DNA of 64,000 bases from Aliiroseovarius sp. Z3. Lineage in GTDB: Bacteria; Pseudomonadota; Alphaproteobacteria; Rhodobacterales; Rhodobacteraceae. Every line of letters begins with the position of its first letter. Positions within the stretch are counted from its first letter, which is position 1. The stretch is taken from NCBI RefSeq assembly GCF_029105185.1, contig NZ_JAFMZK010000003.1:124001-188000 (forward strand). The letters are read 5' to 3'. The notes beneath the pieces are model-generated. The model made no database searches. It was not told the DNA's origin and saw only the letters and a list, made by a program, of their open reading frames with translations. Positions 1 through 64,000 of the stretch are shown piece by piece. Made by a program: the position numbers and the translations under genes.

Positions 1-1418
1 AGGTCTGGGTCAACGGACGTGAAATCCTGAACACCAGCTTGCGCGATCTGCGCAAACTGCGCGGGACCGAGGTGACATATGTCTCGCAATCCGCCGCGGC
101 CAGCTTCAACCCGGCCAAGAAGATCATGGATCAGGTTATCGAAGCCTCTGTTCACGCGGGCAAGTTCTCGAAAAAAGACGCCGAGGCACGCGCCGTTGAG
201 CTGTTCACCAAATTGGGGCTTCCCAGCCCTGAAACCATTGGCGATCGCTATCCTCACCAGGTGTCAGGCGGGCAGTTGCAACGCTGCATGACGGCGCTGG
301 CCTTGTGCCCCGAGCCGGATCTTGTGGTGTTCGACGAACCCACCACCGCGCTGGATGTGACCACGCAGATTGACGTCTTGATGGCGATCAAGGACGCGAT
401 CCGCGACACGGGTGTTGCCGCGCTTTACATCACGCATGATCTGGCCGTTGTGGCACAGGTGTCAGATGAAATCATGGTGCTGCGAATGGGCGACATGGTC
501 GAACATGGCACCACCGATCAGATCATCAATGCGCCGGTCGAGGATTATACCCGCGATCTGGTCTCGGTCCGATCAAGGGTTCACGAGGGCAAGCCCCCGA
601 CCGACAATCCGGTTCTGACGATTGAAAACGTCACGGCACGTTATAAAGGCACCAACTTTGACGTTTTGCACGACGTGTCGATGGAACTGCATGCGGGCCA
701 AACACTTGCGGTGGTCGGTGAAAGTGGTTCGGGGAAATCAACAACCGCGCGCGTTATGACAGGGCTTTTGCCCGCACGGGAAGGGCGGATCGTGTTCGAA
801 GACCGTACGCTGTCTGCGGACCTTGCTGGCCGGTCGCGTGACGAATTGCGCGAGATCCAGATGATCTATCAAATGGCAGATGTCGCGATGAATCCGCGCC
901 AAACCGTTGGCACGATCATCGGGCGTCCATTGGAGTTCTATTTCGGAATGCGCGGCGCCGAGAAGCGCAAACGCATTGAGGAGCTTCTGGACGATATCGA
1001 GATGGGCTCCGAGTTCAAGGACCGCTATCCGGCCGAGCTTTCGGGCGGACAGAAACAGCGGGTCTGCATCGCGCGGGCCTTGGCAGCAAAACCCAAGATC
1101 ATCATCTGTGACGAGGTGACATCTGCGCTCGACCCATTGGTTGCCGAGGATATTCTCAGGCTGTTGCACAACCTTCAGCAGCGGGAAAATGTCGCTTATC
1201 TGTTCATCACTCATGATCTGGCCACGGTGCGCGCCATCGCGGATAGCATTGCGGTGATGTATCAGGGTCGCGTTGTCCGTTACGGCACCAAGGCCGACGT
1301 TTTGTCACCGCCGTTTGATGACTACACCGATCTTCTGCTCAGCTCGGTTCCGGAAATGCGGCTTGGCTGGCTGGAAGAGGTTGTGAAACACCGCAAAATG
1401 GAAAGCGCCGGAAACTGA
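1..1418 (+). CDS. Peptide-type ABC transporter, double ATPase subunit (5' partial)
   Basis: The reading frame is open from the left edge, so the start and first Walker A lie outside the window. It is a fused DppD-DppF-type protein that powers import of a peptide or small molecule through a partner permease. Visible in the first half: a Q-loop (VSQSAAASFNP), signature VSGGQLQR and Walker B ending FDEPTTALD. In the second half: a complete domain with Walker A GESGSGKST, signature LSGGQKQR and Walker B CDEVTSALD. The stop is 23 bases before a phosphodiesterase-family gene, so the two are probably cotranscribed. The substrate cannot be read from the ATPase; proximity to hydroxyproline genes suggests a hydroxyproline-containing peptide or derivative, as inference only. 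Confidence 0.9.
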   Translation, partial: VWVNGREILNTSLRDLRKLRGTEVTYVSQSAAASFNPAKKIMDQVIEASVHAGKFSKKDAEARAVELFTKLGLPSPETIGDRYPHQVSGGQLQRCMTALALCPEPDLVVFDEPTTALDVTTQIDVLMAIKDAIRDTGVAALYITHDLAVVAQVSDEIMVLRMGDMVEHGTTDQIINAPVEDYTRDLVSVRSRVHEGKPPTDNPVLTIENVTARYKGTNFDVLHDVSMELHAGQTLAVVGESGSGKSTTARVMTGLLPAREGRIVFEDRTLSADLAGRSRDELREIQMIYQMADVAMNPRQTVGTIIGRPLEFYFGMRGAEKRKRIEELLDDIEMGSEFKDRYPAELSGGQKQRVCIARALAAKPKIIICDEVTSALDPLVAEDILRLLHNLQQRENVAYLFITHDLATVRAIADSIAVMYQGRVVRYGTKADVLSPPFDDYTDLLLSSVPEMRLGWLEEVVKHRKMESAGN

Positions 1419-1441
1419 CGGCAGATTTTGGGGCACGCATC

Positions 1442-2278
1442 ATGGATCGCAAGCTGCTTCTGATCATCCTGGACGGTGTGCCGTGGCGCAATTGGCGCAG
1501 GTTGTTCGGCAACTTGGAAGGCTGGGTCGACAGCGGCGATGCGCAGCGTTGGAAAGTGCGGTCTGTTCTGCCGTCGACCTCGGCCAGTTGCTATGCGTCG
1601 ATCCATACGGGCGTGACACCACAGGAACATGGCTGCACAGGCAACAACAACGTGTTCCGACTGGCCCAGCCCGATGTGTTTGGTCAAGTGCGCAAGGCGG
1701 GCGGCATAACCGGCGCGGTGACCCACAGCTTCTGGTCCGAGTTCTTCAACCGTGCCCCCTTCGATCTGGTGCGCGACATAGAGTATGACGAGCCGGACAG
1801 CCCGACGATCAACCATGGTCGGTTTCACACGATGACAGGCTATGGGCTGATCAACCAAACAACGCCTGCGGATATTGATCTGTTCGCGACGCTGACCATG
1901 CTGTGTGAACGGTTCAGGCTGAACTACGGCATCCTGCACACCTGCACATTGGACTGTATGGGCCACAGATTCGGCCATGAATGCCGGGAAATGGACCATG
2001 CCTGTTTTCAAGCCGACGAGCAGTTGGCCCTGTTCATCAACCGGTGGCGTGCCAGTGGGTACGAAATTATCGTGACTGCCGACCATGGCCAGACCGACCG
2101 TGGCCATCACGGAGGGCGCGAGGAGCTGCAACAGGATGCGGCACTGTATTATTTCGGCCCCGCTACAGGCCCCGATTTCGACGATCGGCTGGACCAGTTG
2201 CAAATCGCCCCCACCATCCTGTCACGGCTGGGCGCTTCCATTCCTGACACCATGAAAGCCGAGGTATTCCTGACATGA
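1442..2278 (+). CDS. Type I phosphodiesterase / nucleotide pyrophosphatase family hydrolase
   Basis: A 278-residue alkaline-phosphatase-superfamily protein. The N-terminal LLLIILDG supplies a metal-binding Asp (D11). A PSTSASCYASIHTG segment aligns with the nucleophile loop of NPP enzymes, with Ser47 in the usual Thr position. A late DHGQTDRGHHGG segment gives the second metal cluster. Such enzymes cleave phosphodiester, phosphonate or related bonds with two metal ions. No signal peptide is visible, so it is probably cytoplasmic. It follows the ABC ATPase and overlaps the FAH-family gene by four bases (ATGA), which implies translational coupling. Substrate unknown. Confidence 0.75.
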   Translation: MDRKLLLIILDGVPWRNWRRLFGNLEGWVDSGDAQRWKVRSVLPSTSASCYASIHTGVTPQEHGCTGNNNVFRLAQPDVFGQVRKAGGITGAVTHSFWSEFFNRAPFDLVRDIEYDEPDSPTINHGRFHTMTGYGLINQTTPADIDLFATLTMLCERFRLNYGILHTCTLDCMGHRFGHECREMDHACFQADEQLALFINRWRASGYEIIVTADHGQTDRGHHGGREELQQDAALYYFGPATGPDFDDRLDQLQIAPTILSRLGASIPDTMKAEVFLT

Positions 2279-2973
2279 CTTGGGCCATTCCCTGCCCCGC
2301 GCAACCGTTCCTGCCAATCGCCGGATCGGATGACCGTTTTCCAGTGCGTCGCATTTACTGCGTCGGCCAGAACTACGCCGCGCATGCGCGCGAAATGGGA
2401 TCGAATCCCGATCAGGAACCACCCTTCTTTTTCTCAAAGCCTGCAGATGCGCTGGTCGCCGACGGGGCAACGGTTCCTTATCCGCCCGGCACCGACAACC
2501 TGCACCACGAGGCCGAGCTTGTGGTCGCCATCGGCACAGGAGGTGCCAACATTGCGCGCGATAAGGCGCTGGATCATGTCTGGGGGTATGCGGTCGGCAA
2601 CGACCTGACCCGACGCGATGTTCAGGCAGCAGCCAAGAAGATCGGGCGGCCGTGGGACATGGCGAAAGGCTTTGATCACTCGGCCCCTTGTGGGCCGCTT
2701 CACCCGGTTTCGTCCACAGGCCATCCGACAAGCGGAGCCATCAGCCTGTCCGTGAATGGCGAACCGCGCCAGTCTTCGAACCTGTCGGACCTGATTTGGC
2801 CCGTTGCCGATGTGATCGCCTATCTATCCTCTCTTGTCGCACTAGCCCCCGGCGATCTGATCTTTACCGGCACACCCGAAGGCGTTGGCCCGCTTGTGTC
2901 AGGCGATGTGTGCGTGGTGGACATCGAAGGATTGGGCCAGCTGACGACCCGGATTGGGGAGAAGGCGGGTTAA
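2275..2973 (+). CDS. Fumarylacetoacetate hydrolase (FAH) family protein
   Basis: 232 residues, a complete single FAH domain. Features seen: RRIYCVGQNYAAHAREMG near the start, FFFSKPADALV, the metal-binding LHHEAELVVAIG, GYAVGNDLTRRDVQ, and the closing GDLIFTGTPEGVGPL. The family hydrolyses or decarboxylates acylpyruvate-like 2-oxo acids with a divalent metal. The start overlaps the preceding hydrolase stop (ATGA). The stop overlaps the convergent GntR gene by four bases (TTAA). It may act on a 2-oxo acid made from the cluster's substrate, but the exact reaction cannot be assigned from sequence. Confidence 0.88.
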   Translation: MTWAIPCPAQPFLPIAGSDDRFPVRRIYCVGQNYAAHAREMGSNPDQEPPFFFSKPADALVADGATVPYPPGTDNLHHEAELVVAIGTGGANIARDKALDHVWGYAVGNDLTRRDVQAAAKKIGRPWDMAKGFDHSAPCGPLHPVSSTGHPTSGAISLSVNGEPRQSSNLSDLIWPVADVIAYLSSLVALAPGDLIFTGTPEGVGPLVSGDVCVVDIEGLGQLTTRIGEKAG

Positions 2974-3635
2974 CCCGTGATCGACGACAGATGCAGGATC
3001 AAACTGTCCCGTGCGCCAAGGATATGGCGTTCGGTCAGGGCAGCAGCCTCATCGGCATCACCACGCTCGCAGGCACTTTGAATCTGCACATGCTCGTCGT
3101 TCGCACGCGACATGCCGGCGCTTAACACAAGCTGCGCCCGCAGATAGCGGTCGATCCTGTTCAACGCGCCGTCGATCGCCTCAAGATGATAGGTCAGACC
3201 GCTGGCATTATATAATGTCGCGTGAAACTGCCGGTTCAGATCGCCCCATTTCATCGGGTCCGCTTCAGAATGGAACGCCTCGCAATAGCCCCGTGCCCGC
3301 GCGAGTATTTCGGGTGTCATTCTTGGCACGGCATGGCGAATGACATGCGGCTCTAACACAGCGCGAAAGTCAAAAATCTCGGACGCCTCAGTCGATGACA
3401 AAGACGACACGACCGCCCCCTTATAGCGCTGCGACCGCACCAGCCCATGTTCTTCCAGCCGCAAGATCGCTTCGCGCACAGGAATGCGTGACGTGTTGAA
3501 CATCTTGGCAATCTCATCCTGCCGCAGCGGCGCGCCTTCCTCGATCTCGCCTTCGATAATTGCTTTCTTCAGCGCATCAAAGATGATCGTCGCGGCGGAC
3601 GCGGTCTTGGAAATATCGACAGATCTGAGTTGCAT
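2970..3635 (-). CDS. GntR-family transcriptional regulator, FCD subfamily
   Basis: 221 residues from the chosen start at 3635. An AAGGAGG ribosome site sits about seven bases upstream, which decides against the longer open frame to 3683. The N-terminal winged helix contains LRQDEIAKMFNTSRIPVREAI and LEEHGLVRSQRYKGAVV. The C-terminal all-helical FCD ligand domain starts near IFDFRAVLEPHVI and carries metal-ligand-type His residues (RQFHATLY, ERHILGARD). It is divergent from the hydroxyproline-type genes, with a 26-bp palindrome between them. The likely role is a repressor released by a pathway intermediate; the ligand is inferred from context. Confidence 0.9.
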   Translation of the reverse strand: MQLRSVDISKTASAATIIFDALKKAIIEGEIEEGAPLRQDEIAKMFNTSRIPVREAILRLEEHGLVRSQRYKGAVVSSLSSTEASEIFDFRAVLEPHVIRHAVPRMTPEILARARGYCEAFHSEADPMKWGDLNRQFHATLYNASGLTYHLEAIDGALNRIDRYLRAQLVLSAGMSRANDEHVQIQSACERGDADEAAALTERHILGARDSLILHLSSITG

Positions 3636-3703
3636 CAAAAGCCTCCTTGTCCGCGCGCACCCTAGCAAGTGGCGACGGATCATTGAAGTGGTGTCAGATT
3701 ATT

Positions 3704-3729
3704 ATTGCATATTGGATCCAATTTGCAAT
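3704..3729. promoter_or_regulatory. Near-perfect 26-bp palindrome, candidate GntR operator
   Basis: The two halves meet at a GGATCC core inside ATTGGATCCAAT. Over 26 bases only one symmetric pair (bases 7 and 20) departs from perfect twofold symmetry. It lies 68 bases from the GntR start and 67 bases from the DapA-family start, in an AT-rich patch of the divergent promoter. A TTGG-ATCC-AA type core is typical for FCD-type GntR regulators. Binding by the adjacent regulator is inference. Confidence 0.7.
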
Positions 3730-3796
3730 ATGACGAAAACAGCAAGACACACCACTCACGCCACTGCACCACCCTTTCTGACCGCAGGAGACCCAG

Positions 3797-4756
3797 ATGA
3801 ACACCGACATCTTCACAGGTTGCATTCCCGCCCTGATGACCCCGTGCACGCCTGACCGCAAACCGGATTACGATGCGCTGGTGGCCAAGGGGTTGGAGCT
3901 GATTGCCGCTGGCATGTCCGCCGTTGTCTATTGTGGGTCCATGGGGGATTGGCCGCTTCTGACCGATGACGAGCGGATGGAAGGCGTGGCCCGCCTGACT
4001 GCCGCTGGCATCCCGGTCATCGTCGGCACAGGCGCGGTAAACACCAGGATGGCTGTGGCCCACGCCGCGCACGCCGCGCAGGTGGGCGCGAAGGGTTTGA
4101 TGGTGATCCCCCGCGTTTTGTCGCGGGGATCGTCGCCGGACGCCCAACGCAACCATTTCGCGGCCATTCTGTCGGCTGCCCCTGATCTGCCCGCGGTGAT
4201 CTACAACAGTCCCTATTACGGCTTCGCAACCCGCGCTGACCTGTTCTTTGCGCTGCGGGCCGAGCATCCGAACCTGATCGGCTTCAAGGAATTCGGGGGG
4301 GCAGACGACCTGCGCTATGCCGCCGAGAACATCACCTCGAAAGACGATGATGTCACCCTGATGATCGGTGTCGATACCACCGTTCTCCATGGCTATGTGA
4401 ATTGCGGAGCAACCGGGGCAATCACCGGCATCGGCAACGTATTGCCGCGCGAGGTGTTGCACCTTGTCGCCCTTAGCAAAAAAGCGGCCACCGGCGACCC
4501 CGACGCCCGCGTGAAGGCGCAAGAGCTTGAGAACGCCCTGGCGGTCCTTTCCAGCTTCGATGAAGGCCCCGATCTCGTGCTCTACTACAAGCATCTGATG
4601 GTAATGACGGGCGATGATGCCTATCGCACGCATTTCAATGAAACCGATGCGCTGACCGATGCGCAGCGTCATTATGCCGAAAGCCAGTTCCACCTGTTCC
4701 GCAACTGGTATGAAACATGGTCGAAGCAGGGCGGCATCGTTTCCGAATGCGCGTGA
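3797..4756 (+). CDS. DapA-family protein, probable pyrroline-4-hydroxy-2-carboxylate deaminase
   Basis: 319 residues with the dihydrodipicolinate synthase / N-acetylneuraminate lyase fold. The Schiff-base lysine is K164 in GFKEFGG and the catalytic Tyr is Y136 in YNSPYYG. In hydroxyproline pathways this family deaminates pyrroline-4-hydroxy-2-carboxylate to 2-oxoglutarate semialdehyde. That specificity is assigned here from the neighbours, a racemase-family epimerase and an FAD amine dehydrogenase, not from diagnostic residues. It is first gene of the operon, behind the palindromic operator, and overlaps the epimerase by 10 bases. True DapA would normally sit elsewhere with lysine genes. Confidence 0.8.
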   Translation: MNTDIFTGCIPALMTPCTPDRKPDYDALVAKGLELIAAGMSAVVYCGSMGDWPLLTDDERMEGVARLTAAGIPVIVGTGAVNTRMAVAHAAHAAQVGAKGLMVIPRVLSRGSSPDAQRNHFAAILSAAPDLPAVIYNSPYYGFATRADLFFALRAEHPNLIGFKEFGGADDLRYAAENITSKDDDVTLMIGVDTTVLHGYVNCGATGAITGIGNVLPREVLHLVALSKKAATGDPDARVKAQELENALAVLSSFDEGPDLVLYYKHLMVMTGDDAYRTHFNETDALTDAQRHYAESQFHLFRNWYETWSKQGGIVSECA

Positions 4757-5682
4757 TCGACAGCCATACCGAAGGTGAACCCACACGGGTCATCCTGTCG
4801 GGTGGCCCGGATCTTGGCACCGGCAGCCTTGCCGACCGTGCCCAACGGCTTCGCAATGATCACGGTTGGTTCTATGCCGCCACTTTGGCCGAGCCACGCG
4901 GACATGATGCCATGGTCGGCGCCCTTCTGGTGCCGCCAACCGATCCGACCTGCGTGACCGGCGTGATCTATTTCAATACGGTTGGAAATCTTGGCATGTG
5001 CGGGCACGCCACAATCGGGCTGACCGCGACCCTTGCGCATCTGGGGCAACTTGCCCCGGGCACACACCGGATCGAGACACCCGTCGGCGTCGTGTCGGCG
5101 CAACTGTTGGACGCCAACACCGTGCGTGTCACAAATGTCGAAAGCTACCGCCTGCAAGCTGGCGTCACGGTTGATGTCGACGGTATCGGACCTGTGACCG
5201 GTGACATCGCTTGGGGTGGAAACTGGTTTTTCCTGACCGAGTTTGACCAGATTGACCTTTGCCCAGACAACATTCCGGCCCTGACTCAAACAGCCAACAG
5301 CATTCGCACCGCACTGCAACGCGCCAGAATAACGGGATTGGATGGTGCCGAGATTGATCATATCGAATTGCTCGGCCCACCGAAGTCAGCCGCCGCGCAG
5401 AGCCGAAACTTCGTACTTTGCCCGGGCGGGGCCTATGACCGGTCACCCTGCGGCACCGGGTGTTCGGCCAAGCTGGCCTGTCTGGCGGCGGACGGCAAGT
5501 TGGCGGAAGGCGCTGTCTGGCGACAGGAAAGTGTGATCGGCAGCAGCTATGACTGTAGCTATGCGGCTCATCCGTCGGGTGGCATTGTGGCCACCGTTCA
5601 GGGGCAGGCTTTCGTGACGTCCGAAGCCACCTTGATTTTCAACACCGCCGATCCGTTTCGGGGTGGCATTTGCGCCGATTAA
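4747..5682 (+). CDS. Proline racemase family, probable 4-hydroxyproline 2-epimerase
   Basis: 311 residues from ATG 4747 (MRVIDSHTEGEPTRV, the usual family start); an upstream in-frame codon at 4717 is rejected. Both catalytic cysteines are present: C85 in GMCGHATIG and C235 in DRSPCGTG. A Cys-Cys pair means a two-base racemase or epimerase. The trans-3-hydroxyproline dehydratases have Thr at the second position. It interconverts trans-4-hydroxy-L-proline and cis-4-hydroxy-D-proline. It lies between the deaminase and the D-amino acid dehydrogenase, exactly as the three steps need. Proline racemase itself is the alternative. Confidence 0.85.
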   Translation: MRVIDSHTEGEPTRVILSGGPDLGTGSLADRAQRLRNDHGWFYAATLAEPRGHDAMVGALLVPPTDPTCVTGVIYFNTVGNLGMCGHATIGLTATLAHLGQLAPGTHRIETPVGVVSAQLLDANTVRVTNVESYRLQAGVTVDVDGIGPVTGDIAWGGNWFFLTEFDQIDLCPDNIPALTQTANSIRTALQRARITGLDGAEIDHIELLGPPKSAAAQSRNFVLCPGGAYDRSPCGTGCSAKLACLAADGKLAEGAVWRQESVIGSSYDCSYAAHPSGGIVATVQGQAFVTSEATLIFNTADPFRGGICAD

Positions 5683-5736
5683 CGCGAATGCTGAAGCCGG
5701 GCTGTCACACAAGGCGCCGCCCATTGGAGGTTTGGA

Positions 5737-6984
5737 ATGACAAACAAGCCCATCGATATTGTCGTTATCGGTGCGGGGATCATCGGGGTCAGCACGGCGC
5801 TTGAACTTCAGGCGCGGGGCCGCACCCCATTGCTGATCGACCGGAAAGGCATCGCTGCCGAGACGTCGCGCGGCAATGCTGGCGCCTTCGCGTTTTCCGA
5901 GGTCGAGCCTCTCGCCACGCCGGGCATCATGCGGCGTGCGCCAATGTGGCTGCTGGATCCGCTGGGGCCATTGTCTATCCCACCGGCTTACGCGTTGAAG
6001 ATTGCGCCCTGGATGTTGAAATTCTGGCGCGCCAGCTGGGCGGATCGATATGATCAGGCAGTGACGGCGCAAACCAGCCTGATGCACCATTGCAAAGCGG
6101 CTTTCGAACGGCAGCTTTCCCGTTTCGGGGACGCGAACATGGTCCGCCGCGACGGGCAATTGGAGCTTTACGAAGGTACGCGGGCTTTTGAACAGGCAAA
6201 GCCCAAATGGCAGCGCCGTGCTGATCTTGGCATTGACATTACACTGCTGACCGATCCCGATGCCATCGCAGACATTCAACCAGGCCTGAGCCGGACGTTC
6301 ACCCATGCCGGTTTCACGCCCGGCTGGTTTAACACCACCGATCCCCAGAAATGGACCGAGTCGCTGGCCCGTCAATACACCGACCGCGGCGGCCTGTTCG
6401 AAACGGTCGAGGTTCGCGATCTGACGCCCCGTTCCGATCACATGGAGATCAAGACGAACCAAGGTGTTCTGCTGGCCAAGCAAGTGGTCATTTGCGCTGG
6501 CGCATGGTCACACCGGCTGGCCAAAAAGATCGGCGATTCCATCCCGCTTGAAACTGAACGCGGATACAATACGACATTCGCGCATAGCTCTGTTGACCTG
6601 AAAACCCATCTGACCTTTGCCCAACATGGCTTCGTCATGTCCAAGATCGGGGGCGGTTTGCGCATCGGGGGCGCGGTCGAACTTGGTGGGCTGGACTTGC
6701 CCCCCAACTATCGCCGCGCCGAGATTCTGGTGCAGAAAGCAAAGTCATTCATGCCCGATCTGGACGTGTCGGACGGGACGCAATGGATGGGGTATCGGCC
6801 CTCGCTGCCTGACAGCCTGCCGGTCATCAGCCCGTCAAGCGCCGGTTATCGCGTGATCTATGCTTTCGGACATGGGCATCTGGGTCTGACCCAATCGGCT
6901 GGCACAGCGGAGCTGGTCGCAGACTTGGCCGGGGGCTCTGAACCATCGGTCGATCTTGCACCATTTTCCGCCACGCGGTTCTGA
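5737..6984 (+). CDS. FAD-dependent D-amino acid (probable D-hydroxyproline) dehydrogenase
   Basis: 415 residues of the DadA/GlyA-oxidase DAO fold. The N-terminal dinucleotide motif is VVIGAGIIGVSTALELQARG, followed by an ADP-ribose-binding LLIDR. The C-terminal FAD motif is YAFGHGHLGLTQSAGTAELVADL. It would oxidise cis-4-hydroxy-D-proline to the pyrroline acid used by the DapA-family enzyme and pass electrons to the respiratory chain. The start has an appropriate GGAGG upstream. It is the last gene of the operon; no semialdehyde dehydrogenase follows, so the final step must be encoded elsewhere. It converges on fliL. Confidence 0.85.
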   Translation: MTNKPIDIVVIGAGIIGVSTALELQARGRTPLLIDRKGIAAETSRGNAGAFAFSEVEPLATPGIMRRAPMWLLDPLGPLSIPPAYALKIAPWMLKFWRASWADRYDQAVTAQTSLMHHCKAAFERQLSRFGDANMVRRDGQLELYEGTRAFEQAKPKWQRRADLGIDITLLTDPDAIADIQPGLSRTFTHAGFTPGWFNTTDPQKWTESLARQYTDRGGLFETVEVRDLTPRSDHMEIKTNQGVLLAKQVVICAGAWSHRLAKKIGDSIPLETERGYNTTFAHSSVDLKTHLTFAQHGFVMSKIGGGLRIGGAVELGGLDLPPNYRRAEILVQKAKSFMPDLDVSDGTQWMGYRPSLPDSLPVISPSSAGYRVIYAFGHGHLGLTQSAGTAELVADLAGGSEPSVDLAPFSATRF

Positions 6985-7003
6985 TCTATTGGCCCCGAAG
7001 CGG

Positions 7004-7498
7004 CTACTGATCTTGCCGCACGATGTTGGTGACAAGGACGTCATGAACCACTTCGCCCAATATGCTGGTTGCCACTTCGCGCAACGCACGGCGCAGATGG
7101 GTCAGACGACTTGTCTGCGTAAACACACCATCAAAGCCACCAGTATTCGCGTGGTTGAACATGACCTGCAAAAATTCGTCACGCAGCTTCGGCTCGCGCT
7201 GATAAACAGCTTCACGATTGCCCGTCGAAACCTCAAGGCTAAGCGACAAAACGACAAGCGCTGACACCTTTTCATCCGACACAATCGGGATGACGAACTG
7301 GTTGTTTATTTTAACAAATTCACTGTCTACATCCACATGGGCGGTGGCATCAGTCTTGGTGTGACCGTCATCTGCACCACTGACATCTCCGCACGGGTTT
7401 GACATCTCTGGTGCTGGTGAAGGCTTCAGGAAATACCCGGCACCCCCGCCCGCCGCCAACCCGATCAAAGCCAGCAATATCGGAAAGATTTTTCCCAT
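7004..7498 (-). CDS. fliL: Flagellar basal body-associated protein FliL
   Basis: 164 residues. A single N-terminal membrane segment (ILLALIGLAAGGGAGYFL) is followed by a variable linker. The FliL domain includes KINNQFVIPIVS, ALVVLSLSLEV, and PKLRDEFLQVMFNHANTGGFDG. FliL sits in the inner membrane around the stator and supports torque. It is the last gene of the flgB-to-fliL minus-strand operon, nine bases after flgH. The family is poorly conserved, so the call leans on both motifs and place. Confidence 0.85.
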   Translation of the reverse strand: MGKIFPILLALIGLAAGGGAGYFLKPSPAPEMSNPCGDVSGADDGHTKTDATAHVDVDSEFVKINNQFVIPIVSDEKVSALVVLSLSLEVSTGNREAVYQREPKLRDEFLQVMFNHANTGGFDGVFTQTSRLTHLRRALREVATSILGEVVHDVLVTNIVRQDQ

Positions 7499-7507
7499 GT
7501 CGCCCCC

Positions 7508-8236
7508 TTAGAATGGCAGGATTATATCCGTGACCTGCTGGCCGTACCGAGGTTGCTGAACATCACTTATCTGGCCGCGCCCGCCATAGGAAATCCGCGC
7601 TGACGCAATCTTGTCATACGAGATTTCGTTCTGGCGCGAGATATCTTCGGGCCGCACGAACCCTGTGACCAGAAGTTCGCGCAGTTCGAAATTAACACGC
7701 ACTTCTTGCGTGCCCTGAATTTTCAGGACACCGTTGGGAAGGGTGCCAATCACCGTCGCAGCAACACGCAGCTCAAGTTTCTCGTTCCGCTTCACAGACC
7801 CGTTCCCGTTAGACGCGCTGCTCGACGACAGCGACACCGCGTTCCCCATTGATGCGCCGTCGGGCAAGTCTTTGTTGATGGATTGCGGCAAGCCGAAGAA
7901 GTTGGGCACTCCCATTTCCTCGGAACCGGAACGTGCCCGCTTTGAACTGTTTGAAAGCTCGGCACGATCGTCAATCTTGATGACAACCGTCAGAATATCA
8001 CCGGCCTGCTGCGCCCGCCGGTCGCCCAACAAGGACTGGCGCCCACCGCTCCACAATGACGCTCGCACCGGCGAACTTTTCGCGGGGGCCGTGCGCGGCA
8101 GGGCCGTGGCGCTCATCGCAACATGTTCCGCACTCATTTCCACCGGGTTTAATTCCGGTGCCTTTCCGACATTCTTCATACGCGTGCATGCGGAAACAAC
8201 GACCAGGGAGAGCAATAAGATAATGACGGGACGCAT
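7508..8236 (-). CDS. flgH: Flagellar L-ring lipoprotein FlgH
   Basis: 242 residues from ATG 8236, which has AAGGA upstream; the longer open frame to 8287 would bury the signal peptide. The lipoprotein signal is MRPVIILLLSLVVVSAC with lipidated C17. Family motifs seen: SLWSGGRQSLLGDRRAQQAGDILTVVI split across the middle, and the C-terminal EISRQNEISYDKIASARISYGGRG-type segment that forms the outer-membrane ring. It works with the P-ring chaperone FlgA encoded just upstream; flgI is not in this window. Confidence 0.93.
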   Translation of the reverse strand: MRPVIILLLSLVVVSACTRMKNVGKAPELNPVEMSAEHVAMSATALPRTAPAKSSPVRASLWSGGRQSLLGDRRAQQAGDILTVVIKIDDRAELSNSSKRARSGSEEMGVPNFFGLPQSINKDLPDGASMGNAVSLSSSSASNGNGSVKRNEKLELRVAATVIGTLPNGVLKIQGTQEVRVNFELRELLVTGFVRPEDISRQNEISYDKIASARISYGGRGQISDVQQPRYGQQVTDIILPF

Positions 8237-8252
8237 GGAGTATCCTTCGGGT

Positions 8253-8684
8253 TCAATTGCGTGTGTGAGAGACAGACACCGTTCCATCCGCCAGAACGGA
8301 TCCGGTGACAGTCGTGCGGGACGACAGGTTCAGGATGCGGACGTGGTCGCCGACACCCGCCCGGCCAAGGCTGCGGCCTTCGGCCAGGATGGTCAGCGGA
8401 CCCGAGACATAGGCCAAGGTCACGATCTGATTGCGTTCGACCAGCGCAGGGGGGCCAATATCGTTCACCATGACGGGGCGGCCGGAATACAGCACCACGC
8501 GGGCCTCCTGCCCGACCACGTCCTCGATGAACTGAAAGCCGCCGGGCAAGTCGGAGGGCACGAGTTTCAAATCCTGTGCGGTGATGACCACATTGGCGCG
8601 AATGTTGCGCGTGGTGACCACGGTATCGCCACGGGCAAAACCGGCTGAGACAAGCACAAGAACCAGACCAACAAGCACCTGCAT
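8253..8684 (-). CDS. flgA: Flagellar P-ring assembly chaperone FlgA
   Basis: 143 residues with a Sec signal (MQVLVGLVLVLVSAGFARG) and a SAF-like domain (RNIRANVVITAQDLKLVP, VGQEARVVLYSGRPV, LNLSSRTTVTGSVLADGTV). It acts in the periplasm to place FlgI subunits. ATG 8684 shares one base with the flgG stop (TGATG); a GTG at 8687 is possible. It is short compared with enterobacterial FlgA because it lacks the N-terminal extension, as usual in Rhodobacterales. Confidence 0.9.
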   Translation of the reverse strand: MQVLVGLVLVLVSAGFARGDTVVTTRNIRANVVITAQDLKLVPSDLPGGFQFIEDVVGQEARVVLYSGRPVMVNDIGPPALVERNQIVTLAYVSGPLTILAEGRSLGRAGVGDHVRILNLSSRTTVTGSVLADGTVSVSHTRN

Positions 8685-9469
8685 CACCGCACCTGTGTCG
8701 TTGCCGCCAACATCTGGTCGGCGGCGGTAATCACCTTGGAATTCAGCTCGTAACCTCGCTGGGCTTCGATCAGTTCGGTGATTTCGCGAACGGCATCGAC
8801 GGAACTGTTTTCCAGATAACCCTGACGCAGCGTGCCGCGACCATCTTCGCCAGGCGCGCCAACAAAGGCAGGGCCAGAGGCGGGTGTTTCACGAAACAGG
8901 TTCGACCCAATCGCCTCAAGCCCCTTTTCATTGGTAAACCCGGCAAGTGTAAAGGCGCCCAGCAGCTCGGGTTCGACGGCGTCTTCGAAATAGGCATAAA
9001 CCTCGCCATCTGCGTTGATCGAGATGGATCTGGCATCGCTTGGAACGGTGATCTCAGGCGCAACGGCATAGCCATCCGAGGTCACGATCAGGCCGTCCCC
9101 GGACAGTTTCAAACCGCCATCGCGGGTATATCCGGATCCGCCCGAGGGCAAGGTCACTTCGAAATAACCTTTGCCTTCAATCGCGATATCAAGATTGCCG
9201 TTGGTTTGCGACAATGTGCCCTGCTGCACGAGCATTGATACCGATGTCGGGCGCACCCCCAGACCAAGCTGGATCCCCGTGGGCAACGCGGTGCCATCCG
9301 CCGCGTTGATCGTACCGGCGCGGGCCATCTGCTGATAATGCAGATCAGCAAATTCGGCGCGCCGGGCGTTGTATCCGGTGGTGGACATATTGGCGAGGTT
9401 GTTCGATATCGTCTCGACCCGCATTTGCTGTGCCAGCATACCCGTGGCTGCGATGTTCAATGCACGCAT
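8684..9469 (-). CDS. flgG: Flagellar distal rod protein FlgG
   Basis: 261 residues, the normal FlgG length. The N-terminus MRALNIAATGMLAQQMRVET with SNNLANMSTTGY is the axial-protein rod motif, and ITELIEAQRGYELNSKVITAAD near the C-terminus is the matching helix. FlgG polymers form the distal rod through the P and L rings. An AAGGGG ribosome site precedes the ATG. The 11-base gap to flgF and the one-base overlap with flgA place it inside the operon. Confidence 0.96.
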   Translation of the reverse strand: MRALNIAATGMLAQQMRVETISNNLANMSTTGYNARRAEFADLHYQQMARAGTINAADGTALPTGIQLGLGVRPTSVSMLVQQGTLSQTNGNLDIAIEGKGYFEVTLPSGGSGYTRDGGLKLSGDGLIVTSDGYAVAPEITVPSDARSISINADGEVYAYFEDAVEPELLGAFTLAGFTNEKGLEAIGSNLFRETPASGPAFVGAPGEDGRGTLRQGYLENSSVDAVREITELIEAQRGYELNSKVITAADQMLAATTQVR

Positions 9470-9480
9470 GGTAAATCCCC

Positions 9481-10200
9481 TTATCCGGCGACCGTTTTCA
9501 GGACAGAGCGAATGCGCTCATCCTCTTTTTCAAGAAACTTCTGCCCCAGCTCATAGCTGCGCTGGACCTCGATCATCCGGGCCACCTCGGAGATCGGATC
9601 GACATTCGACCCCTCCACGTAACCTTGCAAAATGGCAGCGCCCTCCAATACAGGTTCGGTCCCGCCCGGTGCCTCAAACCGGACACCATCGCGGTGCAGA
9701 AGGTCGTTCGGGTCAGCGGGGGCATACAGCCCGATCTGCGCCACGGCCCGGCCATCAATCGACAATGTGCCGTCGGCGGCCACCGACACCGCCTGCGCGT
9801 CTGGTGGGACAAAGACCGGCGCCCCGCCCCCGTCCAGCAGGCGATGCCCATCGGGCGTGGATAACTCACCTTCCGCCGATGGGGTGAAAGACCCCGCGCG
9901 CGTCAAAAACTGCCCTTCGGGTCCGTCGAGCAGAAAGAAACCCGCGCCCTCGATTGCAAAATCAAATGTGCCACCGGTCTGGGTCAGCGCGCCCTGTTGC
10001 AAATCAATCGCGCGGGCATTGGCTGTGGCCATGGACAGCGACGGATCACCCGGTGCCAGCGGGTGGACATATTCCGAGAACACCACACCTTCGCGTCGAA
10101 ACCCTGTCGTTGAAGCGTTGGCGATGTTGTTCGCAACACTTTGCATTTCACGCATCAAACCGGATTGGCGGGTCAGCGAGGTATATCCGATATTGTCCAT
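9481..10200 (-). CDS. flgF: Flagellar proximal rod protein FlgF
   Basis: 239 residues. It has the rod-protein N-terminal motif ANNIANASTTGFRREGVVF and a C-terminal ARMIEVQRSYELGQKFLEKED helix. Between them is a FlgF/FlgG-type D1 domain (FAIEGAGFFLLDGPEGQFLTRAG split by short gaps). The start lies two bases after the fliQ stop. FlgF is one of the proximal rod proteins with FlgB and FlgC, all encoded here. Confidence 0.94.
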   Translation of the reverse strand: MDNIGYTSLTRQSGLMREMQSVANNIANASTTGFRREGVVFSEYVHPLAPGDPSLSMATANARAIDLQQGALTQTGGTFDFAIEGAGFFLLDGPEGQFLTRAGSFTPSAEGELSTPDGHRLLDGGGAPVFVPPDAQAVSVAADGTLSIDGRAVAQIGLYAPADPNDLLHRDGVRFEAPGGTEPVLEGAAILQGYVEGSNVDPISEVARMIEVQRSYELGQKFLEKEDERIRSVLKTVAG

Positions 10201-10202
10201 GC

Positions 10203-10472
10203 CTATCCCCCTGCGATCAGCGGGATCACCCGCAACTGAAAAAATCCGACAAGGGTTTCAGTCATGAACCCCATGCTGGCCCAGAACACGACAAGGATCG
10301 CGATCAGTTTCGGAACAAAGGTCAGTGTCATTTCCTGGATCGACGTCAGCGCCTGAAACAGGCCGACGATCAGACCTGACAGCAGCGCCACGGTCAGGAT
10401 CGGCAGCGAGATCATCACCGCGATCCAGAGACCCGCCCGCAATGTGTCGTAGAAGACCATTTCCTCCATCAT
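10203..10472 (-). CDS. fliQ: Flagellar type III export gate protein FliQ
   Basis: 89 residues with two hydrophobic helices, the FliQ plan (LWIAVMISLPILTVALLSGLIVGLFQA and PKLIAILVVFWASMGF, given as separate segments). The conserved LVGLFQALTSIQEMTLTFVPK-type stretch is present. It forms the export-gate ring with FliP and FliR in the inner membrane; those two genes are not here. Two adjacent ATG codons at 10472 and 10469 overlap the fliE stop, so either could be used. Confidence 0.95.
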   Translation of the reverse strand: MMEEMVFYDTLRAGLWIAVMISLPILTVALLSGLIVGLFQALTSIQEMTLTFVPKLIAILVVFWASMGFMTETLVGFFQLRVIPLIAGG

Positions 10473-10762
10473 CAGATCGGCATCCTCAGAATTTCCTGAT
10501 AGGCTTCGACGACCTTGTCCCGCACCGTTACAGCGGTTTCGACGGCCAGTTCGGTCTGCGCCAAGGCCTGCACAAGCGCGTGCGGGTCGGCATTGCCCGA
10601 CAAGGCGGCCATCGCGGTCTTCTCGCCTTGCTGGACGGTTTCGGCAAAGCTGGTGGCGACGGTCGAGAATGGGTTCGCGCTTTGTTCATTTTGCGGCGCT
10701 GGCGTCGCGGCCTGACGGGACGCGGCGTATTGCTGGGCGGCAAGGGTTGATCTGATATCCAT
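10472..10762 (-). CDS. fliE: Flagellar MS-ring/rod junction protein FliE
   Basis: 96 residues. The C-terminal half is typical: FAETVQQGEKTAMAALSGNADPHALVQALAQTELAVETAVTVRDKVVEAYQEILRMPI, read in pieces. FliE joins the MS ring to the rod. The start has AGGAA eight bases upstream. The gap to flgC is 11 bases and the stop overlaps fliQ. Confidence 0.94.
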   Translation of the reverse strand: MDIRSTLAAQQYAASRQAATPAPQNEQSANPFSTVATSFAETVQQGEKTAMAALSGNADPHALVQALAQTELAVETAVTVRDKVVEAYQEILRMPI

Positions 10763-10773
10763 GGCGCAAATTC

Positions 10774-11166
10774 CTATCGGCGAAGAAGGTCAAGCAGGCC
10801 GCGCGACATCTGCCGGGCCTGATCGAACATCTTTAGGTTGGCTTCGTAACTGCGTTGTGCTTCGCGGGCGTCCGCGATCTCGATCACCAGATCAACATTT
10901 GATCCTTGATAGTGACCCGTTTCGTCCGCCATTGGGTGAGCAGGGTCATAGATTGCGGGCAAAGCGGTTTGATCCAGCGTCACACGCCCCGACCGCACCG
11001 CACCGGTGGACTGCCCACCGTCCATCACCGCTTCGAAACTGGCCAGCTTGCGGCGGTATCCGGGCGTATCAGCATTGGCGATGTTCTCCGACACATGACG
11101 CAGGCGGTTGGCCTGGCTTTGCATACCGGATGCGGCGGCGGCGACTGAAGATTTCAGATCATTCAT
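10774..11166 (-). CDS. flgC: Flagellar proximal rod protein FlgC
   Basis: 130 residues. The N-terminal part carries SENIANADTPGYRRKLASFE and the C-terminus EIADAREAQRSYEANLKMFDQARQM, the two axial helices of FlgC. GSNVDLVIEIAD matches the family's central segment. It is a proximal rod subunit exported by the type III system. It follows flgB by 11 bases. Confidence 0.95.
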   Translation of the reverse strand: MNDLKSSVAAAASGMQSQANRLRHVSENIANADTPGYRRKLASFEAVMDGGQSTGAVRSGRVTLDQTALPAIYDPAHPMADETGHYQGSNVDLVIEIADAREAQRSYEANLKMFDQARQMSRGLLDLLRR

Positions 11167-11177
11167 GTTGCGTCACC

Positions 11178-11567
11178 TCACCTGCGGCCCAGCGCTGTGC
11201 GCATGATGCCCAGCGAGGTTTTATAGACGGTCAAAGCAAGATCATGGTCACGCTTTGCTTCGGCGGCCGCCATCATCTCGGTCTCTAACGCGACCGAGTT
11301 GCCGTTGGGCGACATCGCCCCTGCACGATGAACTGTCTGCTGATCCGGAGCTGTCTGCCCTGCTGATCCGTTCAGGTGGCTGGCACGCGTGGCTTGCATC
11401 GCCACGCGATTGTCGTCACGAAATGTGTCCGCAAATGACGCGATGTCCTTTGCGCGATAACCGGGTGTATCAGCATTCGCGACGTTCTGCGCGATGACAG
11501 ATTGCCGGGCGGCAGCGTGTTGTGCCAGCCCCACGGCTTTGGTCAGGATATCCATTTTTTCAAACAT
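11178..11567 (-). CDS. flgB: Flagellar proximal rod protein FlgB
   Basis: 129 residues from ATG 11567 (MFEKMDILTKAVGLAQ), preceded by GGGAGAAG. The open frame continues upstream to 11828 but would overlap fliI and has no family match, so it is rejected. Motifs: AQNVANADTPGYRAKDIASF and the C-terminal AAEAKRDHDLALTVYKTSLGIMRTALG. First gene of the nine-gene minus-strand operon running to fliL. It is divergent from fliI across an 85-base promoter region. Confidence 0.95.
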   Translation of the reverse strand: MFEKMDILTKAVGLAQHAAARQSVIAQNVANADTPGYRAKDIASFADTFRDDNRVAMQATRASHLNGSAGQTAPDQQTVHRAGAMSPNGNSVALETEMMAAAEAKRDHDLALTVYKTSLGIMRTALGRR

Positions 11568-11652
11568 CGGGGCTTCTCCCTCGATTGGCTTCAACCAAGG
11601 CTTAACCCTGATTCCTTTAAAAACAGTTTCAGCAATTGATTGGAGATACAGC
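11568..11652. promoter_or_regulatory. Divergent flgB / fliI promoter region
   Basis: An 85-base AT-richer gap between two divergent flagellar units must hold promoters for both. It contains TTAACC followed by a TTTAAAAA stretch, so one half-site of a CtrA-like TTAACC motif is present, but no second TTAA at the seven-base spacing. No convincing sigma-28 or sigma-54 promoter was recognised by eye. Confidence 0.5.
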
Positions 11653-12969
11653 GTGACCCAGATCGGATTTGAACAATTGGCCGCCGAAGTCTTGTCTGTT
11701 CGCACCGTCTGCGATGTCGGGCGTATCGTTGAGATTGGCCGGGGAACTGTGCGGGTGCGCGGTTTATCATCGGTCGCGGCACAAGCCGACCTTGTCGATA
11801 TTCGCCCCAGAGCCGGGCGCCCGCGCATGGGTGAGATCCTGAATCTAAGCGCCGATACCGTGACGATCCTACCGGACGGAGATGTCGAGGGGCTGCAAAT
11901 CGGCGATCAGGTCATTCTACAAGGACGTGCCGAGATCGCACCCGAAGATAGCTGGATCGGACGGGTCATCGATCCGATGGGGCAGGCCATGGATGGGCGG
12001 CCGATTCTGCGGGGCACCCAAGCCGCACCGCTACGCGGACAGCCCGCAAACCCGACCGAGCGGCGCGCTTTGGGTGGACGGTTGGAAACCGGACTGGCGG
12101 CCTTCAACACTTTCCTGCCCATCGTCCGTGGGCAGCGGATCGGCTTGTTCGCCGGGTCAGGTGTCGGAAAGTCCACGTTGCTGGCAAAGCTTGCGCGTGG
12201 TGTGCAGGCCGATGTTGTTGTGATCGCGCTGATTGGTGAACGCGGGCGCGAAGTGAAGGAGTTTGTCGATCGTGTATTGGGCGCCGAAGGAATGAAGCGT
12301 GCAGTCGTGGTCGCAGCCACGTCAGATCAGTCGCCCATGGTTCGGCGTCGTTGCGGGTGGGCTGCGATGACTGTCGCCGAACACTTCCGTGATCAAGGTC
12401 TGCATGTCTTGCTTCTGGCTGACAGCATCACCCGCTACGCCGAAGCGCATCGCGAAATTGCACTTGCGGCAGGCGAAGGCGGAAATCTGCGGGGCTTCCC
12501 CCCATCGACCGCTCAGCAAATCACAACGCTGTGCGAGCGGGCAGGACCGGGCGCCGGCACGGCCGGCGACATCACGGCCGTTTTTTCCGTTCTTGTGGCC
12601 GGGTCGGATATGGAGGAGCCGGTTGCCGACATTCTGCGCGGTGTGCTGGACGGGCATGTTGTGCTGGATCGCAACATTGCCGAACGGGGCCGTTTTCCTG
12701 CAATCGATTTGCTGCGCTCGGTATCGCGGGCGCTGCCCGAGGCCGCGACGGATGAAGAAAACGCCTTGATCTCGCAGGGGCGCAAACTGCTTGGACACTA
12801 CAGCAAGTCGGAAATGATGATCCAGTCCGGCCTCTACACAGCCGGGTCTGACCCCGCCCTGGATCAAGCGATCGCGGCTTGGCCCGACCTTGATGCCTTT
12901 CTGACCCAGGCTGAAGTAAAAGACAGCGCCGCCAGTTTCCAGCGCCTTGCAGCTTGTATGGCGCACTAA
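11653..12969 (+). CDS. fliI: Flagellum-specific ATPase FliI
   Basis: 438 residues from GTG 11653, with GGAGA at suitable spacing; the upstream frame to 11494 runs through flgB and is rejected. The F1-beta-like ATPase shows Walker A AGSGVGKST (about residues 167-175), Walker B HVLLLADSITRYAEAHRE, and GERGREVKEFVDRVLG. The N-terminal VGRIVEIGRGTVRVRG is the usual FliI beta barrel. It energises loading of export substrates at the type III gate. No fliJ follows; the next gene is convergent. Confidence 0.96.
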   Translation: MTQIGFEQLAAEVLSVRTVCDVGRIVEIGRGTVRVRGLSSVAAQADLVDIRPRAGRPRMGEILNLSADTVTILPDGDVEGLQIGDQVILQGRAEIAPEDSWIGRVIDPMGQAMDGRPILRGTQAAPLRGQPANPTERRALGGRLETGLAAFNTFLPIVRGQRIGLFAGSGVGKSTLLAKLARGVQADVVVIALIGERGREVKEFVDRVLGAEGMKRAVVVAATSDQSPMVRRRCGWAAMTVAEHFRDQGLHVLLLADSITRYAEAHREIALAAGEGGNLRGFPPSTAQQITTLCERAGPGAGTAGDITAVFSVLVAGSDMEEPVADILRGVLDGHVVLDRNIAERGRFPAIDLLRSVSRALPEAATDEENALISQGRKLLGHYSKSEMMIQSGLYTAGSDPALDQAIAAWPDLDAFLTQAEVKDSAASFQRLAACMAH

Positions 12970-12991
12970 CTGGCCAAATCCGCGCGAAACG

Positions 12992-13786
12992 CTAACCTGC
13001 CTGCAACAGGCTGAGCGCAATCGCGCCGCTGGACATTGACGCCGTGCCCGAAGCGATTTGTGATCGCACGAGGAACAGCCGGTTCAGTTCATCCACTTTA
13101 TCCTGATCCGCAAACTGATCGACCATTCTGCCGCCCAAATACTGATCGGCTTTGTCGCGAAAGGTTTCAAGCTGTTGGTCGATATCGAGGGCCCCGAAGG
13201 TGCTGGGCAAGCCAAAGGCCGTTTGAAACACTTCGCGCAGCGGGGGGTTGCCCATAATCTTGAACCATTTCGTATCATCCGAACCGGATCCACCCACAAT
13301 ATCAGACAGTTGATGATCCAGTGTCATCGCCAGCCGCATGTTGGCATCTTGCTCACCCACTGCGATTTCAAACTGCTTCTGCCGATAGGCATCGGCGATC
13401 CTGAACCCGAAATCCGAGATCTGCGTGCGCGGGATGTCATAGTCGCCAAATCCGAAATCCTTGGCAAATTCCAGATATCGTTTGTCGGACAGCTTATTGG
13501 CCAGATCGCCCGCGTCCAGCGTTCCGTCATCCAACACCTTCTTCACGAAATACGTGCTGTTGATATCGTCACCCAACCCATAGGCACCCAAAGCGACGCG
13601 CAATAGGCGGCGATCCCCGATCAGATCATCGCTGGTCTGGACCGAGTCGATCTTCTTTTCGAAATACCCTGTGTCCCGCTGAATTTCGGGCGAGGCGTTA
13701 AATGCGGCCTGTTGGGCAGCCTGTGTGCGTTGAAGGAAAGCCCAGCCCGCCGCGCCGCCCATGGGAATAACGGGCCGATAGCTCAT
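12992..13786 (-). CDS. DUF1217 family flagellar-cluster protein
   Basis: 264 residues, recognised as the DUF1217 type found in alphaproteobacterial flagellar clusters. Features: SYRPVIPMGGAAGWAFLQRT at the N-terminus, RRLLRVALGAYGLGDDINSTYFV, and helical repeats such as LSDKRYLEFAKDFGFGDYD. No signal peptide or membrane segment. Its start overlaps the flbT stop (ATGA), so it is translated with the FlaF-FlbT pair. The role is unknown; a structural or assembly function is inferred from place only. It converges with fliI. Confidence 0.75.
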   Translation of the reverse strand: MSYRPVIPMGGAAGWAFLQRTQAAQQAAFNASPEIQRDTGYFEKKIDSVQTSDDLIGDRRLLRVALGAYGLGDDINSTYFVKKVLDDGTLDAGDLANKLSDKRYLEFAKDFGFGDYDIPRTQISDFGFRIADAYRQKQFEIAVGEQDANMRLAMTLDHQLSDIVGGSGSDDTKWFKIMGNPPLREVFQTAFGLPSTFGALDIDQQLETFRDKADQYLGGRMVDQFADQDKVDELNRLFLVRSQIASGTASMSSGAIALSLLQAG

Positions 13787-14187
13787 GAAAGGCGCGCGCC
13801 AAGCAGACGTTCCTCGCGCGGCAACAATGCCCTTAGTTGCTTCAGCGCAAGGTAGTGCTGATCTTCAAGCACGGCTGAGGTGGCCAAGGATAGAAGGTCG
13901 CGGCTATCCACGTCTGTCAACACTTGGCTCAACTGTTCGATCCCGCGCAAAAGTTGCAGGCGCGCATCCTCCTTGGCGACATCCCCCGACAGAACGAGCT
14001 GCGCAATGTAACATACCCTGCGAACCGGCGTATTGGCCTCTTGGGGGTGAATCGCGTCCCGCAGACGCAGGATGTTGGCATCAGGTGTCACGATGGACAG
14101 GCGTGACCGGCGATCACCATTCTCGATCACCGCGCCATTGATCAAAACACGCTCTTTCGGACTGAGTTTCAGAACAAGGCCACTCAC
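13783..14187 (-). CDS. flbT: Flagellin post-transcriptional regulator FlbT
   Basis: 134 residues with the FlbT hallmarks: LVLKLSPKERVLINGAVIENGDRRSRL at the start (read in two parts) and RVCYIAQLVLSGD in the middle. FlbT controls flagellin mRNA; in Caulobacter it binds the flagellin 5' leader and promotes decay. The start is GTG and overlaps the flaF stop by four bases (GTGA). It lies downstream of the flagellin gene whose leader has a small hairpin. Confidence 0.94.
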   Translation of the reverse strand: MSGLVLKLSPKERVLINGAVIENGDRRSRLSIVTPDANILRLRDAIHPQEANTPVRRVCYIAQLVLSGDVAKEDARLQLLRGIEQLSQVLTDVDSRDLLSLATSAVLEDQHYLALKQLRALLPREERLLGARLS

Positions 14188-14555
14188 GATGCGCCTCCGG
14201 TCTGGCGCAATCCCCGCATTATGGCTGTGTTGATATCGACAAGGACGGAAACATCCTCGCCCTCGGACAGGACTTTTCGGCTGTGATCCGCCGTAAATTC
14301 AGACAGGAAAAAAATGCGCGCTCGCAATTCATTGGGCAGTGCATTGCCATCATCGGCGACATCGGCGGCAAGCAAAGTCCACAGACGGCGGTTTTCGTGA
14401 AGGGCGGCGGCCAGATCGGCGAACCCGGTGGTCTGCGCCCGGTCCAGCTGATGTGTGACCTTCGCGAAAGCGTCATATTCGGTTCCGCGGGATGTCCGCA
14501 AAGGTGCGCGGGAGGATGTGCTATAGGCCTTTTTGGCCAAGGTAACTGCGTTCAC
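14184..14555 (-). CDS. flaF: Flagellin assembly regulator FlaF
   Basis: 123 residues. The FlaF pattern is visible: AYSTSSRAPLRTSRGTEYDAF near the start with one gap, then ALHENRRLWTLLAADVADDGNALPNELRARIFFL read in pieces. FlaF works opposite FlbT to allow flagellin synthesis and secretion. The start is GTG 14555 with AAGGAA upstream. It follows the flagellin gene and is coupled to flbT. Confidence 0.93.
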   Translation of the reverse strand: MNAVTLAKKAYSTSSRAPLRTSRGTEYDAFAKVTHQLDRAQTTGFADLAAALHENRRLWTLLAADVADDGNALPNELRARIFFLSEFTADHSRKVLSEGEDVSVLVDINTAIMRGLRQTGGAS

Positions 14556-14598
14556 GGGGATTTCCTTCCAGTGACGGGGAACTTACGATGGATGGGTG

Positions 14599-14621
14599 AG
14601 GACGCCGTTTTGGCGCCCTCG
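14599..14621. terminator. Hairpin between flagellin and flaF
   Basis: A nine-base-pair stem (one G-T pair) with a five-base loop immediately after the flagellin stop on the minus strand. There is no T-run after it, so it is more likely an mRNA-end stabiliser or weak terminator that lowers flaF-flbT expression relative to flagellin. Confidence 0.45.
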
Positions 14622-14628
14622 TGCCAGA

Positions 14629-15921
14629 TTAGCGGAACAGAGACAGGATGTTCTGCGGCGCCTGGTTGGCAATCGACAACGCCTGCGTGCCAAGCTGTTG
14701 CTGAACCTGAAGCGCCTGCAGCCGTGCCGAAGCGGCTTCCATGTCAGCATCAACCATCGCACCGATGCCGGCTTTCAGCGAATCCGACAGCTTGCCCACG
14801 AAGTTGGATTGAATTTCGATCCGACCTTCGACCGACCCAAAGGCGGCAGAGGCGTCAATCGACGTCTGGATCATGTTCTCAATCGCACCAAGGGCTGCGT
14901 CGGCGCCGCCACCGGTCGACACATCCATTGTCGCCAATCCTGAAAGGCCACCCGAACCGCGCGATGCGCTGAACGAGAAGGCAGCATCAGCATTGGTTTC
15001 GTTCGTGATCACCAGCTGCGCCGCATTGGTGTCGATGTCCATGCTGAAGCTGTTCCCATCAAGCCCCTGTGCGACCATCGCGTTCTTCATGCCTGCAACA
15101 ACGGATTCCGCCGTGTCACCTTCTTTGATGACATAGTTCCCCTGCACGGTTCCGATGGTCAGCGACAGCTGATCGCCAACGACCAGACCGGTGTTTACCG
15201 TTGTGTCCACACCAGCCGCATCCGGCATCACCGCCGCAGTGGCCGTCGCACCGCCAGAGGCATCAAGGAACGCAAACGTATCCAGCGTGATCGAATCGTT
15301 GGTGCCGCCATCATTGGCGTCGATCACACCGGCAGTGCCCGTGTCAGTACCAACCGAAGCGGCCCCGGCGGCCAGCGCCGTGCCAGCTGTCAGCGACAGG
15401 TTTTGTGCATCTACGCCGATCGAACTTGTGACAATCGACCCGTCGGCCTTGCGGTCGAGCGACGACAAGACATCGACGCCGGTATTGCCATTGGCATTGG
15501 TCCCGGTCTGCGAACCATCGACAAGATTCAGACCATTGAACTGCGCTGCACCAACAACGGATGTGATCTGGTTGCGCAGCGCAACGATGTCAGTTTGGAT
15601 CTTGCCGCGATCAACATTGTCTTCCTGTGCGGCCACGATCTTGGATTTGATTTCCGTTAGCAGGTCGGTCACCGTCTCCGACGCCTGCCGCGCGACCGCT
15701 ACCGTGCTTTCACCAAGCGACAGGCTGTCTGAAATACCCTTGAAACCTTTGACATCAGCCTCCATCACCTTAGAGATCGCCCAGACAGCCGCATTGTCCT
15801 TGGCGGACCCGATGGCCTTGCCGGTCGAGATTTCCGCCTGCGTGCTGGCAAGATTCGAGTTGATTGATTTCAGTGTCTGAAGTGCGACCATCGCACTGTT
15901 ATTGGTCAGAATACTGGACAT
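14629..15921 (-). CDS. fliC: Flagellin
   Basis: 430 residues. The N-terminal D0/D1 region (SSILTNNSAMVALQTLKSIN, TQAEISTGKAIGSAKDNAA) and C-terminal D0 (LQVQQQLGTQALSIANQAPQNILSLFR, in two pieces) are conserved. The middle, residues about 165-300, is a variable, Ala/Gly/Thr/Asp-rich surface domain. It is the filament subunit. An AAAGGA ribosome site precedes the ATG, and a hairpin lies just upstream of that. FlaF and FlbT are encoded directly downstream. Confidence 0.96.
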   Translation of the reverse strand: MSSILTNNSAMVALQTLKSINSNLASTQAEISTGKAIGSAKDNAAVWAISKVMEADVKGFKGISDSLSLGESTVAVARQASETVTDLLTEIKSKIVAAQEDNVDRGKIQTDIVALRNQITSVVGAAQFNGLNLVDGSQTGTNANGNTGVDVLSSLDRKADGSIVTSSIGVDAQNLSLTAGTALAAGAASVGTDTGTAGVIDANDGGTNDSITLDTFAFLDASGGATATAAVMPDAAGVDTTVNTGLVVGDQLSLTIGTVQGNYVIKEGDTAESVVAGMKNAMVAQGLDGNSFSMDIDTNAAQLVITNETNADAAFSFSASRGSGGLSGLATMDVSTGGGADAALGAIENMIQTSIDASAAFGSVEGRIEIQSNFVGKLSDSLKAGIGAMVDADMEAASARLQALQVQQQLGTQALSIANQAPQNILSLFR

Positions 15922-15941
15922 TCGATATTTCCTTTAGTCAT

Positions 15942-15956
15942 TGGCGCTTTGCGCCA
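15942..15956 (-). promoter_or_regulatory. Hairpin in the flagellin 5' leader
   Basis: A perfect six-base-pair stem (TGGCGC / GCGCCA) with a three-base loop, about 20 bases upstream of the flagellin ATG and just before its ribosome site. It is a plausible binding or stability element for FlbT-type control; this function is inference. Confidence 0.5.
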
Positions 15957-15980
15957 GATTTCGTAACCGCCACCAAAGGC

Positions 15981-16006
15981 GGATCGGCAAGTCTTTCTGA
16001 CCTTTG
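15981..16006 (-). promoter_or_regulatory. Candidate sigma-28 promoter of flagellin
   Basis: Read on the minus strand: CAAAGGTC, ten bases, then GCCGATCC. The sigma-28 consensus is TAAAGTTT-N11-GCCGATAA, so six of eight -10 bases match, and the -35 and spacing are imperfect. The position would give a leader of roughly 50 bases that includes the hairpin. No other flagellin promoter was seen in the 208-base gap. Confidence 0.35.
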
Positions 16007-16129
16007 CGTTGCCATCTGCACGGCACGCGCCACCCCTTGGGATGCAGATCGAAAATGGCCCGGATGATCTAAAGGAAGTCTGAATCCAACCGGCCCGCTT
16101 GCCTTCAATTTGAGACAATTCTTTTCTGG

Positions 16130-16483
16130 TCAGGCTTTTCGTTCAAGCCGTGACCCCCGTTTCGACAGATCCCGCGCCCGCCCTTCCGGCGTATAGGTGC
16201 GCAGTTCTGATTGACCTGATATCAATGCTTCCAGCCGCTGCCTGGCGGCCCGAATTCCCTTGGCAGACGCCGCCAGCAACTGTTGATTCTGATCGGCCTG
16301 CTGACGCAGTTTTTCAAGCGCCAGCGGCGGTTCTTCCGGTGTTCTCAAACGGCTCAGCAGATGCTCTTTCTCAGGGGCGAACACGGCCAGTTTGTCGATA
16401 TCACCCGCAAGAATCGCGGCCCGCTCTCGCTTCAGCAGATCTTCGATAGCGCGGATTGCTTTCAAAGGATTAGTGTCCGCCAT
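16130..16483 (-). CDS. flgN: FlgN-like flagellar export chaperone
   Basis: 117 residues, almost all helical: IRAIEDLLKRERAAILAGDIDKL, then PEKEHLLSRL, then coiled coil EKLRQQADQNQQLLAASAKGIRAARQRLEAL, read in parts. This is the layout of FlgN, which guards the hook-filament junction proteins FlgK and FlgL before export. Its start overlaps the rod-binding gene by 14 bases. The sequence is too variable for certainty, so the call rests on layout and context. Confidence 0.65.
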   Translation of the reverse strand: MADTNPLKAIRAIEDLLKRERAAILAGDIDKLAVFAPEKEHLLSRLRTPEEPPLALEKLRQQADQNQQLLAASAKGIRAARQRLEALISGQSELRTYTPEGRARDLSKRGSRLERKA

Positions 16484-16769
16484 GATCTCGCTCCTTCAGT
16501 GCCTCGAACAGGGATTGAGCCAATCCAATTCCGCCCGACTTCACCATTTCCTCGGCTTGCGCCTGGCGCAGGAACGACGCGAACTGATCTTCGCCCGCAC
16601 CACCTCCGAAACCGTCCGGGGTTTTGCCGACTCCTGCGGATTTCAGCATCTCAGACAGAAAACTGGCTTCCAGCTTGCGTGCGACATCCATCAGGCGGGC
16701 ATCATTCCGCCCGGTGGACTCAGCACGTAACGGTGCGCCCGCCAACTGGGTGGGTCCAACTGAATCCAT
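16470..16769 (-). CDS. Rod-binding protein (FlgJ N-terminal type)
   Basis: 99 residues from ATG 16769, which has AGGAGAGG upstream; the longer frame to 16850 is rejected. The rod-binding domain reads ARKLEASFLSEMLKSAG, then GGGAGEDQFASFLRQAQAEEMVKSGGIGLAQSLFEAL in pieces. It equals the N-terminal half of FlgJ, the rod cap; the muramidase half is missing, as in many alphaproteobacteria where this protein was called CheL. A separate lytic enzyme must open the wall. Divergent from fliK. Confidence 0.85.
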   Translation of the reverse strand: MDSVGPTQLAGAPLRAESTGRNDARLMDVARKLEASFLSEMLKSAGVGKTPDGFGGGAGEDQFASFLRQAQAEEMVKSGGIGLAQSLFEALKERDHGGH

Positions 16770-16842
16770 GTTCCTCTCCTTTTGATGACAATTTTCCTGG
16801 TTATCGCAGCAAGCGGTAAAGAACTGGTAACTTGCGGCTGCC

Positions 16843-18426
16843 ATGATCATCGCATCGGAGTCAGAACACCCGGATCATGACATGCAGATCATCCCTACCA
16901 TTTCGACAAATGGTCCCGTCGACAGCGATCTTCGGCAAACGCCCAAACTGGCGAAACGGCCGGCGACGCCGGGTATGGATATGCACACAAGCGTGTCCTT
17001 CTCTCTGGGTGGCGACATGTCGGTATCGTGGGCGGAAACAGACTCTTCCGCGTCGCCCCCGGCTGTTTCCATTCGCGCGCATGTAGATACACCAAGGCGA
17101 CAAGAAGACCCGGAAATCAGGATTCAGACAGAAACCAACGACCTCAAGATCGAAGCGCCAGAAGGGCAGGAAGGTACTGGCCTGCCGACGCCCGACCTTC
17201 CAACGCTTGCTGCATCCTATTCCGATCCAACCGGCACGACTTCGGAGTCGGGCGAAGTCAACAAGCAGGTTACACACGAGACTTCAGGATCTGTCGAGGG
17301 CGTGGCGCTGAATACCGGTGCAATGCATCGACCGCCGCCGGGAACGATGACCTCGTTGGTGGAGCTGGGCAGCTTGTCAACGATGCAATCTCCCACTCCA
17401 ACACTGACAACTGACCCTCTACAGGTGACATCCCAACCAAGGGACATTCAACAATTAAGCCATACGGCGCCGGTCACGGATCGTTCGTCTGCACCTATGG
17501 GCACCCCCTCTTCACCTCCGCCCCAACCTCCGCATCCAATTGAAAACAAGCCTTCTTTTATGACTCCGGCCGCTCAAACGACGCTGACACCCCCCGTCAC
17601 TGCCAATCCAGAAATTCGCGATCCTGCGCCGACACCGTTGGTCCATGCTTCCACTGGATTGCCCGAACCAAAGGCGGTCACAGCGACACCAAACGTAACC
17701 ATGGACGGCCGTTTGAGGTCGGCCCCTCACGCACAAGTGTTGGATGATCCGGCGCAGCCAACAGGATCAGAGCAACGGTCACTGGATGGATCGACAAATG
17801 GCGGAGCCAAAACCTCGCATCCGCAATCGACACCGATGCTGTCGTTAACTGCGACACCAGCTTCGGTTGGGTCTCCAAATCCAACCATAGCGGCAGTGCA
17901 TCCTGTGGATGACACGTTCACAACTGCCGAGACGTTTGTGGCGTCAGATGAACCTCTGCCAGAAATGACCGCGCCCCATTTTCGCGATGTGGGCCAGTCA
18001 GCTCCGACCGTTCGTGCACCGCCCGAATTGCCACGTCTGATCGCCGCGCAACTGGCTGATGTGGTGCGATCAAACCCTGACAAACCGGTCGAACTGACCC
18101 TAAACCCCGAAGAGCTTGGCCGCGTGCGGATGAGTTTTCAGACCGAGGCGGCTTCGCTGAATGTGTTCGTTCAGGTCGAGCGTCCCGAGACGCTGGACCT
18201 GATGCGCCGTCACATCGAGCAATTGGCGCAGGATATGCACGAGCTGGGCTATGACGAGGTCAGCTTCTCGTTCCAACAGCAGCAGCAAGACGCCGCTTCG
18301 AACGGACAGTCCCTGCCCGCCCCGCAACAGCAAAACCCCCGCGCCGACACCTCGGACCCCCATCTGGGACAGGACGTGGTTCAGATCCAGGTGGGTAACA
18401 CCACGGGCATCGACATTAGGATATAG
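16843..18426 (+). CDS. fliK: Flagellar hook-length control protein FliK
   Basis: 527 residues. Residues about 1-370 are low complexity, rich in Pro, Thr, Ser and Ala, as expected for the extended molecular ruler. The C-terminal domain is clear: LPRLIAAQLADVVRSNPDKPVELTLNPEELGRVRMSF, then VQVERPETLDLMRRHIEQLAQDMHELGYDEVSFSF, in parts. That domain switches export from hook to filament proteins. No good ribosome site precedes ATG 16843; ATG 16882 is an alternative. flgD follows at 12 bases. Confidence 0.88.
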   Translation: MIIASESEHPDHDMQIIPTISTNGPVDSDLRQTPKLAKRPATPGMDMHTSVSFSLGGDMSVSWAETDSSASPPAVSIRAHVDTPRRQEDPEIRIQTETNDLKIEAPEGQEGTGLPTPDLPTLAASYSDPTGTTSESGEVNKQVTHETSGSVEGVALNTGAMHRPPPGTMTSLVELGSLSTMQSPTPTLTTDPLQVTSQPRDIQQLSHTAPVTDRSSAPMGTPSSPPPQPPHPIENKPSFMTPAAQTTLTPPVTANPEIRDPAPTPLVHASTGLPEPKAVTATPNVTMDGRLRSAPHAQVLDDPAQPTGSEQRSLDGSTNGGAKTSHPQSTPMLSLTATPASVGSPNPTIAAVHPVDDTFTTAETFVASDEPLPEMTAPHFRDVGQSAPTVRAPPELPRLIAAQLADVVRSNPDKPVELTLNPEELGRVRMSFQTEAASLNVFVQVERPETLDLMRRHIEQLAQDMHELGYDEVSFSFQQQQQDAASNGQSLPAPQQQNPRADTSDPHLGQDVVQIQVGNTTGIDIRI

Positions 18427-18438
18427 AAAGGACAACCG

Positions 18439-19110
18439 ATGGACGTCTCTCCGACCATGCCCGCCGCGTTGACGGCTGGCCCCGCCCAATATTCCGAAGG
18501 GACGAAGAACGGCGACGCCGTAATCTCGTCCGATTTCGAGACTTTTCTGAAGATGCTGACCGCGCAGATGGAAAACCAGGATCCCCTCAACCCTATTGAA
18601 TCATCCGACTACGCTGTGCAGCTGGCCACCTTCTCGGGTGTCGAACAACAGGTGCGGACAAATGATTTGCTGGACGGTCTCGGTACGAAGCTCGGCCTGA
18701 TGGGGCTGTCCGATATTGCCGGCTGGGTCGGGATGGAAGCACGCGTTGCCGCCCCGGTTCTGTTCGACCAAACACCGGTCACTCTGGTGCCACAGCCGGC
18801 AATCGGTGCCGATGAAACCAGACTGGTCGTCAAGAACGCAGCGGGTGATATTGTCGAAAACAAAATTATCCCCACCTCGACCGATCCCATTCAATGGGCG
18901 GGCGTGGACCAATCAGGCAATCCCTTCCCGCGCGGCGTCTATTCGTTTGATCTGGTCAGCTCTGGTAACGGTGTTCACCTTTCCACCGAACCGGTGCAGG
19001 CGTTTAGCAAGATCACCGAAAGCCAGAATGCCGATGGCAAACTTTGGCTGATCCTTGAATCCGGGCAAAGGGTGCAGGCGGATTCGGTGTCGGCGATACG
19101 CGAACCCTGA
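18439..19110 (+). CDS. flgD: Flagellar hook assembly scaffold FlgD
   Basis: 223 residues. The FlgD N-terminal motif is FETFLKMLTAQMENQDPLNP with IESSDYAVQLATFSGVEQQVRTNDLL in two pieces. The C-terminal part has a FlgD Ig-like segment (PIQWAGVDQSGNPFPRGVYSFDLVSS). FlgD caps the growing hook and is a hook-type export substrate sensed with FliK, whose gene precedes it. AAAGGA precedes the ATG. Confidence 0.95.
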   Translation: MDVSPTMPAALTAGPAQYSEGTKNGDAVISSDFETFLKMLTAQMENQDPLNPIESSDYAVQLATFSGVEQQVRTNDLLDGLGTKLGLMGLSDIAGWVGMEARVAAPVLFDQTPVTLVPQPAIGADETRLVVKNAAGDIVENKIIPTSTDPIQWAGVDQSGNPFPRGVYSFDLVSSGNGVHLSTEPVQAFSKITESQNADGKLWLILESGQRVQADSVSAIREP

Positions 19111-19176
19111 TTGATACGGTTGCCCTTGATCCCCCGCCGCCCTAACTTGTCTTCGGTGTAAACAGGTGGCGCTGGA

Positions 19177-20043
19177 ATGGACGAGAATCTGACACGGTCA
19201 AAACGGGATCATCTGAGGCGTATCTGGTCAGATGCATCCGTGATCCCTGACAGCGCGGATTGGTCTTTGCTGACGGGCGGGCGCACCAATTTGATCTGGC
19301 GTGTCGATATGCCTGACGGGTCGTCCCTGGTGTGTAAACTGTTTCGTCCGAACACCGCGACACCGCTTTTCGCCAACGATGGCACCCGCGAGGCGCTGGC
19401 GTTGCGCGCCCTTGCCGGGTCATACATTGCACCAGAGCTGGTGGCCTTTCAGGACAGCACCTTTGGCGAAACCGTAATCTATCGACACATTGACGGCCTG
19501 CCATGGGGTGGCGATGTGGTGACTGTTGCGCGGGTGATGGCACGGCTTCACGCGCGCGGCTTGCCCGAGGGATTGCCGGAACAGACCGTCACACCAAATT
19601 CCTTGATCGCCGATGGTCATAACATGGCGCCTTCGGGCCTGATCTTACCGCCGACCCTTCCCCAAAGCCTGCCTGATGCGCGCCGTGCGTTTCTGCATGG
19701 CGACATCGTTCCCGGAAATCTGCTGGACACTTCGGATGGGTTGCAGCTGATCGATTGGCAATGCCCCTCCATTGGCGACCCCAGTGCCGATATCGCGATT
19801 TTTCTATCTCCGGCCATGCAGGTGCTCTATGGCCACCGCGCCCTAAGCAGCACCGAAATCGACCTTTTTCTGTCGGCATACCAAGTGGAGAGCGGCGACT
19901 CCCAGACTGTCGCACGCTATCGCGCCCTCGCCCCGCTGTATCACTGGCGCATGGCGACGTATTGCCTTTGGAAAAGCACGCGGGGTGATCGGGATTATGC
20001 CCGCGTCGCCACACTTGAGCTGGACGCGCTAGAGCAGGCTTGA
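19177..20043 (+). CDS. Aminoglycoside-phosphotransferase-fold kinase (choline/thiamine kinase-like)
   Basis: 288 residues with the APH/choline kinase fold. Seen: an ATP-binding start LLTGGRTNLIWRV with LVCKLFRP, catalytic FLHGDIVPGNLL, and the metal-binding LIDWQCPSIGDPSADIAIFLSP. The substrate is a small alcohol or amine that cannot be identified from sequence. It converges with ubiB and overlaps it by 15 bases. It is not AmgK, which is encoded separately near 52 kb. Confidence 0.8.
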   Translation: MDENLTRSKRDHLRRIWSDASVIPDSADWSLLTGGRTNLIWRVDMPDGSSLVCKLFRPNTATPLFANDGTREALALRALAGSYIAPELVAFQDSTFGETVIYRHIDGLPWGGDVVTVARVMARLHARGLPEGLPEQTVTPNSLIADGHNMAPSGLILPPTLPQSLPDARRAFLHGDIVPGNLLDTSDGLQLIDWQCPSIGDPSADIAIFLSPAMQVLYGHRALSSTEIDLFLSAYQVESGDSQTVARYRALAPLYHWRMATYCLWKSTRGDRDYARVATLELDALEQA

Positions 20044-21558
20044 AACCCACACGGCAACAAGGGCCAATCCGCCCCCAAGTGTCACGTATCCCATCGCCCG
20101 GACCGGACGCGCCTTGTCGGTTTCCGGCGGTGGCGTCGATTGTCGGATCAGGGCCGCTTCGGCCAGCTCTGGAAGACGCGGTCCAAACCGGGCCAGAACC
20201 CGCACGGTATGGGCCAGATCGCTCAACAATGCCTTGGGGCCAATCGAGTTGGCGATATAGCTTTCCACCACCGGCTTTGCGACCTGCCAGATATTGATAT
20301 TCGGGTTCAACGACCGGGCCACCCCTTCGACGACAACCATCGTGCGTTGCAGCAGGATCAGCTCGGTGCGGGTTTCCATCCCGAATTTCTCGGTCACTTC
20401 AAACAGGTAGGACAGAAGCCGCCCCATCGAAATCTGCGTGGCATCCATACCGAAGATCGGTTCACCCACGGCGCGCAGGGCGCGGGCAAACTCTTCGACA
20501 TTGCGGTCGGCAGGCACATAACCGGCCTCGAAATGCACCTCGGCCACCCGGCGATAGTCACGGTTGATGAAACCATACAGGATCTCGGCATAGACACGGC
20601 GGGTGTATTCGTCGATCCGCCCCATGATGCCAAAATCAATGGCGATGATGTCGCCGTTTGCCGCAAATTTCAGGTTGCCCTGATGCATGTCGCCGTGGAA
20701 AAGCCCATCGCGCAACGCGTGGGACAGGAACAATTGCAGCACGCGTTCGCCCAGCGCATCCATATCCAGCCCCGAGGCACGGATCGCCGGCAGGTCGTTT
20801 GCGGGTATCCCCTCGCCCCACCCCAAAGTCATGACGGTTCGTGCGGACAGGCCCCAGTTGACCTTGGGCACGACAAACCCGGCATCATGGGCGGTGTTTT
20901 CAGCAAACTCGCTGGCCGAGGCGCTTTCCAGCCGCAGGTCCAGTTCGCCCATCACCACGCCCTCGAAATGTTCGACGACGTCGGCGGGGCGCAGTCGGCG
21001 GGTCGAGGGCAACAGGAACTCGATCACGGCGGCCGAGAAATGGAAAGCGTCAATATCGGTGCGGAAGGCGCGTTCGATATGTGGGCGCAGAACCTTGACC
21101 GCGACCTCTTCCCCCGTGGCAGCGATGCGGGCCCGGTGCACCTGCGCAATTGACGCGGCGGCGACAGGTTCTGAAAATTCGGAAAACACATCGTCGATCT
21201 TGATGCCCAGTTCCTTCTCGATCATCTGCCGGGCCACGGCAGACGGGAACGGGGGCAGCTTGTCTTGAAGATACTGCAACTGATCGGAAAGCTCGGCGCC
21301 GACCACATCCGGGCGCGTCGACAGGATCTGGCCGAACTTGATATAGGCGGGGCCAAGCGCGGTGATTGCGCGGGTCAAAGGCGGCAAGGATGTGTCGCCC
21401 TTTTTACCCAGCCACGCGAACGGAAAGCCCACGATCCGGGCAGCCATGCGGATCATCGGCGGCGCGTTCATGGCGTCCAGCACGACCCCCATCGCGCCCG
21501 TCCGCTGAAAGGTCGCACCAGTGCGGATCAACCGCCAGATGTTGTGAGGTCCGCGCAT
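20029..21558 (-). CDS. ubiB: Ubiquinone biosynthesis kinase-like protein UbiB
   Basis: 509 residues of the UbiB/ABC1/ADCK family. Motifs: the family KFGQILSTRPD, the Ala-rich loop AAASIAQVHRARIAATGEEVAVKVL in parts, catalytic-type DGLFHGDMHQGNLKF and IIAIDFGIMGRID. A C-terminal hydrophobic pair (MGYVTLGGGLALVAVWVSSLL read in two parts) anchors it to the membrane. It supports coenzyme Q synthesis. It follows ubiE by one base, so the two are one operon. Confidence 0.95.
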   Translation of the reverse strand: MRGPHNIWRLIRTGATFQRTGAMGVVLDAMNAPPMIRMAARIVGFPFAWLGKKGDTSLPPLTRAITALGPAYIKFGQILSTRPDVVGAELSDQLQYLQDKLPPFPSAVARQMIEKELGIKIDDVFSEFSEPVAAASIAQVHRARIAATGEEVAVKVLRPHIERAFRTDIDAFHFSAAVIEFLLPSTRRLRPADVVEHFEGVVMGELDLRLESASASEFAENTAHDAGFVVPKVNWGLSARTVMTLGWGEGIPANDLPAIRASGLDMDALGERVLQLFLSHALRDGLFHGDMHQGNLKFAANGDIIAIDFGIMGRIDEYTRRVYAEILYGFINRDYRRVAEVHFEAGYVPADRNVEEFARALRAVGEPIFGMDATQISMGRLLSYLFEVTEKFGMETRTELILLQRTMVVVEGVARSLNPNINIWQVAKPVVESYIANSIGPKALLSDLAHTVRVLARFGPRLPELAEAALIRQSTPPPETDKARPVRAMGYVTLGGGLALVAVWVSSLL

Positions 21559-21559
21559 C

Positions 21560-22312
21560 CTAGATTTTCCACCCCGAATGCAGCGCGGCGATGCCCATCG
21601 ACAGGTTGCGGTATTTCACATTCTCGAACCCGGCTTGCCGGATCATTTGCGCGAACGTCTCTTGATCAGGGAACTTGCGGATGCTCTCGACCAGGTATTG
21701 GTAGCTGTCGGCGTCATTCGCGATCACTTTGCCCATGCGGGGAATGACGTTGAAGGAATAAAGGTCATAGAGCTTCTGCATCCCGTCATTGGGAAGCTGG
21801 CTGAACTCCAGCACCATCAGTCGACCGCCGGGTTTCAGCACGCGATAAGCCTCGGACAAGGCATCAGCGATCCGCGTCACGTTGCGAATGCCGAAACTGA
21901 TCGTGTAGCGGTCAAAGCTGTTGTCTTCGAACGGCAGGGCCATCGCGTCGCCAACGACCCAATCCAGCCGATCTGCCTTGTTGGCGGCATCGGCACGTTT
22001 GCGACCTTCGACCAGCATTGACTCGGTCATGTCCAGAACAACCGCCGATCCTTCCGGCGCGCGGTCCAGAAAGCGGAATGAGATGTCGCCGGTGCCACCT
22101 GCGACGTCCAGAAGCCGCTGACCATTCCGGGGGGCCAGCCAATCCATCATCGCGTCCTTCCAGACCCGGTGAATGCCGACCGACATGACATCATTCATAA
22201 TGTCATATTTCGACGCGACATTGGTGAAAACGCCATGGACCATCCCGGCCTTGTCATCCTCGGCCACGGTCTTGAACCCGAAATGGGTTGTTTTTGTCTT
22301 GGATGTGCTCAT
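21560..22312 (-). CDS. ubiE: Ubiquinone/menaquinone C-methyltransferase UbiE
   Basis: 250 residues. SAM-binding motif I is [17 protein letters not shown]. Family blocks are [44 protein letters not shown], and the C-terminal [17 protein letters not shown]. It methylates the benzoquinol ring in ubiquinone synthesis. Divergent from mutM with a 74-base gap, an arrangement common in alphaproteobacteria. Confidence 0.96.
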
Positions 22313-22386
22313 CGGGCTTGCCCATTCCTTAAGATTGATCCCTCATATCCCGACGAATACCCACGCACAATGGAGAGGCGCCCGAT

Positions 22387-23238
22387 ATGCCCGAATTACC
22401 AGAGGTCGAGACGGTTCGTCGCGGCCTGTCCCCCGTGATGGAAGGCGCGCAGATTGTTCGGGCCGATATCCGCCGTGAGGGGTTGCGTTGGCCCTTTCCC
22501 GACCGGATGGCGGATCGTCTAACCGGGGCGCGTGTGCAGCGTTTGGGACGTCGGTCGAAATACCTGCTGGCCGATCTGGATACGGGCGAGACCTTGATCA
22601 CCCATCTGGGTATGTCGGGGCGGCTGCTGATCTCGGGCCACCCGCTGGGTAAGTTTCATCACGACCATCCAGCGCCCGAAAAACACGATCACGTTGTGCT
22701 GGACATGGGTAATGGCGCGCGAGTGACCTTCAACGACCCACGACGCTTTGGCGCGATGGACCTGTGCGAAACATCCGGGCTTGAGGGCCACAAGCTCATC
22801 CGTGTGTTGGGTCCAGAACCGTTGGGCAATGCGTTTGATGAACGCTATCTGGTTGACGCCCTCAAGCACAGGAACTCCCCCATCAAAACCGCACTTCTGG
22901 ATCAGGGAATCATCGCCGGGCTTGGCAATATATACGTCTGCGAAGTGTTGTTTCGGGCGGGCATACACCCGGCGCGCAAAGCGTCACGGCTGTCTTCTGC
23001 CCGGATTTCCCGGCTCGTTCCGGTCATCCGCGATGTGCTTGGTGAGGCGATTGAAAGTGGCGGGTCGTCGTTGAACGATTACCGGCAGGCAGACGGCGAA
23101 CTGGGCTATTTCCAACACAATTTCCGGGTTTATGGACGCGAGGGCCAACCATGCGTGACGCAGGGTTGTGCTGGAAAAATACGGCGAATCACGCAATCCG
23201 GGCGTTCAACATTCTATTGTGCGCAATGCCAAAGATAA
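22387..23238 (+). CDS. mutM: Formamidopyrimidine-DNA glycosylase MutM (Fpg)
   Basis: 283 residues. It begins with [14 protein letters not shown], giving the catalytic Pro and Glu after Met removal. Further motifs are [34 protein letters not shown], and a C-terminal zinc finger with C-x5-C and YCAQCQR. It excises 8-oxoguanine and related lesions and cuts the abasic site. The start has a weak upstream ribosome site but matches the family exactly. Confidence 0.97.
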
Positions 23239-23304
23239 CTTGATCACTGGGGCGGGCACCCTTACGACTCCGCTTCGACCACCACGGACAATGGCAGGGG
23301 AACC

Positions 23305-24081
23305 ATGGCCTATAAAAATATTATCGTTGAGATCGAAGATCACATCTGTCTGATCAAGCTCAACCGACCCGATGCACTGAACGCGCTGAATCTTGACCTG
23401 CTGGGCGAACTTGGTGACGCCTTGGCGGACGCTCAGAAGAATGACAAGGCACGATGCATCGTGATCACCGGATCCGAAAAAGCCTTCGCCGCCGGGGCAG
23501 ACATCAAGATGATGGCCGAGAAAAGCTTCGTCGATGTCTTTGCCGGTGACCTGTTTACACCAGAAGAAGACGCGATCATGCGCATTCGCAAGCCGATCAT
23601 TGCAGCCGTATCCGGCTATGCGCTGGGCGGTGGCTGCGAGCTGGCCATGATGTGTGATTTTATCATTGCGGCCGACACTGCCAAGTTTGGCCAACCCGAG
23701 GTGAACCTTGGTGTGATGGCTGGCATGGGCGGTAGCCAGCGCCTGACCAAGCTGGTCGGTCGCGCCAAGTCCATGGACATGAACCTGACCGGCCGTTTCA
23801 TGGACGCGGAAGAGGCAGAGCGTTCGGGGCTGGTCAGCCGCGTCGTACCCGCCAAGAAGCTGATGGACGAAGCCATGGCCGCGGCGGCCAAGATCTCTGA
23901 AAAGTCGATGATCACGGTTATGGCGATCAAGGAATCGGTGAACCGTGCCGAGCAACTGCCGCTGACCGAAGGCATCCTGTTTGAACGCCGCCTGTTCCAT
24001 TCGCTCTTTGCGACCGAGGACCAGAAAGAAGGCATGGCGGCCTTTACCGAGAAGCGCGAACCGCAGTTCCGCGACAGGTAA
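23305..24081 (+). CDS. Enoyl-CoA hydratase
   Basis: 258 residues of the crotonase fold. The oxyanion-hole region is [14 protein letters not shown], and [47 protein letters not shown] (in parts) carries both catalytic Glu residues of a true hydratase. It hydrates 2-enoyl-CoA in beta-oxidation. AGGGGAACC precedes the ATG. The length and motifs match short-chain (EchA/PaaF-like) hydratases. Confidence 0.94.
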
Positions 24082-24096
24082 CACTTTTTATGGGTT

Positions 24097-24124
24097 CCCT
24101 TTGCGGAGGTTTTTCCGTAAAGGG
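24097..24124 (+). other. Hairpin after the enoyl-CoA hydratase gene
   Basis: An eleven-base-pair stem (one G-T pair) with a six-base loop: CCCTTTGCGGA pairs with TCCGTAAAGGG. There is no T-run after it. It could end the hydratase transcript weakly or lie in the rpsT leader. Confidence 0.4.
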
Positions 24125-24241
24125 TGCCGTCATACATGCGCGTGAGGCCCGCTTTGGCCAGAATCACCGGTTCTGAACCCGGTCGGGTGCTGGCGCGCAG
24201 CTATTGAAACGTAAACCACACCCGATGAAGGGAACAGACAC

Positions 24242-24505
24242 ATGGCAAATTCGCCCCAGTCCAAAAAACGCGCTCGCCAGAGCGAAGCCCGTTTCGCTGT
24301 AAACAAAGCCCGCCGTTCGCGCATCCGCACCTTCCTGCGCAAAGTCGAAGAAGCAATCGAATCCGGCGACAAAGAAGCTGCGTCGGCAGCTCTGAAAGCC
24401 GCACAACCCGAATTGATGCGCGGCGTGACCAAAGGCGTTTATCACAAGAACACCGCAGCCCGGAAAGTGTCTCGCCTGGCCGCACGGGTCAAAGCCCTGG
24501 GCTGA
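24242..24505 (+). CDS. rpsT: 30S ribosomal protein S20
   Basis: 87 residues, the normal S20 length. It starts [20 protein letters not shown] after Met and contains [20 protein letters not shown] and the C-terminal [23 protein letters not shown]. It binds 16S rRNA in the small subunit. A strong rho-independent terminator follows, so dnaA transcription must start inside the next gap. Confidence 0.98.
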
Positions 24506-24541
24506 TCCGATTCTGGTCAGAAGACCGGTTTTGAAAAACAG

Positions 24542-24580
24542 ACGGAGCGTGTCCTCAAAGGCACGCTCCGTTCTCGTTTT
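24542..24580 (+). terminator. Rho-independent terminator of rpsT
   Basis: A perfect ten-base-pair stem (ACGGAGCGTG / CACGCTCCGT) with a ten-base loop, then TCTCGTTTT. It lies 36 bases after the rpsT stop. Confidence 0.85.
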
Positions 24581-24727
24581 CGGCGGCAAAAATTGCATTA
24601 GTGCAAGCGGCTTGGGATTCGTTTTCGGAAAGGATGAGTCAAGCACGAGTTTCTATTGCGTGATCCATCGGCGGGTTGCTAGTTTGCCTTCAGCGATTCA
24701 CATCGCCGACTTGGGACTATGATACAA

Positions 24728-24745
24728 TCAAGGGTAAGCCCTTGA
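24728..24745. repeat. Inverted repeat upstream of dnaA (first)
   Basis: TCAAGGG and CCCTTGA, perfect seven-base arms around a four-base loop, followed by AAAAAT. Possible hairpin or protein site. Confidence 0.55.
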
Positions 24746-24751
24746 AAAATT

Positions 24752-24768
24752 AGGTTAAAATTTGACCT
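24752..24768. repeat. Imperfect palindrome upstream of dnaA (second)
   Basis: AGGT and ACCT end-arms flank TAAAATTTG. The 17-base site is symmetric except for one pair and its centre. It lies seven bases after the first repeat. Confidence 0.45.
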
Positions 24769-25009
24769 GAAGATTGAATCGGAGTCTGTCCGGTGCAATC
24801 GACGCAAGTTTTTGTTTCCGACTTGGGGGTCGGGATGAGTGCAAGCGTCAATCAGTGTTTGTCGGACCATTTTTGGCCCGGCGCCTAATCCTATTGTTAT
24901 GTCTCCCTGCCCGAAAGGGTGCCTCTGCAAACGACTCTGGTCTGACGCAGTGTGCATTCTGCGGTTCCGGGCACCTTGGTGAAGCGGCGTACACAGTTGC
25001 TGTGAATTG

Positions 25010-25029
25010 TTAAGCGTTTGCGCGCTTAA
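25010..25029. repeat. Inverted repeat in the dnaA leader (third)
   Basis: TTAAGCG and CGCTTAA, perfect seven-base arms around a six-base loop, 31 bases before the first possible dnaA ATG. The location allows a role as operator or mRNA hairpin. Confidence 0.55.
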
Positions 25030-25096
25030 AGGGTCGAAAGTTGGGTAACAAAGGCTGCCAATGAACAGCCTGTTTAAGAAACCGGGTCGAGGTGAC

Positions 25097-26467
25097 ATGA
25101 CGAACGAAGAATGGGGTCTTGTTCGAAACAAGCTGCAGAAGGCAGTCGGGCAGAACAACTATACCAATTGGATTGAACCGCTGGAATTTGCTGATCTGAA
25201 GAACGGCGTGGCCACGTTTCTGGTGCCAACCAATTTTATGGGCAATTGGGTAGATCGTAACTTCGGCGACAAAATTCTGCATCAGATGGTGGGGGAAGGC
25301 CTGAAGGTCTCGCGACTGGATTTCGAGGTTCCATCACGGACAGCCACGGCAAAACCGGCTTCGACGGTAGACGGCTCCGACTCGGCATCAGATCACGCGA
25401 AGTCTACCAAAACAGATCAGGGCGACCTGCCCGGCGCGCCGCTTTATGATCGGTTTACCTTTGACAATTTCGTGGTGGGCAAGCCCAACGAACTGGCCCA
25501 CGCGGCCGCCCGTCGTGTTGCCGAAGGTGGCCCCGTCACATTCAACCCTCTGTTCCTGTATGGCGGTGTCGGATTGGGCAAGACCCACCTGATGCACGCC
25601 ATCGCGCACGAGATGACGACCCGCAACCCGGACCTTCGTGTGGTCTATCTTTCCGCCGAGCAATTCATGTATCGCTTCGTGCAGGCTTTGCGCGAAAAGC
25701 AGATGATGGATTTCAAACAGCTGTTCCGCTCGGTCGATGTTCTGATGGTGGATGACGTGCAATTCATCGCGGGCAAAGACAGCACGCAAGAGGAATTCTT
25801 CCACACATTCAACGCGTTGGTGGACCAGAACAAGCAGATTATCATTTCCGGCGACCGCGCACCCGGCGAGATCAAGGACCTGGAAGACCGTATCAAAAGC
25901 CGACTGCAATGCGGCCTTGTAGTGGACCTGCACCCGACCGACTATGAGTTGCGGCTTGGTGTGCTTCAGAACAAGCTCAACGCGTATCGCGAACAGTATA
26001 ATGGGTTGGTGATCGCAGATGGGGTGCTGGAATTCATCGCCCACCGCATTTCAACCAATGTGCGGGTTCTGGAAGGCGCGTTGATGCGTCTGTTCGCCTT
26101 CGCCTCGCTTGTCGGACGCGAAGTGACGTTGGAGCTGGCACAGGATTGCCTGGGCGACATCCTTCGCGCGTCGGATCGCAAGGTGACGGTGGAAGAAATC
26201 CAGCGCAAGGTCAGCGAACATTACAACATCCGGCTGTCTGACCTGATCGGCCCCAAACGCGTGCGCACCATCGCCCGTCCGCGTCAGATTGCCATGTATC
26301 TGGCCAAGCATATGACATCGCGGTCATTGCCGGAAATCGGCCGCCGGTTCGGCGGACGCGACCACACCACCGTCATGCATGGGGTGAAGCGAATTGACGA
26401 ACTAAAAAGCGCCGACGACCAGATCGCCGAAGATCTTGAACTTCTGCGCCGTGCGCTTGAGGCCTGA
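25097..26467 (+). CDS. dnaA: Chromosomal replication initiator DnaA
   Basis: 456 residues from ATG 25097 (MTNEEWGLVRNKLQ, the usual domain I start, GAGG four bases upstream). ATG 25061 would add 12 residues and also has AAAGG upstream. The AAA+ domain shows LYGGVGLGKTHLMHAIAHE, VLMVDDVQFIAGKDSTQEEFFHTFNAL and DRIKSRLQCGL in parts. Domain IV has the DNA-binding signature GRDHTTVMHGVKRI. It melts the origin. The upstream terminator separates it from rpsT; dnaN follows after 136 bases. Confidence 0.97.
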   Translation: MTNEEWGLVRNKLQKAVGQNNYTNWIEPLEFADLKNGVATFLVPTNFMGNWVDRNFGDKILHQMVGEGLKVSRLDFEVPSRTATAKPASTVDGSDSASDHAKSTKTDQGDLPGAPLYDRFTFDNFVVGKPNELAHAAARRVAEGGPVTFNPLFLYGGVGLGKTHLMHAIAHEMTTRNPDLRVVYLSAEQFMYRFVQALREKQMMDFKQLFRSVDVLMVDDVQFIAGKDSTQEEFFHTFNALVDQNKQIIISGDRAPGEIKDLEDRIKSRLQCGLVVDLHPTDYELRLGVLQNKLNAYREQYNGLVIADGVLEFIAHRISTNVRVLEGALMRLFAFASLVGREVTLELAQDCLGDILRASDRKVTVEEIQRKVSEHYNIRLSDLIGPKRVRTIARPRQIAMYLAKHMTSRSLPEIGRRFGGRDHTTVMHGVKRIDELKSADDQIAEDLELLRRALEA

Positions 26468-26481
26468 ATTGGCACCACAAC

Positions 26482-26514
26482 GGCGGGTTTTGGGGCCTAT
26501 CCCCTTGACCCGCC
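26482..26514 (+). other. Hairpin after dnaA
   Basis: GGCGGGT pairs with ACCCGCC, and inside it GGGG pairs with CCCC around a five-base loop. No T-run follows, so a stabiliser or weak terminator is more likely than a strong one. Confidence 0.45.
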
Positions 26515-26550
26515 CGCGAAAGAATCAGACATTCCCAATAACAAATTGAG

Positions 26551-26584
26551 CCGGGCGGCGAACGTGATATGTTCCCCGCCCCGG
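26551..26584 (+). other. Strong hairpin in the dnaN leader
   Basis: GGGCGG pairs with CCGCCC and GAAC with GTTC, with a C-C mismatch between and a seven-base loop; two more C-G pairs can form outside with a bulge. It ends 19 bases before the dnaN ATG and just before its AGGAG site. Confidence 0.5.
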
Positions 26585-26603
26585 TATCTGTCAGGAGTGG
26601 GAC

Positions 26604-27722
26604 ATGAAGATCAGTATCGAACGCGGCGCGCTGCTTAAGGCCGTGTCACAGGCGCAATCTGTTGTTGAACGCCGGAACACCATCCCAATCCTTGCCAATG
26701 TGCTGATCGAAGCCGAAGGCAACAGCGTGTCGTTCCGCGCCACCGATCTGGACATCGAAGTGGTCGACAAGACCGATGCCATGGTCGAACGCGCCGGGGC
26801 CACCACCGTTTCCGCCGTGACACTGCACGAGATTGTGCGCAAGCTGCCGGATGGCGCCTTGGTGCAACTGACCGATGATGGCGCAACGGGTCGCTTGACG
26901 GTCGAAGCTGGGCGTTCGAACTTCTCGCTGGCGACGCTGCCGAAAGAAGACTTCCCGGTGATGGCGTCGTCAGAGTATACGGCTAATTTTTCGGCCCCCG
27001 CACCGGTTCTGCGCCGACTGTTCGACAAGTCGAAATTTGCGATCTCGACCGAAGAGACGCGGTATTATCTGAACGGTGTCTATATGCATGTCACGGATGC
27101 CGAGGGTGGCAAGGTGCTGCGTTGCGTGGCCACCGACGGGCATCGTCTTGCCCGCATCGACGCCGACCTGCCCGCAGGCGCCGAGGGGATGCCCGGCGTC
27201 ATCGTGCCGCGCAAGACCGTGGGCGAGATGCGTAAGCTGCTGGATGATGACGATGCGACCATCGCCGTGTCGGTGTCGGAAACCAAGATCCGCTTTGCAA
27301 CGCCTGCGATCACACTGACGTCGAAGGTGATTGACGGCACCTTCCCCGACTACACCCGCGTCATCCCCACGGGCAACACCCGCAAGCTTGAGGTCGACGC
27401 GACCGAGTTTGCTCAGGCCGTCGACCGCGTCGCAACCGTGTCCAGCGAACGTTCGCGCGCGGTAAAGCTGCAACTGGACGAGGATCGCCTGATCCTGTCC
27501 GTGAACGCACCGGACGCCGGCGCCGCGGAAGAAGAGCTGGCCGTTGCCTATGGGGACGAGCGGCTGGAAATCGGGTTCAACGCCAAATACTTGCTTGAGA
27601 TCGCCAGCCAGGTGGACCGCGAAAACGCTGTGTTCATGTTTAACTCGTCCGGCGACCCGACCTTGATGCGGGAAGGCAATGACACCAGCGCGGTCTATGT
27701 CGTCATGCCGATGCGGGTGTGA
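26604..27722 (+). CDS. dnaN: DNA polymerase III beta subunit (sliding clamp)
   Basis: 372 residues, the standard clamp length. Landmarks: MKISIERGALLKAVSQAQSVVERRNTIPILANVLIEAE in parts, RYYLNGVYMH, CVATDGHRLA, and the C-terminal PTLMREGNDTSAVYVVMPMRV. It forms the ring that tethers polymerase to DNA. AGGAG precedes the start. Standard gene order with dnaA and recF. Confidence 0.98.
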   Translation: MKISIERGALLKAVSQAQSVVERRNTIPILANVLIEAEGNSVSFRATDLDIEVVDKTDAMVERAGATTVSAVTLHEIVRKLPDGALVQLTDDGATGRLTVEAGRSNFSLATLPKEDFPVMASSEYTANFSAPAPVLRRLFDKSKFAISTEETRYYLNGVYMHVTDAEGGKVLRCVATDGHRLARIDADLPAGAEGMPGVIVPRKTVGEMRKLLDDDDATIAVSVSETKIRFATPAITLTSKVIDGTFPDYTRVIPTGNTRKLEVDATEFAQAVDRVATVSSERSRAVKLQLDEDRLILSVNAPDAGAAEEELAVAYGDERLEIGFNAKYLLEIASQVDRENAVFMFNSSGDPTLMREGNDTSAVYVVMPMRV

Positions 27723-27792
27723 CCGGAATCAGATCACGATCCCATGCCCCGACCGGGGCTTTGTCCGGTAAGACATTAGGGCGGGGCAAGTG

Positions 27793-28899
27793 ATGCTGGC
27801 CTTGCGGGAGCTGACACTCAGCCATTTTCGAAGCCACCGGATTGCACGACTGACGCTTGACGGTCGCCCTGTCGCGATCCACGGCCGTAACGGGGCCGGC
27901 AAGACCAACATCCTTGAAGCGATATCTATGCTGTCACCGGGGCGCGGACTGCGGCGCGCGACGGCGGACGAGATGATCCGACGCCCCGAAGGCGTCGGAT
28001 GGAAGGTCACCGCCACGCTGCAAAGCCTGCACCAGATGCACGAAGTCGAAACATGGGTCGAACAGGGCGGCGCGCGGCAGGTGCGCATTGACGACAAATC
28101 CGCCCCCCAGGTCGCTCTGGGTCGGATTGCCCGCATGGTTTGGCTGGTTCCGGTGATGGATCGGCTCTGGGTCGAAGGTGCCGATGGGCGCAGGCGGTTT
28201 CTGGACCGGATGACCATGAGCTTTGAGCCGCAACACGCAGTCTCTGTTCTGACCTATGAGAAGGCGATGCGCGAGCGGAACCGCCTTCTGAAAGACGGAC
28301 AGCGTGACGGCCATTGGTACGATGCGCTGGAAGCGCAGATGGCGCGTGCCGCCGCTGAAATCGTCATGAACCGACGTGAGGCTTTATCGCTGTTGATCAC
28401 GGCGCAGGCCGAAGCCGAAACCGCCTTTCCCGCTGCAGAATTGTCTCTAATCCAGCCCGATGAGGCCGAACTGCCGGACACAGAGACCGATCTCGCGCGA
28501 GCGTTTTCCGACAGCCGCCCCCGTGATCTGCTGGCTGGGCGCACCCTGATCGGCCCGCATCGTACGGATCTGGCCGCCATATATTCCGCGAAAGGTGTCG
28601 CCGCGCGGGATTGTTCAACCGGCGAGCAGAAAGCGCTCTTGGTGTCATTGATCCTCGCCAACAGCCGCGCGCTGGCGCGGGATTTTGGCGCACCACCCAT
28701 CCTGCTGCTGGACGAAGTCGCGGCACATCTTGACGCAGGCCGCCGCGCCGCGCTTTATGACGAGGTTTGCGCGCTGGGGGCACAGGCTTTCATGACGGGC
28801 ACAGGCCCCGAATTATTTGCAGAACTCGGCCACCGCGCCAGCCATTTTGAAGTCAGCGAAGCCGACGGCAGCTCGCGCATTGATGAGGTGACGATATGA
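27793..28899 (+). CDS. recF: DNA replication/repair ATPase RecF
   Basis: 368 residues from ATG 27793; an adjacent GTG at 27790 could also be used. SMC-like ATPase with Walker A GRNGAGKTNILEAIS, signature STGEQKALLVSLILA and Walker B PPILLLDEVAAHLD. It loads RecA at gaps with RecO and RecR. The stop overlaps the VOC-family gene by four bases, so recF is coupled to genes not usually found with it. Confidence 0.96.
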   Translation: MLALRELTLSHFRSHRIARLTLDGRPVAIHGRNGAGKTNILEAISMLSPGRGLRRATADEMIRRPEGVGWKVTATLQSLHQMHEVETWVEQGGARQVRIDDKSAPQVALGRIARMVWLVPVMDRLWVEGADGRRRFLDRMTMSFEPQHAVSVLTYEKAMRERNRLLKDGQRDGHWYDALEAQMARAAAEIVMNRREALSLLITAQAEAETAFPAAELSLIQPDEAELPDTETDLARAFSDSRPRDLLAGRTLIGPHRTDLAAIYSAKGVAARDCSTGEQKALLVSLILANSRALARDFGAPPILLLDEVAAHLDAGRRAALYDEVCALGAQAFMTGTGPELFAELGHRASHFEVSEADGSSRIDEVTI

Positions 28900-29312
28900 A
28901 AACCAACCGCGTGACCCTGATCACCCTAGGCGTGGACAGCATCGAGCGGGCCTGCGCATTCTATCAGGCCATCGGATGGGAGCCGTCAGAGATCCTGCCC
29001 GAGGTTGCGTTCTTCGACATGAACGGCATGAAGTTGGGGTTTTTCACGCTCGACGGGCTGGCAAATGAAACCGGACGCCCGAAAGAAGATCTGAAGACCG
29101 GGGCGATGACACTGGCGCAGAATTTCACCAGCGAAGCCGAGGTCGACGCCGCCTTTGCCAAAGCGGTCGGTGCAGGGGCGACGGTCGTCACGCAGCCCAC
29201 CAGAACCAACTGGGGCGGCTATTCCGGTTACATCGCCGATCCCGATGGACATCTGTGGGAATACGCCATGAACCCGTTTTGGGAATTGGATGAGGACGGC
29301 CATCTGAAATGA
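28896..29312 (+). CDS. VOC (glyoxalase/bleomycin resistance) family protein
   Basis: 138 residues with two paired beta-alpha-beta-beta-beta modules. The first is VTLITLGVDSIERACAFYQAIGWEPSE, the second starts GATVVTQPTRTNWGGYSGYIADPDGHLWEYAMNP, in parts. The metal ligands are not all obvious, so the reaction cannot be named. The start overlaps the recF stop (ATGA) and the stop overlaps the LysE-family start (ATGA). Confidence 0.88.
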   Translation: MKTNRVTLITLGVDSIERACAFYQAIGWEPSEILPEVAFFDMNGMKLGFFTLDGLANETGRPKEDLKTGAMTLAQNFTSEAEVDAAFAKAVGAGATVVTQPTRTNWGGYSGYIADPDGHLWEYAMNPFWELDEDGHLK

Positions 29313-29929
29313 CCATAACGCTGGCCGAGCTCGGCTTTTACATCGTCGGCCTATACATCCTGTTCCTGACCCCCGGCCCGGTCTGGGTGGCACTGGTGGC
29401 GCGCGTCATGGCTGGCGGGTTTGCGCAGGCCTGGCCCCTGGCGATGGGCGTCGCCATAGGGGACATCTTCTGGTCGGTTCTGGCGGCGCTTGGCATGGGT
29501 TGGGTGGCCTCCAGCTTTGGTGGTGCGATGCTGGTCCTGAAGATCGTGGCGGCGCTGTTCTTTATCTGGCTTGGCGTCACGATCATCCGCTCGGCCGATC
29601 ACAAGATCACCAAGGATCGCAAGCTGACGCGCCCGGGCATCTGGGCGGGCTTTGTCGCGGGGCTGATCGTGATCCTGGCCAACCCGAAGGCCATTCTGTT
29701 CTACATGGGTGTCCTGCCCGGATTTTTTGATCTGTCCCGTCTGACCACGACGGACATTGTCGCGATTGGCACCGCATCGTTTATCGTGCCGCTCACCGGC
29801 AACCTCGCCATGGCATTTTTCATCGACCGCGCCCGCAAATTGCTGTCATCCCCGACAAGCCTGCGCCGCATGAATATGGCGGCGGGCAGCATGCTGATTC
29901 TGGTCGGAATCGTCATCCCGTTTACGTGA
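29309..29929 (+). CDS. LysE family amino-acid exporter
   Basis: 206 residues with six predicted membrane helices. Family landmarks are FLTPGPVWVALVARVMAGG, GVAIGDIFWSVLAALG, WLGVTIIRS and FVAGLIVILANPKAILFYMGVLPGF in parts. LysE/RhtB proteins export amino acids or derivatives. It is coupled to the VOC gene by a four-base overlap and lies between recF and gyrB. Substrate unknown. Confidence 0.9.
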   Translation: MTITLAELGFYIVGLYILFLTPGPVWVALVARVMAGGFAQAWPLAMGVAIGDIFWSVLAALGMGWVASSFGGAMLVLKIVAALFFIWLGVTIIRSADHKITKDRKLTRPGIWAGFVAGLIVILANPKAILFYMGVLPGFFDLSRLTTTDIVAIGTASFIVPLTGNLAMAFFIDRARKLLSSPTSLRRMNMAAGSMLILVGIVIPFT

Positions 29930-29972
29930 GCGGAAAACCGGTATGTTTGACACCAAATCTTGTGTCGGCTAG

Positions 29973-32447
<2,475 letters not shown>

Positions 32448-32492
32448 TCTTCCAGGGTTTTGAGCTGCGCGTGGCATTGCCCGACAGTCACA

Positions 32493-32524
32493 AAGAAGGG
32501 GCTGACTTATGTCAGCCCCTTCTT
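32493..32524. terminator. Bidirectional terminator between gyrB and the CTERM gene
   Basis: A perfect 14-base-pair stem with a four-base loop, AAGAAGGGGCTGAC pairing with its complement. It lies between two convergent genes, 45 bases after gyrB and 21 bases after the minus-strand stop. The A-start and T-end of the stem suit termination on both strands. Confidence 0.85.
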
Positions 32525-32545
32525 AATTTGTGTTGTGTCGGGAAG

Positions 32546-33292
32546 CTAAGCTTTCCGGCGGCGGCCAAGCGCACCAAGTGCGCCCAGGCCTGCGATCAAC
32601 ATCAGACCAGCCGCGGGCACCGGCACGGGTGCAACAGTGAGGTTGTCAAAGGCAACACCGATACCCCGCGTCTTGGTACCGGTGAACACGAAATCCATCG
32701 ACATGATGCTGTTTTCGGCAGCGTCAAAGGAAAATGACCAAGCCTGACCATTCAGCGACCTTGCGTCGCTTGTGTTCATGAATGTCGGGCTCAGGATGCT
32801 GGACGTGAGCCCATCCCTATGCGTTGCGACCACTTCCCAACCTTCGGACCCTTGCGACCTGTTTCCGTCAATGTCCCAGATCTCGGCGGTGACGCTTGAC
32901 GCTCCACCAAGGAACGTCAACGAAAAGACCGGGTTGACCTGCCCCAGATTGCCCGAGAGCGCGGTCGTCGATCTTAGAAAGAAGCCGCCCAACGAGCTGG
33001 TCGCAGAGGCAGATTCAGCATCATAGGCCCCCATCGGGTCATTCATAAACCCTTGGCGCTGGCCATCAGCACCGCCACTTGCTTCTACCGACATCGTGTT
33101 GTTGGAAGCGGTTGAGATTTGAACGTTGGACGCGACACCATTGGAGTCAAGCAATGCTTCGCCGTCACCCAAAACCTGATTGTCCAAATATCCAGACTCG
33201 AAATTAATTACTGTCGCTGCGTTGCCCATGACCGGCGAAACAGCCATTCCCAAGGCAACAATTGGTATTAATGCTTTAATTCTATTAAACAT
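32546..33292 (-). CDS. VPLPA-CTERM sorting-domain secreted protein
   Basis: 248 residues from ATG 33292, with GGAG upstream; the frame upstream to 33367 is rejected. A Sec signal (IKALIPIVALGMAVSPVMGNA) is followed by a beta-rich, Ser/Thr/Gly/Asp-rich body. The C-terminus is VPVPAAGLMLIAGLGALGAL followed by GRRRKA: motif, membrane helix, basic tail. That is the exosortase-recognised VPLPA/PEP-CTERM pattern, so it is probably processed and released or anchored outside. The exosortase is not in the window. The leader is AT-rich compared with the neighbours. Confidence 0.87.
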   Translation of the reverse strand: MFNRIKALIPIVALGMAVSPVMGNAATVINFESGYLDNQVLGDGEALLDSNGVASNVQISTASNNTMSVEASGGADGQRQGFMNDPMGAYDAESASATSSLGGFFLRSTTALSGNLGQVNPVFSLTFLGGASSVTAEIWDIDGNRSQGSEGWEVVATHRDGLTSSILSPTFMNTSDARSLNGQAWSFSFDAAENSIMSMDFVFTGTKTRGIGVAFDNLTVAPVPVPAAGLMLIAGLGALGALGRRRKA

Positions 33293-33681
33293 AATCAAAC
33301 TCCACGAAACTCTAAACTGTCCGTATATCGCACCGATCAAACAGGGTAGTCCACGCTTTTCGCACAATTTCGCCCTAAAGTAGCCACATTTCGAATCAGA
33401 AGAACAACCGTTCTAGTTTGGCGAGAATGATCTGCTCATATCATGAGTCTCGGCGGGTGAGTCGGGCGTCTGGAAGGTGGTTGACGAATCGGTTCGCGAT
33501 ACGCCCGTGACGGGTATTGAGACCACGTTACACGCTGCATCCTAGCCGCAGATGCCACTCGGAATGGCAACTGGTCCTGTCCGGCGACGTCAGGCACCCG
33601 TCGACACGCAACATGCTGCTACGGCTTCGCGCAACGGCTCATGTCTTGAAAGCTGGGCTAAGGATGTCTGGGCTATTCCGG
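33293..33681. other. Non-coding stretch between CTERM gene and tRNA-Thr
   Basis: About 390 bases with no supported gene. It begins with the AT-rich leader and promoter of the minus-strand CTERM gene. A small inverted repeat AGAAC-AACC-GTTCT lies at 33401-33414. The rest is GC-rich without clear sites; a 64-codon open frame at 33552 runs into the tRNA and is rejected. Confidence 0.5.
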
Positions 33682-33757
33682 TGGTGCCGCTGAAGGGACT
33701 CGAACCCCCGACCCCATCATTACGAATGACGTGCTCTACCAGCTGAGCTACAGCGGC
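33682..33757 (-). tRNA. tRNA-Thr (anticodon CGT)
   Basis: A 76-base cloverleaf including an encoded CCA. The acceptor arms are GCCGCTG and CAGCGGC, the D-arm region is GCTCAGCTGGTAGAGC, and the anticodon loop TTCGTAA gives CGT (anticodon bases 33722-33724, read on minus), decoding ACG. The T-arm is GGGGG-TTCGAGT-CCCTT with two G-T pairs. The anticodon stem is CGTCA / TGATG with one G-T pair. Confidence 0.96.
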
Positions 33758-33899
33758 CCACAGATGGCTGCCGGGCCGATACGACGCAGCAGCGATCGGG
33801 GTTTTAGACGCGGGTTAGGCGCTGTGCAAGCGAATTTCACGCAATCGAGACGGGTCGCAACAGATTTATGCGACACCATCAATCATCCAACAGCGACGA

Positions 33900-35399
33900 T
33901 CACTGGGGTTTTGGCGTATCGCTTGCCGATGCCGTTTCAGGTTCAAGCACTTCGGCCTCTAAAACCGCATCTTCGGATCCGTCATCCGGGTCCAGAAGCT
34001 CGGCTGAGTCATCAACGTCCTCATCGGCCCCGACGATCATCGGCAGCATCTCGGCACCGCCCTGCATTGCGTGATCGGTTTCCGGCGCGGGTTTCCAAGC
34101 CAGTGTGTCGAAGCCTTCACAGCCATCACAGATCGGGGTCCACGCCGCATGGACATGATTGCAGTTCTCGCACACCCATTGCGGACCACGCGGCGCTGTA
34201 ACAGCACGGGCCAACAGCGCGCGCACCGTCTGATCATCGGCCCCTTCACCGCGTTCGATCGCCGCCAGAAGCGTCAGGGCACGCTGGCTGGGCAGGACAT
34301 CCGGCAGATCGCCCAGCGCCGCACGGGCTGCTGCGTAGTCCTCGGACGCGATGTTCAGCTCGGTCAGCAGCATTCGCGTCTCGGGGTCGCCATCACGATG
34401 CTTGGTCAGCGCACGGAACCGCACCAGCCGTTCAGCGGGTGTTTCGTCCGGCACGATCTCGGCAAAGGCGGCGGCAATATCCGGATGTGGTTGGGCCGTC
34501 CAGGCCTTGACCAGAACCCGCGTGGCATAGCGTGGCTTCCCCGTTTCAATATAGGTGCGGGCTGCCATGACGGCGGCAGGCACCAGATCGGGCGACAGAC
34601 GATTGGCTTCGATCGCGGCTTCGCGCGCCTTGATGTCATTGCCTTCGTTCAGAACCCCCTTGGCTTCGGACAACGCCAAGACCGCATCGCGACGTTTGTG
34701 CACATCGCGCGGCAGGTCGCCGTATTTCAACTTGGCGCCCAGCGTCTTGCGCGCACCCGACCAGTCATTGTGGCGGGCCTGCAGGCCAAGCAAAACATCC
34801 TGCGTTTCCGTATGGCGAGGCTTCAGAGCGAACGCCTTTTGCGCCAACTTCATCGCGGTCTCGGTGTCCCCCTCGGTCAGCTTCTGCTTCATGATGCCGC
34901 GCACACCGACAAACTGGGTTCGCTCATCTTTCAACAAACGGCGATACACTTCCCCCGCCTTCCGCTTGTCGCCCGTCATCTCGGCGGCCTGCGCCGTCAG
35001 AAGGTTGGTCAGTTCAGGACGGTTCAGATATTTCTCGGCACGGCTGGCCTTCGACATGGCGGTGCTGCCTTCGCCAGACGCCAGCGCGATCATACCTTCT
35101 GCCAAAGCCTCGTATCCTTTGCGTTCACGCGACCGGTCAAAATAGCGTGAAATTGCGGTTTCGTCGCCGTTTACGAACCGGATAAACGCCACGACCAGAC
35201 CAAGCACAATGATTGCAAGCCAGATGGCCACCACCAGAAGAACCCCGGCGATCACAGCCTGAAGCGGCTCAAGGTTAAACTCTGTTGAACCAACGGCAAT
35301 ACGAATGCCGCCTTCGGTTTCCATCAGGAACCCAGCCCCCAGTGTCAGCAAGGCGATGGCAGTCACGAAAAGGATAATCTTGAAAAGAGACCAAAGCAT
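33900..35399 (-). CDS. hemY: Heme-biosynthesis-associated TPR protein HemY
   Basis: 499 residues. Two N-terminal membrane helices (FKIILFVTAIALLTLGAGFL and VIAGVLLVVAIWLAIIVLGL) with RFVNGDETAISRYFDRSRERKGYEAL between them and the TPR region, the HemY_N pattern. TPR-like helices follow to about residue 400. Near residues 415-445 is a CENCNHVHAAWTPICDGCEG zinc-ribbon-like segment, then an acidic tail. It lies downstream of Mic60 and hemD as in other alphaproteobacteria. Its precise role in heme synthesis is unsettled; it is unrelated to the Bacillus oxidase of that name. Confidence 0.9.
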   Translation of the reverse strand: MLWSLFKIILFVTAIALLTLGAGFLMETEGGIRIAVGSTEFNLEPLQAVIAGVLLVVAIWLAIIVLGLVVAFIRFVNGDETAISRYFDRSRERKGYEALAEGMIALASGEGSTAMSKASRAEKYLNRPELTNLLTAQAAEMTGDKRKAGEVYRRLLKDERTQFVGVRGIMKQKLTEGDTETAMKLAQKAFALKPRHTETQDVLLGLQARHNDWSGARKTLGAKLKYGDLPRDVHKRRDAVLALSEAKGVLNEGNDIKAREAAIEANRLSPDLVPAAVMAARTYIETGKPRYATRVLVKAWTAQPHPDIAAAFAEIVPDETPAERLVRFRALTKHRDGDPETRMLLTELNIASEDYAAARAALGDLPDVLPSQRALTLLAAIERGEGADDQTVRALLARAVTAPRGPQWVCENCNHVHAAWTPICDGCEGFDTLAWKPAPETDHAMQGGAEMLPMIVGADEDVDDSAELLDPDDGSEDAVLEAEVLEPETASASDTPKPQ

Positions 35400-35409
35400 C
35401 GGCGCGTCC

Positions 35410-36663
35410 TTAATTGCTGTTCACTTGCTGGGCCAGGGCTTGTGCAGCCTCAAGCGCGTCTTTGCGGGCGGTGGCTTGCTCGATCCAGCCGTCAAGCGCG
35501 GGTTTGCCGGCGTCTGGCATGGCCTCAAGCTCGGTCAGTGCCGCGGCGATCCGCCCATCCTTCAACGCGGCTTCGGCGCGCGACAGGATCGCGTCTGGAT
35601 CATCCCCTTCCTTCGGTTCAAGCGACCGGGCGCCCAGCTGCGTGCGTAAAAACGCGGTTACACGATCCATCTGACCCCCCTCAACAGCCGCCCGGATCGA
35701 CGCATCCAGTGCATCGCGTGCGGCTTCGGGAAAACGTGCCTGCAAGGTGGCCAGTGTCACGATCCCCGTTTCCGCATGAGCGGACAGGGCGACAGGCGCG
35801 TTAGAACCCGCATTCTCGGTCAGATCGAACAGCGCATCGCCATAGGGTTGCCCGCTTTCCAGTGATGCCAACACACGCGACATCGCCGCCCGTGCAGCCG
35901 CGGCTTTGGCAGCCTCGGCGGCGCTAACCTCAAGCGTTTGTGCCTGATCCTGCGCATTCCCAATGCGCTCAAGCTCTGCGTCCAGCATCTGGCGCATCTG
36001 CTGCAACTCGCGCTCATACGCCGCTGCCGCTGCAGCGGCGGCTTCCATGCCGGATCCTTGCGGCAGTTTCTCGACCGTGTGAACGCGGTTTTCCAGATCC
36101 GTCAGCTTCTCAGACATTGCATCGTATTGGACGCGCAGCTGGTCCAGTTGACCGGTCATTTCGCCACGAAGCTGATCCAATCCGGTATCGCTCTGCAATT
36201 CGGTCAGCGCAGAGGATTGCGTCGCCGCTGTATCCTCGACACCCGACACCCGATCGCCCAGTTCCGTCAGCTTGACCTCGACCGGGTCCACTTCGGGTTG
36301 GCTGACAAAGGGCCATTGATCGGGATAGCGCGCCGCACCGAAACCCAACGCCGCCGTCACCGCCCCACCCAACAGCAGCGGCAAAAATGTCGATCCGCCG
36401 CGCGCGGCTGGCCGCTCGTGAACTTCGGCAGTTGCGTCTTCGGCAAGCTGAGTGTCGATATCGGTTTCAACCGCTTCTAGATCAGTTTCAGGCTTCGATG
36501 TGTCCGCGCCTGGATTTTCAATGTCAGACCCTGCCTGATCCGACGCATCGGGTTCAGACGCCTCGTTCTTCTTCTCCGCCTCTACGGTTTGGGGTTCGTC
36601 AACGACAACTGCATCCTCGACCGTTTCGGGCGTGTCCTTGGCTGGTTTGCGGGATTTGGCCAA
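35410..36663 (-). CDS. Mic60/mitofilin-family inner-membrane protein
   Basis: 417 residues. An acidic, Glu/Asp/Thr-rich N-terminal part (1-90) precedes one membrane helix (STFLPLLLGGAVTAALGFGAA). A long coiled coil (about 115-245, with LTDLENRVHTVEKLPQGSG and an AAAAAAAAYERELQQMRQML stretch) follows. A C-terminal helical mitofilin-signature domain ends the protein (TLQARFPEAARDALDASIRA onwards). Alphaproteobacterial Mic60 is known to be encoded beside heme genes and is the ancestor of the crista-junction protein. Here it sits 10 bases before hemY and after hemD. Confidence 0.85.
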   Translation of the reverse strand: MAKSRKPAKDTPETVEDAVVVDEPQTVEAEKKNEASEPDASDQAGSDIENPGADTSKPETDLEAVETDIDTQLAEDATAEVHERPAARGGSTFLPLLLGGAVTAALGFGAARYPDQWPFVSQPEVDPVEVKLTELGDRVSGVEDTAATQSSALTELQSDTGLDQLRGEMTGQLDQLRVQYDAMSEKLTDLENRVHTVEKLPQGSGMEAAAAAAAAYERELQQMRQMLDAELERIGNAQDQAQTLEVSAAEAAKAAAARAAMSRVLASLESGQPYGDALFDLTENAGSNAPVALSAHAETGIVTLATLQARFPEAARDALDASIRAAVEGGQMDRVTAFLRTQLGARSLEPKEGDDPDAILSRAEAALKDGRIAAALTELEAMPDAGKPALDGWIEQATARKDALEAAQALAQQVNSN

Positions 36664-36740
36664 TTTCGGAACCTCTCGAATCTCTTAAAGAAAAACACGG
36701 CACGTCTGTGGTTTCAGCTTAACTTGCGACCCCCGGTGGC

Positions 36741-37442
36741 TCAAGCAAGGTCAGTGTCGCAGGCCGCTATTATCCGATCCGCCATCGCCGCCCCGGTGGG
36801 CGAGGAAACGACTTCGCACGGTCCACCTGTCTCGGCGCGCCAGACCTCGGCAACAGCGCTGCTGATCGCGATGACATGAACATCGGCCCCGACCCGATCA
36901 ACCGCCTGCCCAACCAAGCGTGCCGAACGCGGCGAAAAAAGGGGAAGGATTGATGGTCTCTCCCCCTCCAAAACGGTTCGGGCTGCATCGGTCAGCGGCA
37001 GGTCTTCTTGCTGATACGTCTGAACGGAACGGGCCTTGATCGACCGCTTTGCCAGCGCGTCCGGGATATCCGTGGCCACATGCGTTCCGCGTAGGTAAAG
37101 CACGAAACCCGGATCGGGCTGGATTTCCATCCAGGCAAGCAACGACATCGCATCCAGCGCGCAATGGCGCACGTCGCCCCCTGCCTGCCTTGCCGCCTCG
37201 GCGGTGCGCGCACCGACACACAGGACAGGCCTGCCATCAAGGGGCCCGTGAATTGCGTGGGCTGACGTGGCGATGATGACATCCGCACCTGTAAGGTCGG
37301 GCCAGTCCCCGGTTGCCGTGATTTTCATGATCGGAGAGCGAACAACCGGCACATCGCGACCCAAGGTTTCTCTGATCTGATCCAACAGTTGGTCGGCGCT
37401 TTGCTCAGGCCGGGTCAGAACCAGCGTCTTTGGGGTGGACAT
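36741..37442 (-). CDS. hemD: Uroporphyrinogen-III synthase HemD
   Basis: 233 residues from ATG 37442 (MSTPKTLVLTRPEQSADQLL). The upstream open frame to 37652 runs into tsaD and is rejected. The weakly conserved HemD pattern is present: LTRPEQSA, ADVIIATSAHAI, VLCVGARTAEAARQAG, LYLRGTHVATDIPDAL, and LPLFSPRSARLVGQAV. It closes the tetrapyrrole ring with inversion. hemC, often adjacent, is not here; tsaD is divergent instead. Confidence 0.88.
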   Translation of the reverse strand: MSTPKTLVLTRPEQSADQLLDQIRETLGRDVPVVRSPIMKITATGDWPDLTGADVIIATSAHAIHGPLDGRPVLCVGARTAEAARQAGGDVRHCALDAMSLLAWMEIQPDPGFVLYLRGTHVATDIPDALAKRSIKARSVQTYQQEDLPLTDAARTVLEGERPSILPLFSPRSARLVGQAVDRVGADVHVIAISSAVAEVWRAETGGPCEVVSSPTGAAMADRIIAACDTDLA

Positions 37443-37532
37443 GATAAGCCTGCCGGGATTGTCTGATTTGTCCTGTGGTGTTACCCCGACCAAAGGCCGT
37501 TCCGCAACCAATCCCGTTTGGACCAGACCGCG

Positions 37533-38630
37533 ATGACTGACACGATTACCCTGTTGGGGCTGGAAAGCTCTTGCGATGACACGGCGGCGGCGGTGGTGCG
37601 GCATATGCCCGGCCAAGCGCCACAGATCTTGTCGTCCGTCGTGGCGGGGCAAACCGCATTACATGCTGATTTCGGTGGCGTTGTGCCAGAAATCGCGGCC
37701 CGCGCCCATGCCGAAAAACTGGATATTTGCGTGGAAGAGGCTCTGTTGCAGGCGAATCTGCAACTGCGAGACTTGGATGGGATCGCCGTCACCGCAGGGC
37801 CCGGGCTGATCGGTGGGGTCGTGGCCGGTGTTATGTGCGCCAAAGGGTTGGCAGCCGGATCCGGCCTACCGCTGATCGGCGTAAACCATCTGGCCGGTCA
37901 TGCCCTGACCCCACGCCTGACGGATCAAACCGTGTTTCCTTACCTGATGCTGCTGGTGTCCGGTGGCCATTGTCAGTTTCTGATCGCAAAGGGACCGGAG
38001 GACTTTCAAAGGCTCGGCGGCACCATCGACGACGCCCCCGGCGAAGCGTTCGACAAGACCGCGAAGCTTCTGGCCCTGCCGCAACCCGGCGGGCCGTCGG
38101 TCGAGGTCGAGGCGCGCAACGGCGACCCTGAACGGTTCAGGTTCCCCCGCCCACTGTTGGACCGGCCGGGATGTGACATGAGTTTTTCAGGATTGAAAAC
38201 CGCCCTGCTGCGGGAACGGGACCGGTTGGTCAGCGAACATGGCGGGTTGCGCCGCACCGACCGCGCCGATCTTTGTGCCGGGTTTCAGGCTGCTGTGACC
38301 GACGTTCTGGCCGAAAAATCACGCCGGGCGCTGACAGAATATCTGACCTTGGCGCCGTCCTCTCCCACGCTCGCCGTGGCTGGCGGTGTGGCCGCTAATA
38401 TGACCATTCGTGGTGCGTTAGAGACTGTTTGTGATCAAGCCAACGTGGCATTTCTTGCCCCACCGCTTGCCTTGTGCACGGACAATGCCGCGATGATCGC
38501 CTGGGCCGGGATCGAACGGTTTCGCACAGGCGCGCGCGACGATATGACCCTGCAGGCCCGGCCAAGATGGCCTCTGGACCAGCACGCCCCCGCCATGCTT
38601 GGATCGGGGAAGAAAGGGGCAAAAGCATGA
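37533..38630 (+). CDS. tsaD: tRNA t6A threonylcarbamoyltransferase TsaD
   Basis: 365 residues from ATG 37533 ([20 protein letters not shown]). Family motifs: [31 protein letters not shown]-like, metal-binding [32 protein letters not shown], and [15 protein letters not shown]. It adds threonylcarbamoyl to A37 of ANN-decoding tRNAs with TsaB and TsaE; tsaE is at 51.5 kb. Its stop overlaps gpsA by four bases. Confidence 0.96.
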
Positions 38631-39574
38631 GTGTTTCAGTCTTGGGCGCGGGCGCCTTCGGCACCGCCCTGGCAATCTCACTGGCGCGCGCCGGGCAACC
38701 GGTGACGCTGTGGGCGCGCGATCTGGCCGGAATGGACACAGCACGCGAGAACACCCGCCGCCTGCCGGGCTTCACCTTTCCTGAAACACTGGACGTCACA
38801 GACAACCTGTCTGACGCTGCCCACTCCAACATCCTGCTGTTGGCGGTCCCGATGCAATCCCTTGCCGGGTTCCTGTCAGAGCACGCAGCGCTTCTGAACG
38901 GCAAGACCCTTGTGGCCTGCTGTAAAGGCATTGACCTGACCACGGGCCTTGGTCCGGCCGAGATCATCCGCCGCACCTGCCCCGCAGCGATCCCCGCCAT
39001 CTTGTCGGGGCCAAGCTTTGCCGTCGACATCGCCGCTGGCTTGCCAACGGCGCTGACACTGGCGGTCGAAGATGGACACGCGCTGCAAGCTGCCCTGTCC
39101 ACCCCAAACATCCGCCTTTATCGCAGCTCGGATCTGATCGGAGTCGAAATCGGTGGCGCCTTGAAAAACGTGGTGGCCATCGCCTGTGGCATTACGCTTG
39201 GTGCAGGGCTTGGTGAGAGTGCCCACGCCGCGTTGATGACACGAGGCTTCGCCGAGATGCAGCGACTTGCCCTGTCACGCGGCGCCCGACCGGAAACCTT
39301 ATCTGGACTGTCAGGTTTTGGTGATCTTGCGCTTACCTGTTCATCCGAAAAATCACGAAACTTCGCTTATGGCCTTGCCCTTGGTCGGGGCGAACCGGTG
39401 CCCGAAGGCACGACCGTCGAAGGCAAGGCAACAGCAAAAGCAGTCTCTAACCTTGCCCAAACGCTGGGTCTGGACATGCCCATTGCCGATATGGTCGTCG
39501 CCGTTCTTGAAAAACATCTGACTGTGAAAGAAGCTGCGGACATGTTGCTGACGCGGCCCTTGAAGGAGGAATAA
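38627..39574 (+). CDS. gpsA: Glycerol-3-phosphate dehydrogenase (NAD(P)+) GpsA
   Basis: 315 residues from ATG 38627, which shares ATGA with the tsaD stop; the earlier in-frame start at 38474 lies inside tsaD. The NAD motif is [20 protein letters not shown]. Catalytic Lys lies in [15 protein letters not shown], with [11 protein letters not shown] and [19 protein letters not shown] further on. It makes sn-glycerol-3-phosphate for phospholipids. Confidence 0.96.
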
Positions 39575-39575
39575 C

Positions 39576-39848
39576 ATGCTGACAGCGCTAATTTGCACCG
39601 ACAAACCCGGTGCGATTGATATCCGAAAAGCCAACCGCGACGCCCATCTGGCCTATATCAAGGACACCGGCGTTGTGGCACAGGCCGGGCCGTTTCTGGA
39701 CGCTGATGGTGTGATGTGCGGATCGCTTGTGATCTTGGATGTCGCTGACCGCGACGCGGCGCAGGCCTGGGCTGACGGCGACCCCTATGCCAAGGCGGGC
39801 CTGTTTTCGAACGTCCGCATCGAACAATGGAACAAGGTGGTGGGCTAA
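39576..39848 (+). CDS. YciI family protein
   Basis: 90 residues, a ferredoxin-like alpha/beta fold: NRDAHLAYIKDTGVVAQAGPFLDADG followed by LVILDVADRDAAQAWADGDPYAKAGLF in pieces. The conserved His and Asp of the YciI family are present. Function in the cell is unknown. It starts one base after the gpsA stop and its stop overlaps the EVE gene (TAATG). Confidence 0.88.
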   Translation: MLTALICTDKPGAIDIRKANRDAHLAYIKDTGVVAQAGPFLDADGVMCGSLVILDVADRDAAQAWADGDPYAKAGLFSNVRIEQWNKVVG

Positions 39849-40267
39849 TGGCATACTGGCTTTTCAAATCCGAAGTCTCGACCTGGAGCTGGGATCAACA
39901 GGTCGCCAAAGGTGACGCAGGCGAAGAATGGGATGGCGTGCGCAACTATCAGGCGCGCAACCATATGCGGGACATGAAGATCGGCGATCTGGGCTTCTTC
40001 TATCACTCGCAAAAGGAAAAAGAGATCGTGGGCATCGTCGAGGTTATCGCCGAAAGCCATCCCGACAGCACCACCGATGATGAGCGTTGGGACTGCGTGG
40101 ACATCAAGGCCGTGCGACCGCTGAAAAACCCGGTGACGCTGGCCATGTGCAAAGAAGACCCGCGCCTTGCGGATATGGTACTGGTCAACAACAGCCGACT
40201 GTCAGTTCAGCCCGTGACGAAAAAGGAATGGGACACCATTCTTTCGCTTTCCGGCGACAGCGAATAG
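39848..40267 (+). CDS. EVE domain protein
   Basis: 139 residues, nearly all EVE (PUA-like) domain: MAYWLFKSEVSTWSWDQQ, WDGVRNYQARNHMRDMKIGDLGFFYHS in parts, and a KEIVGIVEVIAESHPD segment. These proteins bind modified bases in RNA or DNA. The domain reads modified cytosine in some restriction enzymes, but here it is free-standing and in a housekeeping operon, so an RNA-related role is more likely. Confidence 0.92.
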   Translation: MAYWLFKSEVSTWSWDQQVAKGDAGEEWDGVRNYQARNHMRDMKIGDLGFFYHSQKEKEIVGIVEVIAESHPDSTTDDERWDCVDIKAVRPLKNPVTLAMCKEDPRLADMVLVNNSRLSVQPVTKKEWDTILSLSGDSE

Positions 40268-40316
40268 ATTTTGTGCAATCATATCCGCACCATAAACGCG
40301 CACAGGAGGAGAGTTT

Positions 40317-40703
40317 ATGTTGCAGGTGTTAATTGCCGCCATCGCGGGATACGCGTTTGGTGCGGTGTGGTACATGGCGCTGGCCAAGCAGTGGGTAAAA
40401 GCGACCGGTATCGCTGTCGACGAAAACGGAAAGCCCGTCGACAAATCACCGGTGCCGTTCATCGTTGCATTCATCAGTGCGATTATCGTTGCCGGAATGA
40501 TGCGGCACATATTCGTCATGGCGGGCATTGATACGGTCGGGAAGGGCCTGATCACAGGCTTGGGGCTGGGTCTGTTTGTTGTGGCACCCTGGATCGCGAA
40601 CAATGTGATGTTTGGCAATCGCGACAAAAGCCTGATCTGGATCGACGGTGGCTATGCCGCAGGCGGATGTGCGGTGATCGGGTTGGTGCTTGCCCTGTTC
40701 TGA
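40317..40703 (+). CDS. DUF1761 membrane protein
   Basis: 128 residues with four hydrophobic helices: VLIAAIAGYAFGAVWYMALA, VPFIVAFISAIIVAGMM, GLITGLGLGLFVVAPWIA and GGCAVIGLVLALF. The DUF1761 pattern of AYWYMALAKQW-like start and NNVMFGNRDKSLIWIDGGY is seen. Function unknown. AGGAGGAGA precedes the ATG. A terminator follows directly. Confidence 0.85.
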   Translation: MLQVLIAAIAGYAFGAVWYMALAKQWVKATGIAVDENGKPVDKSPVPFIVAFISAIIVAGMMRHIFVMAGIDTVGKGLITGLGLGLFVVAPWIANNVMFGNRDKSLIWIDGGYAAGGCAVIGLVLALF

Positions 40704-40718
40704 TATTCTGAAAAACAA

Positions 40719-40752
40719 GAAAGGAGGGGCTGACGTCTCGGCCCCTCCTTTC
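40719..40752 (+). terminator. Hairpin terminator after the DUF1761 gene
   Basis: A twelve-base-pair stem GAAAGGAGGGGC / GCCCCTCCTTTC, extended inside by three weaker pairs, 15 bases after the stop. T-run is short, so termination strength is uncertain. Confidence 0.7.
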
Positions 40753-40900
40753 CACCCCACGTGCTCCCCAGCACCACAAGCGACTTTGAAATTCGGGTCC
40801 AGCCATCCTAGCCTTCAGTTGGACATTAGCGGCCTGCGCATCACCGCGCAAGCATGCTTTGTATACAATATTATTCGAAATCAATAAGTTAATGCTTCAT

Positions 40901-40930
40901 TAATAAAGGCGCCGCCGAAATGGCAGCGCC
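40901..40930 (-). terminator. Rho-independent terminator of the DUF2853 gene
   Basis: On the minus strand: GGCGCTGCC, five-base loop, GGCGGCGCC, then TTTATTA. Nine pairs with one G-T. It begins 22 bases after the stop. Confidence 0.75.
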
Positions 40931-40951
40931 CTCGCATCACGTCTTTACAGC

Positions 40952-41293
40952 TTAGCCGTAGACGGATTCCTTACCGAAATGCTTGACAAGCATGTAATAC
41001 ACGACGGCGCGATACTTGTTGCGCTCGCTCCGGCCATAAGTGTCGATAACGGCGTTGATTGCATCCATCAGTTGCGGACCATCGGCCAGCCCCAGTTTCT
41101 TGACCAGGAAATTGTCTTTCACGGTCTCAAGCTCGCTGTCCTGACCGGCTGCAACGGTTGACGCATCGGCATTATAGATCGCAGGGCCGCAACCAATGGT
41201 CACCTTGGTCAGAAGATCCATATCCGGTGTCATGCCACATTTCGATTTCAGATCATCGGCATATTTAGCAATCAGTTCGTCACGTTTACCCAT
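40952..41293 (-). CDS. DUF2853 family protein
   Basis: 113 residues, soluble, matching the small DUF2853 family: KYADDLKSKCGMTPDMDLLTKVTIGCGPAIYNADASTV in parts, and YGRSERNKYRAVVYYMLVKHF at the end. All-helical. Function unknown. Divergent from a BON-LysM protein with a 170-base gap. Confidence 0.82.
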   Translation of the reverse strand: MGKRDELIAKYADDLKSKCGMTPDMDLLTKVTIGCGPAIYNADASTVAAGQDSELETVKDNFLVKKLGLADGPQLMDAINAVIDTYGRSERNKYRAVVYYMLVKHFGKESVYG

Positions 41294-41463
41294 TTTGGTC
41301 TCCCATAAATTTTACCAATAGGCCGAGGCCCAATTCGTCAACGAGACTAAGCACAATCTTAAATTGGTCAAAGGAAAAGTTTGCCGCCGTATTCCCCCTA
41401 GGCATCTGGTTCGATTTCACGCAGGATGTCACCGATCGCATGTTTTTTGTAATGGAGGAAACT

Positions 41464-41883
41464 ATGGGTCTTTGGAGTTTTGTGAAGGGCGCAGGAAAAT
41501 CACTGTTCGGTGGCGGGGATGAAACAGCCTCGGCAGACAGCCTGAACAAGGAAGTGGCTGATCTGGGCATCGACACATCCGGTTTGGATATCAAGGTAGA
41601 CGGCGAAAAGGTTACCGTCAAAGGCGGTGAAAACCTGAGCGCGGAAGATCGCGAAAAGGTCATTCTGGCGGTCGGCAATGTCGAAGGCGTCGCCGAGGTC
41701 GAAGCCGATCTGGACAACGAACCGACATTCCACACGGTTGAAAAAGGTGACACGCTTTGGGCGATTGCCGAGAAAACACTTGGCAACGGCGCACGCTATA
41801 AAGAGATCTTTGAAGCCAACAAGCCGATGCTGAAGGATCCTGACCTGATCTATCCGGGCCAGAACCTGCGCATCCCCGGCTAA
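41464..41883 (+). CDS. BON-LysM protein (Kbp/YgaU-like)
   Basis: 139 residues from ATG 41464 ([16 protein letters not shown]), with GGAGG upstream. A BON domain ([19 protein letters not shown] with [21 protein letters not shown]) is joined to a C-terminal LysM ([21 protein letters not shown], then [10 protein letters not shown]). E. coli Kbp/YgaU has the same order and binds potassium in the cytoplasm. No signal peptide is seen, which fits. A strong terminator follows. Confidence 0.9.
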
Positions 41884-41903
41884 GACAGACGTATAGTATT
41901 CAG

Positions 41904-41932
41904 AACGGCCCGCTCACCTGCGGGCCGTTTTT
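41904..41932 (+). terminator. Rho-independent terminator of the BON-LysM gene
   Basis: A perfect ten-base-pair stem AACGGCCCGC / GCGGGCCGTT, six-base loop, ending in TTTTT, 20 bases after the stop. Confidence 0.92.
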
Positions 41933-42029
41933 GCTTGCAAAATCAACCCCTGCGGCAATTTTCGCCTTGTGGCAAAAGACAAGTCGCTGTCTGATCCGCA
42001 GAAACCTGCAAGCGAGGATCAGAAAGTCG

Positions 42030-43232
42030 ATGGCATCTTATTTGAAATCCACCCCCACCCGTGACGGCATGTTCGGAGATTATGGCGGCGCTATGTTGCC
42101 ACCGCCGCTTGAGCCACACTTCAAGGAAATCCGCGAAGCGTATGATCGCATTTCGAAGTCCGCCGATTTCATCGCCGAGCTTCGCCACATCCGCAAGCAC
42201 TTCCAGGGGCGTCCGACGCCGGTGTCCTATTTGAAAAACCTGTCGAACCTGTCAGGCGGCGCGCAGATTTATGCCAAACGCGAGGATTTGAACCACACCG
42301 GCGCGCATAAACTGAACCACTGTATGGGCGAAGGTCTTCTGGCCAAGTTCATGGGCAAGACAAAGCTGATGGCCGAAACCGGCGCGGGGCAACACGGGGT
42401 CGCATTGGCCACCGCTGCTGCCTATTTCGGCTTGGAATGTGAAATTCACATGGGCGAGATCGACATCGCCAAAGAAGCCCCCAACGTCACCCGCATGAAG
42501 CTGCTGGGCGCCGAGGTCGTGCCGGTGGGCTTCGGCGGACGTTCGCTGAAAGAGGCGGTGGACAGCTGTTTCGGCAGCTATATGGAGCAAGCCGACCAAG
42601 CGTTGTTCGCCATCGGATCCGTCGTGGGTCCGCACCCGTTCCCGATGATGGTCCGCGACTTCCAGCACGTCGTGGGTGTCGAAGCGCGCGAGCAGTTTGT
42701 CGAGATGACCGGCGGTCTACCCGATATGGTTGCCGCCTGCGTCGGTGGCGGATCAAACGCGATGGGCCTGTTTTCGGGCTTCATCGACGATGATGATGTG
42801 GCGCTTTATGGCGTCGAGCCAATGGGCACCTCGTCGAAACTGGGTGAACACGCCGCGACCATCACCTTCGGCGAAGACGGCGACATTCACGGCTTCCGCA
42901 CCATGGTTCTGAAAGACGAAAACGGTGAACCTGCCCCCGTGCACACCGTCGCCTCGGGTCTGGACTATCCGGGCGTTGGGCCAGAGCACGCCCACCTTCA
43001 TCGCATCGGCAAGGCCAACTACACTGCTGCAAATGACAAAGAGGCATTGGACGCGTTCTTCGCGCTAAGCCGGCACGAGGGCATCATCCCGGCGCTGGAA
43101 AGCGCCCATGCCGTTGCCTTTGCGATGCGGGAAGCCCCGAAAAATCCGGGCAAGTCGATCCTGATCAACCTGTCAGGGCGCGGTGACAAGGACATCGACT
43201 ATGTGACCGAAACCTTCGGGTTTGGTGACTAA
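42030..43232 (+). CDS. trpB: Tryptophan synthase beta-chain family protein (orphan, divergent)
   Basis: 400 residues from ATG 42030; the frame back to 41931 has no family match. It carries the TrpB catalytic set: K94 in [10 protein letters not shown]116 in AETGAGQHG, the PLP phosphate loop GGGSN (239-243) and S382 in NLSGRGDKD. Differences from canonical TrpB include [14 protein letters not shown] and [13 protein letters not shown] where conserved residues normally follow. No trpA or trpF is beside it. It may be a stand-alone indole-salvaging enzyme rather than the biosynthetic one. Confidence 0.85.
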
Positions 43233-43271
43233 CCCAGCTTGGCCCTGCATCCGAGATGATGTGGGGCCATC

Positions 43272-44021
43272 CTATCGGCAATATCCCCAGCCTGTGTTCT
43301 CCAGATGGAAATGATCGGCGTGCAGTTGATTGTAGTCCGGTCCAAGCACCAGTCGAAACCAATCACATGACCCACGCCAGATGCGCCGAAGGAACGCAGC
43401 TTCGGGGCCGTCACCATCCCAATCCTTTAACAATGATAGCTGGCGACCGTCAGCCAGTCGCACGCCTGTGATGTCGATCGCATTTGCTTTGGCGTGGCTG
43501 CTCCATCGCCCTTCTGTGCCGCGGCTGGTGCGCATCTTGCGGCAATTATAGCTGCCAATCTGGGTGATCGCGGCGACTTCGCTGCCCAGCACTTCGCGTG
43601 CAGCAGGTTGGACGACATGTTCTTCCCACATCGCAAGCCGCAAGGCGGTTTCACAACGGGTTTCGACCCTATTCATGCGCGAATTGGGCAATGTTGACAG
43701 AAGACCTCGCCCTTCGATTCCGCAGTTTTCATCCACCTCAAGGTCGGACATAGGGTCAAACACAACACCCGCCTGGTCCAGAACGGAACGGCATTCTGCG
43801 ACATCATCCAACGCGCGCATCATCTGCAACCGGGTGACGACCGTGACCGGAGCACCAATCGTCAATCGTTTGGTCGGGTTCCAATGATCAGGTAACGGGC
43901 CACCCGGTCGCAATAGGAACCACATCGCCACAAGCCCAAGCAGCACCGCCGAAAACAGCGCAGATAAAACAGAAAGCGCCGCCCTGCGAAACACGGGGCG
44001 GCGCTGTGGTTCATCGTTCAT
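43272..44021 (-). CDS. Extensin-like C-terminal domain protein
   Basis: 249 residues. One N-terminal membrane helix (LSVLSALFSAVLLGLVAMWFLL) is followed by the extensin-like domain. Key segments: CETALRLAMWEEHVVQPAA, GSYNCRKM, SHAKANAIDITG, DWFRLVLGPDYNQLHADHFHLE. The His and Asp in SHAKANAID and HADHFHLE recall metal peptidases of the DD-carboxypeptidase type, so a cell-wall role is plausible. It follows ahcY by nine bases on the same strand. Confidence 0.85.
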   Translation of the reverse strand: MNDEPQRRPVFRRAALSVLSALFSAVLLGLVAMWFLLRPGGPLPDHWNPTKRLTIGAPVTVVTRLQMMRALDDVAECRSVLDQAGVVFDPMSDLEVDENCGIEGRGLLSTLPNSRMNRVETRCETALRLAMWEEHVVQPAAREVLGSEVAAITQIGSYNCRKMRTSRGTEGRWSSHAKANAIDITGVRLADGRQLSLLKDWDGDGPEAAFLRRIWRGSCDWFRLVLGPDYNQLHADHFHLENTGWGYCR

Positions 44022-44030
44022 AATGCGGAG

Positions 44031-45416
44031 TTAGTAACGATAATGCTCGGGCTTGAACGGCCCTTCAGGTGTCACACCGATATAAGACGCCTGATCGCTG
44101 CTCAGCTTGGACAGCTTCACGCCGATCCGGTCCAGATGCAGACGGGCGACTTTTTCGTCCAGATGCTTGGGCAGGATGTAGACGTCGTTCTTGTACTCAT
44201 CCCCCTTGGTCCACAGCTCGATCTGGGCCAGCACCTGATTGGTGAAGGATGCCGACATCACGAAGGACGGGTGGCCGGTGGCATTGCCAAGGTTCAGCAG
44301 GCGGCCTTCGGACAGCAGGATGATGCGGTTGCCCGAGGGCATCTCGATCATGTCCACTTGATCCTTGATGTTGGTCCACTTGTGGTTCTTCAGGTTCGCC
44401 ACCTGAATTTCATTGTCGAAATGGCCGATGTTGCCGACAATCGCCATGTCCTTCATCGCGCGCATATGCTCGATGCGGATGACGTCTTTGTTGCCGGTGG
44501 TGGTGATGAAAATGTCGGCGCTGTCCACAGCGTCTTCCAGCGTCACAACCTCGAACCCGTCCATTGCCGCTTGCAACGCGCAGATCGGGTCGATTTCAGT
44601 CACTTTCACGCGGGCACCTGCACCGCGAAGAGACGCGGCCGAGCCTTTGCCCACATCGCCATAACCACAAACCACGGCAACCTTACCGGCCATCATCGTG
44701 TCGGTGGCGCGGCGGATGCCGTCGACCAGCGATTCCTTACAGCCGTATTTGTTGTCGAATTTCGACTTGGTGACCGAGTCGTTCACGTTGATCGCCGGGA
44801 AGGGCAGTTGGCCGTTCTTCACCAGATCATACAAGCGGTGCACGCCGGTGGTGGTCTCTTCCGAGACACCTTTGATCTGCGCGCGCATCTTGGTGAACCA
44901 ACCGGGGCTGGCCTCCATGCGCTTCTTGATCTGTGCGTGGATCACGGTCTCTTCTTCCGAACCGGGCACACCCAGATCTTCGCCAGCTTCGGCGCGGGCG
45001 CCCAGCAGGATGTACAGTGTCGCGTCGCCGCCATCGTCCAGGATCAGGTTCGGACCTTCCGGGAATTGGAACGATTTATCCAGATAATCCCAGTGCTCTT
45101 CCAGCGATTGGCCTTTGATGGCGAAAACCGGAACGCCAGCTTCGGCAATCGCGGCAGCCGCGTGGTCTTGGGTCGAGAAGATGTTGCACGACGCCCAGCG
45201 CACATCGGCGCCCAGCGCGACCAGCGTTTCAATCAGAACCGCAGTTTGAATGGTCATGTGCAGCGAACCGACGATCCGCGCACCCGCCAAAGGTTTGCTT
45301 TCGCCATATTCGTCGCGCAGCGCCATCAGGCCGGGCATTTCGGTTTCGGCGATGTCCAGCTCCTTGCGCCCGAACTCGGCAAGGTTGATGTCTTTGACAA
45401 TATAATCTTTGGTCAC
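44031..45416 (-). CDS. ahcY: Adenosylhomocysteinase
   Basis: 461 residues from GTG 45416 ([16 protein letters not shown]), with GGAG eight bases before. The open frame to 45839 is rejected since it opposes the HD gene. The NAD motif is [18 protein letters not shown]; catalytic region [17 protein letters not shown]; the C-terminus LTSDQA-like [23 protein letters not shown]. It splits S-adenosylhomocysteine to adenosine and homocysteine. A search of the leader for an SAH riboswitch found nothing convincing. ahcY near the reg genes matches Rhodobacter gene order. Confidence 0.97.
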
Positions 45417-45553
45417 GGTGTTTCTCCGGTGCAGAACCCAATACGTTTGGCAGGTGCCGTAGCATTCTATTGGCAGGCTGGCAATCAAGCCCGATTGACT
45501 TGACGCGTAAAAACCCCAGAGTGCGCCCCGAAGCACGCGAGGAGACCGCCACA

Positions 45554-46150
45554 ATGCCCAAACAACCCCGCGCATGGCAACGGATGCTGTCGGGTCGACG
45601 CCTTGACCTTCTGGACCCGACCCCGATGGATATCGAGATTGAGGATATCGCGCACGGTCTGGCCTTTGTGGCACGCTGGAACGGGCAGACCTTTGGCGAT
45701 TTCCCCTATTCCGTGGCCGAACATTCGCTGCTCGTCGAAACGCTGTATTCCCGCATGAATCCCAACGCACCGGTGAAATGGCGGTTGGCGGCGCTTCTGC
45801 ATGATGCCCCGGAATATGTGATTGGCGATATGATTTCACCGGTCAAATCGGCGGTCGGCCCAGCCTATGGAGAGCTTGATGACCGATTGATGGCCGCCAT
45901 TCATATCAAGTTTGGCCTGCCCGCCAAACTGCCCGACACGATCAAGAAGGCGATCAAGAAGGCGGATCGGATTTCCGCGTGGTTGGAGGCGACCCAGATC
46001 GCGGGCTTTGCCGTCGAAGAAGCCAACAGGTTCTTCGGCGTGCCGGACCCGAAACAGATTGACGGTCTGACCATCGTCCTGCGCGCGCCTGCCGATGTGC
46101 GGCAGGACTTTACCGCCCGCCACAACACGCTTTTGGGACAGATGACATGA
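45554..46150 (+). CDS. HD-domain hydrolase (YfbR-like)
   Basis: 198 residues from ATG 45554, with GGAG upstream. The HD metal set is seen in [30 protein letters not shown] and [12 protein letters not shown]. The YfbR-type 5'-deoxynucleotidases share this pattern. The stop overlaps the GNAT gene (ATGA). Divergent from ahcY. Confidence 0.88.
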
Positions 46151-46653
46151 TCACAACGCGCAAAGCCCTTGCCGCCGACGCCCAAGCCATGTGCGACCTG
46201 CTGAACCCGATCATTCGCGAGGGGTCGACCACCGCGCACCGCTCGGACTTCGACGCCGACCGCATGCGGGCCACCCATATTGACGAACCGCGCCTGATCC
46301 GCACGACATTGGCCCTTGAAGGTGGTGATTTGCTGGGGTTTCAACTGCTGGAATGGGCCGACCCGGATTATACTGGACCCGAAGCCTTGCCCGAGGGCTG
46401 GGCGGTGATCGCCAGCTTCGTGCGCAGCGGGTTGCAAGGCCGTGGCGTTGGGCAGATCTTGTGGCGGGAGACGCTGTTGGCCGCCAAACGCGCGAAAGTG
46501 CGGGCCATCGACGCCAGCATTCGCACCGATAACCTGCCCGGATTGGCCTATTACTCGAAACTCGGATTCAGGGACTATTCCAGCATAAAAGGCATGGTTT
46601 TGTCCGATGGAACGGTGGTGGACAAGACGCGCAAGCGCTTCGACATTGCCTAG
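46147..46653 (+). CDS. GNAT family N-acetyltransferase
   Basis: 168 residues. The acetyl-CoA site is VIASFVRSGLQGRGVGQILWRE, with IDASIRTDNLPGLAYYSKLGFRDY in parts closing the fold. Substrate unknown. Coupled to the HD gene by a four-base overlap. Its stop overlaps that of the convergent lipoprotein gene (CTAG). Confidence 0.9.
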   Translation: MITTRKALAADAQAMCDLLNPIIREGSTTAHRSDFDADRMRATHIDEPRLIRTTLALEGGDLLGFQLLEWADPDYTGPEALPEGWAVIASFVRSGLQGRGVGQILWRETLLAAKRAKVRAIDASIRTDNLPGLAYYSKLGFRDYSSIKGMVLSDGTVVDKTRKRFDIA

Positions 46654-46979
46654 GCACAGGTCTGCCCCTGACGCCCGGTCGCATCGCGCCAGCCCACGAA
46701 CCGTTCCCGTGTGAAGGTCAGCACCAGGTCATTCCATTGCAGTTGCCGAACGACACCGGTCGGGCATCCCTCCAGCGGCAAGGCCACATGGCGGCCAAGC
46801 TCACGATCCATCGCTGGCACCACACCTTTGGGAGAGCGTCCAAAATCTATCCGTTTGTTCACCGGATCAACTTGAAGCCCCGTGGCATCGGGGCGAATGA
46901 CCACCGCGCTTCGGGTTGGGGCAGGCGCGACGCAGGCCGTCAGGCCGGCCAGCACAGCAAGAAGGACCAGTATTCGCAT
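46650..46979 (-). CDS. Small lipoprotein
   Basis: 109 residues. The signal MRILVLLAVLAGLTACVAP has a clear lipobox with Cys16. The mature part has no family I recognise. It has one Cys pair candidate (EGCPTG and the C-terminal QTCA). Its start overlaps the regA stop (TAATG), so it belongs to the senC-regA transcript, in the place where Rhodobacter species carry hvrA. Confidence 0.75.
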   Translation of the reverse strand: MRILVLLAVLAGLTACVAPAPTRSAVVIRPDATGLQVDPVNKRIDFGRSPKGVVPAMDRELGRHVALPLEGCPTGVVRQLQWNDLVLTFTRERFVGWRDATGRQGQTCA

Positions 46980-47533
46980 TACTTTGGGCTACGCTTGGCC
47001 AGGATACGCTGCAAGGTGCGGCGGTGCATGTTCAGACGCCGCGCAGTTTCCGAGACATTGCGGTCACAAAGCTCATAAACGCGCTGGATATGCTCCCACC
47101 GGACCCGATCCGCCGACATTGGGTTTTCAGGCGGAGGCGGCATGCCATCCGACTTTGCCAGCAGCGCATTCATCACGTCATTCGCATCCGCTGGCTTTGA
47201 CAGGTAATCATTTGCACCGATTTTCACCGCAGACACGGCGGTGGCAATCGCACCATACCCGGTCAACACCACAATTCGTGCATCCGGGCGTTTTTCTCGA
47301 ATGGTTTCAACCACGTCCAGCCCGTTGCCATCGTCCAGCCGCAAGTCAACCACGGCATAGGCGGGCGGGCGGGCCGTGGCAATCGCCTTACCGGCAGCTA
47401 CTGATCCAGCAGTTTCCGGCGCGAATCCTCGTTTTTCCATTGCGCGCGCCAGACGACGTAAAAACGGCTCGTCATCATCCACAAGCAGCAGGGATGCGTC
47501 CTCACCGATCGCTTCTAGTTCCTGTGCCGTCAT
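46979..47533 (-). CDS. regA: Redox response regulator RegA (PrrA/ActR)
   Basis: 184 residues, the exact RegA length. The receiver has LLLVDDDEPFLRRLARAME, phospho-acceptor D63 in VVDLRLDDGNGLDVV, VVLTGYGAIATAVSAVKIGANDYLSKPAD in parts. The Fis-type helix-turn-helix is WEHIQRVYELCDRNVSETARRLNMHRRTLQRILAKR in parts, nearly invariant in the family. It controls respiration, carbon and nitrogen fixation and, where present, photosynthesis genes by redox state. Confidence 0.97.
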   Translation of the reverse strand: MTAQELEAIGEDASLLLVDDDEPFLRRLARAMEKRGFAPETAGSVAAGKAIATARPPAYAVVDLRLDDGNGLDVVETIREKRPDARIVVLTGYGAIATAVSAVKIGANDYLSKPADANDVMNALLAKSDGMPPPPENPMSADRVRWEHIQRVYELCDRNVSETARRLNMHRRTLQRILAKRSPK

Positions 47534-47616
47534 CCGACCAACCTCCGGTTCGCGTCTTATTCAACTTTACCTATGCGTTTCGCACCGTAAGGTCAATTTC
47601 AACGCGCCGATATTGG

Positions 47617-48246
47617 CTATTTGTCTGAGGCATCAATGAAACATCCCACCCGGTCCGCCATCTGCGCCGGTGTCTCATCCCGCTTGAAAAAATCGGCAAA
47701 ACCAGTGTCGGGGAACATCAGATAGGTAAAGGTCGAATGATCTATCAGATAGTATTCTTCCTGACCCTCTTCCGGCTCTTGCTTGCGATAATAGGTCTTG
47801 TAGGCTTGGCTTGCGGCTTTCACCTGTTCGGGCGTGCCGGTCAGTCCGATCATGTCTTCGTGCATGTAGCTGGTGAAATCGGCCAAATGCTCGGGCGTAT
47901 CCCGCTCTGGGTCGATCGAGATGAACGCGGATTGCACGTCATAGCCACGATCCTGCAACAGGCGCATCGCCTCGGCATTACGTGCGTTGTCCAGCGGACA
48001 GACATCCGGGCAGAACGTGTAACCAAAGTATACCAGCGTCGGTTTTGTGATCACATCTTTGTCGGTCACCAGCTTGCCGGTTTCGTCGGTCAGCTCGAAC
48101 GACCCGCCGATGGATGCCACACCCGTACCAACAGTCCCGGCGCGGCATTGTGCAAACTTGTCAGCCTCGCCGGTTGTGACGTACCAGGTTGCGCCCAGCA
48201 AAGCTGCGACGGCAACGGCCGCGGTAACTGCATATACACGCATCAT
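47617..48246 (-). CDS. senC: SCO1/SenC copper chaperone (PrrC)
   Basis: 209 residues from ATG 48246, with AAGGAG upstream; the open frame to 48504 opposes regB and is rejected. One membrane anchor (VYAVTAAVAVAALLGATWYV) leads to a thioredoxin fold. Copper ligands are the two Cys of FCPDVCP and the His of LIDHSTFTYLM. It helps assemble the Cu-A or Cu-B site of cytochrome oxidase. Divergent from regB; regA lies 83 bases downstream. Confidence 0.94.
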   Translation of the reverse strand: MMRVYAVTAAVAVAALLGATWYVTTGEADKFAQCRAGTVGTGVASIGGSFELTDETGKLVTDKDVITKPTLVYFGYTFCPDVCPLDNARNAEAMRLLQDRGYDVQSAFISIDPERDTPEHLADFTSYMHEDMIGLTGTPEQVKAASQAYKTYYRKQEPEEGQEEYYLIDHSTFTYLMFPDTGFADFFKRDETPAQMADRVGCFIDASDK

Positions 48247-48338
48247 CGGCTTTCTCCTTGATCCTTCGTCGGCATTGATCGTCCTTTTGTGCAGGACTAA
48301 CAAGGGACCAGAATGACGCAACCCAAAACCAGCAAGCG

Positions 48339-49766
48339 ATGGATCACATGATCGAGAATAGCACAGGCCCTTTGAACCATCGCATGTTTCACGACGATGG
48401 CGAAATGTTGCCCGGTCGCTGGGTCCGCCTTCGCACATTGGTGGTGCTGCGCTGGGCGGCCATTTTCGGGCAGATCGCCGCCATAATAGTGTCGATCTTT
48501 GCATTCTCGCTGAACATCCCGCTTGGCTGGGCAGCCGTTGCGGTTGGGCTGGCGGTGATCGCCAATCTGGTCTCGCTCGCCGTGTTTCCCAAGAATGCGC
48601 GTCTGAATGAGCGGGACGCGACAGGGATGCTTTTGTTCGACACGCTGCAGCTGGCTTTCATGGTGTTCCTGACGGGCGGGCTGCACAACCCGTTCATGGT
48701 GTTGATCGTGGCACCTGTCACGGTGGCCGCGACCGCCCTGTCCACGCGTGCGACCGTGATCGTCGGCAGTGTTGCGATTGCCGCCACAACGGCGGTTGCA
48801 GATTTCAACATCCCTTTGCACACCTATGACGGTGTAACCGTGCTTATGCCCGATCTGTTCGTGTTCGGCATCTGGGTCGCCGTGGTCACTTCAATCGGCT
48901 TCGTGGGCCTTTACACACGCCGCATCTCGTCCGAGATGCGGTCGATGTCCGAGGCCCTTCTGGCCACACAGATGGCCCTGTCCCGCGAACAGAAGTTGAC
49001 CGATCTTGGCGGTGTCGTGGCCGCCGCCGCGCACGAACTTGGCACGCCGCTGGCCACCATCAAGCTGGCCGCATCCGAGCTTGTCGATGAGCTGGACAAT
49101 CAGGCGGATCTGCGCGACGACGCCGCCCTGATTGGCCAACAGGCTGACCGATGCCGGGATATTCTTCAGTCGATGGGCCGGGCAGGCAAGGACGACATGC
49201 TGATGAAAAGCGTGCCCCTTGTGACACTGGTGGAAGAGGCCGCCGAACCCCATGCAGATCGTGGCAAGGCGCTGGAAATCTCGGTCGTGTCGCAGCTCAA
49301 CGATCCGTCGGACGAACCTGTCGTCGCGCGTCGGCCCGAGGTCATCCATGGCCTGCGCAACCTGATTCAGAATGCGGTCGATTTCGCGACAACGACAGTC
49401 TGGATCGAAATTGATTGGACCGAAGCTGAGATCAAGCTGCGGATCATTGACGATGGTCGCGGCTATGCCCCGCAAGTAATCGGCTGGATCGGGGATCCTT
49501 TCATACGCGGCAAGAAACCCGCGCAGGACAAGGGTCAGCGGCGTGGATACAAAGGGATGGGGCTGGGGCTGTTCATCGCCAAGGCCCTGCTGGAACGGAC
49601 CGGCGCCAAACTGAGTTTTGCCAACGGAACCGAACCGTACACTGGCCGACCGCACCCGCGCGAGAAATCAGGCGCCATTGCACAGGTCATCTGGCCCCGC
49701 ATCGCCGGGGGGATCGAACAAAAACCAACCGAAGGCGGGCTGGGCGACAACATCCCGTTTCGGTGA
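48339..49766 (+). CDS. regB: Redox sensor histidine kinase RegB (PrrB/ActS)
   Basis: 475 residues. Six membrane helices occupy about 33-195. The quinone-linked motif GGLHNPF lies at 113-119. H-box AAAHELGTPLATIKL gives H232. The redox-active Cys of RegB is C272 in ADRCRDILQSMG. N, G1 and G2 boxes are NLIQNAVDF, IIDDGRGY and GMGLGLFIAK. It phosphorylates RegA when quinone and Cys are reduced. Divergent from senC with a 92-base shared promoter. Confidence 0.97.
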   Translation: MDHMIENSTGPLNHRMFHDDGEMLPGRWVRLRTLVVLRWAAIFGQIAAIIVSIFAFSLNIPLGWAAVAVGLAVIANLVSLAVFPKNARLNERDATGMLLFDTLQLAFMVFLTGGLHNPFMVLIVAPVTVAATALSTRATVIVGSVAIAATTAVADFNIPLHTYDGVTVLMPDLFVFGIWVAVVTSIGFVGLYTRRISSEMRSMSEALLATQMALSREQKLTDLGGVVAAAAHELGTPLATIKLAASELVDELDNQADLRDDAALIGQQADRCRDILQSMGRAGKDDMLMKSVPLVTLVEEAAEPHADRGKALEISVVSQLNDPSDEPVVARRPEVIHGLRNLIQNAVDFATTTVWIEIDWTEAEIKLRIIDDGRGYAPQVIGWIGDPFIRGKKPAQDKGQRRGYKGMGLGLFIAKALLERTGAKLSFANGTEPYTGRPHPREKSGAIAQVIWPRIAGGIEQKPTEGGLGDNIPFR

Positions 49767-49778
49767 CGTCGCCAACAG

Positions 49779-49793
49779 TTAAACCTTCATTAA
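49779..49793. promoter_or_regulatory. CtrA-type site TTAA-N7-TTAA
   Basis: TTAA, seven bases (ACCTTCA), TTAA, and then CC. This equals the full CtrA consensus. It lies 59 bases before the PAS-protein ATG. It was the only TTAA-N7-TTAA I found in the intergenic stretches I scanned. Confidence 0.6.
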
Positions 49794-49852
49794 CCAACCC
49801 GTGATTAGGTTGCCTGACTGCCAGATCCGGCGCAACGGGTGCGTCGGGGCAG

Positions 49853-51448
49853 ATGGGTGCGCCTATGTTTAATACATTGCTTGTAATCGGTGTTGTCCTT
49901 GTCGCATTTCTGATCGCCTTCGTTGCGCTTCTGTCCCTGTCCTGGGTGGACGCGCGGCGGCGCAAAAGCCTGCGTGATGATGCCTTCACCTCTGATGGCC
50001 AGTTGGTGTTTCTGTTCGACGACGAAACCCTGTGCGACGCCACATCAGCTGCGCGTCAAATGATGCTGGCCGGTCGACCCGCCGGACAAGAAACGGATTG
50101 GCAGCGGTTTGCACAGCTGCTTCAAAACCGCTTTCCCGATCTGACGAAGCATATGGGCGATCTGGCCGATCTGGGCACGCTGTCCCTGACCTCTGCCGAT
50201 GGCACCAACCGGATAGTTGCAGAATGGCGCAATGGTCTGGCCCGGATTGAGCTTATCGATAATGAAAACCACACCCCCAACAAAGCAGTGGACCAGTTGA
50301 GCTTGGACGCAATGCAGCACGAACTTGCAAGCCTGCGCGCCACGTCCGAGCACCTGCCGCTGATGGTCTGGCGCGAGGACGAAGACGGAACCATCACTTG
50401 GGCCAACAAATCCTATCTGGATCTGGCTGAGAAGATGCGCGATCCGGCCGATCAGGCAGCATGGCCACCGCATAAAGTTTTCCAGCGGGGGACGTTGGTG
50501 GATGTCGATGATCTGCCCCAGCCCGGACGCATGGCGATCCAGCTCCCGGATGATGAAACACGGCGCTGGTTTGATCTACATGACGCAGAATTGGGCAAGG
50601 ATAGGCTCTATACTGCAATTCCTGCCGATCGGGTTGTGCAGGCGGAAACTTCGCGCAACGAGTTTATTACAACTCTGACCAAAACCTTTGCGCATCTGCC
50701 CATTGGTCTTGCCATCTTCGACCGCAAGCGGCAGCTGACGCTGTTCAATCCCGCGCTTACCGATCTGATCGCCCTGCCGGTGGATTTCCTTGTCGGACGG
50801 CCAACCCTGTCCAGCTTTCTGGACCGTCTGCGCGAGAAACGCATGATGCCCGAGCCGAAAGATTATATTTCGTGGCGGCAGCGAATGTCTGATCTGGAAG
50901 CAGCGGCGGTAAATGGCACCTATGAAGAAACATGGTCGCTTCCCACCGGTCAGACCTATCGCGTCACGGGACGGCCCCACCCGGACGGCGCGGTTGCATT
51001 TCTGTTTGAAGACATCAGCGCAGAGATATCCCTGACCCGTCGCTTTCGGGCCGAGCTTGAGATGGGTCAGGCCGCGCTGGACAGCCTTGACGACGCCGTT
51101 GCAATCTTCAACGCTGGCGGCGTTCTGGCCATGTCCAACAAAGCCTATAGCGTATTATGGCAGGACGACCCGTCGACCACTTTGGGCGATGTCAATCTTG
51201 GGGATGCCGTCAAGACATGGCGCAAGGTCTGTGCAGACACGCCGCTTTGGCGGCAACTCAAAGAGTTCGTTGCCACCAACGCTGAGCGTGAGGCGTGGAG
51301 CGAGTCCGTGATGTTGTCTAATGGCCAGATGCTGACCTGCTCGGTCACTCCGATGATGCGCGGCGCAACAATGGTTCGGTTCACGACTGCGGCAACATCG
51401 GTGCAGGCAACACCGCCCGCGGAAAAGTTCCTGACGGCTGGCGTGTGA
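49853..51448 (+). CDS. Membrane-anchored PAS-domain protein without kinase domain (possible DivL relative)
   Basis: 531 residues. An N-terminal helix (FNTLLVIGVVLVAFLIAFVALL) is followed by an N-terminal sensory region and three PAS-like segments. They start near LMVWREDEDGTITWANKSYL, FAHLPIGLAIFDRKRQLTLF and LDSLDDAVAIFNAGGVLAMS. The protein stops about 25 residues after the last; no H-box or ATPase domain exists in this frame or in the 41 bases before tsaE. Position before tsaE and the CtrA site suggest the cell-cycle protein DivL, with the kinase part lost. ATG 49865 is an alternative start. Confidence 0.72.
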   Translation: MGAPMFNTLLVIGVVLVAFLIAFVALLSLSWVDARRRKSLRDDAFTSDGQLVFLFDDETLCDATSAARQMMLAGRPAGQETDWQRFAQLLQNRFPDLTKHMGDLADLGTLSLTSADGTNRIVAEWRNGLARIELIDNENHTPNKAVDQLSLDAMQHELASLRATSEHLPLMVWREDEDGTITWANKSYLDLAEKMRDPADQAAWPPHKVFQRGTLVDVDDLPQPGRMAIQLPDDETRRWFDLHDAELGKDRLYTAIPADRVVQAETSRNEFITTLTKTFAHLPIGLAIFDRKRQLTLFNPALTDLIALPVDFLVGRPTLSSFLDRLREKRMMPEPKDYISWRQRMSDLEAAAVNGTYEETWSLPTGQTYRVTGRPHPDGAVAFLFEDISAEISLTRRFRAELEMGQAALDSLDDAVAIFNAGGVLAMSNKAYSVLWQDDPSTTLGDVNLGDAVKTWRKVCADTPLWRQLKEFVATNAEREAWSESVMLSNGQMLTCSVTPMMRGATMVRFTTAATSVQATPPAEKFLTAGV

Positions 51449-51489
51449 TCGGGCTTGCGTCACCCTGACAGAGGGATAAAACTCCTGCC

Positions 51490-51987
51490 ATGTCGCAGGC
51501 GTTTTCTCATCAAGCTCTCTTTCCCTCACCGGATCACACCCGAAAATTTGCGGAAAACCTGTCGGCATCCCTGCACAGCGGCGATGTAATCCTGTTGGAA
51601 GGCGGAATTGGCGCCGGAAAGACCCATTTCGCCCGTTCACTCATACAAGCATTGCAAGCCAAATCAGGCCGCGTCGAGGATGTTCCCTCGCCGACATTCA
51701 CGCTGGTTCAAACTTATGACGTTGAACCATCCGAGGTATGGCACGCCGACCTTTACCGCCTGTCTCATCCCGACGAGATCGAAGAACTGGGCCTGACGCA
51801 GGCTTTCGACGATGGCATCTGCCTTGTCGAATGGCCCGATCGGCTGGGTGATCTGTGGCCTGAAAACGCCTTGCTCATGTCATTTGAGATCGAAGAAACT
51901 TCTGATCACCAGGATCAACGCGTGATCACATATTCCGGCGACAAAGACCTGTGGCAGCGCCGCGTTCTGGACGCGCTGCCGTCATGA
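51490..51987 (+). CDS. tsaE: tRNA t6A biosynthesis ATPase TsaE
   Basis: 165 residues. Walker A is LEGGIGAGKTHFARSLIQAL; then DVPSPTFTLVQTYDV, VWHADLYRLSHPDEIEELGL, and GICLVEWPDRLGDLWP, all TsaE landmarks. It supports TsaD-TsaB in t6A synthesis. The stop overlaps amgK (ATGA). Confidence 0.95.
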   Translation: MSQAFSHQALFPSPDHTRKFAENLSASLHSGDVILLEGGIGAGKTHFARSLIQALQAKSGRVEDVPSPTFTLVQTYDVEPSEVWHADLYRLSHPDEIEELGLTQAFDDGICLVEWPDRLGDLWPENALLMSFEIEETSDHQDQRVITYSGDKDLWQRRVLDALPS

Positions 51988-52997
51988 TGGCGCGCGCGCA
52001 ACAAAGGATACAGTTTTTAACGGATGCCGACTGGCAGTCTGCATCTGCTTCACCCATCTCTGGCGATGCCTCCGCACGCTCATATCAGAGACTAACACAC
52101 CCTGAAACAAAGCAAACGGCGATCCTGATGGACGCTCCGACAGATCGCAATGGATCGTCTGCGCCCTTTCTGTCAGTCGCACGATATCTAACAAAGGCGG
52201 GCCTGTCGGCACCCGACATCTTCGCCCAGGATCTTGAGGCGGGTTTCCTGCTGCTCGAAGATCTTGGCGACGCGCTTTTCGCAAGTGTGATCACAAAAGA
52301 TGCGGCGCAAGAGCAACCACTTTATGAAGCCGCCGTTCACGTGATCTGCCGACTGCATGAACACCCAAACCCAAACCTGCCGCTTTATGGTCCTACACAG
52401 ATGGCCCAGGCAACGGACCTGGCATTTCTGTATTATCGGACCACGCCGACCAGGACTCTCACCCACAACGCGCGGCGCGCGATTGACCAGTTAAACGAGC
52501 ACCTGTCGCAGTTCGACGAATTCAACTGCGTCTCCCTGCGCGATTTCCATGCCGAGAACCTGATCTGGCTTCCAGACCGGATAGCAGACGCGCGCGTTGG
52601 CCTTCTGGATTTCCAGGACGCCGTGCGAACGCATCCCGCCTATGACCTGATGTCGCTGATCCGGGATGCCCGTCGCGACGTATCGCCCAACCTGGAAGAC
52701 CATCTGATATCGAAATTCTGCCAAATCAAAGGCTATGACGAGGTGTCCTTTCGGGCTGAGGCTGCGTTGATCTCGGCCCAGCGTAACCTGCGCATTCTGG
52801 GCATCTTCGCCCGCTTGTCGCGCGTGATGATGAAACCCCATTACGTTAACCTGATCCCGCGGGTCTGGGCGCATTTGCAGACCGACTTGTCACACCCATC
52901 ACTTGCAAAGCTGTCCGCGACACTGACCCCGCTTCTTAACCCGCCAACCCCGACCTTTCTGCAAACGCTGAGGGCACCATGCCAACCGCCGCAATGA
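51984..52997 (+). CDS. amgK: N-acetylmuramate/N-acetylglucosamine kinase AmgK
   Basis: 337 residues from ATG 51984. APH fold: SGDASARSYQRL, LLLEDLGDALFA, catalytic SLRDFHAENLIWLPD and metal-binding VGLLDFQDAVRTHPAYDLMSL. The neighbour MurU and this fold point to the anomeric sugar kinase of the cell-wall recycling bypass (MurNAc to MurNAc-1-P). It overlaps murU by 19 bases. Confidence 0.9.
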   Translation: MMARAQQRIQFLTDADWQSASASPISGDASARSYQRLTHPETKQTAILMDAPTDRNGSSAPFLSVARYLTKAGLSAPDIFAQDLEAGFLLLEDLGDALFASVITKDAAQEQPLYEAAVHVICRLHEHPNPNLPLYGPTQMAQATDLAFLYYRTTPTRTLTHNARRAIDQLNEHLSQFDEFNCVSLRDFHAENLIWLPDRIADARVGLLDFQDAVRTHPAYDLMSLIRDARRDVSPNLEDHLISKFCQIKGYDEVSFRAEAALISAQRNLRILGIFARLSRVMMKPHYVNLIPRVWAHLQTDLSHPSLAKLSATLTPLLNPPTPTFLQTLRAPCQPPQ

Positions 52998-53671
52998 TCT
53001 TCGCAGCCGGTCGCGGCACGCGCATGGGCACATTGACCCAAACGCTTCCGAAACCGATGATCCCGGTGGCGGGCAAACCGCTGATCGACCATGCACTTGC
53101 CCTTGCCGACGACAGCCCGATCGAGCGTGTCGTCATCAACCTGCATCATCTGGGCGACCAGATCGCCAATCATCTTGGGCACCGGGACATCCGGTTTTCC
53201 AATGAAGACGGTCAGTTGCTTGAAACCGGAGGCGGGCTGAAAAAGGCTCTAACCTTGCTTGAAAGCGATGTTGTGATCACGTTGAACTCCGATGCCGTCT
53301 GGACCGGGCCAAACCCGATTCAATCCCTGCTTGCGGCTTGGGATCCAGATAGGATGGACGCGCTTTTGATGCTGGTGGCGCCGGAAAACGCCATCGGGCA
53401 CAAGGGCGCGGGTGATTTTCTGAAGGCAGAGGACGGAATGCTTCGTCGCGGCGCGGGCCTGACCTATACCGGGTGCCAGATTATCAAGACCGACCCTGTC
53501 GCGGCCGTCGCCGAGGATGTATTCTCGCTCAACACCGTATGGGATCAGTTGCTGGAAAACAGGCGTCTGTTTGGAATCGAACATCACGGACGCTGGTGCG
53601 ATGTTGGCCACCCGGAGGGGATCACCCTTGCGGAAACCATGCTGAGGGATGCCAATGTTCGATCCGTCTGA
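52979..53671 (+). CDS. murU: N-acetylmuramate-1-phosphate uridylyltransferase MurU
   Basis: 230 residues of the nucleotidyltransferase fold. The nucleotide motif is MIFAAGRGTRMGTLTQTLPKPMIPVAGKPLIDH in parts, with VITLNSDAVWTGPN for metal binding and the late HHGRWCDVGHPEGI. It makes UDP-MurNAc from MurNAc-1-P and UTP, completing the recycling bypass with AmgK. GAGG precedes the ATG. Overlaps addB. Confidence 0.92.
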   Translation: MPTAAMIFAAGRGTRMGTLTQTLPKPMIPVAGKPLIDHALALADDSPIERVVINLHHLGDQIANHLGHRDIRFSNEDGQLLETGGGLKKALTLLESDVVITLNSDAVWTGPNPIQSLLAAWDPDRMDALLMLVAPENAIGHKGAGDFLKAEDGMLRRGAGLTYTGCQIIKTDPVAAVAEDVFSLNTVWDQLLENRRLFGIEHHGRWCDVGHPEGITLAETMLRDANVRSV

Positions 53672-56600
53672 CACCCCACGCATCTTCGGCACGCCGCTGG
53701 GTGTCGACTTCCCGAAAGCCCTGGTCACCGGCATCTTGCAACGCATTGCGCCCACCAATCCGGAGGATCTGGCGCGCGTCGAAGTGTTTGTGAACACGAG
53801 CCGGATGCAATCCCGTGTCCGCTCATTGTTTGACGGGCAGACGCTGTTCCTGCCACGCATCCGCCTGATCACCGATCTGGCCCGCGATCCGGCATTGCAC
53901 GAGGTGCCGCTGCCGGTGCCGCCCCTACGACGACGGTTGGAACTGCGCCAGCTTATCGCCGCCCTTCTGGAGCGAGAGCCGGATCTTGCCCCAAAAACAG
54001 CCGCCTTTGATCTTGCCGACAGCCTGGCCGATCTGATGGATGAGATGCACAGCGAAGGCGTGCATCCGCGAAACCTTCAGGCGCTTGATGTAGGCGAGAT
54101 GTCTGAGCATTGGGCGCGGAGCCTTAAGTTCATCGCGCTGGTCGAACACTATTTCGACCATGAAACATTGGACCTGCCCGACGTCGAAACACGCCAACGC
54201 ATGGTGGTCGAGGCGACCATCGCAAAATGGCGCGCGCATCCACCAGAACATCCTGTATTGATCGCAGGCTCGACCGGGTCACGGGGGGCAACGGCGCTTT
54301 TGATGGAAGCGGCTGCGTCCTTGCCATTGGGTGCCGTGATCGTGCCGGGCTTTGATTACGATATGCCAGATCAGACTTGGGCAGAGTTAGACAATGATTT
54401 TTCGACTCAGGATCATCCACAATATCGGTTCGCGCACTTACTGCAACGCGTCGGCCTGATATCATCCGATGTGATGCGCTGGACGTCGGACGCACCGCCC
54501 GCGCCCGAGCGCAATCGGCTGGTCTCACTCGCCTTGCGCCCGGCGCCCGTGACAGACCAATGGCAGGTTGAGGGCAAGGCGTTTCAAGGCATCGAGGCGG
54601 CAACCGAAAACCTAACCCTGATCGAAACCCGCACCCCGCGGGCAGAGGCATTGGCGATCGCCACCGTGCTGCGTCGATCGGTTCAGGATGGCAGGTCTGT
54701 GGCCTTGATCACCCCGGATCGAAATCTGACCCGGCAGGTGGCGGCCGCGCTGGACCGCTGGCGGATCGTTCCTGATGACAGCGCCGGGCGCCCGCTTGCC
54801 CTGTCAGCGCCGGGGCGATTGCTGCGCCAGTCCGCACAGCTTCTGTGTGAAGAAACGAGCGGCGAAATGCTGCTGGCCTTGTTGAAACACCCGTTGACCC
54901 ACAGCACCGCGGGCACACGGGGCGACCACCTGCGCTGGACCCGCGACCTTGAGCTGGACGTCCTGCGCGGGCGGTATGCGCCGCCAAATGCGGCGGCGTT
55001 GACCGATTGGGCCTCCAAATTCCCCGATGAACCCGCACGCGCCATTTGGGCCAACTGGGTCGTTGAAACATTTCTGAACAAGATGCAGCAGGGTGAGCAT
55101 TCACTGACGTCTCTGGTTGCTTGGCATCGAAGCCTGACCGAACAGATTGCGCGCGGCTGTGCGCAAGAAGGAACGGGTGAACTGTGGGAGCAATCTGCAG
55201 GACAAAAGGCGCTTGAAGCAGTCTCTGATCTTGCAGAAAATGCAGAATTCGGCGGGCAACTATCGGCACCGGACTATCGCGATCTGCTGGTATCCGTTCT
55301 AAACGCTGGTGTGGTGCGCGACCCCATTACCCCGCATCCCGGTGTAATGTTCTGGGGCACGCTTGAGGCGCGCGTCCAGGGCGCGCATCGTGTCATTCTG
55401 GCGGGGCTAAACGACGGAACATGGCCCGAACTTCCCGGCCCTGATCCATGGTTGAACCGAAAGATGCGGATGGACGCCGGGCTGTTGTTGCCGGAACGTC
55501 GCATTGGCCTGTCCGCGCACGATTTTCAACAAGCCATCGCAACGGCCGAGGTCTTTTTGACCCGGTCCACCCGCGACGAAGACAGCCAGACCATTCCGTC
55601 GCGCTGGCTGAACCGTTTGTGCAACCTGATGGGCGGCATGTCCGAGGCCGGCGAAGAAGCGCTTTGGGAAATGCGCAACCGGGGCGCTAAGTGGTCAGAT
55701 CTGGCAGAGCGGCTGGACGCAGCCCAGGAACCGGTCGCACCTGAGCCACGCCCATCACCCGCACCCCCGGTCTCAGCTCGGCCCACGGCGCTTTCGGTAA
55801 CGGGGGTAACGAAGCTGATCCGCGACCCCTATGCGGTTTATGCCGACAAAGTGCTGCATCTCAGGCCGCTTGACCCAGTGCGCCAAACCGCTGATGCGCG
55901 CATCCGTGGCACGGTTCTACACCGCGTTTTCGAACGCTACGTCGCAGAGGCTGTGCAGACAGACGATCACACTGCGGAAACCGCGCGCCTGATGAACATC
56001 GCCGAAGACGTTCTGGAAGAACACGTACCGTGGCCCGCCACGCGTATCCTTTGGCTGACCCGGATCGGTCGCGTCGCCGACTGGTTCGTCGCCGAGGAGC
56101 GGGACCGGCGCGCCAAAGCGCACAATCTGGCCAACGAAGTCTGGGGCGAGGCTGTGTTTGACGACATCGGCTTCACCCTTCGTGCCAAGGCGGATCGGAT
56201 AGATCAGCGCCATGACGGGCAGCTGGAGATTTACGATTACAAATCCGGCCAGCCGCCATCCGAGAAGATGCAAAAGCACTATGACAAGCAACTGTTGCTA
56301 GAGGCTGTGATTGCCAAGTTGGGCGGGTTTAGAGACATATCCGCCGCACCGGTAGCGAGCGTTGCCTATATCGGCCTGACCCCACAAGAAACGAAACCCG
56401 TGCTGCTGACACCTGAAGAAATCGACGTGATTCAGAATGAGCTGCTGATCCTGATCCAAGCCTATCACAGCCCGGATCAAGGCTTTACCGCGCGGCGAGC
56501 GGTGCACAAACAGCGGTTTGATGGTGATTATGATCACCTTGCCCGCTTCGGCGAATGGGACGACAGCGCAGAGCCGGTGACGTTACGGGTGGGGCAATGA
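53655..56600 (+). CDS. addB: Double-strand-break repair nuclease AddB
   Basis: 981 residues from ATG 53655, which has GAGGG at good spacing; ATG 53649 is too close to it. The alphaproteobacterial AddB pattern shows an inactivated helicase body and a C-terminal PD-(D/E)xK nuclease: GTVLHRVFERYVAE, then LEIYDYKSGQPPSEKMQKHYDKQL in parts. No Cys cluster surrounds the nuclease, so the iron-sulfur site of Bacillus AddB is absent. The stop overlaps addA (ATGA). Confidence 0.94.
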   Translation: MFDPSDTPRIFGTPLGVDFPKALVTGILQRIAPTNPEDLARVEVFVNTSRMQSRVRSLFDGQTLFLPRIRLITDLARDPALHEVPLPVPPLRRRLELRQLIAALLEREPDLAPKTAAFDLADSLADLMDEMHSEGVHPRNLQALDVGEMSEHWARSLKFIALVEHYFDHETLDLPDVETRQRMVVEATIAKWRAHPPEHPVLIAGSTGSRGATALLMEAAASLPLGAVIVPGFDYDMPDQTWAELDNDFSTQDHPQYRFAHLLQRVGLISSDVMRWTSDAPPAPERNRLVSLALRPAPVTDQWQVEGKAFQGIEAATENLTLIETRTPRAEALAIATVLRRSVQDGRSVALITPDRNLTRQVAAALDRWRIVPDDSAGRPLALSAPGRLLRQSAQLLCEETSGEMLLALLKHPLTHSTAGTRGDHLRWTRDLELDVLRGRYAPPNAAALTDWASKFPDEPARAIWANWVVETFLNKMQQGEHSLTSLVAWHRSLTEQIARGCAQEGTGELWEQSAGQKALEAVSDLAENAEFGGQLSAPDYRDLLVSVLNAGVVRDPITPHPGVMFWGTLEARVQGAHRVILAGLNDGTWPELPGPDPWLNRKMRMDAGLLLPERRIGLSAHDFQQAIATAEVFLTRSTRDEDSQTIPSRWLNRLCNLMGGMSEAGEEALWEMRNRGAKWSDLAERLDAAQEPVAPEPRPSPAPPVSARPTALSVTGVTKLIRDPYAVYADKVLHLRPLDPVRQTADARIRGTVLHRVFERYVAEAVQTDDHTAETARLMNIAEDVLEEHVPWPATRILWLTRIGRVADWFVAEERDRRAKAHNLANEVWGEAVFDDIGFTLRAKADRIDQRHDGQLEIYDYKSGQPPSEKMQKHYDKQLLLEAVIAKLGGFRDISAAPVASVAYIGLTPQETKPVLLTPEEIDVIQNELLILIQAYHSPDQGFTARRAVHKQRFDGDYDHLARFGEWDDSAEPVTLRVGQ

Positions 56601-59600
56601 CGATAAACGACGCAACGCGCAGCCAGATCCGCGCGGCTGACCCGCAGAACTCGACCTGGTTGTCGGCCAATGCGGGCTCGGGCAAGACCCGCGTGCTGAC
56701 CGACCGCGTCGCGCGGTTGCTGCTTGAAGGCGTGTCACCACAGAACATCCTGTGTTTGACCTATACCAAGGCGGCCGCCAGCGAGATGCAGAACCGCCTG
56801 TTCAATCGTCTGGGTGAGTGGGCAATGAAGGATGACGCGGCGCTTACCTCGGCGTTGCACGACCTTGGCTTGGACGGGAGCCGTGATCTGTCGCTTGCCC
56901 GGCAATTGTTTGCCCGCGCGATTGAAACCCCCGGCGGATTGAAGATCCAGACCATCCACGCCTATGCTGCCTCTCTCTTGCGTCGCTTTCCGATGGAGGC
57001 CGGTGTTTCGCCGCAGTTCACCGAAATGGATGACCGCACCGCCAAAGACCTGCGGGCCGACCTGCTTGATCGGATGAGCGATGGCCCCCTGGCGCAGCAT
57101 GTCACCGCCCTGTCGCAGCACTTCACCGGCGAAGACATGGCGCAACTGACCGCCGAGATTACGGGCAATCGCACCCTGTTCATCGATCAACCCACCGATG
57201 CCCAGATTGCCAGTTGGTTCGGCGTGTCGCCTGCATTGGATGAGCGTGCCATTCTGGACGCGCTGTTTCAGCCCGGCGATCTTCGAATGCTGGCCACGCT
57301 TCGTGACATTCTGGCAACCGGCAGCGCCACTGAGCAGAAAGCGGCAGCACATCTGACCGGCGCGGATCTGAGCACCCCATCCTTTGACATACTGGATCGG
57401 TGCGCGCGGTTTATGATCAACCAGAAACCACCATATTCCGCCAAATCAGGGTCTTTTCCGACCAAGGCCATGCGCGCTGGCGGGTGCGCAAGCGTCACCT
57501 CGCAACTGGACGAGTTCATGCAGCGGGTCGAAGACGCGCATCTTGCCCGGATTGCGCTTTCCAACGTCAGACGCACGACCGCGCTACACAGGTTCGCCCA
57601 TCATTTCGTGCAGCTCTATGAAGAAGCAAAGCTGGCGCGGGGGTGGCTGGATTTCGACGACCTGATCCTGAAGGCGGGGGCGATCCTGACCGACCCGGCC
57701 ATCGCCTCGTGGGTGCTGTTCCGGCTGGATGGGGGGATCGACCATATTCTGGTGGACGAAGCCCAGGACACCAGCCCCGCGCAATGGCGCATCATCGACA
57801 GCCTTGCGCGTGAATTTACAAGCGGTATCGGTGTGCGGGACGATGTCGAGCGCACGATATTCGTGGTCGGCGATCCCAAGCAATCCATCTACTCGTTTCA
57901 GGGGGCCGAGCCTGCGGCGTTCGATCAGATGCGCGCCACCTTTGCCGACCGCCTGTCGCAGATTGGGCGTGGTCTGGTTCAGATGCCTTTGGAATACTCA
58001 TTCCGGTCGTCACCTGCGGTTCTGGAGTTCGTGGATTTTGCGATGCAAGGGCGGAGCGGTCTGGGCGGGGACTTCCTGCACCGCGCGTTCTTCACTGACC
58101 TGCCGGGCCGGGTCGACCTGTGGCCGGCAATCGAACCTGTCACCCATGACGAAGACCGCGACTGGCATGATCCGGTGGATGCTCCATCACCGCAGGACCA
58201 TCGGGTTCAACTGGCCGAGAATATTGCCAGCGACATCGAACGCATGATCAGAACCGAGACTATTCCTGCGGAAAATGGCGAAAACCGCCCGGTGCATGCC
58301 GGAGACATTCTGGTGCTTGTGCGATCCCGCAAAGAGCTGTTTCACGAAATCATCCGCGCCTGCAAAGCCCGTGCTATACCCATTGCCGGTGCAGATCAGT
58401 TGAAAATCGGGGCGGAGCTGGCGGTCAAGGATCTGACCGCACTTCTGTCTTTTCTGGCAACGCCCGAAGACGACTTGTCGCTCGCCGCGATCCTGCGCTC
58501 GCCCCTCTTTGGGTGGTCCGAGGACGACTTGTTCCGGTTGGCGCATCCGCGCAGCAAGGGCAAGTTTCTTTGGCGGGCGTTGTCCGAGAAGGCGGATCAA
58601 CATTCGCAGACGTTAAGCGTGTTGCAAGACTTACGTGACACAGCCGACTTTCTGCGCCCCTATGAATTGCTGGAACGCGCATTGACCCGCCATGGTGGCC
58701 GTCAGAAGCTGCTGGCGCGATTGGGGCAAGAGGCCGAAGACGGCATCGACGCCTTATTGGCCCAGGCCATCGGCTATGAACGATCCGGCACGCCCAGCCT
58801 GACCGGGTTTCTGACCTGGCTTCAAACCGATGATGTCACGATCAAACGTCAGATGGATTCGGTGGGGCAGCAGGTTCGGGTGATGACGATTCACGGATCA
58901 AAAGGGTTGGAATCCCCAATCGTGATTCTGCCTGATCTGGCCCAGCAAAAGGCGTCCTCGATGCCCGCAGTTGCCAAGCTTCCCGATGGGCAGGCGTTCT
59001 ATTCCCCCAAGTCAGAAAACCGAACAGAGGCGATCGACGCTGTGGCGCGCGACTTAAGGGACGCCGATATCGAAGAGCGTGCGCGGCTGCTTTATGTTGC
59101 GATGACACGGGCGGAACGTTGGTTAATTCTGGCCGCGGCGGGATCGATCGGAAAGCCCGACTCGGATGTTTGGTATCGCATTTGCGAGGGTGCGATGAAC
59201 AAGGCGGCTGGTATCGAATGCGCGTTTCCCACAGGCCCGGGAAAGCGATTTGCGGCAGGCGATTGGCCTGCGCCCGCAGTAAACGACAAAGCTGAGATCG
59301 AAGATTGCCCATCCGACCTGCCTGATTGGTTGACTGCGCGTGCGGAAACGCCAGCGCCGTCAGTCAAGCCAATCTCGCCGTCCGATCTGGGCGGGGCAAA
59401 GGCGCTTGCCGGTGAAGATGCCTTTGGCAGCACGGATGACGCAAAAAAGCGTGGGCGGCAGATACATTTGTTGCTGGAACATCTTCCGGGCATTCCGGCA
59501 TCCAAATGGGAGGACACAACCCGGTTCCTGCTTGGGTCGGGTGATGATCGCGCGACGGATCTTGAACAATCCGCGCTGCTTGATGAGGCGGCTGGCGTGC

Positions 59601-59968
59601 TGACCGACCCCGATCTTGCGCCAATCTTCGCGCGTCCCGACTTGGCCGAAGTGCCAGTCACCGCCAACTTGCCGCAATTCTCTGGCCGTCTTCTGCATGG
59701 GGTGATTGATCGGTTGATCATCGCTGACAACGACGTGCTAGCAGTGGATTTCAAAACCAACCGCATCGTGCCCGCGACCCCTGAAGACACGCCGGACGGG
59801 CTGCTGCGTCAATTGGGGGCTTACCGGGCCGTGCTTGCCCAGATCTTCCCCGAGAGGAATGTGAACACCGCGATCTTGTGGACACAAAGCCGTGAGTTGA
59901 TGCGTTTCGATAATGCTTTGGTGGATGCGGCTTTCAGGCACCTTGACGCAACCCGCTTGCCTACCTAG
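56597..59968 (+). CDS. addA: Double-strand-break repair helicase-nuclease AddA
   Basis: 1123 residues from ATG 56597. UvrD-type motifs: I LSANAGSGKTRVLTDRV; Ia LTYTKAAASEM; II ILVDEAQDTS; III VVGDPKQSIYSFQGAEP; IV LEYSFRSSP; V VMTIHGSKGLESPIVIL; VI LLYVAMTRAERWLIL. The C-terminal nuclease has VLAVDFKTNR. With AddB it processes DNA ends for RecA. The start overlaps the addB stop. Confidence 0.96.
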   Translation: MTINDATRSQIRAADPQNSTWLSANAGSGKTRVLTDRVARLLLEGVSPQNILCLTYTKAAASEMQNRLFNRLGEWAMKDDAALTSALHDLGLDGSRDLSLARQLFARAIETPGGLKIQTIHAYAASLLRRFPMEAGVSPQFTEMDDRTAKDLRADLLDRMSDGPLAQHVTALSQHFTGEDMAQLTAEITGNRTLFIDQPTDAQIASWFGVSPALDERAILDALFQPGDLRMLATLRDILATGSATEQKAAAHLTGADLSTPSFDILDRCARFMINQKPPYSAKSGSFPTKAMRAGGCASVTSQLDEFMQRVEDAHLARIALSNVRRTTALHRFAHHFVQLYEEAKLARGWLDFDDLILKAGAILTDPAIASWVLFRLDGGIDHILVDEAQDTSPAQWRIIDSLAREFTSGIGVRDDVERTIFVVGDPKQSIYSFQGAEPAAFDQMRATFADRLSQIGRGLVQMPLEYSFRSSPAVLEFVDFAMQGRSGLGGDFLHRAFFTDLPGRVDLWPAIEPVTHDEDRDWHDPVDAPSPQDHRVQLAENIASDIERMIRTETIPAENGENRPVHAGDILVLVRSRKELFHEIIRACKARAIPIAGADQLKIGAELAVKDLTALLSFLATPEDDLSLAAILRSPLFGWSEDDLFRLAHPRSKGKFLWRALSEKADQHSQTLSVLQDLRDTADFLRPYELLERALTRHGGRQKLLARLGQEAEDGIDALLAQAIGYERSGTPSLTGFLTWLQTDDVTIKRQMDSVGQQVRVMTIHGSKGLESPIVILPDLAQQKASSMPAVAKLPDGQAFYSPKSENRTEAIDAVARDLRDADIEERARLLYVAMTRAERWLILAAAGSIGKPDSDVWYRICEGAMNKAAGIECAFPTGPGKRFAAGDWPAPAVNDKAEIEDCPSDLPDWLTARAETPAPSVKPISPSDLGGAKALAGEDAFGSTDDAKKRGRQIHLLLEHLPGIPASKWEDTTRFLLGSGDDRATDLEQSALLDEAAGVLTDPDLAPIFARPDLAEVPVTANLPQFSGRLLHGVIDRLIIADNDVLAVDFKTNRIVPATPEDTPDGLLRQLGAYRAVLAQIFPERNVNTAILWTQSRELMRFDNALVDAAFRHLDATRLPT

Positions 59969-60004
59969 GTTCACCACAACATATAGTTTTCAGGAGAACA
60001 CAAC

Positions 60005-60325
60005 ATGGCAACTGTAGCTGTCACCGATGCCACATTCGAGCAAGAGGTCCGCCAATCGGACCTTCCGGTAATCGTGGATTTCTGGGCCGAATGGTGTGGT
60101 CCGTGCAAACAAATCGGCCCGGCTTTGGAAGAGCTGTCGACCGAGTACGAAGGCAAGGTCAAGATCGTCAAAGTCAACGTTGATGAGAATCCGAATTCGC
60201 CCGCTCAGATGGGCGTTCGCGGTATTCCGGCCCTGTTCATGTTCAAGGACGGTCAGGTTGTATCGAACAAGGTCGGCGCTGCCCCGAAAGCTGCGCTGCA
60301 ATCGTGGATCGACGAAAGCGTCTGA
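60005..60325 (+). CDS. trxA: Thioredoxin
   Basis: 106 residues. Active site [19 protein letters not shown]; cis-Pro loop [16 protein letters not shown]. It reduces disulfides in the cytoplasm. AGGAGAAC precedes the ATG, 36 bases after addA; a terminator follows. Confidence 0.98.
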
Positions 60326-60345
60326 TCCCGCATCATCCGCAAAAG

Positions 60346-60376
60346 AAAAGCCCCGCCATTTCAGCGGGGCTTTTTT
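60346..60376 (+). terminator. Rho-independent terminator of trxA
   Basis: Eleven-base-pair stem AAAAGCCCCGC / GCGGGGCTTTT, seven-base loop, six T residues. It starts 20 bases after the stop. Confidence 0.93.
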
Positions 60377-60394
60377 GTTTCGTCTGTGTGACGC

Positions 60395-60997
60395 TTAGAT
60401 CAGCAGCACCTGCGTTCCATTCCGGGCATAGCCAAACAGTTCGGCGATATGCCGATTGTAAAGACCAATACACCCGTTCGACGACTGACGCCCGATCTTG
60501 CGGGTGTCGTGGGTGCCGTGGATACGATAGTATTTCCAGCTCAGATACAGCGCATGGGTGCCCAACGGGTTATCCGGCCCCGGACCCACGAAGGGTGGCC
60601 ATTCCGGGTTACGTTTCTGCATCGCGGGGGTCGGCGCCCAGGACGGGCCTTCAACCTTGCGAATGACGCTGGTGCGGCCGCGCCGGGTCAGATCTTCGGT
60701 CAGCGGCACCGAGGTCGGGAACAGGCGATAGATTGACTGATCCTCGGACCAATAATGCAAACAGCGCGAGCTGATATCGACCAAAATCGCACCGTTCCGG
60801 GTGTTGCTGAAATAAGGCTGCCAATTCAACGCCCGAAAGCTTGAGATATTGCGCTTCACAACCTCTGTCAGGTCACGCTCGACCTCGGTCGAGTTATCGA
60901 ACTGCGCAAGTGCAGGTGTCGCCAGGCCGCTTGCTGCGGCAATCGTTCCCCCCAGGAACGCGCGCCTGCCAAGCTGGGCTTCCGGTTTCTTCTGCAT
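60395..60997 (-). CDS. L,D-transpeptidase-fold (YkuD) protein with Tat signal
   Basis: 200 residues from ATG 60997 with GGAG upstream. A twin-arginine signal (QLGRRAFLGGTIAAASGLATPALAQ in parts) is followed by the YkuD domain: AILVDISSRCLHYWSEDQSIYRLFPTS in parts, WPPFVGPGPDNPLG, and active-site IHGTHDTRKIG with SNGCIGLYN. The Cys and His are present, but Gly stands where most members have Arg after GCI. A wall cross-linking role is likely but not certain. Confidence 0.88.
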   Translation of the reverse strand: MQKKPEAQLGRRAFLGGTIAAASGLATPALAQFDNSTEVERDLTEVVKRNISSFRALNWQPYFSNTRNGAILVDISSRCLHYWSEDQSIYRLFPTSVPLTEDLTRRGRTSVIRKVEGPSWAPTPAMQKRNPEWPPFVGPGPDNPLGTHALYLSWKYYRIHGTHDTRKIGRQSSNGCIGLYNRHIAELFGYARNGTQVLLI

Positions 60998-61166
60998 CAC
61001 TAAGTCTCCAATATTCACTTGCATCACAGTCATATATTGCGTCCGCGCATCAGTCGCAATTCAAACGCATGTTATCGGCTTAAAGTCGCAAAGCCGTCAT
61101 TTGCTACTTGCTTATACTCACGGTAGACAGGCACAGATACAATGTTTTTTGGATGAGAGACAAACA

Positions 61167-61658
61167 ATGCGCGTGTTTTTGATGGCAGTTGCCGCAACAG
61201 TGGCCCTTTCTGCGTGTACCACGACGACGGGCACAGGTGGTGGCGTCAACATCTATCGAATCTCGTCTGGCCAGACGTCGAAGGTTCAATATCGAATGCT
61301 GGACAGCATCAACCAACTGCGTCAGGCCGCAGGGGCACAGCCGGTGAAGCTGAATTCTCAGTTGAACGCTGCGGCCCAGACCCATGCCCGCGACATGTCG
61401 GTGCAGAACCGGCCGTGGCATTTCGGGTCTGACGGATCGTCCCCGATCGACCGCGCCCGCCGTGCGGGTTACACCGGCACCTATCTGGGCGAAAACATCT
61501 CGGAAACCTTCGAGACCGAGCTTCAGACCCTGTCAGCCTGGATGAACAAGCCCGACACGCGCCGGATCATTCTTGACCCCCGCGCGCGCGAGCTTGGATT
61601 CGCATGGCTGCAAGAGCGAAATGGCAAGATCTGGTGGGTGATGGAGATGGGCGGTTAA
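61167..61658 (+). CDS. CAP-domain lipoprotein
   Basis: 163 residues from ATG 61167; the open frame from 60849 is an artefact. The signal MRVFLMAVAATVALSACTT has a lipobox with Cys17. The CAP (SCP/PR1) domain shows MLDSINQLRQAAGAQPVKLN, AAAQTHARDMSVQNRPWHFGSDG in parts, GYTGTYLGENI, and DPRARELGFAW. The role of bacterial CAP proteins is poorly known. It lies between two YkuD proteins. Confidence 0.9.
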   Translation: MRVFLMAVAATVALSACTTTTGTGGGVNIYRISSGQTSKVQYRMLDSINQLRQAAGAQPVKLNSQLNAAAQTHARDMSVQNRPWHFGSDGSSPIDRARRAGYTGTYLGENISETFETELQTLSAWMNKPDTRRIILDPRARELGFAWLQERNGKIWWVMEMGG

Positions 61659-61676
61659 TCCAGCCATCAATCCCGC

Positions 61677-62171
61677 TTACGGATTGATATCAATCACAGT
61701 TCCCAGACGAACCATCGTGAAGATTTCACGAATCTCGTGGTTCTTGACCGAGATACAGCCCGCCGTCCAGTCATCCCGCTTGGGGTCCTGCGGGCGCCTG
61801 TCGCCGTGGATGAAAATCTCTCCACCCGGTTTGCGCCCGACCGAGCGGGCGTGTTCCACATCCTGTCGGTTGGGATAAGACACCCCGATTGACAGGTAAA
61901 ACGCGCTTTTCGGGTTGCGCCGATCAATGACATAGCGCCCCTCCGGCGTCTTGCCGTCGCCCTCATATTTCTTGCGCCCCTCAGGCGCAAAACCCAGCCG
62001 AATGCGATAGGTTTTAAGGATCTCGGTGCCATGCATCAGATACATCTTCCGCGCACCCTTGTTGACGATGATCTGAGTCACTTCTGGTCCGTCATACTTG
62101 TATCTTTTCGGGCCGCACGAGGCGACAAAGACCAAGGACAGGACGGTAAGGATCGTTAAGACGGCTCTCAT
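61677..62171 (-). CDS. L,D-transpeptidase-fold (YkuD) lipoprotein
   Basis: 164 residues from ATG 62171; a GTG at 62183 is possible. The signal MRAVLTILTVLSLVFVASC has a lipobox. The YkuD domain shows VTQIIVNKGARKMYLMHG, GDGKTPEGRYVIDRRNPKS, and active site EIFIHGDRRPQ followed by WTAGCISVKNHEI. Ser follows GCI, again not the usual Arg. Envelope-located. It converges on the CAP lipoprotein gene. Confidence 0.9.
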   Translation of the reverse strand: MRAVLTILTVLSLVFVASCGPKRYKYDGPEVTQIIVNKGARKMYLMHGTEILKTYRIRLGFAPEGRKKYEGDGKTPEGRYVIDRRNPKSAFYLSIGVSYPNRQDVEHARSVGRKPGGEIFIHGDRRPQDPKRDDWTAGCISVKNHEIREIFTMVRLGTVIDINP

Positions 62172-62276
62172 TTGATGTCCCACACTGCTCGTTTTTTGCG
62201 ATTATGGTAGATCAGATTGATCACAACACAAGCGAATTTGCCCTGTGATCACCCTATCGGCGAATCCCTGAGCGTG

Positions 62277-63497
62277 TCAGGCCCTTGTGAAGCTGGCGAC
62301 TTGTTCCGTGTGGGTGGACCAGCGGAACTGATCCACCACCTGAACCCAATTCATCCGATATCCTGCATCCACAAGAGCTTTTGCATCACGCGCAAATGTC
62401 TGTGCATTGCATGACACCATGGCGATTCGCTTGATGTCGGACGCCGCAAGCTGCGCGATCTGTGCTTCGGCTCCGGCGCGGGGTGGATCAATGACGGCCG
62501 CGTCAAAGCGCGCCAAATCCTCGGCCATCAACGGGTTGCGGAACAGATCCCGCACCTCTGTCGTAACATGGCGCAATCCCTGCGTCTGACGCCAGCCAAG
62601 GGCAAGCGCATCGGTCATCGCGGCGTGGCCCTCGACCGCATGCACTTCCGCAGCTTGCGCCAAAGGCAGGGCGAACGTGCCGCAACCAGCGAACAGGTCA
62701 ATCACCGATTTTGCGCCGCCCACGATTTCGCGCACCCCGTCCAGCAAGGCCGCTTCACCCGCGCGTGTGGCTTGCAGGAACGCACCGGCGGGCGGCACGA
62801 CAGCGGCGATACCAAACAATTGCTCAGGCGGCGTTTCGGTGGCAATCACTTCGCCATCCCATGTCAGGCGGGCAAGGCCATAGGTGTGCAAAGCCTGCGC
62901 CAAATCAGTCTCTAATCCACGGTCAAGTGGCTTTCCGCCCGTAACTGACACGTCCAGTCCAGACGCAGATTGCACGACATTGATGGACAGCGCGCCTTTG
63001 CGCGATGCGCCCAGCATGGTTAGGGCACCCAATGCGGGAAGCGCCGCCAGAATATCGGGATGCACAAGCTGACAGCTTGTGATTTCGGTGATGGTGTCTG
63101 AACGGCGCCCATGAAACCCGACAATCGCGCCTTTCTTGCCGCGTCTACCCGACAGAACCGCCCGACGGCGTGACGCGGCAGGCGATGTCATGATCGGCCG
63201 AAATTCAGAGGTCAGGCCATGGGCGTCCAGCGCGGCTTTAACCACACCGACCTTCCAATCTGCAACAAACTGATCCGAGGCATGCAGCAAGGCACATCCC
63301 CCGCACGCGTTGTAATGTGGGCATGGCGCTTTGACCCGGTCAGGTGATGGCGTCATGATACGCGGCGCTGCGATGCGCCCGTCGACAACATCGCCCGAGA
63401 TTTCTTCACCCGGCAGGCAGCGCGGCGCAAAGACAGGTCCGGGCGCGATGCCGTCCCCAAGATGCCCCAATCGTTCAATCGTATAGGTTTTGGTCAC
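62277..63497 (-). CDS. TrmA/RlmD-type 23S rRNA or tRNA uracil-5-methyltransferase
   Basis: 406 residues from GTG 63497, which overlaps the upstream stop (GTGA). A TRAM-like N-terminus is followed by an iron-sulfur Cys set (CPHYNACGGCALLH), SAM motif SVIDLFAGCGTFALPLAQ, AAVIDPPRAGAEAQ and catalytic MVSCNAQTFARD. It methylates uracil-5 in RNA. The exact target cannot be read. Confidence 0.9.
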   Translation of the reverse strand: MTKTYTIERLGHLGDGIAPGPVFAPRCLPGEEISGDVVDGRIAAPRIMTPSPDRVKAPCPHYNACGGCALLHASDQFVADWKVGVVKAALDAHGLTSEFRPIMTSPAASRRRAVLSGRRGKKGAIVGFHGRRSDTITEITSCQLVHPDILAALPALGALTMLGASRKGALSINVVQSASGLDVSVTGGKPLDRGLETDLAQALHTYGLARLTWDGEVIATETPPEQLFGIAAVVPPAGAFLQATRAGEAALLDGVREIVGGAKSVIDLFAGCGTFALPLAQAAEVHAVEGHAAMTDALALGWRQTQGLRHVTTEVRDLFRNPLMAEDLARFDAAVIDPPRAGAEAQIAQLAASDIKRIAMVSCNAQTFARDAKALVDAGYRMNWVQVVDQFRWSTHTEQVASFTRA

Positions 63498-64000
63498 GGC
63501 AACAGATCCTCGCGCTTCAAGGTGAACCCAGATGCGATCCACAGGCTCTCTAACCGCCGCAACTCTGCTCCCAGCGCGGGGCCTGTATGGGTCGGCAACA
63601 GGTCGGCGGGCTGAATGGGAAAGACCGCTTGCGCACCGGTTTCAACCTCGGACCAGACGCCTGCATGAACCTGACCACCCGTCTGCGCTGCACGCAAAAG
63701 CACCACGTCGGTGGCAAGGTTGGCGCCATGGCGATAGGCAAGCTCGCCTGCACCCTCCGTCGACCCCATCGCGTCACGCATCAACGCAAGCCGCTTGCGG
63801 TCACGTTTGGACAATCGAAGCCTGTCTGCAACCTCGCCGCCGCCCAATGCCGCAAGGCGGCGCAGCGGATCGGGCGCACGTTGGGCTTCAAGATGGACCA
63901 GAACCGGCAAGGCACGGGGATCCGCACCGGGCAAGATTGAACCCAGAACGCCAATCTGTGCCATTGCGCCAACAGCGGTCGAAGGATCAGACGCTGCCAA
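63494..64000 (-). CDS. CCA tRNA nucleotidyltransferase, C-terminal part (5' partial)
   Basis: Open to the right edge, so only the last 168 residues are seen. The segment has the helical RNA-binding end of alphaproteobacterial CCA-adding / poly(A) polymerase family proteins: RLRLSKRDRKRLALMRDAM and PALGAELRRLESLWIASGFTL. The catalytic head lies outside the window. It overlaps the RNA methyltransferase start by four bases (GTGA). Confidence 0.75.
   Translation of the reverse strand: MAASDPSTAVGAMAQIGVLGSILPGADPRALPVLVHLEAQRAPDPLRRLAALGGGEVADRLRLSKRDRKRLALMRDAMGSTEGAGELAYRHGANLATDVVLLRAAQTGGQVHAGVWSEVETGAQAVFPIQPADLLPTHTGPALGAELRRLESLWIASGFTLKREDLLP

Follow-up and report, generated by a model that had tools for sequence, protein, structure and literature searches.

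DivL connects signals of cell fate with the CckA-ChpT-CtrA relay. The full-length protein of Caulobacter crescentus (PMC4211667; PDB 4q20) has a membrane anchor and tandem PAS domains followed by a DHp-CA part with Tyr550, which binds phosphorylated DivK (DivK~P); in Caulobacter, CckA is activated by DivL as long as DivK~P is not bound to this DHp-CA part (PMC4211667). Childers et al. 2014 reported that alphaproteobacteria without DivK are frequently also without the DHp-CA part (PMC4211667), CtrA control of divL was predicted for Rhodobacterales by Brilli et al. 2010 (PMC2877005), and short DivL proteins were mapped over this order by Vega-Baray et al. 2022 (PMC9430884). The last of these papers describes long degenerate DivL proteins in Oceanicella and Albimonas, one species in which a short DivL occurs together with a horizontally acquired DivK, and the CckA inhibitor Osp. 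The main features of the short DivL of Rhodobacterales are thus already in print, in papers dated 2010 to 2022 (PMC2877005, PMC4211667, PMC9430884). The short DivL of Rhodobacter capsulatus (rcc00042; PMC9430884, PMC2877005), from the same order as the gene described here, is likewise PAS-only, occurs without DivK and is predicted to be under CtrA control, and no difference from our protein was found when the two were compared by description and not by sequence. According to a paper on SqrR that cites Westbye 2018, phosphorylation of CtrA in R. capsulatus is promoted, by way of CckA, by the PAS protein DivL (PMC9143464).

The window, a stretch of 64,000 nucleotides from Aliiroseovarius sp. Z3, carries on its forward strand (49853..51448) a short divL gene encoding a membrane-anchored protein of 531 aa with four PAS folds and without a DHp/CA (kinase-like) part. 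Translation may in fact begin at the second ATG (49865), which corresponds to the start assigned in a close homologue (L002). Identity to the products of 29 other family loci was 41-84 %. The Pfam scan returned PAS models and two insignificant others, with neither HisKA nor HATPase_c found in the protein. An AlphaFold2 model (mean pLDDT 87.2, pTM 0.46, with 64 family sequences as alignment input) consists of one N-terminal helix and four PAS folds, all features being on the forward strand. The helix (residues 4-45, 49862..49987) has a basic RRRK stretch and likely contains the membrane anchor, and the PAS folds were modelled at residues 51-136 (50003..50260), 171-257 (50363..50623; Pfam PAS_8 at 161-192), 284-387 (50702..51013; Pfam PAS_7 at 280-392) and 415-512 (51095..51388). 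Most invariant residues of the family fall in the third fold; over 64 family sequences, 28 columns are invariant. The protein ends 19 residues after the fourth fold, with low model confidence at residues 516-526, and no output helix follows the last PAS strand, which ends at residue 512. In five of six relatives aligned at the PAS end the chain runs on as a helix plus a SYQLRTPL-type motif, and only L148 is short, like the window protein. By fold, the closest solved structures are the tandem PAS proteins PpsR, DosP and FixL. The membrane anchor and tandem PAS domains are shared with Caulobacter DivL, whereas the Tyr-DHp domain and the CA (ATPase-like) domain of the full-length type are both missing. 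The first-pass annotation had proposed a membrane-anchored PAS protein lacking a kinase domain; the open reading frame, the anchored PAS array and the missing kinase were all borne out (by Pfam, and by an end right behind the last PAS strand), but its count of three PAS segments was replaced by four in the model.

The conserved upstream neighbour of divL is the regB sensor kinase gene (48339..49766, forward strand; NCBIfam NF045988, 688 bits, cut-off 570), which is accompanied on that side by regA and a presumably SCO1-like gene, RegA and RegB having been assigned by NCBIfam. Downstream and on the same strand, tsaE (51490..51987; TIGR00150, 102 bits, cut-off 60) starts 41 bases after divL at position 51490, followed by amgK (51951..52997; best NCBIfam model NF045698, 246 bits, under the cut-off of 500), murU (52979..53671; best NCBIfam model NF045697, 183 bits, under the cut-off of 370) and open reading frames at 53649..59968 that we take to be addB and addA, as named in the earlier annotation. 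The 80 named loci examined, each with neighbours of the Rhodobacteraceae type (Aliiroseovarius, Celeribacter, Thioclava, Leisingera, Octadecabacter and others) and many of them from metagenome bins, contained matches to RegB (78/80), TsaE (69/80), AmgK (71/80), MurU (71/80) and AddB (75/80); some of these loci were cut by contig ends, and the counts are gene matches, with the order checked for part of the genes. Outside the family, 39 loci were taken together with as much as 5 kb of downstream sequence, and a TsaE or AmgK match was present at 18 of them, so the tsaE-amgK locus is common to some long DivL forms, not all. The RegB-RegA redox system (46979-49766) lies directly upstream of divL, which may point to a connection of divL with redox control (compare PMC7232146).

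A phmmer search of the window protein against the PDB gave chance matches only and no DivL, because the solved part of DivL is the part missing here, and no DivL model match was obtained in NCBIfam. The DivL identity was therefore argued by way of long relatives. A PAS profile was made from 24 aligned members of 30 translated family loci, and of the 289 genomes in the class 172 had a match to it. Most DivL-related proteins outside the family are about 250 aa longer at the C-terminus, and the longer alphaproteobacterial proteins with a homologous PAS region are mostly of 650-1000 aa. Long forms were found at 129 of the 140 places read outside the family, and 105 of the 129 have Tyr at the H-box (SYQLRTPL or SYELRTPL), where kinases have His; His was found in 6 of the other 24, and the rest have other residues or an unreadable H-box. 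L124, the one long Tyr form tested, had 4q20, 'Sensor protein DivL', as its best PDB match, at E 1.2e-57 compared with 2.9e-35 for the second best. The family PAS profile retrieved the PAS parts of Tyr-type DivL outside the family with E values down to 1.8e-63, and in a tree of the PAS parts a branch with full support separated the family from 40 other forms. By profile and tree the PAS part of the window protein is homologous to that of Tyr-type DivL, that is, of long relatives whose C-terminus matches 4q20.

PAS proteins are common, and with RegB matched at 78 of the 80 relatives' loci an unrelated PAS sensor, for example a partner of the RegB-RegA redox system, might have replaced DivL here. 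This is very improbable given the profile's best matches outside the family, which were Tyr-type DivL and not unrelated PAS sensors, the sharing of the tsaE locus by some Tyr-type DivL and the CtrA box in the promoter of the window gene, and the PAS homology to Tyr-type DivL led to its rejection.

A divL gene was present in 195 of the 196 sampled genomes of the order, all of one family and including the genome of the window. DivL from the 30 translated family loci has 520-562 aa, and the open frames at the 80 named loci, measured from stop to stop, have 520-695 aa, with no match to the kinase part in or behind the DivL open reading frame (profile of 14 long DivL C-termini, E <= 1e-3). All 110 family loci read, some species being in both sets, have a short DivL. 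The loss of the kinase part suspected in the window gene is thus common to its relatives, and the PAS-only DivL is the usual state in Rhodobacterales. Breaks do exist among DivL proteins, such as the overlapping PAS and kinase open reading frames of L289 (genome G335), and a short protein could in principle be a decayed or truncated full-length DivL (a pseudogene, frameshift or assembly error). Against such decay stand the near-universal retention of the gene in the family (195/196), the 28 invariant columns over 64 sequences, the conserved promoter box and the absence of a kinase-part match at the 80 loci; we give practically no credence to a decayed copy, which was rejected on this family-wide conservation.

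The genome was searched for a separate full-length DivL, the finding that according to the first-pass annotation would count against its reading, and none of Tyr type was found among the 20 readable H-boxes of 25 HATPase matches, all 20 having His and the other five being unreadable. A long-DivL query, a fragment of the PAS part and about 130 residues behind it, recovered only the window gene at E <= 1e-25. One kinase of the genome (L032) scored 192 bits with the long-DivL C-terminal profile, in the range of weak long forms, and has His at the H-box. Two divL paralogues have been reported in several Rhodobacterales (PMC8116508, PMC6473078), and in Dinoroseobacter shibae a PAS-kinase-receiver hybrid was counted as a second DivL (PMC6473078). 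The relay itself is represented by CtrA (432 bits, over the curated cut-off of 350), by ChpT (over its cut-off) and by a CckA-like hybrid kinase for which CckA models were the best (533 bits, below the NCBIfam cut-off of 1000), with 832 aa of an 851-aa open frame scored as the candidate was cut at the locus end. No DivK was found in the genome with the DivK profile at E <= 1e-30, and its two single-domain regulators are not DivK-like; a member of this profile matched 1m5t 'DivK' in the PDB at E 8e-62. Over the family genomes, 2 of 196 matched at E <= 1e-30 (G121 and G141), both weakly, with 115 and 135 bits against 172-245 bits for the DivK matches of other genomes.

The gap between regB and divL contains, at 49779..49793 on the forward strand, a perfect TTAA-N7-TTAA motif, which we take to be a CtrA box. 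Perfect sites of this kind numbered two in the window against 0.08 expected; the other lies at 40889-40903, 537 bases before an open reading frame at 41440 that presumably encodes a LysM protein. A CtrA box was present upstream of divL in 78 of the 80 named relatives, 42-89 bases before the assigned start, compared with an average of 0.21 of 80 after shuffling and 1.75 of 80 for windows drawn at random from these loci. At long DivL loci, which were scanned around the open-frame start and not a known gene start, so that the comparison with 78/80 is a rough one, 4 of 98 with DivK and none of 26 without carried the box (4/88 and 0/8 for loci of at least 50 % GC); it was found at none of the 11 short DivL loci outside the family. 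The box predicted upstream of divL in Rhodobacterales is thus present in the window. In sum, the window DivL differs from the Caulobacter protein in the missing DivK~P-binding DHp-CA part with its Tyr550, and no DivK partner was found for it; its promoter carries a CtrA box that is rare upstream of long forms (4/88).

The open reading frame is, with high confidence, the short PAS-only DivL of Rhodobacterales, which most likely would bind CckA, favour its kinase state and raise phosphorylated CtrA (CtrA~P). A long DivL reads phosphorylated DivK through a pseudo-histidine-kinase DHp-CA part with Tyr for His behind its tandem PAS domains, and this family lacks both the DHp-CA part and, at the thresholds used, DivK. 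With both gone, the simplest reading would be that the remaining membrane-anchored PAS array binds CckA and holds it in the kinase state, and that CckA in this state would raise CtrA~P. Inputs to the short DivL would be signals perceived by the PAS domains and CtrA-dependent transcription of divL, which would form a positive loop, presumably restrained by further inhibitors (Osp, for example, in some relatives). The Rhodobacterales form shows that the PAS part can persist when the pseudokinase part that reads DivK is missing; this is of use in working out what each half of DivL does.

PAS domains frequently act as protein-protein modules. In accord with this, and with the DivL identity unaffected, the short DivL might sense nothing and do no more than anchor or stabilise CckA, its PAS domains being docking modules; this variant has an appreciable chance, although below an even one. 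Against it, four predicted PAS folds, the third with most of the invariant residues, would seem much for an anchor alone.

The association between DivK and the length of DivL was followed over the class in a census of 140 places in 139 of the 168 extra-family genomes with a PAS match, the other 29 (weaker, unlisted or not fetched) being left out. Of these places 129 were long and 11 short, where a match to the kinase part was enough for a long call, so that a few may not be DivL, and where DivK was called at E <= 1e-45, a threshold at which a distant DivK would be missed. One short copy (L286) lies beside a long DivL in the same genome (G199). With this second copy left out, short DivL was found in 8 of 35 genomes without DivK versus 2 of 104 with DivK. 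Counted over 76 families (genomes at least 90 % complete plus f1, with DivK or a short form scored if any member has it), it was found in 7 of 15 families without DivK versus 1 of 61 with DivK (Fisher p 2e-5). Several short calls are doubtful, namely those in G335 (frameshift or split gene), G241 (a stop inside the match), G477 (the only short form of three in its family) and G338 and G436 (a remnant of about 170 aa). The family count became 6 of 15 (p 1.4e-4) without the frameshifted f6, 5 of 15 (p 9e-4) without f6 and f73, and 4 of 14 (p 4e-3) with f1 also removed. On a quick tree, no fewer than seven switches between the short and the long state of DivL were required. A phylogenetic pair test was not significant, about 1.9 of 10 pairs differing in the same way, none in the opposite way and 8 not at all; the link between absence of DivK and truncation is therefore consistent, with its independence from ancestry not shown by this 10-pair test.

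Family f148, two genomes of one genus (G387 and G479, 98 % and 94 % complete), has a short DivL with open frames of 609 aa (L144, 1033-2859, forward strand) and 593 aa (L148, 1081-2859, forward strand) that end 15 residues past the PAS match. No comparable long DivL was found in either genome (next matches at most 127 bits versus about 300). In the tree of PAS parts these proteins are nested among long forms, and their truncation was apparently independent of the Rhodobacterales one. Like the window protein they are PAS-only; unlike it they keep DivK, which lies beside pleD (231 bits in both genomes), and no CtrA box was found in the stretch scanned at their divL.

Among the 196 family genomes sampled, G138 alone (L386, L391) gave no DivL match; it has tsaE directly behind the RegB gene, with no CtrA box in the regB-tsaE stretch, and its ctrA is interrupted at codon 184 by an in-frame stop, which in this single genome is possibly a sequencing error. 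We tentatively propose, while judging it somewhat less probable than its contrary, that the kinase half has been lost several times, usually with DivK but uncoupled from it in f148, and that loss of divL may free ctrA. If so, DivK in f148 would either reach CckA through a different partner or have no effect on it, the conserved unit that activates CckA would be the PAS array by itself, and loss of even the short DivL, as in G138, may release ctrA from selection. The f148 case with its DivK and the natural divL deletion of G138 would make the division of labour between the DivL halves directly testable. The f148 short DivL with DivK, the 76-family DivK count and the G138 ctrA nonsense codon may be new, no report of the f148 or the G138 case having been recognised in the DivL literature searched, a coverage in which subscription papers were mostly not included.

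The PAS and kinase parts of L289 (G335) lie in two overlapping open reading frames, and the split is a frameshift, a sequencing error or a real fission, which leaves its short call doubtful. The kinase part is in intermediate decay in L290 and L291 (f139), L321, L325 and L379 (f22, genomes less than 90 % complete) and L345 and L349 (f73), all in genomes without a DivK match, the H-box being unrecognisable or only a remnant being left. Six long DivL-like proteins have His at the H-box (L319, L364 and L370 in f41, L154 and L308 in f93, and L145 in f6); four of the six have a TsaE or AmgK match nearby, and they are possibly active kinases.
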